Part shown: positions 1-48,674 of the stretch, piece by piece
How the letters are laid out: each line of letters opens with the position of its first letter
How positions within the stretch are numbered: the first letter of the stretch is position 1
NCBI GenBank assembly: GCA_903930255.1
Contig: CAIYYA010000066.1
Span: 1-48,674 of the forward strand
Direction of reading: 5' to 3'
DNA from: an uncultured beta proteobacterium
GTDB taxonomy: Bacteria; Pseudomonadota; Gammaproteobacteria; Burkholderiales; Burkholderiaceae_C
Length of the DNA: 48,674 bases
Position numbers and translations under genes: made by a program
Notes under the pieces: model-generated
Database searches by the model: none
What the model was told of the DNA's origin: nothing
What the model saw: only the letters and a program-made list of their open reading frames with translations

Positions 1-1
1 T

Positions 2-511
2 GACGAGGCGTTGCACCAGGCGGTGCTGAAAGCCCCAGACGACGAAGAGGCCCGTTTCAACTACGTCAAACACCTGCTGCAACTCGGCCGCGATGACGAT
101 GCCAAGGTGGCCTTTGCCCCGGTGATTGCCAAAACCGCGCTGGTGCGCCGCTTTGACGCCTTACAGCGCTGGATGAGTGCTATTGATTTCGTAACTGTTC
201 ACGCTTATTCAGCGGGCGCTACTGGCCAATTTGATGCCAAGATTGCAGCCAACAAACGTGACTTTGAAGCGCGCTTTGAAAAGGCACAAAGCCTGATGGC
301 CGCGCAACAGTGGAGCGCCGCCATGGACGAGTTGCTGGAGATTTTGATGCGCGACAAGAGCTGGAACAACGAGCTGGCGCGCAAAACCTACATCGCCATT
401 CTGGACATCATCGAGCCCCCCAAGGTCAAGGTAGCCGATGGCCAGATTCCCCCGGTTGACCCCATCGTGGCCACCTACCGGCGGCGTTTGAGCAGTGTGG
501 TGCTGAGCTAG
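2..511 (+). CDS. C-terminal part of a thioredoxin/TPR protein (CnoX/YbbN-like), 5' end outside window
   Basis: The frame is open from the first bases of the window, so this is the 3' end of a longer gene and the real start lies upstream. The visible part is all helical and TPR-like: an APDDEEARFNYVKHLLQLGR repeat, then EARFEKAQSLMAAQQWSAAM and DELLEILMRDKSWNNELARK, ending in a DPIVATYRRRLSSVVLS tail. This arrangement and the RRRLSS ending are typical of the C-terminal TPR region of thioredoxin-fold co-chaperones of the CnoX/YbbN type. They carry a thioredoxin domain first and hold unfolded clients for DnaK or GroEL. The thioredoxin domain itself is not in the window, so the assignment rests on the tail only. 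It converges on purC with a 6-bp gap. Confidence 0.75.
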   Translation, partial: DEALHQAVLKAPDDEEARFNYVKHLLQLGRDDDAKVAFAPVIAKTALVRRFDALQRWMSAIDFVTVHAYSAGATGQFDAKIAANKRDFEARFEKAQSLMAAQQWSAAMDELLEILMRDKSWNNELARKTYIAILDIIEPPKVKVADGQIPPVDPIVATYRRRLSSVVLS

Positions 512-517
512 CCCCAC

Positions 518-1435
518 TTAAGCCGTCAACCGCAGCAACGCTTCCTGGTATTTGGCTGCGGTGTTGGCGATCACATCGTGTGGCAAATGCGGAGCCGGCG
601 GTGTTTTGCTCCAGGGCTTGCCGCCGACTTGGGCGGTTTCGAGCCAGTCACGCAAGAACTGCTTGTCGTAGCTGGGCGGGTTGCTGCCCGGCGCATAGCT
701 GTCGGCCGGCCAGTAGCGTGAAGAATCGGGGGTTAGCACCTCGTCCATCAGAACCAGCGTGCCATCTTTGTCCAGGCCAAATTCAAACTTGGTATCGGCA
801 ATGATGATGCCCTTGGCCGCAGCGATGGCGCTGGCAGCCTTGTAGATGGCAATGCTGATGTCGCGGATACGCGTAGCCAAGTCCAGGCCAATCATTTCCA
901 CGGTTTTCTCAAACGTGATGTTTTCGTCGTGCTCGCCCATTTCGGCTTTGGCCGCCGGGGTGTAGATAGGCTCGGGCAGTTTGCTGGCGTTTTTTAAGCC
1001 TTCGGGCAAGGCCACGCCGCAAACGCAACGATTTTCCTGGTACTCTTTCCAGCCACTACCCGCCAGATAGCCGCGCACCACGGCTTCAACCGGAATCGGC
1101 TTGAGCCGCTTGACCAGCATCGAGCGCCCCTGCACTTGGGGTACCTCGGCAGCAGTCACCACGCTTTCGGGGGTCTCACCGGTTAAATGAATCGGGCAAA
1201 TATTCAGCCCGTTGGGGCCCAGCTTGTCAAACCAGAACAAGGCCATTTGCGTCAGCAGCACGCCTTTGCCAGGAATCGGCTGCCCCATGATCACATCAAA
1301 CGCGCTGATGCGGTCAGACGCCACCATCAAAATGCGATCGTCGCCCACCGCGTAGTTGTCACGCACCTTGCCGCGTGCGAGCAGCGCCAGCGAGGTAATG
1401 TTGGAGGTGTGCAATGAATTTGTAGTTGCAGTCAT
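518..1435 (-). CDS. purC: Phosphoribosylaminoimidazole-succinocarboxamide synthase (SAICAR synthetase)
   Basis: 305 residues, the usual length for the long bacterial form. It catalyses ATP-dependent ligation of CAIR and aspartate to SAICAR in cytoplasmic de novo purine synthesis. Recognisable stretches are [20 protein letters not shown] near the N-terminus (nucleotide-binding), [36 protein letters not shown] (substrate-binding), [11 protein letters not shown] and [15 protein letters not shown]. The start is the first ATG of the frame and fits the family start, although no strong Shine-Dalgarno is visible. In related genomes purC commonly lies beside fba, pyk and purE/purK. Here about 3.2 kb of accessory genes separate it from fba, and purE/purK are not in the window. 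Confidence 0.97.
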
Positions 1436-1741
1436 AAGCGTCTAATTGGGTCAATGAGTTAACTGAAAATCAGTTGGAGCTTGGTCACGCTGGGTACTGT
1501 CCAAGTTGTGCGGGAAAGTGCAGGTACTGATGCTTGTTTTCATCCCTGGACTTCAGAGGTGAATGAATTATGCAGCAGTGGCTGCTTAAGATAGTCGGGC
1601 ATTCTCATCATTTCATTCACTTATTGAAGCTATTAAGTGGTCAACTGGAAACCAGGTTCAAACCGATGAGCCGCTAATTTTCTTGTCAACGCCGAAGGAA
1701 AATACCTTGCATTATCAAACTCAAAGTTTCATAATGCTCGC
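1436..1741. other. 306-bp intergenic region between divergent purC and AAA ATPase gene
   Basis: No gene is visible. It holds several short inverted repeats. AACTGA-AAA-TCAGTT (1461-1475) lies 26 bp upstream of purC and could be an operator or leader hairpin. A 9-bp pair GTGAATGAA/TTCATTCAC (1559-1567 and 1612-1620) encloses a smaller GCAGC-AGTG-GCTGC hairpin (1572-1585). The promoter candidate for the rightward gene is listed separately. I see no convincing sigma-70 promoter for purC. Confidence 0.5.
1707..1735 (+). promoter_or_regulatory. Candidate sigma-70 promoter of the AAA ATPase gene, predicted leaderless
   Basis: TTGCAT (1707-1712), a 17-bp spacer, then CATAAT (1730-1735), which matches five of six positions of the -10 consensus. 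A start site about 7 bp beyond the -10 falls on or next to the ATG at 1742. The 20 bases before that ATG contain no Shine-Dalgarno, consistent with a leaderless transcript. Confidence 0.45.
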
Positions 1742-2962
1742 ATGAAACGCCATGCGCTCCCCCTGTTAAACGAATTGCTCGGACTCTTTCCATGTGTTGC
1801 TCTGGTGGGTGTTCGGCAGTGCGGCAAAACGACTCTGCTCAAAGAGTTATCGCCTGACTGGAAAATACTGGATCTGGAAAAGCTGGCTGATCTGGATGCC
1901 GTCCAGCGCGATCCTGACTTATTTCTGCGGCTCAATCCGCGGCAGTTAGCGATCGACGAGTGTCAGTTGTTACCCGCGATGTTTGCGGCGCTGCGGGTTG
2001 CCATTGACAGCCAGCGCAATGAACCCGGGCGATTTGTCATCACCGGATCGAGTTCGCCTGAGTTGCTTTCGTCTATTTCTGAAAGTCTGGCCGGTCGCAT
2101 CGCCATCATCGAAATGGCTCCCCTGTCGCTGGCCGAGGCCTATGAACTGGCGCCATCGCCCCTCTATCGGCTGATTGAAGAGCGCGCCCCATTGTCTCAA
2201 TTTTCAGCGCTGCTGCCTCGCGTCAGTCTCGACCAGATCAACACCTACTGGATGCAGGGCGGCTACCCCGAACCGTGGGTGAAAGGCCAACCCCGTTTTC
2301 GCAAATTGTGGCTGCAAAATTATCTGCAAACCTACCTCGATCGCGATCTGCCACGCCTGTTTCCGGCGCTCGATCGGCAAAAATTTCGCCTGTTTGTGCA
2401 GATGCTGGCGCAGTTGTCGGGCAGCATCATTAATTATTCAGAGGTAGCGCGCGCACTGGGTGTGTCGCAACCGACCGCACGCGACTACTTTCACATCGCG
2501 CATGGCACTTTTTTGTGGCGCCATCTGCCACCCTATGAAAAAGATGCGACCAAACGGGTGGTGAAGCACCCCAAGGGCTACCTTCGCGACAGTGGTTTGC
2601 TGCACTATTTGCTGCACTTGCGCGATCAGGATGACTTGATGGCTCATCCACGCATGGGACAGTCTTGGGAGAGCACCGTGATCGAAACCTTGCTGCGTGG
2701 CTTGGCTTCGGCCGGGGTGGACGCAAGCCCCTACCACTACCGCACCGGCGCGGGTGCCGAAATCGATTTGGTGTTAGAAGGCGAATTCGGCTTGCTGCCG
2801 GTAGAAATCAATCACAGCAGCCGGGTTGATACGCGATCGCTGAGAGCATTGCGCGATTTCGTGACCGAGCGCAACTGCCGCTACGGTATCGTGATCAACA
2901 ACAACGAGACCGTGCGACAGCTCGATGACAAACTGATTTGCCTGCCTTTTTCCGTGCTGTAG
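1742..2962 (+). CDS. AAA-type ATPase with DUF4143 C-terminal region
   Basis: 406 residues. The N-terminal ATPase domain has a Walker A motif at VGVRQCGKTTLL (about residues 22-33), a Walker B-like LAIDECQLLP (about 68-77), a sensor-like FVITGSSSPELL and an AGRIAIIEMAPLSLAEAYEL segment. A DUF4143 region follows: GGYPEP, TYLDRDLPRLFP and GVSQPTARDYFHI, a winged-helix-like part. The end resembles a PD-(D/E)XK nuclease fold (GAGAEIDLVLE then LLPVEINHS). The lysine normally found in the E-V-K position is asparagine here, so nuclease activity is doubtful. Members are cytoplasmic, sporadically distributed accessory ATPases of unknown role. It sits alone between purC and a convergent gene, which suggests acquired cargo. 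The function cannot be stated further. Confidence 0.85.
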   Translation: MKRHALPLLNELLGLFPCVALVGVRQCGKTTLLKELSPDWKILDLEKLADLDAVQRDPDLFLRLNPRQLAIDECQLLPAMFAALRVAIDSQRNEPGRFVITGSSSPELLSSISESLAGRIAIIEMAPLSLAEAYELAPSPLYRLIEERAPLSQFSALLPRVSLDQINTYWMQGGYPEPWVKGQPRFRKLWLQNYLQTYLDRDLPRLFPALDRQKFRLFVQMLAQLSGSIINYSEVARALGVSQPTARDYFHIAHGTFLWRHLPPYEKDATKRVVKHPKGYLRDSGLLHYLLHLRDQDDLMAHPRMGQSWESTVIETLLRGLASAGVDASPYHYRTGAGAEIDLVLEGEFGLLPVEINHSSRVDTRSLRALRDFVTERNCRYGIVINNNETVRQLDDKLICLPFSVL

Positions 2963-3007
2963 TGGACGGCATTTTGGTCATGGCGATCTCACGAAGCCGC
3001 TCCAGAA

Positions 3008-3508
3008 CTACTTTGCCGAAAGCTGACGCAGTGCACCCGCCCAGTCTTCTACGTGGTGGGCTGCAATGGCTTTGCCATCCTTGATTGTGTGGATATCAAG
3101 GGTCATGATCTTGAAACTCTTGCCACTGGGCGGCACACCAAAGAATGGTCCCACCGGCGTGCCGCTGGCTTCGCTGCGCACGATGATGCGATTGCCATCG
3201 ACCATCACGTCTTTGATTTCCCACTTCAGGTCAGGGATCAGCTTGCCAAAGCCACCGACCTGCGCCACAAAGCCATCGCGGCCTTTGGAATCGGTTTCGC
3301 TGGAGTACGACCTCCAATCGGGCGACAAGACCTGCTCAGACAGGTTTTTAAGGTCTTTGGTTGCAGGCTGATTGAGCATTTCGTAAAACGGTGCGACTTG
3401 CTTGCGTGCTTGCTCCACGGTCATCGATTGCGCGAAGGCCGTGGTAGCTTGCATAGCCGCAGCGGCCAGAATAGCAACAGTGGAGAAACGAAGGTTGAGC
3501 TGAGACAT
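3008..3508 (-). CDS. Exported SnoaL-like / ester cyclase family protein
   Basis: 166 residues from the chosen ATG at 3508, which has AAAGGA six bases upstream; an earlier in-frame start at 3550 would only add a non-signal-like leader. Residues 1-26 are a Sec signal peptide with a hydrophobic ILAAAAMQATTAFA core and probable cleavage at AFA-Q. The mature part resembles the NTF2-like SnoaL/ester-cyclase fold: EMLNQPATKDL, LSPDWRSYS, GRDGFVAQVGGFGKLIPDLK, RIIVRSEASGTPVGPFFG, PSGKSFKIMTLDIHTIKDGK and IAAHHVEDWAGALRQL. Family members bind small hydrophobic substrates, often with unknown chemistry; this one should be periplasmic. It is divergent from an AraC-family gene 110 bp away, which may control it. 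Confidence 0.8.
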   Translation of the reverse strand: MSQLNLRFSTVAILAAAAMQATTAFAQSMTVEQARKQVAPFYEMLNQPATKDLKNLSEQVLSPDWRSYSSETDSKGRDGFVAQVGGFGKLIPDLKWEIKDVMVDGNRIIVRSEASGTPVGPFFGVPPSGKSFKIMTLDIHTIKDGKAIAAHHVEDWAGALRQLSAK

Positions 3509-3584
3509 AAGGATCCTTTCGAGGCATAACACAAACCGACTGAAGACCAAAGTGTCTTTCAGAAAGCCAATTTGAGCGAGATCA

Positions 3585-3598
3585 ATTCAGGACTGAAT
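3585..3598. promoter_or_regulatory. Short palindrome in the divergent SnoaL-like / AraC promoter region
   Basis: ATTCAG-GA-CTGAAT lies 20 bp before the AraC-family start codon, between two divergent genes. It is a plausible operator for the regulator, but AraC proteins usually bind direct rather than inverted repeats, so this is only a candidate. Confidence 0.3.
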
Positions 3599-3617
3599 AG
3601 GGTAAAAATCGGACAAA

Positions 3618-4541
3618 ATGCCTGCCATGCTAATCATTCCAGAAATTGCCAGCGTTGGATTCAATCCACCCAACCAAACACGCCTGATGGTCGAGGTCAT
3701 GTCGATTCAGGATTTGACAACCAGAGCGCCCGCTGAGCACTTCGAAAAATTACAAAGAGCCGACTTTTTTCGACTCTTTGGCGTGCTCAATGGGCAGACC
3801 AAACCGATGGTAGATTTTGCTTCCTTCGCTTCTCAAGCCCAAGACTGGCTGCTGGTTCGACCGGGGCAGGTTTTTCGCTACGATTTTTCACGCCCATGGA
3901 GCGGCTGGTTGTTGGTCTTTCGTCCCGACAGTTTGTCCATGGGTGGTGGAAACCACCAGACAGAAGAATTTGATCTTCTGCGTTGTGTCGAAGACCTGGA
4001 CAGCTTGCACTCACTTGACAACGCACAGCACGACTGGATGAACCGCAGCTTGCGTCAAATGCAGCACGACAGCCAAATGACAGTTGACGTGACTCTGCGC
4101 AATGAAGCGTTGCGCCTGCAACTCGCCAGCACGCTACTGCGACTGTCAATTTGGCAGCCGACAAATACCAGCACCAATGCCTCCAGCTTAGGCGCGCGAA
4201 CAAATTTCAAACGTTTTCGACAAAAACTCGAAGCCGATCTCGCCAAGCAGCATCAAGTCCAACACTACGCAAACGCACTGGGCATGAGCGAAAAAACCCT
4301 TAGCCGCGTTTGCTTGACTGCTGTGGGTGTTTCCGCCAAAGCCTGCATCAGCCAACGCTTGGTGCTTGAAGCCAAGCGTTGGCTCGCCCACACCACCATA
4401 GCCGTGCAAACGATTGGTCGAGAGCTGGGTTTTGACGAGCCCACGAATTTTGTCAAATTCTTCCGCAAAGAGACCGGCATGACCCCACTGACTTTTCGTC
4501 TGGAAAATACGAAGATCGGCATTTCAAGCAATGCCCTTTGA
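3618..4541 (+). CDS. AraC-family transcriptional regulator
   Basis: 307 residues. The N-terminal two thirds is a cupin-like sensing domain (VDFASFASQAQDWLLVRPGQ, VFRYDFSRPWSGWLLVFRPD). The last 90 residues form the two-helix-turn-helix AraC domain: VQHYANALGMSEKTLSRVCL for the first unit, then AVQTIGRELGFDEPTNFVKF and FRKETGMTPLTFR for the second, matching the family signature. It is a cytoplasmic DNA-binding activator or repressor; the ligand is unknown. ATG 3618 is preceded by GGA five bases upstream; an ATG at 3627 is an alternative. The natural target is the divergent SnoaL-like gene. It ends facing fba across a shared bidirectional terminator. Confidence 0.93.
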   Translation: MPAMLIIPEIASVGFNPPNQTRLMVEVMSIQDLTTRAPAEHFEKLQRADFFRLFGVLNGQTKPMVDFASFASQAQDWLLVRPGQVFRYDFSRPWSGWLLVFRPDSLSMGGGNHQTEEFDLLRCVEDLDSLHSLDNAQHDWMNRSLRQMQHDSQMTVDVTLRNEALRLQLASTLLRLSIWQPTNTSTNASSLGARTNFKRFRQKLEADLAKQHQVQHYANALGMSEKTLSRVCLTAVGVSAKACISQRLVLEAKRWLAHTTIAVQTIGRELGFDEPTNFVKFFRKETGMTPLTFRLENTKIGISSNAL

Positions 4542-4607
4542 ACGGCCTGAAATCGAAAAAAATCTACCAACCCCGTTCGCCCTGAACTTGGCGCATTGGC
4601 GCGCAAC

Positions 4608-4633
4608 AAAAAACCACCCGCAGGTGGTTTTTT
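4608..4633. terminator. Bidirectional Rho-independent terminator
   Basis: ACCACC (4613-4618), loop CGCA, GGTGGT (4623-4628), flanked by five A on the left and five T on the right, so the full stem is 11 bp. The A and T runs give a U-tract on both strands. It lies between the convergent ends of the AraC gene (4541) and fba (4650) and should serve both. Confidence 0.9.
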
Positions 4634-4649
4634 GCTAGTGTGAGAAAGC

Positions 4650-5714
4650 TTAATTGACCAATTGTGCCAATTCACCCCGTGCATACTGACCAGCCACAAC
4701 CTGCAGGCTGTAGCCCTTGATCTTGCCACCCTGGCCTTCGCAACCAAACTCAAGGTAGCGCTGTTTGCACAAAGCCTTGGCGGCTTCGCGGGCGGGCTTG
4801 AGCCAATCGCGCGCGTCAAACTTGTCGGGGTTCTCAAACAGGTATTGGCGCACAGCAGCCGTCATGGCCAAACGGATGTCGGTGTCGATGTTGATCTTGC
4901 GCACACCAAACTTGATGGCCTTTTGAATCTCTTCAACCGGTACACCATAGGTTTCGCGCATCTTGCCGCCAAATTGATTGATGAGCGCGAGCGACTCTTG
5001 CGGCACGCTGCTGGAACCGTGCATCACCAAGTGGGTGTTGGGAATACGTTTGTTGATTTCCATTACCCGGTCAATTGCCAAAATATCGCCAGTGGGCTTG
5101 CGCGTGAACTTATAGGCGCCGTGGCTAGTGCCGATGGCAATCGCCAGTGCGTCCAGTTGGGTGCGCTTGACAAAATCTGCCGCTTGCTCGGGGTTGGTGA
5201 GCATTTGCTCGCGTGTCATGGTGGCATCGGTTCCGTGGCCGTCTTCCTTGTCACCTTTCATGGTTTCCAGGCTGCCCAGGCAACCCAGTTCGCCCTCGAC
5301 TGTGACACCGGTGGCGTGCGCCAGGTCAACCACCTTGCGCGTGACTTCGACGTTGTATTCATAGCTGGCGATGGTTTTACCGTCTGCCTCCAGGCTGCCG
5401 TCCATCATCACCGAGCTAAAGCCCAGGTTGATGGCACCTTGGCAGACACCCACGTTTTGCCCGTGATCCTGATGCATCACCAGCGGAATGTGTGGATAGG
5501 CTTCAATCGCAGCTTGAATCAGGTGCTTGATAAACGCTTCGCCGGCGTATTTGCGTGCACCGGCACTGGCTTGCAAAATCACCGGCGAGCCCACTTCATC
5601 GGCGGCCATCATCACGGCCTGCACTTGCTCGAGGTTGTTCACATTAAAAGCCGGGATTCCGTAGCCGTTAACAGCGGCGTGGTCGAGCAGTTCGCGCATA
5701 GAGACAAGTGCCAT
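4650..5714 (-). CDS. fba: Class II fructose-1,6-bisphosphate aldolase
   Basis: 354 residues, the standard length of the class II (zinc-dependent) bacterial and Calvin-cycle aldolases. It interconverts fructose-1,6-bisphosphate with dihydroxyacetone phosphate and glyceraldehyde-3-phosphate in the cytoplasm. Motifs: [17 protein letters not shown], the zinc/active-site [62 protein letters not shown] and [17 protein letters not shown]. The start has AAGGA eight bases upstream. Expression should end at the bidirectional terminator 17 bp beyond the stop codon. It usually sits with pyk and purC; here a transporter and repeats separate it from pyk. Confidence 0.97.
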
Positions 5715-5896
5715 GATGATTTCCTTGATGAGTTGGTAACAGGGTCTTAACGAAAGTCATTCTAGCGAGCGCAGCACTTTAAAAGCTTAATCCAGCGCAA
5801 AGGACACGCGCTTCGTGACCCCAATTGCTTCACTTTGGGGCTGAACCATCTCAGCAACCCGTCATTTGCTGCGCCGCACAATTGTTACACTCAAGC

Positions 5897-5914
5897 CTAC
5901 GGGTTAACCCGTAG
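5897..5914. promoter_or_regulatory. Perfect 18-bp palindrome upstream of the YidE-like transporter
   Basis: CTACGGGTTAACCCGTAG is a perfect palindrome with no central spacer. It starts 5 bp after a -10-like TACACT (5886-5891) and lies about 90 bp before the transporter start at 6003, so it would cover a transcription start and fits an operator for a dimeric repressor. A weaker hairpin, CCCCAA...TTGGGG, lies about 60 bp to its left. The rest of the 288-bp fba-transporter gap shows nothing else clear. Confidence 0.5.
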
Positions 5915-5982
5915 CACAGCGTAAATTCATGTCGTGCCTCTTTCACCTTACCCTGCCCATGCTTGCCAATAACTTTTTTGCA

Positions 5983-6006
5983 ATGACAGCCGAGACTGCC
6001 CCATGA
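5983..6006 (+). other. Seven-codon upstream ORF overlapping the transporter start
   Basis: ATG ACA GCC GAG ACT GCC CCA TGA: the stop codon TGA overlaps the ATG of the transporter in the CCATGA junction. The transporter itself has only a weak GAGAC Shine-Dalgarno, so coupled re-initiation is possible. It may equally be chance. Confidence 0.25.
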
Positions 6007-7664
6007 GTGATGTCGCGTTAATGACCAGCCTATTGGCGCTGGTGGCCGTGCTGGGTTTGTGGCTCGGCAGCTTTGAATACCGGGGCATCGGCCTGGGCAT
6101 TGGCGGCGTGCTGTTTGGCGGTATTGTGGTGGGGCATGTGGCGCAGCTCTACGGTATTGAGCTGGACTTTCACATGCTGCAATTTGTGCAGGAGTTTGGC
6201 CTGATCCTGTTTGTGTACAGCATTGGCATTCAGGTCGGGCCGGGCTTTTTTGCATCCCTTCGCCAAGCAGGCTTGCGCCTAAATGGTTTTGCAGCTCTGC
6301 TGGTGCTGTTGGGCTGCCTGGTGGCCGCTGGTTTGCACAAGTTACTCGGGGTTCCCTTGCCGGTCATTTTGGGCATTTTGTCGGGCGCGGTCACCAACAC
6401 GCCGTCGCTGGGTGCTGGCCAGCAAATACTCACCGAACTGGGCTCATCGGCGCAAGGTGTCGCAGGCATGGGTATGGCCTATGCAGTGGCTTACCCTTTT
6501 GGCATCTGTGGCATTTTGTTGTCGATGTGGCTGCTTCGGCTGTTTTTCAGAATCAACATAGAACAAGAGGCGCAGCAGTTTGATGACCAGGCGAACCTGC
6601 AGCGCACCCGCTTGGGCACGCTCAATGTGGCTTTGCGCAACAGCAATTTAAACGGTTTGGTGCTGGGCGATGTGCCCGTTTTGGCTGCCGGCAAGGTGAT
6701 TTGTTCGCGCCTGAAACGCGGTAACGACTTGTCGGTGCCACATGCCCAGACCCTCTTGCAAATGGGCGATATTTTGCATTTGGTGGGTGAAAAAAACGCC
6801 CTGCACCGGGCTCAACTGGTAATTGGCGAAGAAGTGCAAACCTCGCTGTCAACCCGGGGCACCGAGCTGCGCGTCGAGCAGGTGGTGGTAACCAACCTGA
6901 AGGTGATGGGCAAACGGGTCTCCGACCTGGCCTTGCCACAATCTTATGACGTGGTGATTTCGCGCCTGAACCGCTCCGGTGTTGAGCTGGTGCCCGACCA
7001 CCAGACCACGCTGCAGTTTGGCGACATTCTGAACATCGTGGGTATGCCCGATGCGATTGAAGAGGTGGCGAGTTTGATGGGCAACTCCAAGCACAAGCTG
7101 CAGCAAGTACACATGCTGCCCGTGTTTATTGGTATTGGACTGGGGATTTTGCTGGGCTCCATGCCGTTTTATCTGCCAGGGTTTCCGGTGGCACTCAAAC
7201 TGGGTCTGGCTGGGGGCCCGCTGGTGGTCGCCCTGATCGTTTCACGCATTGGCAGCATTGGCACGCTGCACTGGTTCATGCCACCCAGTGCCAACCTGGC
7301 GCTGCGTGAGCTCGGCATTGTGCTGTTTTTATCGGTGGTGGGGCTTAAGTCAGGCGGCCAGTTTTATGAAACCCTGTTCAACGGCCCGGGTGCCAGCTGG
7401 CTGCTCTATGGCATGCTAATCACGCTGCTGCCCCTGTTGGCGGTGGGGCTACTGGCACGCTTGGTCTGGCGCACCAATTACTTGAGCTTGTGTGGTCTGC
7501 TGGCGGGCTCGATGACCGACCCACCCGCACTGGCTTTTGCCAATGCCATGCACCCCACCAGCGGAGCCGCCGCGCTGTCTTATGTGACGGTGTATCCACT
7601 GGTGATGTTTCTGCGCATCATCTCACCCCAATTGCTGGCCCTGTTGCTATGGCAGGCTGGCTGA
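6003..7664 (+). CDS. YidE/YbjL (AspT-type) membrane transporter with two RCK/TrkA-C domains
   Basis: 553 residues with the duplicated layout of the aspartate:alanine exchanger family. The first membrane half has about five helices, with [16 protein letters not shown] and [18 protein letters not shown]. Two cytoplasmic TrkA-C regulatory domains follow (about residues 200-285 and 285-365; [20 protein letters not shown] is the second). The second membrane half has [20 protein letters not shown] and [18 protein letters not shown]. Family members sit in the inner membrane; AspT exchanges aspartate for alanine, whereas the substrate of the YidE/YbjL branch is unknown. It lies between fba and pyk, which are normally close neighbours, and is flanked upstream by a palindrome and downstream by repeats. 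Confidence 0.88.
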
Positions 7665-7689
7665 GTTGTTAGTTATTAGTCGTTAGTCG

Positions 7690-7794
7690 TTAACGTGAAA
7701 CACCGTTCGTGGTGAGCTTGTCGAACCACCCTTCGACAGGCTCAGGGCGAACGGTTTCATGAATCGGGGTGTCGTGAAAAAACATGGCAGTTAG
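7690..7794. repeat. 105-bp REP-like dispersed repeat, copy 1
   Basis: Identical over 105 bp, by eye, to 17248-17352. Its core (7703-7754) is an imperfect hairpin with 23-base arms: CCGTTCG-tgg-TGAGC-t-TGTCGAA pairs with TTCGACA-g-GCTCA-ggg-CGAACGG around a CCACCC loop. The outer TGAAA/TTTCA bases extend the stem. This core resembles a palindrome widely dispersed between genes in proteobacteria. Both copies are in the same orientation and in the gaps after plus-strand genes. Confidence 0.85.
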
Positions 7795-7822
7795 TTGTTA
7801 GTTGTTAGTTGTTAGTTGTTAG
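7791..7822. repeat. TTGTTAG heptamer tandem array
   Basis: After a leading TTAG come four uninterrupted TTGTTAG units. Degenerate units (TTGTTAG, TTATTAG, TCGTTAG) also lie on the other side of the 105-bp repeat at 7666-7689, so the REP-like element sits inside a heptamer tract. A 10-bp direct repeat CTACAAACTA (7837-7846 and 7851-7860) follows. The array is between the transporter stop and the pyk stop and is not coding. Confidence 0.8.
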
Positions 7823-7867
7823 TCGCTAACGCTCCACTACAAACTAATTACTACAAACTACCAACTC

Positions 7868-9298
7868 TTAAACCACCCGGCAAAGTTTCAGCATGTTGGC
7901 ACCGCCCGGTGAGCCCATGGGTTCACCACAGGTGATGGCGTAAATATCGCCCTGACTCACAATGCGGCGCGCCTTCAGATCAGCCTCGGCTTGCGCCAGA
8001 GCAGTGTCTCGGTCGGCACTGGTATCGATCAACAGCGGTCGCACATTGCGGTACAAGGTCATTTTGCGCTGTGTAGCCAGTTTTGAGGTGAGTGCATAAA
8101 TCGGCACGCGAATCAAGTGGCGGCTCATCCAGAGCGCTGTTGAACCACTATCCGTCAACGCCACAATCGCTTTGGCACCCAGATGATGCGCCGTAAAGAG
8201 CGCACCCATGGCAATCGATTGGTCAATGCGCGTAAATGTTTTACCGGTGAAGTCGGCTTCGAGTTTGAAGCTGTCGCCGCCTTCTGCCGCATGGCAGATT
8301 TTGGCCATTTCAATCACGGTTTCAAGCGGATATTTGCCGGCTGCAGTTTCAGCCGAGAGCATCACCGCATCGGTGCCATCGAGAACCGCGTTGGCCACGT
8401 CACTCACTTCGGCACGCGTGGGCACAGGGTTGGTGATCATCGACTCCATCATTTGGGTCGCGGTAATGACCACCCGGTCGTGCTCTAGCGCCAATTTGAT
8501 CATGCGCTTTTGCAAGCCAGGCACAGCGGCATTGCCCACTTCGACTGCCAGATCACCCCGTGCCACCATGATGCCATCGCTGGCCAGCAAAATTTCTTTC
8601 AGGTGCGGAATAGCCTCGGCTCGTTCAATTTTGGCAATCAAACCGGGGCGGTGCCCATCTTCGGCTGCCACATTGCACAGTTGGCGCGCCATTTCCATGT
8701 CGGTGGCGTTTTTCGGAAAGCTCACGGCCACGTAATCGGCATGAAAACTCATGGCCGTACGGATGTCTTCCATGTCTTTGGCTGTGAGCGCAGGTGCAGT
8801 TAGCCCGCCGCCTTGCTTGTTGATGCCCTTGTTGTTGGACAATTCACCACCCAGCTTCACCGTGGTGTTAATGGCTTCGCCTTTAACCGAGTCCACCGTG
8901 ATGACGATCAGGCCATCGTTGAGCAACAGCACATCGCCCGCTTTGACCTCGCGTGGCAAGGCTTTGTAATCCAGTCCAACGGCATCTATGTCACCTAATT
9001 CAACGCGTGCCGCATCGAGTACAAATTTTTGTCCCGGCTCCAAAAAAATCTTGCCGTCAGCAAACTTACCGACTCTGATTTTGGGGCCCTGCAAGTCGGC
9101 CATGATGGCCACCTCACGCCCGGCGCGCTTAGCAGCAGCGCGCACCATGCTGGCTCGGTCGATGTGGTCTTGCGCTTTGCCGTGGCTAAAGTTCAAACGC
9201 ACCACATTGACACCAGCGCGGATCATTTGCTCCAGCAGAGCCGGATCGCTGGAGGCTGGGCCTAGAGTGGCAACAATTTTGGTGGCGCGACGCGGCAT
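7868..9298 (-). CDS. pyk: Pyruvate kinase
   Basis: 476 residues from ATG 9298, which is preceded by AAAGGAAA and begins the family-typical MPRRATKIVATLGPASSDP; the longer frame from 9373 has no matching start. It transfers phosphate from phosphoenolpyruvate to ADP, the last step of glycolysis, in the cytoplasm. Key segments: VVRLNFSHG (substrate), IMADLQGPKIRVGKF, KDMEDIRTAMSFHADYVAVS, GLIAKIERAEA (catalytic lysine), IMVARGDLAVE (metal-binding) and ATQMMESMITNPVPTRAEV. The C-terminal regulatory domain is complete, ending in the usual GxxxGSPGGANMLKL. It is transcribed away from the repeat tract that separates it from the transporter. Confidence 0.97.
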   Translation of the reverse strand: MPRRATKIVATLGPASSDPALLEQMIRAGVNVVRLNFSHGKAQDHIDRASMVRAAAKRAGREVAIMADLQGPKIRVGKFADGKIFLEPGQKFVLDAARVELGDIDAVGLDYKALPREVKAGDVLLLNDGLIVITVDSVKGEAINTTVKLGGELSNNKGINKQGGGLTAPALTAKDMEDIRTAMSFHADYVAVSFPKNATDMEMARQLCNVAAEDGHRPGLIAKIERAEAIPHLKEILLASDGIMVARGDLAVEVGNAAVPGLQKRMIKLALEHDRVVITATQMMESMITNPVPTRAEVSDVANAVLDGTDAVMLSAETAAGKYPLETVIEMAKICHAAEGGDSFKLEADFTGKTFTRIDQSIAMGALFTAHHLGAKAIVALTDSGSTALWMSRHLIRVPIYALTSKLATQRKMTLYRNVRPLLIDTSADRDTALAQAEADLKARRIVSQGDIYAITCGEPMGSPGGANMLKLCRVV

Positions 9299-9555
9299 AG
9301 AGTGGTTTCCTTTTAATGTGAGATGGGTGCTAGCTTGCGATGCTACGCTGCAGCTAACCAGATTTGTCTCCACCCGTTTGTCATTGATGCGTTGGTGAAT
9401 GCTGGTTTCGCAAATTCTCCCACGAAAGAGTTACCAACATGCAACAAGCGCATAAGCGCATCGCTGCTAGCGCTGTTTGTTTCATGATTAATTCGGCTCA
9501 ACTAATCGGCGAAGCGCAGCAATATTGGCGCAATTCGGGCCAAGGACTTTGTAGA

Positions 9556-10548
9556 ATGACCAACTTTACAAAAACCTGCCCGGCACACCTGTCCATGCTG
9601 CACGACGAAAACGCCATCGCTCAATTATTCGAATCGCCTTCGAGTAAGCCGCGTTTGCTAATCGTTGACGATCAGCCGATCAACATCCAGGTGATGTATC
9701 AAATTTTTGCCGGTCAATATCAGGTTTTCATGGCAACCAAAGGTGCCCAGGCGATTGATTTTTGCCGACGCACCCCCCCCGACCTGATTTTGCTCGACGT
9801 AGTGATGCCTGAGATGGACGGATTCGAGGTTTGCTCTGCTCTCAAGGCTGACCCAGCCACGCGCGACATTCCCATTATTTTTGTCACAGCACACACCGAG
9901 TCGGCACAAGAAACCCGCGGTATCGAAGCCGGCGCGGTCGATTTCATCACCAAACCGGTCAACCCTGCCGTGGTGCGAGCACGCGTTAAAGCACAGCTCA
10001 CGCTGAAATTCCAATCTGACCTGATGCGAAAACTGGTGTTTCTGGACGGATTGACCAGCGTTTTTAACCGCCGCTACTTCGACCAGCAACTGGCCATTGA
10101 AATGGCACGCGCCATTCGAGCCCACACGCCAATGGCCTTAATCATGCTCGATGTTGATTTTTTCAAGCGCTATAACGACCATTACAGTCACCAAACCGGT
10201 GACGACTGTTTGCGCCAAGTCGCGCACACACTCAAAGAAAGTCTGCGTCGCCCAGCCGATCTGGTGGCACGCTATGGTGGCGAAGAGTTTGTCTGCATCC
10301 TGCCCGACACCGCCTTTGCTGATGCGCTGAACATAGCCGCTGAGCTTGAAGCCAATGTGCGCCTTAAAGCCATGCCGCACGCCGACTCGAGCGTCGCCAG
10401 TGTGGTAACAGTGAGCTTGGGCGTTGCGGGCTTCAGCGGCCAATGGCCTGCTCAAGCCAGCGCATTGCTGGCTTTGGCCGATGCGCAGCTTTACGCAGCC
10501 AAACATGCAGGGCGCGCACGCGCCTGCGGCGCCGAACTGACACCCTGA
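9556..10548 (+). CDS. REC-GGDEF response regulator (diguanylate cyclase)
   Basis: 330 residues from ATG 9556, chosen because AAGGA lies nine bases upstream; earlier starts (9439) have no such site. The receiver domain has LLIVDDQPINIQ, phospho-acceptor D81 in LILLDVVMPEMDG, then FVTAHTE and the KP pair in FITKPVNP. A GGDEF domain follows with active-site RYGGEEF (GGEEF at 241-245). Five residues before it lies RPAD, the RxxD inhibitory site, so product inhibition by c-di-GMP is expected. The protein is cytoplasmic and makes c-di-GMP from two GTP when phosphorylated. The next gene, a hybrid kinase, starts 13 bp downstream on the same strand and is the obvious partner. Confidence 0.95.
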   Translation: MTNFTKTCPAHLSMLHDENAIAQLFESPSSKPRLLIVDDQPINIQVMYQIFAGQYQVFMATKGAQAIDFCRRTPPDLILLDVVMPEMDGFEVCSALKADPATRDIPIIFVTAHTESAQETRGIEAGAVDFITKPVNPAVVRARVKAQLTLKFQSDLMRKLVFLDGLTSVFNRRYFDQQLAIEMARAIRAHTPMALIMLDVDFFKRYNDHYSHQTGDDCLRQVAHTLKESLRRPADLVARYGGEEFVCILPDTAFADALNIAAELEANVRLKAMPHADSSVASVVTVSLGVAGFSGQWPAQASALLALADAQLYAAKHAGRARACGAELTP

Positions 10549-10561
10549 TGCAACAGCAACC

Positions 10562-14029
<3,468 letters not shown>

Positions 14030-14048
14030 AACTTGCGCCAAGCAAGTT
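14030..14048. terminator. Hairpin immediately after the hybrid-kinase stop codon
   Basis: AACTTGC (14030-14036), loop GCCAA, GCAAGTT (14042-14048), starting on the base after the TAA stop. No T-run follows, so it is a weak or Rho-dependent terminator, or an mRNA 3'-end stabiliser, in a 43-bp convergent gap. Confidence 0.35.
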
Positions 14049-14072
14049 AACTGGCCGCTCATCGCGCCATTT

Positions 14073-15542
14073 CTAGCGCCCGTAAACGTCCTCAAAACGC
14101 ACGATATCGTCTTCGCCCAAATACGAGCCTGACTGCACTTCGATCATTTCCAGCGGCACACAGCCCGGGTTTTCGAGCCGGTGCGTAGTGCCCAGTGGGA
14201 TAAAGGTCGACTGGTTTTCGGACACCAAAAAGGTTTCGCTGCCTTTGGTGACCTTGGCTGTGCCGCTCACAACAACCCAGTGTTCGGCGCGGTGGTGGTG
14301 CATTTGCAGCGACAAAATGCCACCCGGTTTGACTACGATGCGTTTCACCTGAAAACGCGCACCCGCATCCACTGCGTCGTATGAGCCCCAGGGGCGAAAC
14401 ACTTTACGATGGATGGAACCTTCGGCGCGACCCTGTTTTTTTAGCGTATCGACAATTTTTTTCACATCTTGGGTTTTGTCTTTGTGCGAAACCAAAATGG
14501 CGTCGGCAGTTTCTACCACCACCAGATCGCTCACACCAATACAGGCAATCAGACGCCCCTCCGACAAGGCCAGGGTGTTCTGACAGTCTTGCAGCAGCAC
14601 ATCGCCCTGCGCCACGTTACCGTTGGCATCTTTGGCGAGCACTTGCCACAGCGCGTCCCAAGCGCCTACATCCGACCAGCCCGCGCTTAACGGCAACACC
14701 ACCCCCGGCGGCAAGGCCGAACCCGCACCGGCCTGGGCGGCAATGCGCTCCATTACCGCGTAATCGATCGAATCGCTCGGGCATTGGGCAAAGGTTTCTT
14801 TGCCCACACGGGCGAAGTCACCATCTTGCTTGCCCTGTTCCCAGGCGCTTTGGCAGGCCGCCAAAATGTCGGGGCGGCAAGTGCCCATGGCAGCCAGCCA
14901 GACCGAAGCACGCATCATGAAGAGACCACTGTTCCACAGGTAGGTTCCCTCAGCCAAATAAGCTTGCGCAGTTGCCAGGTCGGGTTTTTCGACAAAGCGG
15001 GCAATCAGTTTGGCGTTTGCGCCATTGCCTGCATCTGCATAAGGTGCACCCGACTGGATGTAACCGTAGCCCGTTTCAGGCGCATCTGGCGTGATGCCAA
15101 AAGTGACCACGGCACCTGCAGCAGCCAGCAAAGCCCCCTGACTCACAACACGCTGAAAAGCCGCCACATCCGTGATGACATGGTCTGCAGGCATCACCAG
15201 CAGCACCGGATCTGCTGCTGTTTTAATAGCTGCCAGTGCAGCCAGCGTAAGCGCTGGAGCTGTATTTCTTCCACAAGGTTCAAGCACCACGGTGCCAGGT
15301 TTGCCCAACAGACGCAATTGTTCGGCAATGACAAAACGGTATTCTTCGTTACACACCACCATGGGCGCAGCAAGCGTCACCCCGGCAATGTCTTCAACCC
15401 GGCGAACCGTGGCTTGCAGCAGGGTGTCGTCACTGACCAGGCTAAGCAATTGTTTGGGAAATTTTTCGCGCGACAGCGGCCACATGCGTGTGCCGGAACC
15501 ACCCGATAAAACCACGGGTTGGAGTAAAACAGGTGTTGTCAT
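14073..15542 (-). CDS. manC: Bifunctional mannose-1-phosphate guanylyltransferase / mannose-6-phosphate isomerase
   Basis: 489 residues from ATG 15542; the frame also offers a TTG at 15569, and neither has a clear Shine-Dalgarno. The N-terminal guanylyltransferase has VVLSGGSGTRMWPLSREKFP (nucleotide-binding), EPCGRNTAPAL, LLVMPADHVI, FVEKPD and SIDYAVMER. The C-terminal type II isomerase cupin (from about residue 345) has KVFRPWGSYDAV, FQVKRIVVKPGG and the metal-binding QMHHHRAEHWVVVSGTAKV. It makes mannose-1-phosphate available as GDP-mannose for exopolysaccharide or O-antigen in the cytoplasm. It follows the nucleotidyltransferase gene by 36 bp. A repeat-like segment lies inside the coding region at 15221-15259. 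Confidence 0.95.
   Translation of the reverse strand: MTTPVLLQPVVLSGGSGTRMWPLSREKFPKQLLSLVSDDTLLQATVRRVEDIAGVTLAAPMVVCNEEYRFVIAEQLRLLGKPGTVVLEPCGRNTAPALTLAALAAIKTAADPVLLVMPADHVITDVAAFQRVVSQGALLAAAGAVVTFGITPDAPETGYGYIQSGAPYADAGNGANAKLIARFVEKPDLATAQAYLAEGTYLWNSGLFMMRASVWLAAMGTCRPDILAACQSAWEQGKQDGDFARVGKETFAQCPSDSIDYAVMERIAAQAGAGSALPPGVVLPLSAGWSDVGAWDALWQVLAKDANGNVAQGDVLLQDCQNTLALSEGRLIACIGVSDLVVVETADAILVSHKDKTQDVKKIVDTLKKQGRAEGSIHRKVFRPWGSYDAVDAGARFQVKRIVVKPGGILSLQMHHHRAEHWVVVSGTAKVTKGSETFLVSENQSTFIPLGTTHRLENPGCVPLEMIEVQSGSYLGEDDIVRFEDVYGR
15221..15259 (-). repeat. Possible intragenic copy of the 49-bp mini-element, inside manC
   Basis: Reading the minus strand, CTC.AGCGCTTA..CT...TGCAC..GCAGCTAT matches the element at 27336 at 26 of 34 aligned positions, including two 8-base blocks. 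It encodes part of an alanine-rich stretch (TLAALAAIK) between two conserved ManC motifs. The match could be chance in an Ala-rich helix. Confidence 0.35.
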
Positions 15543-15578
15543 AGAAAAGAAAAAATAAGGACAAGTCAAATGTCAAGA

Positions 15579-16682
15579 TCAAGCGCGGGAATCACCCCAG
15601 CGCAACTGAGCCGTGTCGTCTCCACGGTAAAGGGTTTCACCATGGCGATCCACACAGTAGTTCGGTGAAACGATCATTTCAACAAAACTCATATCCGCCG
15701 GAATGCGGGTGTATTCAAACAAGATGCTGCGCACCACCTTGGCTCCGGCACGGATGTGGCTACCGTGACCGATCCAGGTCGGTCCGATGATGGTTGCGCC
15801 AGGCTCGATGCGCACGCTTGAGCCAATGTAAACCGGTCCTTCAATTCTGATCTTGTCCCACTCCACCGAGGTGTTCAGCCCCACCCAGATACCGGGTTTG
15901 ACCTCGCGCCCGGGCATGTGCATTTGCGCCACCTCGCCGCGCAGCACACGTTGCAACACACTCCAGTAGTCGCTCACGCGGCCAATGTCGATCCAGTTGA
16001 AAAAACGGTCTTGCACAAAAAAAGGCAGCTTTTTCTCGACCAACTGAGGGAACAGTTGCGAGCCAATGTCGTAAATGGTTCCTGCCGGTACCAGTTTCAG
16101 CACATCAGGCTCAAAGATGTAGATGCCGGTGCTGGCCAGGGTTGATTTGGCTTCGTTGGGCTTGGGTTTTTCTTGAAAAGACTCGATGTGACCATCAGGG
16201 CCAGAAACCACGATACCGTAAGCTTGCACATCTTCAGGTGGCACGTTGAGCGCGATCACGCTAGCCAGCGCACCCTTTTCTTTGTGTTCATGCAAGGCCG
16301 CGCCAATGTCTAGGTCAATCAAGGCATCGGCACATAACACCAGCGTTGTCTGATCAAAAAACCCGCTGAAATCCTGGATGCGGCGCATGCCACCAGCGGA
16401 GCCCATGGGGCGCGGCAAAATGTCACCATGGTCGCGCACACCTTCGTAGGCATAGCCTAATTGCACCCCCCAGCGGCTGCCATCGCCAAAATATTGCTCA
16501 ATTTTGGTGTGCAAAAAAGCCACGTTGACCATGATTTCGGTGATGCCGTGGCGTGCCAAGTGCTCGATCAGGTATTCCATCACCGGCTTGCCCAAAATGG
16601 GCACCATCGGTTTGGGCAGGTCTTTGGTCAGTGGGCGCACCCGAGTGCCTTGACCGGCCGCCAGAATCATGCCTTTAGCCAT
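15579..16682 (-). CDS. Sugar nucleotidyltransferase with left-handed beta-helix (GDP-mannose pyrophosphorylase-like)
   Basis: 367 residues from ATG 16682, preceded by GAGA seven bases upstream; the frame also contains a TTG at 16694. The N-terminal nucleotidyltransferase domain starts MAKGMILAAGQGTRVRPLTK, with KPMVPILGKPVMEYLIEHL, LVLCADALIDLD, FQEKPKPN and FNWIDIGRVSDYW. From about residue 245 hexapeptide-repeat positions follow (GPVYIGSSVRIEPGATIIGP). This is the domain order of GDP-mannose or glucose-1-phosphate nucleotidylyltransferases. With manC 36 bp downstream, mannose-1-phosphate is the most likely substrate and the pair is probably one operon for surface polysaccharide precursors. 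The exact sugar cannot be read from sequence alone. Confidence 0.85.
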   Translation of the reverse strand: MAKGMILAAGQGTRVRPLTKDLPKPMVPILGKPVMEYLIEHLARHGITEIMVNVAFLHTKIEQYFGDGSRWGVQLGYAYEGVRDHGDILPRPMGSAGGMRRIQDFSGFFDQTTLVLCADALIDLDIGAALHEHKEKGALASVIALNVPPEDVQAYGIVVSGPDGHIESFQEKPKPNEAKSTLASTGIYIFEPDVLKLVPAGTIYDIGSQLFPQLVEKKLPFFVQDRFFNWIDIGRVSDYWSVLQRVLRGEVAQMHMPGREVKPGIWVGLNTSVEWDKIRIEGPVYIGSSVRIEPGATIIGPTWIGHGSHIRAGAKVVRSILFEYTRIPADMSFVEMIVSPNYCVDRHGETLYRGDDTAQLRWGDSRA

Positions 16683-16837
16683 ATAAATTCTCAATTATTA
16701 GTTGCATTGCAGCGTTTCCCTTGCTGTCAAAAGAGCCCGAATCATAACTGCTTCGCTTGTTGCGAAGTGGTGCGGCAAGGCTGCCCAGCCCAGCCAGGCA
16801 TGACAGTAGCAGTAGCAGGCTGGCTCAAAAAGATAAC

Positions 16838-17251
16838 ATGCTGTTTATGAAAAAACCAACCCTGGCGTCGCAAGCACCCTGCCCTTGTGAAAGCGGTCAA
16901 ACTTATGCCGATTGCTGTGCTGTCTGGCACAACGGTTTACAAAAAAGTGCACATGCACCCACTCCCGAGAGCTTGATGCGCTCGCGCTACAGCGCCTATG
17001 CCCTGGGCATGATCGACTACTTGCTGGCGACCTGGCACCCCTCAACCGCCCCTGGCGAGCTCGAACTGCAGCCCGTTAAATGGCTGGGTCTGGAAGTTCG
17101 CCATGCCCAAACCACAGGGGATGCAGGCGTTGTCGAATTTATCGCCCGCTACCGCGACAACGGTCGTGGTATGCGTTTGCACGAGATCAGCCGCTTTGTC
17201 CGAGAATCTGGTCGCTGGACTTATATTGATGGCGAGCAACCGACTCTTTAA
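16838..17251 (+). CDS. YchJ-like SEC-C metal-binding protein
   Basis: 137 residues from the ATG at 16838; the frame is open from 16757, but the extra residues do not resemble the family, and an ATG at 16847 is an alternative. The N-terminal zinc-binding SEC-C motif is APCPCESGQTYADCC. The YchJ/UPF0225 signature follows: PESLMRSRYSAYALGMIDYL, ATWHPST, WLGLEV, VEFIARYRDNGRGMRLHE and SGRWTYIDGE. Family function is unknown; it is probably cytoplasmic. The stop codon TAA (17249-17251) is the first part of the 105-bp REP-like repeat, so the very end of the protein may have been set by insertion of that element. Confidence 0.88.
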   Translation: MLFMKKPTLASQAPCPCESGQTYADCCAVWHNGLQKSAHAPTPESLMRSRYSAYALGMIDYLLATWHPSTAPGELELQPVKWLGLEVRHAQTTGDAGVVEFIARYRDNGRGMRLHEISRFVRESGRWTYIDGEQPTL

Positions 17252-17352
17252 CGTGAAACACCGTTCGTGGTGAGCTTGTCGAACCACCCTTCGACAGGCT
17301 CAGGGCGAACGGTTTCATGAATCGGGGTGTCGTGAAAAAACATGGCAGTTAG
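17248..17352. repeat. 105-bp REP-like dispersed repeat, copy 2
   Basis: Identical to 7690-7794 with hairpin core at 17261-17312. Flanking sequences differ completely between the two copies (no heptamer tract here), which places the element limits at TTAACG on the left and GTTAG on the right. No target-site duplication is visible. It includes the stop codon of the YchJ-like gene. Confidence 0.85.
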
Positions 17353-17466
17353 GGATGCGCTGGAGCGAGGCGAATGGCCTGCTGCTGTGCAAAAAAATCG
17401 GCTTGCGCCTACGATCAGTGGCCACTTGCATCACCCTTCAAACCTTCACCGCAAAAAGGAAACGCC

Positions 17467-18354
17467 ATGACACGCCTTAGCGCCAATGATTTTCAGCCCG
17501 AAGTTCTGCAGTTGTTCGACCGCTATGTACACGGTGACATCAGTCGCCGGGGCTTTCTGGACAAGGCCACTGCAGTGGTTGGCTCCGGCGCTGCGGCTGT
17601 TGCGGTGCTAACCGCACTGAACCCGCAGTTTGCTCAAGCGCAGCAGGTTTCCCCCAAAGACCCTCGCCTGCAATCGCGTTACGAAACATTTGATTCCCCG
17701 CAAGGCAACGGTACGGCTCGTGGCTACCTGGTCAAACCCGCTGGCGCCAGTGCAAAACTGCCAGCGGTGCTGGTGATCCATGAGAACCGAGGGCTAAACC
17801 CACATATTGAAGATATTGCCAGGCGGCTGGCCTTGCAAGGCTATCTAGCCTTTGCACCCGACGCCTTATCAACTCTGGGTGGCTATCCTGGTGACGAAGA
17901 CAAGGCGCGTGCCCTGTTTGCCAAATTGGATCCAGTTAAAACGGCACAAGACTTTCTTGCCGCTGCCCGTATCTTGCCAACTTTTGCAGATTGCAATGCA
18001 AAAGTTGCAGCTGTGGGTTTTTGCTTTGGTGGCACAGTTGCCAATTTCCTCGCGACACAAGTGCCCGAACTGGCTGGTGCTGTGCCGTTTTACGGATCTG
18101 CACCCCAATTGCAAGACGTGCCAAAAATCAAAGCGCCTCTGCTGATTCATTACGCCGGCATTGATGAACGCATCAACGCCGGCTGGCCCAAATACGAAGA
18201 CGCACTAAAGGCGGCTGGAACGCGTTACGAAGCCTTTATTTATCCGAATGTGCAACATGGCTTTCATAACGACACCACACCACGCTTTGACACAGAAGCA
18301 GCCAAACTTGCCTGGCAACGCACACTGGCTTTCCTGCAAACCCATTTGGCTTGA
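17467..18354 (+). CDS. Tat-exported dienelactone hydrolase family protein (YghX-like)
   Basis: 295 residues from ATG 17467, which has AAGGA seven bases upstream. It resembles E. coli YghX over its whole length. The N-terminus carries a cytoplasmic-looking preface then the twin-arginine motif SRRGFLDKA (about residues 25-33) and a hydrophobic stretch ending FAQAQQ, so Tat export of a folded enzyme is expected. The alpha/beta-hydrolase part has VIHENRGLNPHIEDIARRLA, the nucleophile elbow GFCFGG (Cys), the acid in YAGIDERINAGW and the histidine in NVQHGFHND, the Cys-Asp-His triad of dienelactone hydrolases. The substrate is not known. It stands alone between the repeat and parA. Confidence 0.92.
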   Translation: MTRLSANDFQPEVLQLFDRYVHGDISRRGFLDKATAVVGSGAAAVAVLTALNPQFAQAQQVSPKDPRLQSRYETFDSPQGNGTARGYLVKPAGASAKLPAVLVIHENRGLNPHIEDIARRLALQGYLAFAPDALSTLGGYPGDEDKARALFAKLDPVKTAQDFLAAARILPTFADCNAKVAAVGFCFGGTVANFLATQVPELAGAVPFYGSAPQLQDVPKIKAPLLIHYAGIDERINAGWPKYEDALKAAGTRYEAFIYPNVQHGFHNDTTPRFDTEAAKLAWQRTLAFLQTHLA

Positions 18355-18392
18355 CCGCTCGAGGTTAAACCCAAAGAACACCCTCGGAAGTC

Positions 18393-18414
18393 AGTAACAT
18401 CCGGGGCTGTTACT
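18393..18414. promoter_or_regulatory. Inverted repeat upstream of the ParA-family gene
   Basis: AGTAACA (18393-18399), spacer TCCGGGGC, TGTTACT (18408-18414), 15 bp before the parA-like start and between it and the preceding stop. No U-run follows, so an operator or an mRNA hairpin is more likely than a terminator. Confidence 0.4.
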
Positions 18415-18429
18415 CGAAGAGGAATTTGT

Positions 18430-19047
18430 ATGCCCGTTGTTGTTGTCGCCAACCCCAAAGGAGGCGTGGGCAAGTCCACGCTGTCAACCCAAATTGCTGG
18501 TTATTTTGCATCCAGAGGCCACCTGGTGATGCTGGGTGATGCCGATCGCCAACACTCATCCAAACTCTGGTTATCGTTGCGACCCGCAACGGCACGCGCC
18601 ATCACCAACTGGGAAGTGGACAAAGATGAAATCGCCAAGCCACCCAAAGGCACGACCCATGTGGTGCTCGACACCCCCGCCGGGTTGCGCGGCAAACGCC
18701 TGAAAGAGGTGTTGAAACTAGCGCATAAAGTCGTGGTGCCTTTGCAGCCCAGCGTGTTCGACATATATGCCACACGTGATTTCCTGGATGAGCTGGCGGA
18801 AAACAGCCATGCAGCCAAAACCCAGATTGGCATCGTCGGCATGCGCGTCGATGAGCGCACCCGCGCCGCCGAGCAGTTGCGCACCTTTGTCGAATCAACC
18901 GGCCTGCCCGTGCTGAGCTATGTGCGCGACACGCAGAACTACATCCAGCTGATCGCCCGCGGCCTCACTGTATTTGACATGCCCCCCGAGCGCGTAGCAC
19001 GCGACCTGGCTCAATGGCAGCCCATTTGCGATTGGCTCGAGCGATAA
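18430..19047 (+). CDS. Orphan ParA/MinD-family partition ATPase
   Basis: 205 residues, with AGAGGAATTTGT before the ATG. The deviant Walker A is ANPKGGVGKST, with the signature lysine K10 and the P-loop lysine K15. The A' motif is LGDADRQHSS and the B motif is HVVLDTPAGLRG. The C-terminal half has VVVPLQPSVFDIYATRDFLD and TGLPVLSYVRDTQNYIQLIA. Members form ATP-dependent dimers on DNA or other surfaces and position cargo such as plasmids, chromosomes or cytoplasmic chemoreceptor clusters. There is no parB next to it, so it is an orphan and not a plasmid partition pair. A role in positioning a protein cluster is possible given the signalling genes nearby, but that is conjecture. Confidence 0.88.
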   Translation: MPVVVVANPKGGVGKSTLSTQIAGYFASRGHLVMLGDADRQHSSKLWLSLRPATARAITNWEVDKDEIAKPPKGTTHVVLDTPAGLRGKRLKEVLKLAHKVVVPLQPSVFDIYATRDFLDELAENSHAAKTQIGIVGMRVDERTRAAEQLRTFVESTGLPVLSYVRDTQNYIQLIARGLTVFDMPPERVARDLAQWQPICDWLER

Positions 19048-19053
19048 AAACAA

Positions 19054-21762
19054 TCAGTGTTCTGTTGCCGCCTGCGCCGACAACGACAACCATAAAGTTC
19101 TGAAAAACACATCGGTAGCAAACGGCTTGATTAAAAAATGAGTCATCCCGACCTCTTGGCAGAGTAGCTTGTCCTCGGCATAGACATTCGCGGTAAGCGC
19201 AATGATTGGCGTTTGTTGGTAGCCGGGTAAACGGCGTATTTGCTGGGTTGCAGCTAATCCATTCAAATGAGGCATCTGCAAATCCATAATAATCACCGCG
19301 TAATTCGTCAGTTTTGCCAGCATCACCGCTTGCTCACCATCGGCTGCCGCGTCTACAACAAGGCCGACCGATGCCAACAGACCTAGCACAACGTCCCGAT
19401 TCATCGACTCATCGTCGGCAATCAATAGGCGGCATCCTGAATAGCCTTGGCGGATCAGTGTCATGGGATCCATGTCGCTGGCCAATGCCTTGGCTGGTAC
19501 CTCTTGCGTGCGATTGTTGAGCTTTGCCGTAAACCAGAACGTGCTGCCAACCCCAACCGAGCTGGTGACGCCCGCCTCACCCCCCATCAGCTCGGCCAGT
19601 CGCTGGGTAATGGCCAGCCCAAGACCCGTACCGCCATACTTGCGTGTCATAGAGTTATCAGCCTGCTCAAAGACATGAAAGAGCCTTGCAACAACCGCAG
19701 GCTCGATGCCAATGCCCGAATCTTCGACCTCAAAGCGTACGCGCGTCCAGTCGGCTGTTTCTTCCTGTAAAAAGGCTCGCATTGTCACCACGCCCTTGTC
19801 AGTAAACTTGATGGCATTAGTTGCATAGTTGATCAAAGCCTGCTGCAGTCGGGTTGGGTCGCCCAGCATGCGCTGCGGCATATAGTCGATTTCAATTAAC
19901 AGACGCAGGCCTTTGGCTTTTGCCCGTTCAGACAAGATCGATCTGACATTAGCCAACAATTCACTCAGCGTGACCGGCGTTTCTTCCAATAAAAACTTAC
20001 CGGCTTCGATTTTCGATAAATCCAGAACGTTGTTGATGATGCCAAGCAAATGCTGCGCCGCAATATCAATCTTGTCAAAACGATCCGATTGTTTTCTTGA
20101 AACACCTTCCAGACGCAGCAGATTGGCCATGCCAATGATGGCATTCATGGGCGTGCGAATTTCATGGCTCATGTTGGCCAGAAAAGCGCTCTTGGCAAAA
20201 TTGGCGGCCTGCGCCGCCTCGTGCATATTTTTCAGATAAGTGATGTCGATGGCGAAACTGACGATGTGTCCGCCTGGTGTTTTCTTTTCGACAATACGAA
20301 ACCAACGCCCGTCACTGAGCTTCTGCTCCATATCCGTATGACCACTTCGGTGCTGAGTCAAACGCGCTGCGACCCACGCATCTAACTGGCCGCTGGAATC
20401 TGGATAAATTCCCTGCAGGGCATCGGCTCGGATAATCTGCTCAAAAGTAGGCTGCGCAGCCTGCAAATCTGAGCTAGCTTTGGCGCTAGGGCGAAACTGT
20501 TCATTGCAAAACACCAGCCGATCCTGGTCATCAAAGACAGCAAACGACGCATCCACGGCATCGATCGCTGCGCGCAAAATATCAGCATTTTCGAGTGCCG
20601 ACTGCTCCATCTGTTTAAGCCGGGCGTCGGCCGCTCGCTGTATCGAAAGCGACTCAATGTAGGCGTTGAAACCTTTCATCAAAGCTGTAATTTCATCTTG
20701 TTTTTCAGGCACCGCGAGTGCTGCATGCGGCCGATCAGGCCGCGCTCGAAGCTGGACAAATCCATCCGAAACCGCACGCAGCGGATGCACCACGGTTTTT
20801 GCGTAATGACGTGCCAACCAGCCGATCCCCGCCAAACAAATCAACAAAAGCGTCAAACCCGCAGCAGCCAGACGGTTCACCTGCGTCGTTTGCAATGCCA
20901 ATGGTGCAGCAAAAATCAAATACCCCTGCATGTTCGGGATCGGTAGAGTGGTGACAATCACGTCCTCTCCATCCAGCATCAATTGGTGGGTCGGGATGTT
21001 GTCTTTTGCCAAAACCAGCAGTTCGGGTGCCAGAGCTAGCCCAATCAGATCCGGGTTTTCGTGATACATCAGCCTGTTATTTCGATCTGTCACCATGAGC
21101 CGCGTTCCCCGGTGTTCAGCCTGAGTCCGAAAATAATCGCGAAAAATGCTGTCGTTCAAATTCACTACCAGCAGTCCGACGGTTTGATTGGTGCCCGTGA
21201 CTGGTGAGTAATAGGGAATGAGCCGCGTCAGCGCAATCACCTTTTTATAGGAAGATGTCGCATTCACGTTGTCCTCGAGACCGCGCCAATAAGAAGCACC
21301 TTGGACTATTTCACCCGAGCGCATCATTTGCTGAACCGTATCCATTTTGATTTCACTGGCGTTGAGTGTGTCTCCAATGTGAAAGTGTTTGCCTTTGACC
21401 GAAAACAAGTCGATGGACACCAAGCCTTTGACGCGCACGAAATTATTCAGCAAGTAACCCATTTGTGCTTTTGCATTGAGCGTGTCATAAGTGCTAGCAG
21501 TTTGCTGATCAACGACATTCAGCGCCGCAGCAATGGCATCATTGCCAGCGACGCTGGCAGCCAGATCTTCAACCTGTGCCCGATAGAGTTGCAAATAGGT
21601 GGCAACGTCTGAAGCCAGGCGCAAGTTGTAGTCGCTGGCCTGCTCGATGACGATTTGCCGTGCAACCTGAAAAGCGCTGACACCATACACAAGCAAGGGC
21701 ACAATGCCAGCCACTAATAAGTAGCCAACCAGTTTTCCGGTGATATTGAGCTGAAGTTTCAT
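19054..21762 (-). CDS. Hybrid sensor histidine kinase with periplasmic Cache-like sensor, HAMP, PAS and one receiver
   Basis: 902 residues. TM1 (about 9-29), a large Cache-like periplasmic sensor (about 35-285; [36 protein letters not shown]), TM2 (about 295-315), HAMP (about 320-380), PAS (about 395-510; [16 protein letters not shown]), HisKA with H533 ([15 protein letters not shown]), HATPase ([28 protein letters not shown]) and a receiver with D827 ([14 protein letters not shown]). No Hpt domain is present, so phosphate must go to an external Hpt. Its ATG overlaps the stop of the upstream hybrid kinase by 4 bp (ATGA), so the two are translationally coupled. It faces the parA-like gene with a 6-bp gap. 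Confidence 0.95.
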
Positions 21763-24719
21763 GCGCCTGGTCGAGCCCTTATCAACACATCCAGATGTTT
21801 GGCCAAATCGCTGGGGGTGAAAGGTTTGGCGATAAAGTCATCCATTCCTGCCGCAAAACACTGATCCACTTCATCACGTAAAGCAAACGCGGTCATGGCA
21901 ATGATCGGAACTCTGGGTTTGGCCGTAGCCGCTTCATTCAAGCGAATCTGCCGCGTTGCCTCAAGCCCATTGAGCACCGGCATTTGTAAATCCATGAGCA
22001 CCAGATCGAAGGTCTTTTTGGCAACCCACTCAAGCGCCTCTTGACCATCGTTAGCCACGGTTACACGATGCCCAAGAAACTCCAGCAGTCCCACCGCATA
22101 GTCCTGGTTGAGCGGGTAGTCTTCGACCAGCAACAACTCCAATCCAGCTCCCGCTGGAAATCGCTGCAATCCTGATCTGCTATCTGCAATATTTGGCGCA
22201 ATTTCAGCTGCCGCCTCAGGCTCGCATGCTTCGGCCACCCCCAGAGTCACCGTGAACAAAAAGCGGCTTCCTTGACCTGGCGTTGACTCCAGCCAAATTC
22301 TGCCTTGCATCATTTCAACCAGAGCGCGCGTGATCGTCAGCCCCAACCCAGTTCCAGCATGGGGCGTGCTGGCTAAAGGGGATTCTTGCCAGAACGGCTC
22401 AAAAATCTGCTTTTGTCGCGCCAGGGCGATGCCAATACCACTGTCACACACTACAAATTGCAAACGCACGCTTTCATCAGTCAGTCCGATCAGCGCCACA
22501 TCCAGGCTAACCTCACCGTGCTCAGTGAACTTAATGGCATTGCCCAGCAAGTTCACCAGAATTTGCCGCAAATGCACCGGATCCCCATAAACCGTTGCCG
22601 GAATAACACGGCTGACAGAAACAGTGAAGCGAATAGATTTTTGCTCAGCACTGAACGCGAACGCCATCGCGGTTTCCTTCACCAACCCTGCCACAGCAAA
22701 CGGAATACTTTGCAGAGGATGCTCACCTGCTTCGATTTTTGAAAACTCAAGCACCTCATTGATGACTCCCAGCAAAGCACCTGCCGAGCTTTGCACCACC
22801 TCCAAGTAGCTGCGCGAAGCACAATCCGGGTGTTTGAGTAGCGCCAGCTCGGTCATTCCGAGAATGCTGTTCATCGGGGTTCGAATCTCATGGCTCATAT
22901 TGGCCAGAAAAACACTTTTTGCCCTGTTTGCCTTGTCGGCCTCATCACTTTGCTGAATCAACTCGCGATTCAGATGCTCCAGCTTGGTTTGTGTCGATTT
23001 CACGGCAGACACATCGGTCAGCAACGAGAAAACTCCCACAACCACGCCCACAACCCGATCTGGCAAATACTGTACCCAATAGTGGCGCAGACTCCCGTCG
23101 GCACGCACCCATTCACACTCAAACATCTGCTCATGTCCAGCCAAAGCACCTTCAAAATAAATTCGGTTTTTCTGAAATAACGCATCCCCCAGCAGACTGC
23201 ACAGTGAAATGCCTTGCAACTGTTGCGCCGTTAGTTGAAATGTTTTTTGATACGCCAGGTTGGCAAAGCTGCAGCTCATGTCAGTGCGCCAATAACCCAC
23301 CATGCTCGGCAACGCGTCAGTCAGGGTGCGCAGAAAGCGCTGGCTATCCATCAGCTGCTGCTGATCTTCGCGCCGCGCCGTGATATCGCTCATGGTGCCG
23401 ATCATGCGCAGTGGCTGCCCGTTGGCATCGCGCCGAATCACCATGCCACGGTCGAGCACCCAGCGCCAGCTGCCATTTTTGGCAAGCAGTCGGTATTCGA
23501 GCACATAACGGTGCGCGTAATCTGACTGGTTTGATTGTTCGGATTGCAGCACACGCTCACGGTCATCCGGGTGCAAACGTGTCACCCACTCTTCGTTCTT
23601 GCTGCTGATTTCATGTTCTTCATAGCCCAGTATGGCGGCCCAGCGGCTGGAGCGCAATACATGACCTGTTGCGATGTCAAAGTCCCACACTGCGTCGCCG
23701 CCACCTTCCAGAGCAAATTTCCAGCGCTCTTCACTTTGGCGCAAATCAAGACGGGTGCGCTCGTTGCGCCGCAGAGCCCTGATAAACATCAGGCAAAAAA
23801 AGATCAGAAAAGCGCTGGCAACCCCACCAGAAGTCAAATAGATGTTGCGTTGCAAGCGATGTGCCGAAAACATACTTTCGGTGGAAATTCCCAGCAACAC
23901 AAACAGATCAAGACCATCCACTTTGCGCCAATGATGGAGTCGGTTAACCTGATCTATTGCAGAGTGTTTTTCTTCCCAACCCTGATTGGAAGATTGTGCC
24001 AACAGAAAATACGTGTCCATACCAAAATTGCTGCCAATAGAACCCTCGGCTTCAGGCCAGCGCGCCAAAATGTGCCCCTCCCGATTGAGCACAGAAGAAA
24101 CGCTGTCAGGTCTGAAGTTGATGGTTTCATAAAACCGGGTGAAATGATCGGCTACTACTGACAAAACAATAACGCCGTCAAAATGACCTGCTGTGTCAAA
24201 AATCGGTCTGGTAAACTGAATTGACCAGCGCTTGGAGATGCGCCCCAAGACTGGCTTGCTGATGAATAACCGATCTGTTTGACTGAAGCGATGCACCTGA
24301 AAATGCTCCCGGTCACTCAAATCCACCGGTTTTATATTGGGCTCCAGGCTGCTGAATTTCATTCGACCATCTGCACCAATGATGCCCACCTGAAAGACCA
24401 ACTCTTTGGCCAGTCTGCGTTGTTTGACATCAACCAACTCGGCAAAGTGTTGCGGCTGCCTGAGCCAGTCGTCGCGCAGATCTTGGGCTGAGATGTCAAT
24501 TGTTTCAACCGAAGCTTTGACGGTTTCTGCAAAAGTCCAGGAAAAATTTTCCAACTCGCGTCGGACCAAAGATTCAGTGTCTGCGTGCGAACGATAAATG
24601 CCCCAACCAAGGAGGCTCCACAAAGCCAGCAGCAAAGCAGCAACAAACAAAGCCAAAGCAACACTGGGCGAGAGTTGCCGATTGCGGCTTGATTTAACAA
24701 GAGACGGGTTCAACTTCAT
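21759..24719 (-). CDS. Hybrid sensor histidine kinase with Cache sensor, two PAS domains and one receiver
   Basis: 986 residues. TM1 (about 20-43), periplasmic Cache domain (about 50-295; [51 protein letters not shown]), TM2 (about 298-318), PAS 1 (about 330-455), PAS 2 (about 460-580), HisKA with H610 ([15 protein letters not shown]), HATPase ([27 protein letters not shown]) and a receiver with D910 ([14 protein letters not shown]). The Cache motif DREHF...ISKPVLGR with a following W.I.F.RP suggests a small organic ligand. No Hpt domain. The next gene starts inside its stop codon. Upstream, a 29-codon ORF overlaps its own start by ATGA. Confidence 0.95.
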
Positions 24720-24813
24720 TGAATAAATTTGCCTTCAATCATGACTGGAAAAGTACCGTCTCGTTGCCACTTTTTAGCCATTGGCTTGAACGGGCTGTGA
24801 CGCATGAGAACAT

Positions 24814-25203
24814 TCAGACGTAACGCAGTGTCGCCATAAAGTTGGCAAAAACCGAATCATCATTCGGTATATGTCGCAAGGCCCAATCGGTCATGAGCTT
24901 TTCAACCACGGGTTTGTTGAACTCACCTTGGCCAACTTGCTGGCTGAGTGCGTTGAGCCTGATCAGCAAGCTGTCGTGGTATCCGGTGTGGGCACTGGCA
25001 CCGGGGTAGTTGAGCTTGCGCATCAGCCCCTCTTCAAGTTCAAAGTGCTCACGCGTGTGTTTGTAAAGCTGCATGATGAGCCAACGCAAGGTGGGCAGGT
25101 CTTCTGCGGCCATCAAATCGTTGGTCAGATCAAACAAATGCTGATGCTGTGCATCAATGTCCGCATAACCTACTTTGTAGGCATCTTGCCATTCAATACT
25201 CAT
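24814..25203 (-). CDS. Bacteriohemerythrin
   Basis: 129 residues, the single-domain length. The di-iron ligand set can be read directly: H20 (DAQHQHLF), H53 and E57 (HFELEE), H72 and H76 (HTGYH), H111 and D116 (HIPNDD). Such proteins reversibly bind O2 between two iron atoms and act as cytoplasmic oxygen carriers, stores or sensors. It lies between an MCP gene and the tandem hybrid kinases on the same strand, 94 bp before the first kinase. This suggests oxygen delivery to, or sensing for, these signalling proteins. A second hemerythrin is at 36245-36736. Confidence 0.95.
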   Translation of the reverse strand: MSIEWQDAYKVGYADIDAQHQHLFDLTNDLMAAEDLPTLRWLIMQLYKHTREHFELEEGLMRKLNYPGASAHTGYHDSLLIRLNALSQQVGQGEFNKPVVEKLMTDWALRHIPNDDSVFANFMATLRYV

Positions 25204-25297
25204 TTGTGTACTCCAACAGATACTTTTTGAACGAATAAAAATCGATCTCGTTCATCCCAATATTCACAAAACGACGATCCCTGTTTCCACCAAGTCT

Positions 25298-25426
25298 TCA
25301 ATAAAAACCACTTGGTGGCAATATAAACCCCTTAACCGCCTTGATTAGACTGAACACCAGCAGATCCAAGGGTCTGATGGAGGTCAGGTTGGCCAACTGA
25401 TCCAGCAGCCGGGGGGTCGATATCAT
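25298..25426 (-). pseudogene. 42-codon ORF resembling the N-terminus of a sensory diguanylate cyclase, probable relic
   Basis: The ORF starts 10 nt after the MCP stop, and GAGG, which overlaps that stop, lies nine bases before its ATG, so it has a functional-looking translation start. The peptide begins MISTPRLLDQLANLTSIRPL and continues LDLLVFSLIKAVKGFILP before a TGA. The LLDQLxxLTSIRxLxLLxxSL pattern resembles, from memory, the N-terminal helix preceding the GAF domain in betaproteobacterial GGDEF proteins. No continuation is recognisable after the stop before the hemerythrin start at 25203. A 9-bp inverted repeat (CCACCAAGT at 25287-25295 and ACTTGGTGG at 25310-25318) spans its end. It could be a truncated gene or a real small protein. 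This 233-bp gap holds nothing else clear. Confidence 0.45.
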
Positions 25427-25436
25427 TTGGACTACC

Positions 25437-27281
25437 TCATATCTTGAAAAATCGCATGGTTTGCTGCAACTGCTCGGCCTGGCTGCTCATCTCTTCAGAG
25501 GTGGCAGCCAACTCTTCAGAGGCCGAGGCATTTTGCTGGGTGGTCTGGCTCAATTGACCCACGGCCGAGTTGATTTGCCCAACCCCGCTGCTTTGCTCGG
25601 TCGAGGCTGCGGTGATCTCTTGCACCAAATCACTGGTCTTGCGGATATTGGGCACGATTTCGGCCAGCAAACGGCCGGCTTTTTCGGCCAGCGCCACGCT
25701 GTTGCCGGCGACTTCACCAATTTCTTGCGCAGCCACCTGACTGCGCTCGGCCAGTTTGCGCACTTCGGCCGCAACCACGGCAAAACCCTTGCCGTGTTCG
25801 CCGGCACGCGCCGCTTCGATAGCTGCATTCAAGGCCAGCAGGTTGGTCTGCGCCGCAATGTCGTCGATGATGCCAATTTTTTTGGCAATCTGTTTCATGG
25901 CCTCGACGGTGGCTGTTACGGCCAGTCCACCCTCCACCGCATCTTTCGCCGCCTTGCTGGCCATGCCATCGGTCATCTTGGCGTTGTCGGTGTTTTGTGC
26001 GATGCTGCTGGTCATTTGCTCCAGGCTGGCGCTGGTTTGCTCGACCCCGGCGGCCTGTTCACTGGCGGCCTGGCTCAATGATTGCGCTGTGGCACTGATC
26101 TCTTCGGCAGCACTACCCAGCGATTGCGCTCCGCCATTGACATCGCTGACCACCTGATTGAGCTTGGTCACCATGCTTTTCATGGCAAACAGCAGGCTTG
26201 AGTGGTCTCGTTCCTTGAGCACAATGTCCAGCGTCAGATTGCCAGCCGCTACTTGCCGGGCTATTTCAGTCGCATAAATGGGTTCACCGCCCAGGCCACG
26301 CAGCACATTGCGAATGATCCAAAACGACAAGGCGCTGGTGAGCACCACGCAAAGCAGGGTCAGCGCCACGTACCACATCAGTTTTTGATAGGCTGCGCCA
26401 GCCATGCTGCTGGAGACGGCTAACACATCTTTGGCCAGTTTTTGCTCGATTTGATAGATGGCATTGATGCGTGCCGTGGCTTGCTCAAACCACACCTCAC
26501 TGTCCACGCCAAACTTGCCGCTTATATTTTTCTCAAACACAAGCTCGCGCATTTTCAGCACGTTTTTGGCAGCCTCTTGGGTGGCCACGCTCTGAAAAGA
26601 GCGGAGTTCACCTTCTTCAGCATAGGATGAGAAAACCTCAAAATTCACGTCTTGCTTGTAAAGTCGTTCCAAAAAGGCTTTGTACTCCTGGGTGCTCATG
26701 GCATCGGCAACAAAAATAGCCGTTAAAAAGGCGCGCTCTTGTCCCGCCCACTCTTTGCCTTTGAGCAAAGCAAAATACGATGTGAGTTGGTGGGAGACAG
26801 CCACATCAACGTCCTGGATGGAGATGCTTTCTAACGATTTCAGCAAGACCGCAATGGTTTGTGTGAAATACGCTGCCGTTTGACCCCCGGTTTTTTTCAA
26901 GGCCGATATCTCGTCTCTGGCCTTGGGCAAGTCGGCCAGCCGTTCCAGACTTTGCGCGACCAACTCGGCGGATGCAGATTTGGCCACATTTCTCAAAGCA
27001 TCCAGACTGCGATCGGTCGCACTGCGGCGTGTGGCCATGGCATCGGCAAACTTCTTGCCCTGCGTTTGGCTAAACCCGGCACTGTTGCCGCGTTCCACCT
27101 GCAGGTTGTGAATGGCATCACCCAGCGCCGTGGCCAGCGGCATCAATTGGGCTGTCGCCTGAGTGTTTTGGTACTGAAGCGATGCGTTGTGCGCGCCAAT
27201 ACCGGCAGAGATCATGAGCGCCAACAGCGGCAGGGTGACCAGCAGCAAGAGTTTGCTGACGATGGAGTTGAAGAGTTTCAT
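25437..27281 (-). CDS. Methyl-accepting chemotaxis protein with NIT (nitrate/nitrite-sensing-like) domain
   Basis: 614 residues. TM1 (about 10-29), a helical periplasmic NIT-type domain (about 40-295; [20 protein letters not shown] is the characteristic QxERGxSAGF start), TM2 (about 298-322), HAMP, and an MCP signalling domain from about 385 to the end. The hairpin tip reads [20 protein letters not shown] followed by [17 protein letters not shown]. The protein ends at MRFFKI with no NWETF-type CheR-docking tail. NIT domains are associated with nitrate and nitrite sensing, but the ligand is unproven here. Its signalling half is nearly identical to that of the MCP at 27963. It is the last chemoreceptor of the che operon, after cheW and a 114-bp gap. 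Confidence 0.95.
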
Positions 27282-27335
27282 TTTGTCTTCCTTGTTTTTA
27301 AAAATTTATTCGGCTTCATTATTTGATTGATTTAG

Positions 27336-27389
27336 GCCTCTAGCGCTTATCCTACTTGCACAAGCAGCTATATAAAATATAGCTGCTTG
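27336..27389. repeat. 49-bp mini-element, copy A, with adjoining 13-bp perfect hairpin
   Basis: 27336-27384 aligns without gaps to 29666-29714 (34 of 49 identical, counted by hand) and to 43149-43195 (25 of 47). Conserved blocks are CCTCT, GCGC, TTGC, AAG and AGCTA. The right half forms CAAGCAGCTATAT-AAA-ATATAGCTGCTTG (27361-27389), a perfect 13-bp stem. It lies between cheW and the NIT-MCP gene. I recall similar elements as common in Comamonadaceae intergenic DNA. Confidence 0.65.
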
Positions 27390-27395
27390 TCAGCT

Positions 27396-27950
27396 TCACT
27401 GACTCAGTTCAGCACAGGCTGCCACCTGCCCCATCTGGCCAATTTCTTCGTTCGACAAGACACGGTTGACATTCAGCAAGATGACAAATTTGCCCGCCAC
27501 CTTGGCAATGCCCTGAATAAAGTCGTGGCGAATCTTGGCACCAAAGCTGGGTGCTGGTTCAATCTCACTGGATGGAATTTCCAGCACGGCTTGCACCGAG
27601 TCCACCACAATGCCCATGTTTTGATGCTCGCCCTCGGTGGCGGTCGGCACCTCGACAATCACAATGCAACTGCTTTTGATCACCGGTGTGCTGGGTCTGC
27701 CAAAGCGCCGGGACAGGTCCAGCACCGGCACCACGGCACCGCGCAGGTTGATGACCCCGCGAATGCAGGCCGGCATCATCGGCACCTCAGTCAGGTTGGC
27801 GTACCAGATGATCTCTTTGATGCACCAAATCTCCAGCGAAAACATCTCGCCACCCAAATTGAAAGTCAGGTATTGTTTTGCCTCGACAGGGCTTGCTGAA
27901 TGTGCTTTGACAGCTATCTTTTTTGAGTCCGTCTTGACCAATGCGTGCAT
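27396..27950 (-). CDS. cheW: Chemotaxis coupling protein CheW
   Basis: 184 residues, slightly longer than usual because of a 25-residue charged N-terminal leader before the domain. CheW signature: YLTFNLGGEMFSLEIWCIKE, NLTEVPMMPACIRGVINLRG, AVVPVLDLSRRFG, IVIVEV, MGIVVDSVQAVLEIPSSEIE and KVAGKFVILLNVNRVLS. It bridges chemoreceptors and CheA in cytoplasmic arrays. GGAG lies seven bases before the ATG, and the preceding MCP stop is 12 bp upstream, so the two are co-transcribed. Confidence 0.96.
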   Translation of the reverse strand: MHALVKTDSKKIAVKAHSASPVEAKQYLTFNLGGEMFSLEIWCIKEIIWYANLTEVPMMPACIRGVINLRGAVVPVLDLSRRFGRPSTPVIKSSCIVIVEVPTATEGEHQNMGIVVDSVQAVLEIPSSEIEPAPSFGAKIRHDFIQGIAKVAGKFVILLNVNRVLSNEEIGQMGQVAACAELSQ

Positions 27951-27962
27951 GGGTGACTCCGG

Positions 27963-29621
27963 TTAAAACTTGGTAAATTGGGATTCGTCGAGCTCTGCGC
28001 CAGACATCTGACCCGCTCTGACAGGGGTGCTGACACGGGACGCTTTGGCAAGCACCGGTTTTTTGCTGTTGGCACTCTTGTGCACCGTCAACCCAGCCTT
28101 GGCAGCATGACCGGCGCCGTCAAGCTTGAAAAAACGCATGGTTTGCTGCAGTTGCTCAGCCTGGCTGCTCATTTCTTCGCTGGTCGCGGCCAGCTCTTCT
28201 GAACTGCTGGCGTTCTGCTGTGTCGTGGTGTTAAGTTGGCTGACTGCCGCGTTGATCTGGCCCACACCGCTGCTTTGCTCGGTGGAGGCGGCCGTGATCT
28301 CTTGCACCAGGTCGCTGGTTTTGCGGATATTGGGCACGATTTCGGCCAGCAGGCGTCCGGCTTTTTCGGCCAGTTCAACGCTATTGCTGGCCACTTCGCC
28401 AATCTCTTGCGCGGCGACCTGGCTGCGTTCAGCCAGTTTGCGCACTTCGGCTGCCACCACGGCAAAGCCTTTGCCATGCTCACCAGCTCGGGCGGCTTCA
28501 ATCGCGGCGTTCAGGGCCAGCAGGTTGGTCTGCGCTGCAATGTCGTCGATGATGCCAATTTCTTTGGCGATCTGTTTCATCGCCTCCACCGTCGCGGTGA
28601 CGGCTTGGCCACCTTCAACTGCATCGCGTGCGGCCTTGCTCGCCATGCCGTCGGTGATTTTGGCGTTTTCGGTATTTTGCGCAATGCTCGATGTCATCTG
28701 CTCAATGCTGGCCGAGGTTTCTTCAACCCCGGCCGCTTGTTCGCTGGCCGCCTGGCTCAAGGACTGGGCGGTAGCGCTGACCTCTTCAGAGGCGCTGGCC
28801 AAGGCCTGGGCGCCACCATTCACATCGGTCACAACCTGACTGAGTTTGACGGTCATGGTTTTCATGGCAAACAACAAGCTGGAACTGTCTTTGGGCTTGA
28901 CCGCAAGTTGTATGGACAGGTCACCCTCAGACAGCTTGAGCAGCATATCGCGCACATAGGCGGGCTCGCCGCCGAGCTGATGCATCAGGTTGCGAATAAT
29001 CCACCAGGCAATGGCAACGGCCAGGAGGGTCGCGATAACACTCAAAATCGTCATGAGACGTGCGGCACTGGCGGCTGATTCGGCTGCATCCTTGCCGGTT
29101 TTATCCATGGTATCGACCAAAAACTTGATCAGATCGTCCACTGAAGCCAGGTAGTCCGCTTGGGTCTTCAAGAGCGACCCTTGCATCAGTGCAACCAATT
29201 CAACTTTTTTCTCGGTATTAAGATACTCAACGAACTTGTCCTGGTCTGCGATATAAGCAGCGCGGGCGCTCTTTATTTTTGCCAGAATGGCTTGACCGCT
29301 TTCGCGTTTGATCGTGGCATCGAGCTTGTCAAGGTTGTCGATGATGATTTGTCGCTGCACTTTCACCGCATCCAGCGATTTTTTCTGCTCCTCCCCGCTG
29401 TACAGGGCCGCATTGCGCAAGTGGATGGCAATGGTGTTGATGGCATCGTTGATATGGTTGGCCTGCACCGTCTTGGGGAAGCGGTCGTGGGTTGTTAGCT
29501 GGATGTCGGTGTTCAAAGTTCGAATGTCGGTGATCGCGATGACCGACATGATGATCAACATGGCCAGCACCGTGGCAAAGCCGAGTCCCAGTCGAATGCC
29601 AATTTTCAGATTTGTAACCAT
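27963..29621 (-). CDS. Methyl-accepting chemotaxis protein (four-helix-bundle sensor)
   Basis: 552 residues from ATG 29621, chosen for AGAGG eight bases upstream; a GTG at 29645 is possible but less likely. TM1 (about 8-30; [18 protein letters not shown]), a short helical periplasmic domain of the 4HB type (about 35-180; [20 protein letters not shown]), TM2 (about 183-207), HAMP and the MCP signalling domain with [21 protein letters not shown] 40-residue tail with charged residues ends DESQFTKF and has no NWETF motif. It lies between cheA and cheW in the operon. Its signalling domain is almost the same as that of the NIT-MCP at 25437, which indicates a recent duplication with a swapped sensor. 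Confidence 0.95.
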
Positions 29622-29665
29622 GTTTATGCCTCTTTTTTCAACCACTCAATTTACCGAAGAAATAT

Positions 29666-29714
29666 GCCTCTGGCGCCCGTCTGTATTGCGTAAGAAGCTA
29701 CAAATAACATAGCT
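29666..29714. repeat. 49-bp mini-element, copy B
   Basis: Gap-free alignment with copy A: GCCTCT, GGCG, TTGC, AAG, AGCTA and ATAGCT are shared. It ends one base before the cheA stop codon (29716-29718), filling most of the 94-bp gap between cheA and the downstream MCP start. Confidence 0.6.
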
Positions 29715-29715
29715 A

Positions 29716-31911
29716 TTAATGACCCACCGCTGAAGCCAGCGCCGCTCGCGCTGCATAAGGCAACTCGGCTTTGGCCATAGCCTGGCGCACCAGCTGCGGC
29801 ACATCCAGAATCAGCGCCACATCGCCACTGCCCAAAATGGTCGAGCCACTGATGCACTTGCTTTGTGCAAACATCTGCCCCAGCGGTTTGATCACCGTCT
29901 GAAACTCGCCCAGCAAGGTGTCCACCACCAAGCCGGCCTTTTGCCCGGCATGCTTTAAGACCACAATGTTTTCGCCTTTGGCGGCCTTGCCCGGCACCGA
30001 GAACAGCTCACGAATGCGGATGAACGGCAGCACCTCTCCGCGCAGGTTGGTGTAGTCGTGCTCCGGCTCGGCGCTGTAGGCCACACATTCTTCGATCATG
30101 TCCAGCGGGATCGCGTATACCGACTTGTCAACGCCGACCAAAAAGCCGTCGATGATGGCCAAAGTGAGTGGCAAGCGCACGGTGACGGTGGTGCCCACGC
30201 CTTCTTCGCTGCTGATGCCGACCGTGCCGCGCAGGGCTGTGATGTTGCGTTTGACCACATCGAGCCCAACGCCCCGACCTGAGAGGTTGGTGATTTTTTC
30301 GGCCGTGGAAAAGCCCGGCTCAAAGATCAGCGCGTAGATCTCGCTGTCGCTCATGTGGTGACCGGGCTCAACCAGCCCGCGCTCAATGGCTTTGGCCAGA
30401 ATTTTGTCTTTTTTGAGGCCACCGCCGTCGTCTTGCACGGTGATCACAATGGCACCGGAGTCGTGGTAGGCGTTGAGTTTTAAGGTGCCCTGCTCGGGTT
30501 TGCCGCGTGCAGCGCGCACTTGGGCACTTTCGATGCCGTGGTCCATGCTGTTGCGCACCAGGTGCATCAGCGGGTCGCCAATTTTTTCGACCACGGTTTT
30601 GTCGAGCTCGGTTTCTTCGCCGTCGATCACCAAGCAAATGTTTTTTCCCAGCTCGCGTGAGACGTCGTGCACCACGCGCTGAAATCGGCTAAAGGTGGCA
30701 CCGATGCGCACCATGCGCAGTTGCAGGGCACTGTCGCGCACTTCTTCGACCAGGGTGGCCAGTTTGGAGGTGGATTCGGTGAGTTCGATGACCCGCGAGC
30801 GGTGCGCAATCATGTTGACGCTGGCACCAGCAATGATGAGCTCGCCCACCAGGTTGATGAGCTGGTCGAGCTTGTCGGCATCGACGCGAATCGAGCGGCT
30901 TTCGGCAGCGCCAATTTCTTTGACCTGTTTTTGTTTGGTCAGCGCGGCTTCAACAACCTCGGGTTGCACCGAGCCTTGTTCGACCAAAATGGTGCCGATG
31001 GGTTTGTTGGGTGTGTCGGCCTGGGCGTTGAGCGCAATGTCGAGCTCTTGGGAGGTGAGTGTTCCGCAGCGCACCAGCATATCGCCCAAGCGGCTCATTT
31101 CGCCTTGTTGCAGGCTGATGAAGCTGATGTATTCAGAGATCAGGCTGTGCGGCGGCAAGATCACCAGGCGGCAGTCGTCGCGCACAAATTCAAACACCTT
31201 CTCAATCGAAGCTTTGTCTGCCTTGGTTTGAAACGCCATCTCAAAACCCAGGTAGCACAGCTCGGGGTCCATTTGCTCGGCAGCGGGCAGTGCATCAGCT
31301 ATGGTTTCAATGCCGGTGATTTTGCCCATGGTGCCCAGGTAGCGGATGAACGAAAGGGGGTCCATGCCGTTGCGCAGCACATCGGGGCCAAAGCGCATTG
31401 AAATATGCCAGTGGTCGGCGTTGGCTGTGTTGGCATGGATGCGTTGCACCTGCTCGGTGTCATTTTGGTCGATAGCGCTTATGACTGTTGCGCGAGCAGC
31501 TTCTTTTTTAGGAGCATCCAGATAGGTGCGAAGTTGCTGCACAAGTGGCTCGCCCTGGGACAGCAGCTCCGGCGTGCCTTTGTGTTCACCGGCAGCTACC
31601 CCGTCAACCAAGTCGCCAATATGGTCATTGCAAGCCAGCAGCAGCACCACCAGTTGGTCGGCCAGCGCCAGTTTGCCGGCGCGCACTTTGTCGAGCACGC
31701 TTTCCACCACGTGGGTAAACGCCACCACATGGTTCAGGCTGAACAAGCCCGATGAGCCTTTGATGGTGTGTGCAGCCCGAAAGATGGCGTTGACCATTTC
31801 GCTTTTGTCGTCGGCGCCTGCTACGCCCAGCAGGGCCGATTCCATATCTTCAAGCAGCTCCCTGCATTCAATGATGAAGGTCTCCAGTGCGTCATCCAAA
31901 TCCAGATCCAT
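29716..31911 (-). CDS. cheA: Chemotaxis histidine kinase CheA with an internal MshEN-like tandem motif
   Basis: 731 residues. P1 Hpt domain with H48 (FRAAHTIKGSSGLF); an Ala-rich linker (about 131-150) that may contain a repeat-derived insert; a regulatory P2-like domain (about 168-265; ISMRFGPDVLRNGMDPLSFI, MDPELCYLGFEM); a tandem 24-residue repeat at 274-297 and 304-327 (RLGDMLVRCGTLTSQELDIA then PIGTILVEQGSVQPEVVEAA), matching the MshEN c-di-GMP-binding pattern; the P3 dimerisation domain (about 340-400, ending ALQLRMVRIG); the P4 kinase (HLVRNSMDHGIES, VQDDGGG, GRGVGLDVV); and a P5 CheW-like domain. It phosphorylates CheY in the cytoplasmic array. AAGGAG precedes the ATG, and the upstream STAS gene stops 1 bp before the start. 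Confidence 0.96.
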   Translation of the reverse strand: MDLDLDDALETFIIECRELLEDMESALLGVAGADDKSEMVNAIFRAAHTIKGSSGLFSLNHVVAFTHVVESVLDKVRAGKLALADQLVVLLLACNDHIGDLVDGVAAGEHKGTPELLSQGEPLVQQLRTYLDAPKKEAARATVISAIDQNDTEQVQRIHANTANADHWHISMRFGPDVLRNGMDPLSFIRYLGTMGKITGIETIADALPAAEQMDPELCYLGFEMAFQTKADKASIEKVFEFVRDDCRLVILPPHSLISEYISFISLQQGEMSRLGDMLVRCGTLTSQELDIALNAQADTPNKPIGTILVEQGSVQPEVVEAALTKQKQVKEIGAAESRSIRVDADKLDQLINLVGELIIAGASVNMIAHRSRVIELTESTSKLATLVEEVRDSALQLRMVRIGATFSRFQRVVHDVSRELGKNICLVIDGEETELDKTVVEKIGDPLMHLVRNSMDHGIESAQVRAARGKPEQGTLKLNAYHDSGAIVITVQDDGGGLKKDKILAKAIERGLVEPGHHMSDSEIYALIFEPGFSTAEKITNLSGRGVGLDVVKRNITALRGTVGISSEEGVGTTVTVRLPLTLAIIDGFLVGVDKSVYAIPLDMIEECVAYSAEPEHDYTNLRGEVLPFIRIRELFSVPGKAAKGENIVVLKHAGQKAGLVVDTLLGEFQTVIKPLGQMFAQSKCISGSTILGSGDVALILDVPQLVRQAMAKAELPYAARAALASAVGH
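31473..31501 (-). repeat. Possible intragenic copy of the mini-element, in the cheA linker
   Basis: TAGCGCTTAT.....TTGC.C.AGCAGCT on the plus strand matches copy A at 22 of 29 positions without gaps. It encodes the AARATVISAID segment of the P1-P2 linker (residues 138-148), a place where an insertion would be tolerated. Confidence 0.45.
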
Positions 31912-31912
31912 C

Positions 31913-32224
31913 TCAGCTCCTTGAATGGGTAGCCTGAGTGCGTGCAGCCATCACCAGCGGGTCACCAAAATAGCCTGCCACATTGAGCAGCTCAAAGACT
32001 TCGATGACAGCCGGGCTGTGACTCACCAATTGAAGGTCTCGACCTTGCCGTTGGGCGGTTTGTTTGACCAGCATCAGCAGTTGCACGCCAGCGGTATCCA
32101 GATCAGTCACGCCTGAAAGATCAATCTCGGTAACGGGCGGGGTAGCGAGCAACACTGGCTTCTGTTCCATGGCGCGAAAGATGGTCAGCTCGCCCTCAAT
32201 GCGCAGGGTATTGGGCACGCTCAT
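31913..32224 (-). CDS. STAS-domain protein (anti-sigma-factor-antagonist-like) in the che operon
   Basis: 103 residues from ATG 32224, whose ATGA overlaps the stop of cheY by 4 bp; an upstream in-frame start at 32233 is less likely. The STAS fold is seen in LRIEGELTIFRAMEQKP and EIDLSGVTDLDTAGVQLLML, with threonine (DLDTAG) at the position that is often a phosphorylated serine, then LQLVSHSPAVIEVFELLNVA. Such small cytoplasmic proteins act as switchable partners of kinases or phosphatases, or as structural parts of chemosensory systems. The position between cheY and cheA, with tight spacing on both sides, points to a role in this signalling complex. Confidence 0.9.
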   Translation of the reverse strand: MSVPNTLRIEGELTIFRAMEQKPVLLATPPVTEIDLSGVTDLDTAGVQLLMLVKQTAQRQGRDLQLVSHSPAVIEVFELLNVAGYFGDPLVMAARTQATHSRS

Positions 32225-32589
32225 GGCAGGCACAGCCGCTGCACAGCACTCACCAGTTGATCCGGCTGAAACGGCTTGACCACCCAGGCGCGCGCACCTG
32301 CTGACTGGCCCTCGCGCTTTTTCTCTTCAGCCGACTCGGTCGTCAGCATGATGACTGGCGTGAATTTATAGGCCGGCATTTGTTTGACAGCTTTCAAAAA
32401 GGCGATGCCGTCCATGGTGGGCATGTTCACATCGCTGATGATCAGGTGTATTTTTTGCCCTTTGAGCTTGCTCAGTGCATCTTTGCCATCGATGCCTTCG
32501 ATGACGTCATAGCCCGCGCCCTTGAGTGCGATGCCGACGACACGCCGCATGGAGGCCGAATCGTCCACAATCATGATGAGTTTTGCCAT
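32221..32589 (-). CDS. cheY: CheY-type single-domain response regulator
   Basis: 122 residues. All receiver residues are present: D9-D10 ([11 protein letters not shown]), phospho-acceptor D53 ([13 protein letters not shown]), T83 (MLTTESAEE) and K105 (VVKPF). It accepts phosphate from CheA and, as there is no output domain, acts by binding a partner in the cytoplasm. AGAGGGG lies six bases before the ATG. The upstream MCP ORF runs 83 bp into this gene in another frame, through a probable lost stop codon. Downstream it overlaps the STAS gene by 4 bp. Confidence 0.96.
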
Positions 32590-33757
32590 GGTTTTCCCCT
32601 CTAAAAAAACTGATATCGGTTACGTTGCTTGGTTTGACTTGCCCGCCGGCATGAATCACATGCTGGTCTGCCATCACATAGCTGCTCTTCATCTCATCGA
32701 GCAGCGTCTGCACATCAATGGGCTGTAAAAGCTGACTTTGGGCATACTGCTGTTGCTGTTCAAGCAGCACTTGCGGCAGGCGGCTCAGGTTTTTGTTGAC
32801 CTGCGTCATGATCTGGCTGACACGGTCAGAGAACTGCATTTGCACCAGCGCCTGGTTAACCTCAGACTGGATGCCCACGCTTTCGTCTTTGAGCAAGGTG
32901 CTGGCACGCTGAAAGGCGTCGATGATGCTTCTGAAGTCTTCCAATACGGTCGTGATAGTGTCGCTGGCGGCAGCAGCAGAGCCGTCCTCCGCCACGACCG
33001 CTTGCTGCACCACGCTACAGGTTTCTTGAATCGCGGCGTTGATCACACCGACCGTCTCGGCAATGCGTTTGCCGGCAGCACCAGACTGGCTGGACAGCAT
33101 GCGAAATTCTTTGGCCACCACGGCAAAACCGCGCCCGAGTTCACCCGCACGAGCCGCTTCTATGGCGGCGTTGAGTGCCAGCAAATTGGTTTGCTGGGCA
33201 ATTTGAGCCACGTCGTGCGCCATTTCTTGCAAATTCACAATGAACCCGCTCAGACCCTGCACCTTGGTAAGCATGGTTTGCATATTGACCATGGCTTTTT
33301 CTTGTGCGCTGATCAAGCCGCGCAGCCCGATCTCGCTTTTGGCAAATGCATCCACCAATCCGTGGCCGTTAGCCTCCACACTGTCGGTCTCATGGGTGGC
33401 GCTGCGCAGCGTCGCATCGAGCTTATCGACAATGCCGCCAAAGCGCTCTGACAGCGCGTTGATGGCATCGTCCATTTGGCTGCGCGAGGATTCAATGTGG
33501 TTTTGCCAGACCGGCACCAGCTTTTCTGCAAAGCGTGTTTGACCCGCCAGGTAGCCGCTAATGCCATGCAACAAGGCAAGTTGCTGTGCAGACAGGTGCG
33601 CTCCCAGCGCCAGCCCCATACCCAGTAGCGTCAGCGCGACCAGCACGGCTGGCCAGTTCAGTCCGGCCAGAGTCAGCACGGCTCCCGCTGCCACGCTGCC
33701 CAACGCAATCGGGTAGCCCAATTGCGGCTTGAATCGGCCACTGATTTGGCTAAGCAT
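32507..33757 (-). CDS. Membrane-anchored methyl-accepting chemotaxis protein, C-terminus extended into cheY
   Basis: 416 residues. Two adjacent N-terminal membrane helices (about 17-55) with no periplasmic domain, a cytoplasmic coiled coil, and a compact MCP signalling region ([34 protein letters not shown]) at about 195-230. It therefore probably senses an internal or membrane signal. The expected C-terminus is TDISFF: the codons run AGT TTT TTT AGA, and one more T in the T7 run (32603-32609) would give TTT TTT TAG and stop just before the cheY Shine-Dalgarno. As written, the frame continues 29 residues, rich in H, R and C, overlapping cheY by 83 bp. The start overlaps the preceding gene by 8 bp. 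Confidence 0.88.
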
Positions 33758-34121
33758 ATTGCATCAGTTGCAGCCAATTTCTGGCCTCTTCAACTGAGGT
33801 GAATAACGCCAACGGATAATTTGAAATTGCCGTGAAGCGCCCGACCAGGTCGCGGATATCCTGGTCTATGCAAACGATGGCGATTTTGATTTTGGGGTTA
33901 ATGAGTTCAGCACCCAGCGCATAGGCCGCCGCTGTTTCAACATGCCTAGTGCCCACATCGTGACCTGAAACAGCCAAAAAATCATTGAGGCTGTAAGCCA
34001 ACCGGTCGTAATCGGGATCGCTTTGCGCTTCGAACACTGATTGAAGAAATTCGGTTTTACTGACAAAGCCTGAGAATTTTTTGTAAATCCCGCGTTGCTC
34101 TCTTGTGATCTGAAACGGCAT
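33750..34121 (-). CDS. Small protein at head of che operon, possibly SpoIIAA/STAS-like
   Basis: 123 residues, not confidently recognised. AAGGGGG lies seven bases before the ATG. The sequence starts [20 protein letters not shown] and alternates beta-type and helical segments: [32 protein letters not shown], then [16 protein letters not shown]. The FSGFVS...[12 protein letters not shown]...[13 protein letters not shown] layout is what is seen in SpoIIAA-like proteins, which have a STAS-related fold. It has no signal peptide or membrane segment. It overlaps the MCP gene downstream by 8 bp, so it is the first gene of the chemosensory operon and probably part of the complex or its input. Confidence 0.7.
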
Positions 34122-34170
34122 AAAGTTCCCCCTTAATTATTTGTCAACTATCGGTGCTTGAAGCAACCAC

Positions 34171-36261
34171 TCAGTCGAGTGCCAGCGCCGACAGAAATAT
34201 CGGCTCCTTTTGCTCTACCAATGCCTCAAAAGCCGCCACGGCCAACGGTCGCCCAAACAAATAGCCCTGAAATTCTTTGCACCCGTTGGCGCGTAAAAAA
34301 TCGCATTGCGCACTAGACTCCACGCCTTCGGCAATCACCGCCATGCCCAGACTTTGCCCCAGGGTGATAACGGCTCGAACGATCGCTGCGTCATGGGGGT
34401 CATCCAACACACTCTGCACGAAAGACTGGTCAATTTTGAGCTGATCGATCGGAAATCGCTTGAGATAACTTAGCGACGAGTAGCCCGTGCCAAAATCGTC
34501 CAGAGAGAATCGGACGCCGTGACGCTTCAGAATCAGCATCTTTTCAATCACCGCGTTGACATCTCGAACCATCATGCCCTCGGTTAATTCGAGTTCAAGT
34601 CGAGCCGGATTCGCCCCGGTTTGTTCCAATGCATCAATCACTTGTTGCACAAAATCGCTTTGATGAAATTGCTTGGGACTGACATTGACCGACAGCGTGA
34701 GATGTTGCATGGCACTGCGATGCGACCATAAAACCAGTTGCTCACAAGCACGCCGCAGAACCCAGGCGCCAATCTGAATAATGAGTCCGGTCTCTTCGGC
34801 CAGCGGGATAAAGAGTGCGGGTGAAATGTGCCCTTGCTCAGGGTGCTGCCACCGAATCAACGCCTCGGCACCAAAAGGCACACCCTGGCTGCTGGTTTGA
34901 ATCTGATAGTGCAAGGCAAACTGCTGCGGCAAACCCTGGCGCATCCACTCCGTTAGCGTGAATCGGGTCTGCAGCGTAGCCTGTGTTGCCGCGTCAAAAA
35001 AACGAATCGCGTTGTATTTAACCTCTTTGGCGTGGTGCATCGCAGTCTCGGCACGCGTAACCAAAGCCGAGGGTTCAACGGCCAACCCCTTGAACAAACA
35101 AATGCCAATGCCGGCTGATGCGGGATGGCTGTGCCCCTTCAGATCAAATGGTTCACTGAATGTCTCAATGATCCGATTGGCCACGATTTCGGCCTTTTCA
35201 GCGGCAATTGAGCTTTGCGCATCAAGCTCCTCCAAAATCACAACAAATTCGTCACCCCCAAGACGTGCCAAAGTGTCAGTGGTGTACAGGCAGCCCTTTA
35301 AGCGCTGTGTTACCTGAATCAGCATCTGGTCACCTATCTTGTGTTCCATTGCATCATTGAGATTTTTGAAATCATCCAGATCAATCAGCAGCACAGCGCC
35401 GTGGCTTTGGTTGCGCTCGCTGCTGATTAAGGCTTGTTGCAAGCGGTCGAGCATCAACATGCGATTGGGCAGCTCGGTCAATGCGTCATAAAAAGACAGG
35501 CGATGCAGCCGATCTTCAGATTGACGACTTTCGCTCAAATCGACAAAGGCGAGCACAAAATGTGACACGTGGCCTGATTCGTTGGCAACCGCCATGACAC
35601 TGAGTTTCACCGGATAGGTTTCGCCATTTTTGCGCCGGTCTTGCACCTCGCCGCGCCAAAACATATCAGCGGGTGAACGGTTTTTAATTTCCCAAAATGC
35701 TCTCAAATCCGGCTGATTGAGGCGAATAATCGACGACTTTTTGCCGATTGCCTCTGTAGCGCTATAGCCTGTGATGCCAGAAAAAGCCACATTCACCTTT
35801 AATATGGACAGGTCTGCATCCAAGATCAGCATGCCCTCAACCGACTCAAAAGAAGACTGTGCCAAAAGCAAATCGCGCTCCATCTGATGGCGCACGCTGA
35901 GATCACGAAAAAAAGCGCAGTATTCGACTGCCCGGTTGGTCTTGATCATCGTCAGTGTTAACTCGATCGCAAGCTCATGACCCAAGCGGTGCAAACCGGC
36001 AGTCTCCAGACGCACGCTCGACAGAGTGGGGGTTTGAGCCCGAGCAAAAGCGCTGATAAGCCTTGCACGATAGCGCTGTGGCAAAACGACGTCGTAGAAC
36101 GCTCGGCCCATGACTTCCACACGAGGCCAACCAAAAAGACTTTCAGCCTGCTGGTTCCAGCCTTGGATGAGACCCGACGAATCGATCCGTATCGCCGCAT
36201 CAAGCGACGCATCGAGCAACACCTGCAGCAAAGCTATCTCTGCATCATGTTCGGTTGACAT
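34171..36261 (-). CDS. PAS-PAS-GGDEF-EAL bifunctional c-di-GMP enzyme
   Basis: 696 residues from ATG 36261 with GAGAAAG six bases upstream; the longer frame from 36366 lies mostly inside the hemerythrin gene. No membrane segment. PAS 1 (about 15-130; AAIRIDSSGLIQGWNQQAES), PAS 2 (about 135-255; GKKSSIIRLNQPDL), GGDEF (LARLGGDEFVVI, 335-339 intact; the inhibitory RxxD position reads YTTD, so no I-site), then EAL with all expected residues: E466 (EALIRW), SVNVSPKQF, LELELTEGMMV, DDFGTGYSSL, KIDQSFV and AEGVES. Both synthesis and hydrolysis of c-di-GMP look possible. The gene overlaps the upstream hemerythrin by 17 bp, suggesting oxygen-linked control. Confidence 0.95.
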   Translation of the reverse strand: MSTEHDAEIALLQVLLDASLDAAIRIDSSGLIQGWNQQAESLFGWPRVEVMGRAFYDVVLPQRYRARLISAFARAQTPTLSSVRLETAGLHRLGHELAIELTLTMIKTNRAVEYCAFFRDLSVRHQMERDLLLAQSSFESVEGMLILDADLSILKVNVAFSGITGYSATEAIGKKSSIIRLNQPDLRAFWEIKNRSPADMFWRGEVQDRRKNGETYPVKLSVMAVANESGHVSHFVLAFVDLSESRQSEDRLHRLSFYDALTELPNRMLMLDRLQQALISSERNQSHGAVLLIDLDDFKNLNDAMEHKIGDQMLIQVTQRLKGCLYTTDTLARLGGDEFVVILEELDAQSSIAAEKAEIVANRIIETFSEPFDLKGHSHPASAGIGICLFKGLAVEPSALVTRAETAMHHAKEVKYNAIRFFDAATQATLQTRFTLTEWMRQGLPQQFALHYQIQTSSQGVPFGAEALIRWQHPEQGHISPALFIPLAEETGLIIQIGAWVLRRACEQLVLWSHRSAMQHLTLSVNVSPKQFHQSDFVQQVIDALEQTGANPARLELELTEGMMVRDVNAVIEKMLILKRHGVRFSLDDFGTGYSSLSYLKRFPIDQLKIDQSFVQSVLDDPHDAAIVRAVITLGQSLGMAVIAEGVESSAQCDFLRANGCKEFQGYLFGRPLAVAAFEALVEQKEPIFLSALALD

Positions 36262-36736
36262 CAAAGCTTTCTCGGTGCTGATGCCATGCGGCTGACTGCC
36301 TGGCGGGTGTGTCGTGTGTCTCGTGCGCAAGCACCAAATGAGCCAACTCTTGATCGGCAACAGCAATGTGACTGATTAACCAGATTTCCAGGTAGTGCCC
36401 CAAATCTTCGGCAATTTCAGTGTCAGTCTTGCTTGAGCGCCGCTGGTTCCAAACCTCTATATCATGCGCAAATTCACGGTGCTGCAGCACATGCTGGCGT
36501 TCAGATTCGGTTCCGCCAGCCACCCGCGCCAACATAGTCTCTTCTTCGCTGAAGTGGAATAAGGCATAGGTTTTTAAGCTGGGCAGCAAATCATCGAGCG
36601 CTTGGGTAGACTGACCGGCTTCATGCATCGCGATCAACTCATTGGTTTTTGAAAACAATTCGTAATGCTGCAGGTCGATCGCCCGATGCCCCGTATTCAG
36701 ACCAGCATGCCAGTCCACTCGTTGTTTATGCTTCAT
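36245..36736 (-). CDS. Bacteriohemerythrin with C-terminal extension
   Basis: 163 residues, about 30 longer than a minimal hemerythrin. Di-iron ligands: H24 (DLQHYELF), H61 and E65 (HFSEEE), H82 and H86 (QHVLQH), H123 and D128 (HIAVAD). A His-rich tail (LAHETHDTPARQSAAWHQHR) follows. It should bind O2 in the cytoplasm. GAGGGAG precedes the ATG. It overlaps the SRAP gene upstream by 4 bp and the PAS-GGDEF-EAL gene downstream by 17 bp, so the three are translated from one message. In other bacteria hemerythrin domains are fused to diguanylate cyclases, which makes control of the neighbour by oxygen plausible. Confidence 0.95.
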   Translation of the reverse strand: MKHKQRVDWHAGLNTGHRAIDLQHYELFSKTNELIAMHEAGQSTQALDDLLPSLKTYALFHFSEEETMLARVAGGTESERQHVLQHREFAHDIEVWNQRRSSKTDTEIAEDLGHYLEIWLISHIAVADQELAHLVLAHETHDTPARQSAAWHQHRESFDVNRT

Positions 36737-37401
36737 TTTTCTCCCTCATTGGTCTCAATTTCAACTCTGAAATTCTGCGCCGCATAGGGCTGCATGAACG
36801 CCATGCTGGCTTCATGTGGCGCGTTCAGCCAATCCATGTAACGCTCTTTTGGCAACACGACCAGCATGCGTTTTTCTGCCGTCGATTGGCGAAACTGACG
36901 CATCAGCGCATGCGCATCGGCCTTCATGGTGAGCAGGGTGTAGCTGTAAATAGTTTGCTGTGGGAGCTGACATGCTGACCACAGACCAGCGATGCCCAGG
37001 GGCTCTGCATCTGCCTGAACAATGCGCGTTGCGATGGCCTTTGCACCCTGGCAATTTGGCTCAAAAATGGCCGACGCAGCAATGATGCAATGCCGTGCTT
37101 GACTCCAGGCACCCCGGAAACTTTGGCTTTGAGAAACTGTTTCAATGGGCGCATTAAACGTGTGCCGCGCAATACCAAGGTCTTGCGTCCATTCGGGTAT
37201 GAGCCCAAAAATGCCCGCTAAGACCTCACAGCCCGAGCCGTTGCCCCCAGCATTTGTCGTGCTGGCACAACGACGAATAAAGTACCCCATAGTGCCTGGC
37301 CACAGATCAACCGCGACCGTGAAATCTGTCGCCACGGGCGCAGCACCAAAGCAGCGCAAATACGCGGTGCGGTCGGTTAGTGCTTGATAGTGGCTGCACA
37401 T
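36733..37401 (-). CDS. SRAP family protein (YedK/HMCES-like, abasic-site crosslinking)
   Basis: 222 residues, starting directly with MCSHY so that Cys2 becomes the N-terminal catalytic residue that forms a thiazolidine link to abasic sites in single-stranded DNA. Other family marks: GIFGLIPEW, the FNAPIET asparagine region (NARxET in relatives) and a glutamate in SAIFEPNCQG (usually FYEW). The site expected to be the catalytic histidine (RFHxPxDEKRM in relatives) reads RQFRQSTAEKRM, so histidine appears replaced by arginine. This could alter crosslink reversal. It heads an operon with hemerythrin and a c-di-GMP enzyme, an unexpected setting for a DNA-repair protein. Confidence 0.87.
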   Translation of the reverse strand: MCSHYQALTDRTAYLRCFGAAPVATDFTVAVDLWPGTMGYFIRRCASTTNAGGNGSGCEVLAGIFGLIPEWTQDLGIARHTFNAPIETVSQSQSFRGAWSQARHCIIAASAIFEPNCQGAKAIATRIVQADAEPLGIAGLWSACQLPQQTIYSYTLLTMKADAHALMRQFRQSTAEKRMLVVLPKERYMDWLNAPHEASMAFMQPYAAQNFRVEIETNEGEK

Positions 37402-37462
37402 ACAAACGGCATGCTTTTTGATTTGAAGTCGTGATAGTGCGGCTGTGCAGAATTTATCAAAT

Positions 37463-37576
37463 TTAGCATTTTATTGGCTGCCAATTCGGTATGGCCTGGT
37501 GCAATTGCCGGGTGATGCGCCCCAGGCGTTCAAATGCCGCATTCGTGCTGACCGCTGCTAATACGGGTGTCGTCAT
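37463..37576 (-). pseudogene. 37-codon ORF resembling the N-terminus of CheZ, probable relic or small protein
   Basis: The ATG is preceded by AAAGGGA seven bases upstream, a better ribosome site than many genes here. The peptide begins MTTPVLAAVSTNAAFERLGR and continues ITRQLHQAIPNWQPIKC. The segment FERLGRITRQLHQAI resembles the conserved first helix of the CheY-phosphatase CheZ (IxRIGxLTRxLHDSL in relatives), then stops. The phosphatase bundle is absent. It could be a decayed cheZ in a region full of chemotaxis genes, or a short peptide that kept the CheZ helix. It lies on the strand of the che operon, 62 bp beyond the SRAP start. Confidence 0.45.
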
Positions 37577-37586
37577 GAGAGTCCCT

Positions 37587-37615
37587 TTGACATCAGAATC
37601 GCCTCTTCTTTTAAC
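37587..37615 (+). promoter_or_regulatory. Sigma-70-type promoter candidate for the HTH-REC / Hpt operon
   Basis: Consensus -35 TTGACA (37587-37592), a 17-bp spacer and -10 TTTAAC (37610-37615, four of six). The start site would be near 37622, leaving a leader of about 140 nt before the ATG at 37762, which contains the AATGAT repeats. Confidence 0.5.
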
Positions 37616-37696
37616 AACAAGGCATCACCGTGTTGCTTGAAAGGTTCATTGAATATCTCAAAACTGCAACCGCAAAAACAGGGTCGCAGCGCTTGA

Positions 37697-37720
37697 AATG
37701 ATTTTAATGATAAAAATGAT
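37697..37720. repeat. Three AATGAT direct repeats at 9-bp spacing
   Basis: AATGAT occurs at 37697-37702, 37706-37711 and 37715-37720, each separated by three bases. Iterated hexamers 42-65 bp before a regulator gene suggest a binding site, either for the HTH-REC protein itself or for a Fur-like protein, whose boxes also consist of repeated A/T-rich hexamers. Confidence 0.45.
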
Positions 37721-37761
37721 ACTTTTGAAGCATCAAATTCAAATTTCGATAGAATCGCTTC

Positions 37762-38421
37762 ATGAGTTCACCTGAATTGAAGGCCGATGATGTCAACTTT
37801 ATGACCACCCGAGCAGTCGCACGGCAGCTTGGCCTGGCGGTGCGATCGATTCAACTGATGGTTGATCGTGGTGAGCTAAAAGCCTGGCGCACCTCCGGCG
37901 GACATCGCCGGATTGAGCGTGAATCGGTACAACTCTGGCATGCCCGTGAGTCCAACGGGGCAACCCATGCTGAAGCGGGGAGTGCGATTTTGCCGACTGA
38001 TTTCTTCACTTATAAAAATTTTGCGCCGAAAACTGATCAACCCCGCAGCGTGCTGCTGATTGAAGATTCGATTCACTTTCAGACTTTGGTCAAACTGCTG
38101 TTTGCACAAACGTTTCCGGATGTGAAGCTGCATGTCGCTGACGATGGCATTGTGGGGCTCGCAATGGCCGGCCAGTTGCAGCCCGATGTGTTGATTATTG
38201 ACATTTTGCTGCCATCACTCAACGGTGCAACGCTGATTAACACCCTGCGCTCACACCCGCAGTTTGATCGCAGTCACGTGCTTGTCTTGACTTCGTTGGA
38301 AGCCTCACAACTGGGCCCCTATGCCTTTGCACTGGGTGGCGTGCCGGTGGTGCACAAGCCGCAGCTCGTGACCGATTTACCCCCCCTGCTGGCAGGTTTA
38401 CTTAAAATTAAGTTGCCTTAG
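37762..38421 (+). CDS. HTH (MerR/excisionase-type) regulator with C-terminal receiver domain
   Basis: 219 residues. Residues about 13-62 are an excisionase/MerR-type helix-turn-helix: TTRAVARQLGLAVRSIQLMV, DRGELKAWRTSGGHRRIER. After a linker, residues about 93-215 form a receiver with LLIEDSIHFQ, the phospho-acceptor aspartate in VLIIDILLPSLNG, VLTSLEASQ and the lysine in VVHKPQ, so it looks phosphorylatable. Ordinary response regulators have the receiver first; here the order is reversed. It presumably binds DNA in response to phosphorylation. The Hpt gene follows directly, and the three hybrid kinases in the window without Hpt domains are candidate phosphate sources. Confidence 0.9.
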   Translation: MSSPELKADDVNFMTTRAVARQLGLAVRSIQLMVDRGELKAWRTSGGHRRIERESVQLWHARESNGATHAEAGSAILPTDFFTYKNFAPKTDQPRSVLLIEDSIHFQTLVKLLFAQTFPDVKLHVADDGIVGLAMAGQLQPDVLIIDILLPSLNGATLINTLRSHPQFDRSHVLVLTSLEASQLGPYAFALGGVPVVHKPQLVTDLPPLLAGLLKIKLP

Positions 38422-38450
38422 TGGGCGGCGCGACCCACCACAAAACAAGC

Positions 38451-38798
38451 ATGAGCCAGGAACTCGCGAACGCCTGGGTGGCCAACCAACAAGCGGCCAT
38501 CGACCATTTTTTCATGGGCAACCATGCTTTGTACATGGCATTCAAAACAGCCTGTCTGGGCCAGTTTCCGCGCGATGTGCAAGCCATCGAGTCAGCGCTG
38601 CAATCCAGAGATGACGAAGCCTTGCGGCGCGCCGCGCATAACTTGAAAGGCGCTCTGAATATGCTCGGCTGCAAAAGCCAAGCCCATGCAGCGCTGCAAC
38701 TGGAGTTAGCCGCCTGTGCCGGCGAAGCGCAGGCCATCGAACTTGCAAAGCATCGTTTACTGGCGGACTTGCAGGATTTCTTGACCCGGCCAGATTAA
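38451..38798 (+). CDS. Free-standing Hpt (histidine phosphotransfer) protein
   Basis: 115 residues from ATG 38451; a GTG at 38421 that overlaps the previous stop by one base would give 125. Neither has a clear Shine-Dalgarno. It is all helical, with the phospho-accepting histidine in LRRAAHNLKGALNMLGCKSQ, the Hpt consensus (HxLKGxxxxxG). It relays phosphate between hybrid kinase receivers and a final receiver in the cytoplasm. It is paired with the upstream HTH-REC regulator, with a 29-bp gap at most, so these two should form the end of a phosphorelay. Confidence 0.9.
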   Translation: MSQELANAWVANQQAAIDHFFMGNHALYMAFKTACLGQFPRDVQAIESALQSRDDEALRRAAHNLKGALNMLGCKSQAHAALQLELAACAGEAQAIELAKHRLLADLQDFLTRPD

Positions 38799-38956
38799 TT
38801 GATTCGGCGCGATGATGTATAAAGTTCCGTTCGGGCTAATGGATTTTTTCGGATAATTTGAACTGGGCCGGCTCAATAGTCACACCCCAGCAGGGGCATC
38901 AAGACCACGGATTTAGTATGCCTTCTGCTCGGCGACCAATCCGAAGTGACTTTGAC

Positions 38957-39751
38957 CTACAGTGCCTTGCTCGCCACAATCACCTGAAAATTACCAAAAA
39001 ACACCACGTGGCGCTCACACCGGATGCCCGGCATAGCACTGAGTTGCTTGACCGGATCGTGTGTATCCCAGAGTGCCAGACCGTAGGGTTCAAACACTTT
39101 GAAATAGGTCCAGCTCAAGGCACGCAAAACCCACAAACTGGGGCGATGAAACTCGGCCAGATACAGCTTGCCACCCGGCACCAGCACGCGGATGGCTTCC
39201 TTGATGGCGTCGCCCTTGAGCGGGTGCGGCAACTCGTGGAGCAAAAAAAACATGATATTGGCACTGACCGAAGCGTCTGCCTGCTGCATCGCTACGGCGT
39301 TGTCTTGCACATAGCAGGTTTTGTCAGCGTATTCGCCCAGCTTGCCCTGAGCATGATCCAACTCGTTTTGAATGATGTCAGCGACCAACACGCGCGCAGC
39401 GCCGGCATCCACCGCCGCCTTCACCACGCGTGGCAGCACATTGCCAAATGCGCAGGATGTAATCAGCACCTGCTGCGCGTGCAGGTTCATGCCTTGCAAG
39501 CTGTGCGCAATGATCGACACCAAGCGACTGTATTGAAACAACAAGATCGCTGAAATGATGGGTTGGTAATCCACCAAACGAATCAGCCGCATATTCGAAT
39601 AAATTGGGTACACATGCGCCGACGCATGGTGCACGCGCCCCAGGGCTGTGCGCACAATCAAGGCACCCCGCGTGAGCGTGAAAAAGAAAATTGCGGTGCT
39701 GGCAAGTAAAAAAATAAGCCCAAAAACACCATAAGTTAACCAGGCTGACAT
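38957..39751 (-). CDS. RquA-like rhodoquinone biosynthesis methyltransferase-family protein with N-terminal membrane helix
   Basis: 264 residues, AAGGAG five bases before the ATG. A membrane helix (about 7-28; FGLIFLLASTAIFFFTLTRG) precedes a class I methyltransferase-like domain. The usual motif I (DxGxGxG) is not present; instead it has VLITSCAFGNVLPRVVKAAV, then VLVADIIQNELDHAQGKL, MFFLLHELP, VPGGKLYLAEFHRP, FEPYGLALWD and VVFFGNFQVIV. From memory, the atypical motif I, FFLLHE, HRP and FFGxxQ blocks are those of RquA, which converts ubiquinone to rhodoquinone for anaerobic respiration in Rhodospirillum and Rhodoferax. The N-terminal helix is an addition not in the form I remember. A generic methyltransferase remains possible. 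Confidence 0.62.
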   Translation of the reverse strand: MSAWLTYGVFGLIFLLASTAIFFFTLTRGALIVRTALGRVHHASAHVYPIYSNMRLIRLVDYQPIISAILLFQYSRLVSIIAHSLQGMNLHAQQVLITSCAFGNVLPRVVKAAVDAGAARVLVADIIQNELDHAQGKLGEYADKTCYVQDNAVAMQQADASVSANIMFFLLHELPHPLKGDAIKEAIRVLVPGGKLYLAEFHRPSLWVLRALSWTYFKVFEPYGLALWDTHDPVKQLSAMPGIRCERHVVFFGNFQVIVASKAL

Positions 39752-39853
39752 AACGCTCCTTCGCGATCAAAACAAATCTGTCATATTCATTAATTTTTAA
39801 TTCTTCGGATTAGACCCATTCTGGCGGTGCACAAACTTGAGCCAAATCAGGTT

Positions 39854-40834
39854 TTAACCAGAAAACATCGGCTGCAACAAACCCACTGCAATCGAAAAGG
39901 TAACGAAAGCCGCCGCTGTTGAAACCAAAATGATGCGTGCGACACGTCCGTTGTCGGCACCAAAGCGCTCAGCCAAGAGCGACACGTTGCTGGCGCTGGG
40001 CAGTGCGGCTACCAGCACCACCACGGCCAAGGCAAATCGGTCTAACGCAAAACCCAGTTGAATAGCCGAAACCCCAACCAATAACACCAGCAAGGGGTGC
40101 AAAAACAGTTTCAGCAATGCCACCGGCAAATAGTCAGCCAATCGTGGCGCTGGCGCATGGCCAGCAGCCGCCAGCATTTGCGAGCGTGCGAGCACCGCTC
40201 CAATGGTGAAAAGCGCCACTGGCGAAGCGGCATCGGCTAGCATGCCCACGACTTTTGTCACCGGCTCGGGCAGCTCAAGCTGCAATACCGAAACCAGCGC
40301 ACCGAGCAAAATCGACCAGGGCATCGGGTTGGCCAGCACACCCTTGAGGGCATTTTTCAAAGCCTTGGCAGCGCCGTGTTCATCCGCTCCATCGAGTCTG
40401 GACAGAGCAATGCAAAGTGAGGAGACAACCAGCATATCGATCACCATCGTCAAAATGGTGGGGCCGGCAGCAGCGCTGCCAAGCAGTGCCACGAGCAGCG
40501 GCACCCCCATGAAACCCGAGTTGGGAAAAGTCGCCACCAGCGCGCCAAAAGCGGCATCGTTCCAGCCAATGCGCGTGTTCAGGCTGGTGGCCACAGTGAA
40601 CCCGACCATGATCAAACCACACACCAGCCAAACTGCGGCCACGGACGCGTCGAGCAACTGGGCAATGGGGGTGTTTGCGCCAAAGCGGAACAGCATGCAG
40701 GGCAAGGCAAAAAACAGCACAAAGCCGTTCAGCCCCGGTATCGCTTCGAGCGGCAACATGCGTCGGCGTGCCGCCAGGTAGCCGCACAGCACCAGGGCAA
40801 AAAACGGAAAAGTAATGATGAAAACTTTAAGCAC
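39854..40834 (-). CDS. AEC-family (auxin efflux carrier type) transporter
   Basis: 326 residues with about ten membrane helices, starting at a GTG (40834) with GAGGA upstream. Family marks: LCGYLAARRRMLPLEAIPGL at the N-terminus, PNSGFMGVPLLVALLG (the conserved N-x-G-F-x-G-x-P segment) and the C-terminal VLVAALPSASNVSLLAERFG. Bacterial members move malonate, malate or amino acids, with no way to choose from sequence. It is divergent from the hybrid kinase at 40906 with a 71-bp gap and precedes the RquA-like gene on the same strand by 102 bp, so co-transcription is possible. Confidence 0.9.
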   Translation of the reverse strand: MLKVFIITFPFFALVLCGYLAARRRMLPLEAIPGLNGFVLFFALPCMLFRFGANTPIAQLLDASVAAVWLVCGLIMVGFTVATSLNTRIGWNDAAFGALVATFPNSGFMGVPLLVALLGSAAAGPTILTMVIDMLVVSSLCIALSRLDGADEHGAAKALKNALKGVLANPMPWSILLGALVSVLQLELPEPVTKVVGMLADAASPVALFTIGAVLARSQMLAAAGHAPAPRLADYLPVALLKLFLHPLLVLLVGVSAIQLGFALDRFALAVVVLVAALPSASNVSLLAERFGADNGRVARIILVSTAAAFVTFSIAVGLLQPMFSG

Positions 40835-40905
40835 GGGCGTGATTGTCCTCGTTGTGGAAAGAAGCTGCCATCTGACGCGTTCACCCCCTAGAATGGCACG
40901 CCATA

Positions 40906-43140
40906 ATGAACCTAGACATTCGCACCCTGAGCTTTTTAGCCATGCTGAGCACGCTGCTGCTGGCGCTGGGCTTGCATATTGTCAGCAGGGTGATGCAGCG
41001 CGATGCCAGTTTGCGCTTGTGGGCGCTCAGCGCTACTGCGGGCAGTGCGGGGTTCATCTTGCTGGCGCTGCGCCATGTGGCACCTGACTGGGTGTCGATT
41101 GTGCTTGGCAACACCCTGTTAGTCGCCAGTGTCAGTTTTCAATATTTGGGCAATCAACAATTTGTTGGCAAGTCGGATCGTTTCCCATGGACTTGGTGGC
41201 TCACGGGCTTGATGGCCGTGGCCTTGCTCTATTGGACCTATATTTCGCCCAACCTGGCCGCACGCATTGTGTCGCTGTCATCGCTGGTTGCGCTGATCTT
41301 GGGTGCCAGTGCCCTGGTCTTGCTCAAAAATGCACGCGACGATCGGCTGGTGGTGTGGCTGATTGCCAGTGCGCTGATGCTCAACGCCACCTTTTTTGCG
41401 TTGCGTGCGCTGATCAATGGACTGACTGGGTTGGTCGATCAAGACTACATGGGCTTGACTGGGGTTGTGCAAACCTTTGCCACGGTGTTTGCCATTGCCT
41501 TGGTGGTCATTTTGGCGGTTGGGCTGCCCTTGCTGGTGCTCAGCCGGACCCAACGCTCGCTTATGGCCAGCGAAACCCGCTACCGCACCCTGATCGAATG
41601 GTCACCCGACCCCATGGTGGTGCACGCCCGAGCCAAGGTGGTTTATGCCAACCCGGCCGCACTGGCGCTGTTTGGAGTCGGGTCTTTACCCGACGGGATT
41701 GGTAAACCGATTGCTGAATTTGTCCACCCCGACTCATTGCACCTGATATTGGATCGAACCCAGGCTGTGCTGCGCACCGGCTTACCCAACCGCATGGTGG
41801 AGGAACGATTTTTAAAGTTCGACGGCAGCAGTTTTTATGCCGAAATTCAAAGTGCGGCGATCGTTTTTGAAGGGCAACCGGCCATTCAAGCCATTTTGCA
41901 CGATGTGACCGAACGCAAAAAGACAGAAGCCGCGCTCATCAGTGCAACTAAAGCCGCTGAAGCGGCGAACCTGGCCAAGAGCCGCTTTCTGGCCACCATG
42001 AGCCATGAAATCCGCACCCCCATGAACGGCGTGTTGGGCATGGCACAGCTGCTGCTAATGCCCGGCCTCAAAGACGCTGAGCGCAGCGACTACGCCCGCA
42101 CCATTTTGTCGAGCGGACAGGCCTTGCTGGTGTTACTCAACGACATTCTGGATTTGTCCAAAATTGAGGCAGGCAAGTTTCAGCTCGAAGCCACGGCGTT
42201 TGACCCTGAATTGCTGATGCACGATGCACAAGCGCTGTTTTTGGGTGCGGCCCAGGCCAAACGCCTGCAGCTTAATTTTGACTGGGTCGGCCCACGCGCC
42301 CAGCGCTACGAGGCCGATGCCAACCGGCTGCGCCAAATGCTGGCCAATCTGCTGGGCAATGCCATCAAATTCACCCACCAGGGCAGCGTCTGCATAAGCG
42401 CTAGCGAAATTGAGCACGACGCAGTCACAGCACTGCTCGAATTTTCTGTGACCGACACCGGTATTGGCATTGCGCCTAACAAGCACAACTTGCTATTCAA
42501 ACCCTTTTCGCAAGCCGACAGCTCAACCACACGCGAGTTTGGTGGCTCGGGGCTGGGCTTGTCGATCGTGCGCAATCTGGCGCAGGCCATGGGTGGCGCG
42601 GTCGGGGTCTCTAGTGATGTGGGGCAGGGCTCCCGATTTTGGTTTCGCCTGCGCGCCAAGCGCGTGCAATACGGCACCGAGGCCAGGCGCAGTGTGCGCC
42701 CCAGCAGCGCTACGCTTGCGCCGCAATACGCACAGGGCACGCGCCCCCCAGCTACCATTTTGGTGGTTGAAGACAACCTGGTCAACTGCATGGTGATTGA
42801 ATCGCTACTCGATAAACTGGGCATGCACGTGAGCGTGGTCAACGACGGCCAGCAAGCTGTGGATGCCATCACCCAAGGTAGCAGCTTGCCCGACCTGATT
42901 CTGATGGACTTACGCATGCCGGTGCTCGATGGCTATGGCGCAACAGAGCGCATCCGCCAGTGGGAAACACAGCAGCAGCGTGTGCAATTGCCCATCATCG
43001 CGCTCACGGCCGACGCCTTCGAAGAAGACCATCAGCGTTGCCTGGCCATGGGCATGAACGACTTTTTGACCAAACCGGTGGCGCTTGATGCCCTCAAGTC
43101 GACTCTAGAGCGCTGGCTGGCACCGTTGCAAAAAATATAG
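40906..43140 (+). CDS. Hybrid sensor histidine kinase with multi-helix membrane sensor
   Basis: 744 residues. The N-terminal 215 residues are about seven closely spaced membrane helices with short loops, so the signal is probably sensed within the membrane. Then PAS (about 222-345; SPDPMVVHARAKVVYANPAA), HisKA with H367 ([15 protein letters not shown]), HATPase ([28 protein letters not shown]) and a receiver with D668 (DLILMDLRMPVLDG). There is no Hpt domain, so an external Hpt such as that at 38451 would be needed. It stands alone; the next gene downstream is an unrelated ABC operon after a 244-bp gap. Confidence 0.95.
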   Translation: MNLDIRTLSFLAMLSTLLLALGLHIVSRVMQRDASLRLWALSATAGSAGFILLALRHVAPDWVSIVLGNTLLVASVSFQYLGNQQFVGKSDRFPWTWWLTGLMAVALLYWTYISPNLAARIVSLSSLVALILGASALVLLKNARDDRLVVWLIASALMLNATFFALRALINGLTGLVDQDYMGLTGVVQTFATVFAIALVVILAVGLPLLVLSRTQRSLMASETRYRTLIEWSPDPMVVHARAKVVYANPAALALFGVGSLPDGIGKPIAEFVHPDSLHLILDRTQAVLRTGLPNRMVEERFLKFDGSSFYAEIQSAAIVFEGQPAIQAILHDVTERKKTEAALISATKAAEAANLAKSRFLATMSHEIRTPMNGVLGMAQLLLMPGLKDAERSDYARTILSSGQALLVLLNDILDLSKIEAGKFQLEATAFDPELLMHDAQALFLGAAQAKRLQLNFDWVGPRAQRYEADANRLRQMLANLLGNAIKFTHQGSVCISASEIEHDAVTALLEFSVTDTGIGIAPNKHNLLFKPFSQADSSTTREFGGSGLGLSIVRNLAQAMGGAVGVSSDVGQGSRFWFRLRAKRVQYGTEARRSVRPSSATLAPQYAQGTRPPATILVVEDNLVNCMVIESLLDKLGMHVSVVNDGQQAVDAITQGSSLPDLILMDLRMPVLDGYGATERIRQWETQQQRVQLPIIALTADAFEEDHQRCLAMGMNDFLTKPVALDALKSTLERWLAPLQKI

Positions 43141-43148
43141 AAAAAATC

Positions 43149-43195
43149 CCTGTGACGCTTGATGGATAAGCGTCGTAAGCTATTAATAATGCAGC
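43149..43195. repeat. 49-bp mini-element, copy C
   Basis: Aligns without gaps to copy A (25 of 47 identical; CCT, CGCTT, GCTAT, AAT and AGC blocks). The left half forms GACGCTT-GATGGAT-AAGCGTC (43154-43174), a 7-bp stem. It starts 9 bp after the hybrid-kinase stop and may act as a 3'-end structure. Confidence 0.5.
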
Positions 43196-43211
43196 GTATT
43201 GCTGCGCATTC

Positions 43212-43240
43212 TTGACAATTTCAAGCTTCTGAACGATTCG
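43212..43240 (+). promoter_or_regulatory. Weak promoter candidate for the polyamine-type ABC operon
   Basis: A perfect -35 TTGACA (43212-43217) is followed after 17 bp by GATTCG, a poor -10. It is the only consensus-like element in the 244-bp gap before the substrate-binding protein gene. Confidence 0.25.
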
Positions 43241-43384
43241 CATCGGCGCTGGGTTGCTGATTGCAGTGGTGCGCAAACGCAAGGCCTGCGTGCGCCAGAC
43301 CGACATCAAAGTGTCATGCGGCGGTCTTAGGATGCATCTTCGGGCGCAATCGCCTGACCGATTTATTAACTACAGGATTCGTTC

Positions 43385-44452
43385 ATGAAAATTCGTTACT
43401 CATTGATTGCCGCTGGCATCGTTGCGCTAGGCGCTGTTGGCACAGCCAGCGCTCAAGAAAAAACTTTTCGCCTGCTGACCTGGGCTGACTACGCACCCGC
43501 CGAAGTGGTGGCGCAGTTCGAAAAAGAAAGTGGCTACAAAGTTGAGCTGACCCTGTCCAACAACGAAGAAATGATCTCCAAACTGCGCGCCACCGGCGGT
43601 GCTGGCTTTGACTTGGCGCAGCCATCGCAAGACCGCATCACCGGTCCACAGCAAGAATTTGGCATTTACAAATCGATGGATTTGAGCAAGCTCAAAGCTG
43701 AACTGTTCATTCCGTCGATGCTTGATGCGACCAAGAAAAACACCACCCTGGCCGGCAAGGTGTATGGTTTGCCGCACATCTGGGGCACCGACGGTCTGGT
43801 GGTCAACACCAAATTGACCAACATGGGTGACTACCCTGATCTGTGCCGCGCCGATGTCAAGGGCAAAACCGCCGTGCGCCTGAAACGCCCAACCCTACTG
43901 GCGTTTGCTTTTGCCGCTGGCAAAGACCCGTTTGCTTTGTACGGCAACCCCAAAGCCTACGCTGCGCTGATGGATGAAGTCGGCAAGTCGGTGATTGCTT
44001 GCAAGGGCAACCTCAAATTCTTCTGGGACAACAAAGACCAGTTGCTCAACGGCATGCGTACCGGTGAAATCGTTGGCGCCATGATGTGGGACACGGGCGG
44101 TTGGAAGCTCAATAACGAAAAGGCTGAAATTCAGTTCATCGCACCCAAGTCAGGCGCACTCGGTTGGATCGACACCTTTGCCATTCCGGCCAAGGGCAAA
44201 AACGATGCTGCCGCCTACGCTTGGATCAACTTCAACATGCGCCCCGAAATTGCGGCCAAAGTAGGTGCCTCGGCGGGCAACTTTACGGCCTCCAAGGGTG
44301 CCGATCAATTGGCCGATGCCAAGCTGAAAGCCCAGTTTGCTGCCAGCTTCCCGGAAGCCGCGCTGAAAAACGTCAAGTGGTACCCGGCGGTGCCGGCTGG
44401 CATTGAAGACATCGAAGGCCGCGTGCTGGACCGCATCAAAGCTGCCAACTAA
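43385..44452 (+). CDS. Polyamine-type ABC transporter substrate-binding protein (PotD/PotF-like)
   Basis: 355 residues, AGGA seven bases before the ATG. Signal peptide of about 23 residues (SLIAAGIVALGAVGTASAQ), so it is periplasmic. The PotD-family fold shows FRLLTWADYAPAEVVAQFEK, SNNEEMISKLRATGGAGFDL, GKVYGLPHIWGTDGLVVNTK, GAMMWDTGGWKLNN and GALGWIDTFAIPAKGKNDAA. It captures a small ligand, spermidine, putrescine or a related compound, and delivers it to the permease encoded downstream. Its stop codon is part of an 11-bp inverted repeat that may protect its message and lower expression of the distal genes. Confidence 0.92.
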   Translation: MKIRYSLIAAGIVALGAVGTASAQEKTFRLLTWADYAPAEVVAQFEKESGYKVELTLSNNEEMISKLRATGGAGFDLAQPSQDRITGPQQEFGIYKSMDLSKLKAELFIPSMLDATKKNTTLAGKVYGLPHIWGTDGLVVNTKLTNMGDYPDLCRADVKGKTAVRLKRPTLLAFAFAAGKDPFALYGNPKAYAALMDEVGKSVIACKGNLKFFWDNKDQLLNGMRTGEIVGAMMWDTGGWKLNNEKAEIQFIAPKSGALGWIDTFAIPAKGKNDAAAYAWINFNMRPEIAAKVGASAGNFTASKGADQLADAKLKAQFAASFPEAALKNVKWYPAVPAGIEDIEGRVLDRIKAAN

Positions 44453-44480
44453 ACGTCTGAAGCTTTGATTTCAGACGTTT
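44451..44480. promoter_or_regulatory. Perfect 11-bp intercistronic hairpin over the ATPase start region
   Basis: AAACGTCTGAA (44451-44461), loop GCTTTGAT, TTCAGACGTTT (44470-44480). It starts inside the stop codon of the binding-protein gene, and its loop contains the TTG start proposed for the ATPase gene. Such a stem could stop 3' exonucleases and limit translation of the distal genes. Confidence 0.7.
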
Positions 44481-45616
44481 CTGCTGCGCTTGCCACAGCA
44501 GGCGCGGCGCAGCCAGACTTGCAAGCCACCCGCGTGACCAAGCACTACGGTGCTTTCCACGCGGTGGACGATTTGTCTTTCTCGGTGGCGCGTGGCAGTT
44601 TTTTTTCGATTCTGGGGCCGTCAGGCTGCGGCAAAACCACGCTGTTGCGCATGATTGCGGGCTTTATCAGCCCTGACTCTGGTGACATCCTGATCGGCGG
44701 CAAAGCCATGCGCGGCGTGCCACCCAACCAGCGTCCAGTGAACATGGTGTTTCAGCACCTGGCGTTGTTCCCGATGATGAATGTGGCTGACAACGTCGGC
44801 TATGGTTTGGCGCGCCGGGGTATCGCCAAAGAGGAGATCAAGCGCCGCGTGGGTGAGATGCTGGAGCGTGTCAGCCTGCCCGGTGCGCAAAGCAAGCGCG
44901 TTGAGCAACTCTCCGGCGGCCAAAAACAGCGGGTGGCGATTGCCCGCAGTTTGGTGCTGGAGCCGACCCTGCTCTTGCTTGACGAACCGCTGGGTGCCCT
45001 CGATTTGAAACTGCGCGAGCACATGAAAATTGAGCTTAAACAGTTGCAAGCGGCTTTTGGCACTACTTTTGTCTATATCACCCACGACCAGTCCGAGGCG
45101 CTGGTGCTGTCTGACCATGTGGCGGTGATGAACCAGGGCCGCTTTGAACAAATGGGCACCCCCCAGCAGCTTTACTACGAACCACAAACGCCATTTGTGG
45201 CGGGCTTTGTGGGAGCCAACAATCGTTTGGCGGGCAAGGCATCGGAGGTTCGTGGCAACACGGTGACGCTGACCTGTACGGGCGGTCTGGTGATCGCTGC
45301 GCGCGCTATTGGCAACATCGCACAGGGTGACGCGGTCGAAGCCTTTATTCGCCCCGAAGTGGCCAGACTGGCGCGCACCGCAACGGTATTGACCGAGGCC
45401 GGATTGCCAAGCTTCAATGCCCGCGTCAGTAGCCTGCTGTTTGACGGTGCAAACTCGGCCGTGCTGCTGCACGAGTCCCAATCCAACACCGAATTTCGCA
45501 TTGCTTTGCCACAAACCGGCGAATTTGCCAACCTGCAAGTGGGCGAGAGCGTGGCCTTTGGTTTTGATCCGCAACGCGCAGTCTGTTTTGTCAGTGAAAG
45601 GCTTGAAAAGGAATAA
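44465..45616 (+). CDS. Polyamine-type ABC transporter ATPase (PotA-like)
   Basis: 383 residues. ATPase motifs: Walker A GPSGCGKTT, Q-loop VFQHLALFP, signature LSGGQKQR, Walker B LLLLDEP, D-loop GALDLKLR and H-switch ITHDQSE. A C-terminal TOBE domain (about 290-383; AFIRPEVARLA, VAFGFDPQRAVCF) is as in PotA and other CUT1/PotA proteins. It powers import from the cytoplasmic face. The start is uncertain: TTG 44465 is the only conventional start codon between the in-frame stop of the previous gene and the conserved LQATRVTKHYG; it has no good Shine-Dalgarno and sits in the hairpin loop. Confidence 0.93.
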   Translation: MISDVSAALATAGAAQPDLQATRVTKHYGAFHAVDDLSFSVARGSFFSILGPSGCGKTTLLRMIAGFISPDSGDILIGGKAMRGVPPNQRPVNMVFQHLALFPMMNVADNVGYGLARRGIAKEEIKRRVGEMLERVSLPGAQSKRVEQLSGGQKQRVAIARSLVLEPTLLLLDEPLGALDLKLREHMKIELKQLQAAFGTTFVYITHDQSEALVLSDHVAVMNQGRFEQMGTPQQLYYEPQTPFVAGFVGANNRLAGKASEVRGNTVTLTCTGGLVIAARAIGNIAQGDAVEAFIRPEVARLARTATVLTEAGLPSFNARVSSLLFDGANSAVLLHESQSNTEFRIALPQTGEFANLQVGESVAFGFDPQRAVCFVSERLEKE

Positions 45617-45619
45617 CCG

Positions 45620-46483
45620 ATGAAAACTCAAGCCCGGCTGATGCTTTTGCTGCTGCTGGCTCCGGCGCTGCTGTGGCTGATTGGCTTGATCGTATTGCCA
45701 CATGTAGAGCTGGGCATTTTGTCGCTGCGCGCCCGCGTGGCACCCCGGGTTTACGAGCCCAGCTTGGCACAGTTCGCCACCTTTGTTGACGAGCCACTTT
45801 ACTGGCACACTTTTGTGCGCACCGCGTTGCTGTCCATCGTGACCACCGCCATCACTTTGCTGCTGGCTTTTCCGATCGCCTGGACGATTGCCAAAATTGC
45901 CCGGGGCCGCAACAAGTCGATGCTGTTCATCATGTGCCTGATCCCATTTTGGGTCAGTGAAACCGTGCGTACGCTGGGGTGGATGATTTTGCTGCGCGAG
46001 TCTGGCGTGTTGCCAGCGCTGCTGGTGAGTCTGGGCGTGACACCGGCACCGGTGGAGCTGCTCTACCACGATGCCACCATTTTGCTCGGGTTGGTCTATA
46101 CCTCGATGCTTTTTATGGTGATTCCGCTGATCAGCGCGTTGGAGAGTCTGGACGACTCGCTGGTTGAAGCCGCCTACGACTTGGGCGGCAACGGCTGGTC
46201 GATCTTGCGCCAGATCGTTATCCCGCACGCCGCGCCAGGCATTGTGGCGGGCTGCATTGTGGTGTTCATGCTGACGCTGGGCAACTACCTGACGCCAACG
46301 CTCTTGGGCGGCAAAAACTCGCAATGGTTTACTGAGCAAATCTACACCCAGTTCATCACCCGCTTCAACTGGGAACAAGGTGCAGCCTTTGGTTTTTTGC
46401 TGCTAGGCTTGAGCACCGCCATCGTCTGGGCGGGTTTGCGCTTGTCAGGGCAAAAGTTTGGTGAAGTGATGCAGCGTTCATGA
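45620..46483 (+). CDS. ABC transporter permease (PotB-like)
   Basis: 287 residues with six membrane helices; the first is LLLLLLAPALLWLIGLIVLP. The permease signature EAA motif is SLVEAAYDLGGNGWSILRQI (about 180-200), the site that contacts the ATPase. It continues with VIPHAAPGIVAGCIVVFML and GNYLTPTLLGG, typical of PotB/CUT2-type importers. AAGGA lies seven bases before the ATG, and only 3 bp separate it from the ATPase gene. It overlaps the next permease gene by 4 bp, so both should be made together as a heterodimer in the inner membrane. Confidence 0.93.
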   Translation: MKTQARLMLLLLLAPALLWLIGLIVLPHVELGILSLRARVAPRVYEPSLAQFATFVDEPLYWHTFVRTALLSIVTTAITLLLAFPIAWTIAKIARGRNKSMLFIMCLIPFWVSETVRTLGWMILLRESGVLPALLVSLGVTPAPVELLYHDATILLGLVYTSMLFMVIPLISALESLDDSLVEAAYDLGGNGWSILRQIVIPHAAPGIVAGCIVVFMLTLGNYLTPTLLGGKNSQWFTEQIYTQFITRFNWEQGAAFGFLLLGLSTAIVWAGLRLSGQKFGEVMQRS

Positions 46484-47346
46484 TTGCATCCCTGCCTCGC
46501 CCACTATGGCTGCGCATCTGTACCGTGCTCTATGCACTGGCTTTTTTTGCCTTTCTTTTTCTGCCCTTGGTGATTGTGGCGGTGTTTGCCTTTAACGACG
46601 CGCCTTACCCGGCACCACCTTGGCGCGGTTTTACACTGGACTGGTTCACCGGCAGCGCCGAGTCCACCCGACGTGGCCTGTTTTCCGACAGAGCCATGCT
46701 GGGCAGCATTTGGACCAGCATGGTGGTGGCCAGTTGGGTGACGCTGTTGTCCGTTTTGGTGGGTACGGCCAACGCTTTTTTAATCGAACGCACGCAATTT
46801 CGCGGCAAACAGGCGCTCTCGCTGTTGATGCTGGCCCCGTTGGTGATACCCGGAGTGATTCTGGGCATCTCCATCCTGGCATTTGCCAGCCGCATTGCCA
46901 ACCTGGCCGATGACCTGTGGGGTCTGGAGCTGGAGTTTTTACGCCCCGGCTTGCCACTGGTGGTGTTGGGCCAGTTTTCTTACATCGTGTCAATTGCCAC
47001 CCTAACCATCACGGCGCGCCTCAAGCGCTTTGATGTCACACTGGAAGAAGCCGCTTACAACCTGGGGGCCTCTCGCTTTGCTGTGCTGTGGACTATCACC
47101 CTGCCTTACCTGAAACCGGCGCTGATTGGCTCGGCGGCGATTTCCTTCCTGATGAGTTTCGAGAACTTCAACACCACCCTGATGCTGGTGGGCTCAGACG
47201 CGCCGCTGACCGTGATGATGTATGGCCGAATGCGCGAAGGAGCCACGCCGGTGCTCAATGTTGTCAGCCTGCTGCTGATGCTGGCCTCGGCAGTGCTGGC
47301 ACTGACGCTGCTGCGGGGGTCGACAGCGAACCAGACCAAGGGATGA
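46480..47346 (+). CDS. ABC transporter permease (PotC-like)
   Basis: 288 residues with six membrane helices. FNDAPYPAPPWRGFTLDWF after TM1 is the usual PotC periplasmic segment, PLVIPGVILGISIL follows, and the EAA motif is TLEEAAYNLGASRFAVLWTI with TLPYLKPALIGSAAISFLMS after it. Its ATGA overlaps the stop of the PotB-like gene. It completes the importer of the four-gene operon: binding protein, ATPase and two permeases. Only 48 bp separate it from the helicase gene downstream. Confidence 0.93.
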   Translation: MIASLPRPLWLRICTVLYALAFFAFLFLPLVIVAVFAFNDAPYPAPPWRGFTLDWFTGSAESTRRGLFSDRAMLGSIWTSMVVASWVTLLSVLVGTANAFLIERTQFRGKQALSLLMLAPLVIPGVILGISILAFASRIANLADDLWGLELEFLRPGLPLVVLGQFSYIVSIATLTITARLKRFDVTLEEAAYNLGASRFAVLWTITLPYLKPALIGSAAISFLMSFENFNTTLMLVGSDAPLTVMMYGRMREGATPVLNVVSLLLMLASAVLALTLLRGSTANQTKG

Positions 47347-47394
47347 AGCCTGCCCCCATCTGGGTATGATTCGCCCCCTTGCGTATCATCTTTC

Positions 47395-48674
47395 ATGTCT
47401 CACCCCCCCACCACCGGTTTAAACCTGGCTCAACAAGAAGCGGTCAATTACCTGCACGGCCCCTGCCTGGTGCTGGCCGGTGCGGGCTCGGGTAAAACGC
47501 GCGTCATCACGCACAAAATCGGTCGCTTGATTCAGGCGGGCGTTCCAGCCAAGCGCATTTTTGCCATCACCTTTACCAACAAAGCCGCTGCCGAAATGCG
47601 TGAACGCGCCCGCGGGCTGATTGGCAAGGCAGCCAAAGACGCGGTGATTTGCACATTCCACGCGCTGGGGGTGCGCTTGCTGCGCGAGGATGGCGCTGCG
47701 CTCGGTCTGAAGCCCCAGTTCTCTATCCTGGACAGCGACGACGTCACCAGCATCTTGAAAGACGCGGGAGGCAGCGTTGACGCCGCCACGGCACGCACCT
47801 GGCAATGGACCATCAGTCTGTGGAAAAACCAGGGGCTCAATGCCGAGCGCGCACTGGCAGCAGCCAGCAGCGACAGCGAGCGCATCGTGGCACGCATCAT
47901 GGCGCATTACGAAGAACGCCTTAGCGCCTACCAAAGTGTCGACTTTGACGACCTGATTGGTTTGCCCCTGAAATTGCTACAAAATCACGAGCACGTCAAG
48001 CATAAGTGGCAAGCGCTAGCGGGTCATTTATTGGTCGATGAATACCAGGACACCAACGCCACACAATACGAATTACTAAAACTGTTGGTGGGCGGCAATG
48101 GTCCGAACCAGGCCAAATTTACCGCCGTGGGCGACGATGACCAGTCGATTTATGGCTGGCGCGGTGCCACGCTGGATAACCTAAAAAAACTGCCCATCGA
48201 CTTCCCGAGCCTGAAGGTCATCAAACTGGAGCAAAACTACCGATCAACATCGGCCATCCTGCGCGCTGCCAACAACGTGATTGGCCCCAATCCCAAGCTT
48301 TTTCCAAAAAACCTGTGGAGCGATCTGGGCGAAGGCGAACCGGTGCGTGTGGTCGATGCTGACACCGAAGAGCACGAAGCCGAGCGTGCGGTGGCGCGTG
48401 TGCAAAGCTTGCGTAGCAGTGGCACGGCCAGCGGGGGGCCGCAGTTCAAAGAATGGCGCGACTTTGCCGTGCTGTACCGTGCCAACCACCAGGCCAAACC
48501 CTTCGAAAAAGCCCTGCGCAAGGCGCAAATCCCTTACAAAGTATCGGGTGGCACGAGCTTATTTGATCGCTCCGAGGTGAAAGACCTGTGCGCCTGGTTT
48601 CGCTTGTGGATCAACAACAACGACGACCCTGCGTTTTTGCGTGCGGTAACCACGCCCAAGCGAGGCATTGGCCA
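47395..48674 (+). CDS. rep: UvrD/Rep superfamily 1 DNA helicase (Rep-like), 3' end outside window
   Basis: The first 426 residues are visible; the frame stays open to the end of the window. Helicase motifs in order: Q-motif region LNLAQQEAVNYLHGPCLVLA, motif I AGAGSGKTR (about 34-42), Ia FAITFTNKAAAEMRERARG, TFHALGVRLLR, motif II LLVDEYQDTN, III VGDDDQSIYGWRGAT and IV LEQNYRSTSAIL; the sequence ends at FLRAVTTPKRGIG. It unwinds DNA 3' to 5', in replication restart and clearing of bound proteins. Rep is favoured over UvrD by the MSHPPTTGLNLAQQEAV start and the GDDDQSIYGWRGA motif. The start has no strong Shine-Dalgarno; TATGAT (47365-47370) could be an extended -10. Confidence 0.9.
   Translation, partial: MSHPPTTGLNLAQQEAVNYLHGPCLVLAGAGSGKTRVITHKIGRLIQAGVPAKRIFAITFTNKAAAEMRERARGLIGKAAKDAVICTFHALGVRLLREDGAALGLKPQFSILDSDDVTSILKDAGGSVDAATARTWQWTISLWKNQGLNAERALAAASSDSERIVARIMAHYEERLSAYQSVDFDDLIGLPLKLLQNHEHVKHKWQALAGHLLVDEYQDTNATQYELLKLLVGGNGPNQAKFTAVGDDDQSIYGWRGATLDNLKKLPIDFPSLKVIKLEQNYRSTSAILRAANNVIGPNPKLFPKNLWSDLGEGEPVRVVDADTEEHEAERAVARVQSLRSSGTASGGPQFKEWRDFAVLYRANHQAKPFEKALRKAQIPYKVSGGTSLFDRSEVKDLCAWFRLWINNNDDPAFLRAVTTPKRGIG

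Follow-up and report, generated by a model that had tools for sequence, protein, structure and literature searches.

An MshEN-type domain precedes the dimerisation domain of a CheA kinase in a Rhodoferax-like bacterium and in its relatives

Chemotaxis gene row and cheA product

The window, i.e., the whole stretch of 48,674 nucleotides analysed here (contig CAIYYA010000066.1), contains a row of chemotaxis genes arranged in the order MCP, CheY-like, STAS, CheA, MCP, CheW and NIT-MCP, together with two genes for GGDEF proteins. The cheA gene was delimited by its open reading frame, domain search and a 34-row alignment, and the other genes by domain search:

34171..36366, minus strand: PAS-GGDEF-EAL gene, next upstream of the chemotaxis row
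32507..33757, minus strand: MCP gene, 416 aa
32221..32589, minus strand: CheY-like receiver gene
31913..32233, minus strand: STAS-domain gene, upstream of cheA
29716..31911, minus strand: cheA, 731 aa
27963..29645, minus strand: MCP gene with a 4HB sensor, downstream of cheA
27396..27950, minus strand: cheW gene
25437..27281, minus strand: MCP gene with a NIT sensor
9439..10548, plus strand: REC-GGDEF gene, about 19 kb away

The REC-GGDEF and PAS-GGDEF-EAL genes named in the first-pass annotation are thus both present, as circumstantial elements. The STAS, CheY and GGDEF neighbours of cheA are an association only, circumstantial for function, and we rejected them as proof of what CheA does. 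Closely after the REC-GGDEF gene, and on the same strand, lies a hybrid histidine kinase gene, whose product has an Hpt domain and two receiver stretches (window positions 9439-14029 for both genes), and the pair likely constitutes a phosphorelay over c-di-GMP synthesis. Related chemotaxis rows on Aeromonas and Pseudomonas plasmids go on with cheR, and those of Pseudomonas also with cheD and cheB; none of the 6 CheR matches of the assembly is located on the window's contig.

The protein is assigned to CheA by four Pfam domains, all scoring over their cut-offs:

31630..31890, minus strand: Hpt (P1) domain, CheA residues 8-94
30721..30900, minus strand: H-kinase_dim (P3) dimerisation domain, CheA residues 338-397
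30163..30576, minus strand: HATPase_c (P4) domain, CheA residues 446-583
29782..30147, minus strand: CheW-like domain (P5), CheA residues 589-710

The phosphoacceptor His48 in the Hpt box, as well as the kinase boxes N454/D457/H458, D494/G496/G498 and G545/G547/G549, fall in invariant columns of the 34-row alignment. The assembly also holds a second copy of this CheA, 87% identical and with a frame break near residue 142 (L047, G000:C126:7300-9800), and a CheA fragment at a contig start, 78% identical (L060, G000:C206:1-900); given the estimated contamination of 6.5%, both may stem from related strains whose DNA entered the assembly.

A tandem motif pair of MshEN type

Ahead of the dimerisation domain, CheA carries a motif pair that was located by translation and alignment and recognised by NCBIfam and PDB profiles:

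30931..31092, minus strand: MshEN_N-type motif pair, of c-di-GMP-binding type, CheA residues 274-327 (NF053729 and PDB profiles)
31021..31092, minus strand: motif 1, CheA residues 274-297, RLGDMLVRCGTLTSQELDIALNAQ
30931..31002, minus strand: motif 2, CheA residues 304-327, PIGTILVEQGSVQPEVVEAALTKQ, with Pro and not Arg as first residue

The translation agrees to the base with the two tandem 24-residue motifs and 6-residue spacer (5 in MshE) first proposed for this protein, and with the retention of Arg, Leu, Gly and Gln in motif 1 and the change of Arg to Pro in motif 2. Gly3, the hydrophobic residues at positions 2, 17 and 21, and Gln24 are present in both motifs (L/G/L/L/Q and I/G/V/L/Q), while the first-residue Arg (R/K/L when extended) is found in motif 1 but not in motif 2. 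The pair ends at residue 327 and H-kinase_dim starts at residue 338, with 10 residues between them, so the placement just before the dimerisation domain stands; the "regulatory domain" supposed to precede the motifs, in turn, has no Pfam match up to E = 10.

The MshEN type proposed from the letters was borne out by the NCBIfam model NF053729 (c-di-GMP_motif, MshE-related; 53 positions; cut-off of 38 bits), which matches CheA residues 274-327 over model positions 1-53 of 53 with 45.2 bits (E = 5.8e-12); in a search of the whole assembly, which gave 8 matches at E <= 0.01, the top one is exactly 30931-31092, with 49.2 bits. Conversely, the Pfam MshEN profile (PF05157), which the first-pass annotation had put forward as a check and whose failure to match it would have taken as a refutation, matches neither the whole CheA protein nor two CheA fragments, nor, when the whole assembly is searched up to E = 10, the motif-pair site, nor any of 49 MshEN-type CheA domains up to E = 1. 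We infer that PF05157 misses the segment because its model is longer (90 positions), as the 53-position NF053729 and the PDB profiles match strongly. DUF4388 (PATAN, PF14332) was rejected as the identity of the segment, since its matches on CheA (window 30877-31161; E 0.0028 to 0.084) reach 13.4 to 18.1 bits, below the gathering score of 25. Weak DUF4388 matches at E up to 1 also occur in 33 of the 49 relatives' CheA domains (alignment A4), and PATAN proteins may hold a related helical repeat. Elsewhere in the assembly, an 851-aa open frame contains three overlapping NF053729 matches over the cut-off, a serial motif repeat (G000:C226:61256-61591), followed by a Pfam MshEN match at 61595-61837.

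Searches against the PDB pointed to the same domain. With phmmer, the full CheA matches Thermus PilF through CheA residues 271-329 (4.7e-7), and an 86-aa CheA segment matches PilF (7e-12), PilB (0.0011) and MshE (0.0078), although designed and unrelated proteins (best 0.0042) are also among its 21 PDB matches. When the domains of 33 relatives are combined into a profile (A1), PilF is found at 2.1e-20, MshE at 2e-8 and PilB at 3.6e-8; up to E = 10 this profile retrieves 14 distinct chains, each an MshEN domain of one of these three proteins. A wider profile of 49 domains finds 15 chains, the same type in 14 and PrsA at 2.7. The best PDB stretch, PilF 301-360, falls in the GSPII-C domain of Thermus thermophilus PilF, starting slightly before its published boundary (304-476; PMC11731258). 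GSPII-C shares with CheA the motif-2 Pro, Gly3 and Gln24, but belongs to a pilus assembly ATPase, where it is one of three GSPII domains, and it has a third motif; in the printed alignment its spacer counts 7 residues, compared to 6 in CheA. The N-terminal domain of Vibrio cholerae MshE (5htl), the profile match at 2e-8, likewise has two 24-residue motifs; unlike CheA, it has Arg first in both of them and a spacer of 5, and is followed by a C-terminal subdomain, whereas CheA enters P3 10 residues after the pair. NfrB-type glycosyltransferases, which are c-di-GMP-activated, are matched through the same domain by NCBIfam PRK15489 and NfrB, more weakly and with another output domain. On the strength of these profile comparisons, we conclude that CheA segment 274-327 of this Rhodoferax-like bacterium is a true MshEN_N-type domain.

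Conservation and distribution among CheA proteins

A CheA match at E <= 1e-60 was found in 45 of 60 genomes, the window's own included. By alignment, the MshEN domain is present in the orthologues of the window CheA and in a paralogue of about 48% identity (e.g., G000:C204), but the CheA of contig C226, where fliM and a cheR are also located, lacks it. A CheA of the same assembly without the domain (L057) shares the Hpt, dimerisation, ATPase and CheW-like domains, but lacks MshEN before P3 and lies on a separate branch of a kinase-core tree. Within the C204 paralogue (L056, G000:C204:20200-22600), motif 1 is intact, motif 2 has Lys as its first residue and a turn that is shifted, and NF053729 covers only the first half of the domain.

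In named genomes 9 loci were recovered, including Rhodoferax, Rubrivivax and Sulfuricella, and all 9 have the domain. Class and phylum loci were searched with a profile of the MshEN domain plus P3 (A3), which biases their recovery towards carriers, and the loci come from the top-scoring matches only. At the class level, 149 of 369 genomes match at E <= 1e-6, many through the P3 part only, and the best 29 new loci from these 149 (L063-L091, one genome each) all have the domain, with a degenerate motif 2 in L086. At the phylum level, 59 of 398 genomes match at E <= 1e-12, and among 18 new loci (L103-L120) a recognisable motif pair is found in 15 and none in 3 (L113-L115). The spacer is reduced to one residue or less in L116, L117 and L120, and the motif-1 Gln is absent in L111, L116 and L117; therefore, not all relatives need bind. 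NF053729 matches 48 of 49 relatives' domains taken from a set of 70 at E <= 0.001, and also 23 of 34 full CheAs, a number equal to that of carriers judged by alignment, the match count not naming its members.

The 70 are what is left of 89 rows once 19 were removed, these being fragments, truncated ends of split genes, and CheAs that lack the domain. Positions were counted by alignment on the 45 non-redundant rows of these 70; one CheA without the domain (L094) stays among the 45. This count was used instead of one based on a regular expression demanding Gly3 and Q, N or H at position 24, which is biased. Gly3 is kept in 44/45 rows in motif 1 and 43/45 in motif 2, and Gln24 in 43/45 in both; the turn Gly10 is kept in 43/45 rows in motif 1 and in only 23/45 in motif 2. 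This is as would be expected if the ligand contacts are under selection, and the domain is thus kept in the relatives' CheA with its contact residues nearly invariant, in line with what had been proposed as a check. Variation is seen at the first positions, as the motif-1 Arg is kept in only 25/45 rows and the first residue of motif 2 is P in 19, R in 8, Q in 5, L in 5, K in 3, V in 2, H in 2 and A in 1, and in the spacer, whose length in 35 rows spans 6-23 residues.

In a kinase-core tree of 80 CheAs, midpoint-rooted, with bootstrap not settled and a sampling that favours domain carriers, 10 CheAs without the domain separate from a group formed by the remaining 70, in which 66 members have the domain and 4 do not; four label changes are required. 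One of the CheAs without the domain inside this clade (L094, Xanthomonas sacchari plasmid NZ_CP010410.1) keeps the STAS neighbour, and an Ala/Pro-rich linker replaces the domain; by its sequence, it is a natural loss of MshEN. From the tree and the distribution of carriers, the domain looks old in a large CheA clade spanning many families, with some losses.

The gene surroundings were also compared. Among domain-bearing CheAs with 400 or more bases of flank, near-copies included, 43 of 54 have a STAS gene upstream; among CheAs lacking the domain it is 1 of 10, namely L094. A strong match to the window's PAS-GGDEF-EAL gene (E <= 1e-90) is found upstream in 3 of 8 domain-bearing loci with wide flanks (L037, L039 and L040), in each case separated from the chemotaxis row by another large ORF.

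Predicted ligand contacts and alternative explanations

In MshE, each guanine of c-di-GMP is stacked by the first-position Arg and bound by the backbone amides of Gly3 and the next residue, from which ligand specificity derives; a triangle of three Leu from both motifs holds the guanine, and Gln24 contacts the ribose and phosphate (PMC5013675). At these positions CheA motif 1 is complete by alignment, and motif 2 reads P, I, G, V, L, Q. Published measurements suggest that such departures may be tolerated. In PilF, GSPII-C has P335 at the motif-2 first position and binds c-di-GMP about as well as MshEN, and GSPII-B binds at 6 nM with Lys and Leu at the first positions (PMC11731258); a second report gives 324 nM and 12 nM for GSPII-B and GSPII-C "respectively" (PMC12002112), the reverse order, and we followed PMC11731258 because GSPII-B was measured alone there. 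A change of MshE Arg9 costs no more than fivefold (PMC5013675), and Ile in place of Leu at two contacts costs 2.4-fold (PMC12002112). Furthermore, isolated MshEN_N binds without MshEN_C with a Kd of 0.35 uM (PMC5013675), which matters because only 10 residues part the CheA motifs from the dimerisation domain. Given that c-di-GMP acts on histidine kinases elsewhere (CckA and a hybrid kinase), direct c-di-GMP sensing by CheA appears plausible on the basis of its motif residues.

The resemblance itself could have arisen by chance in an Ala- and Leu-rich helical linker; Pfam MshEN has no match, unrelated Pfam families also match such short helical stretches weakly, and designed or unrelated PDB proteins appear among the weak matches of the single-sequence search. 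This explanation is in effect refuted by the NF053729 match, the exclusively MshEN chains found by the A1 profile and the conservation of the domain over many families. A more serious contender is an MshEN relative that has lost c-di-GMP binding, as in XpsE and PilF GSPII-A, and that serves as a rigid spacer or as a docking site, e.g., for STAS or CheY. Here the motif-2 Arg is Pro, the motif-1 Arg and the spacer length vary in relatives, and GSPII-A loses binding with Ser as the first residue of motif 2 (PMC12002112); also in PMC12002112, a GSPII domain with restored consensus still did not bind in its native frame. The frequent STAS neighbour (43/54) would suit docking, but paralogues without a STAS neighbour retain the domain too. 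Against a loss of binding, the polar contacts Gly3 and Gln24 are near-invariant in both motifs while the motif-2 Gly10 drifts, and in the published loss-of-binding cases it is the contact Gly and Gln that are gone (PMC5013675, PMC12002112). On balance, we consider a non-binding domain unlikely, yet with a real share of the probability.

It would be far less probable still that the domain binds another nucleotide or ligand. MshEN does bind cGAMP weakly (PMC5013675) and Pro304 changes the guanine-2 pocket; against this, the amides of Gly3 and the next residue, on which MshE specificity depends (PMC5013675), are kept in CheA, and c-di-GMP enzymes are encoded nearby. We thus lean, with some confidence, towards regulation of this CheA kinase by c-di-GMP through its MshEN domain, a reading drawn from sequence comparison. 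For the whole Pseudomonadota CheA clade, with many members in an MCP-CheY-STAS-CheA row, direct gating by c-di-GMP via a built-in MshEN domain is a proposal whose chances we see as evenly poised.

Proposed mechanism and implications

Under regulation by c-di-GMP, the ligand would most likely be held between CheA motifs 1 and 2. With roles assigned by alignment from MshE, guanine one would be contacted by R274, the amides of G276-D277, L290, L294 and I305, with Q297 on the backbone, and guanine two by P304, the amides of G306-T307, V320, L324 and L275, with Q327. As only a short stretch separates the last residue of the motif pair (327) from the first of the dimerisation domain (338), closing of the helical bundle could shift or stiffen the N-terminal phosphoacceptor arm relative to the P3-P4 kinase core. 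The changed geometry might then alter, in either direction, CheA autophosphorylation or phosphotransfer, and hence CheY phosphorylation, and the second messenger would tune chemosensory output without a separate adaptor.

The first-pass annotation knew of no described CheA of this kind. This view has to be corrected, as Wang et al. (2016; PMC5013675) list CheA among the MshEN partners, the same domain in a chemotaxis kinase as here, and NF053729 already recognises the domain. The fusion receives a single sentence there, accompanied by a table and a figure in the supplement, the listed CheAs may belong to another clade, and the passages of that text on the fusion report no function for it. An experimental study of an MshEN-CheA was not found among the literature matches listed, and the relevant passages of PMC12943098, PMC12564702, PMC10519070, PMC7288161, PMC10333796, PMC10212136 and PMC5812497 hold no such experiment. 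A paper on Comamonas FlmA/CheA (PMC6391922) was rejected as a precedent, MshEN and STAS both being absent from its text in the excerpts considered. The fusion, already noted in print in 2016, looks old and widespread by its occurrence in sequenced genomes.

Reported links between c-di-GMP and chemotaxis include the MapZ adaptor on a methyltransferase, the PilZ chemoreceptor Cbp1 and YcgR at the motor. The 2016 remark on MshEN in CheA can now be put to a direct test with an approximately 70-residue fragment and a standard kinase assay. If MshEN gates CheA, the messenger governing the choice between swimming and settling would have the central kinase of the chemosensory array as its target, in a clade spanning many families; and if the reading for the clade is true, c-di-GMP would act there on the kinase itself, and not through PilZ adaptors, receptors or the motor.
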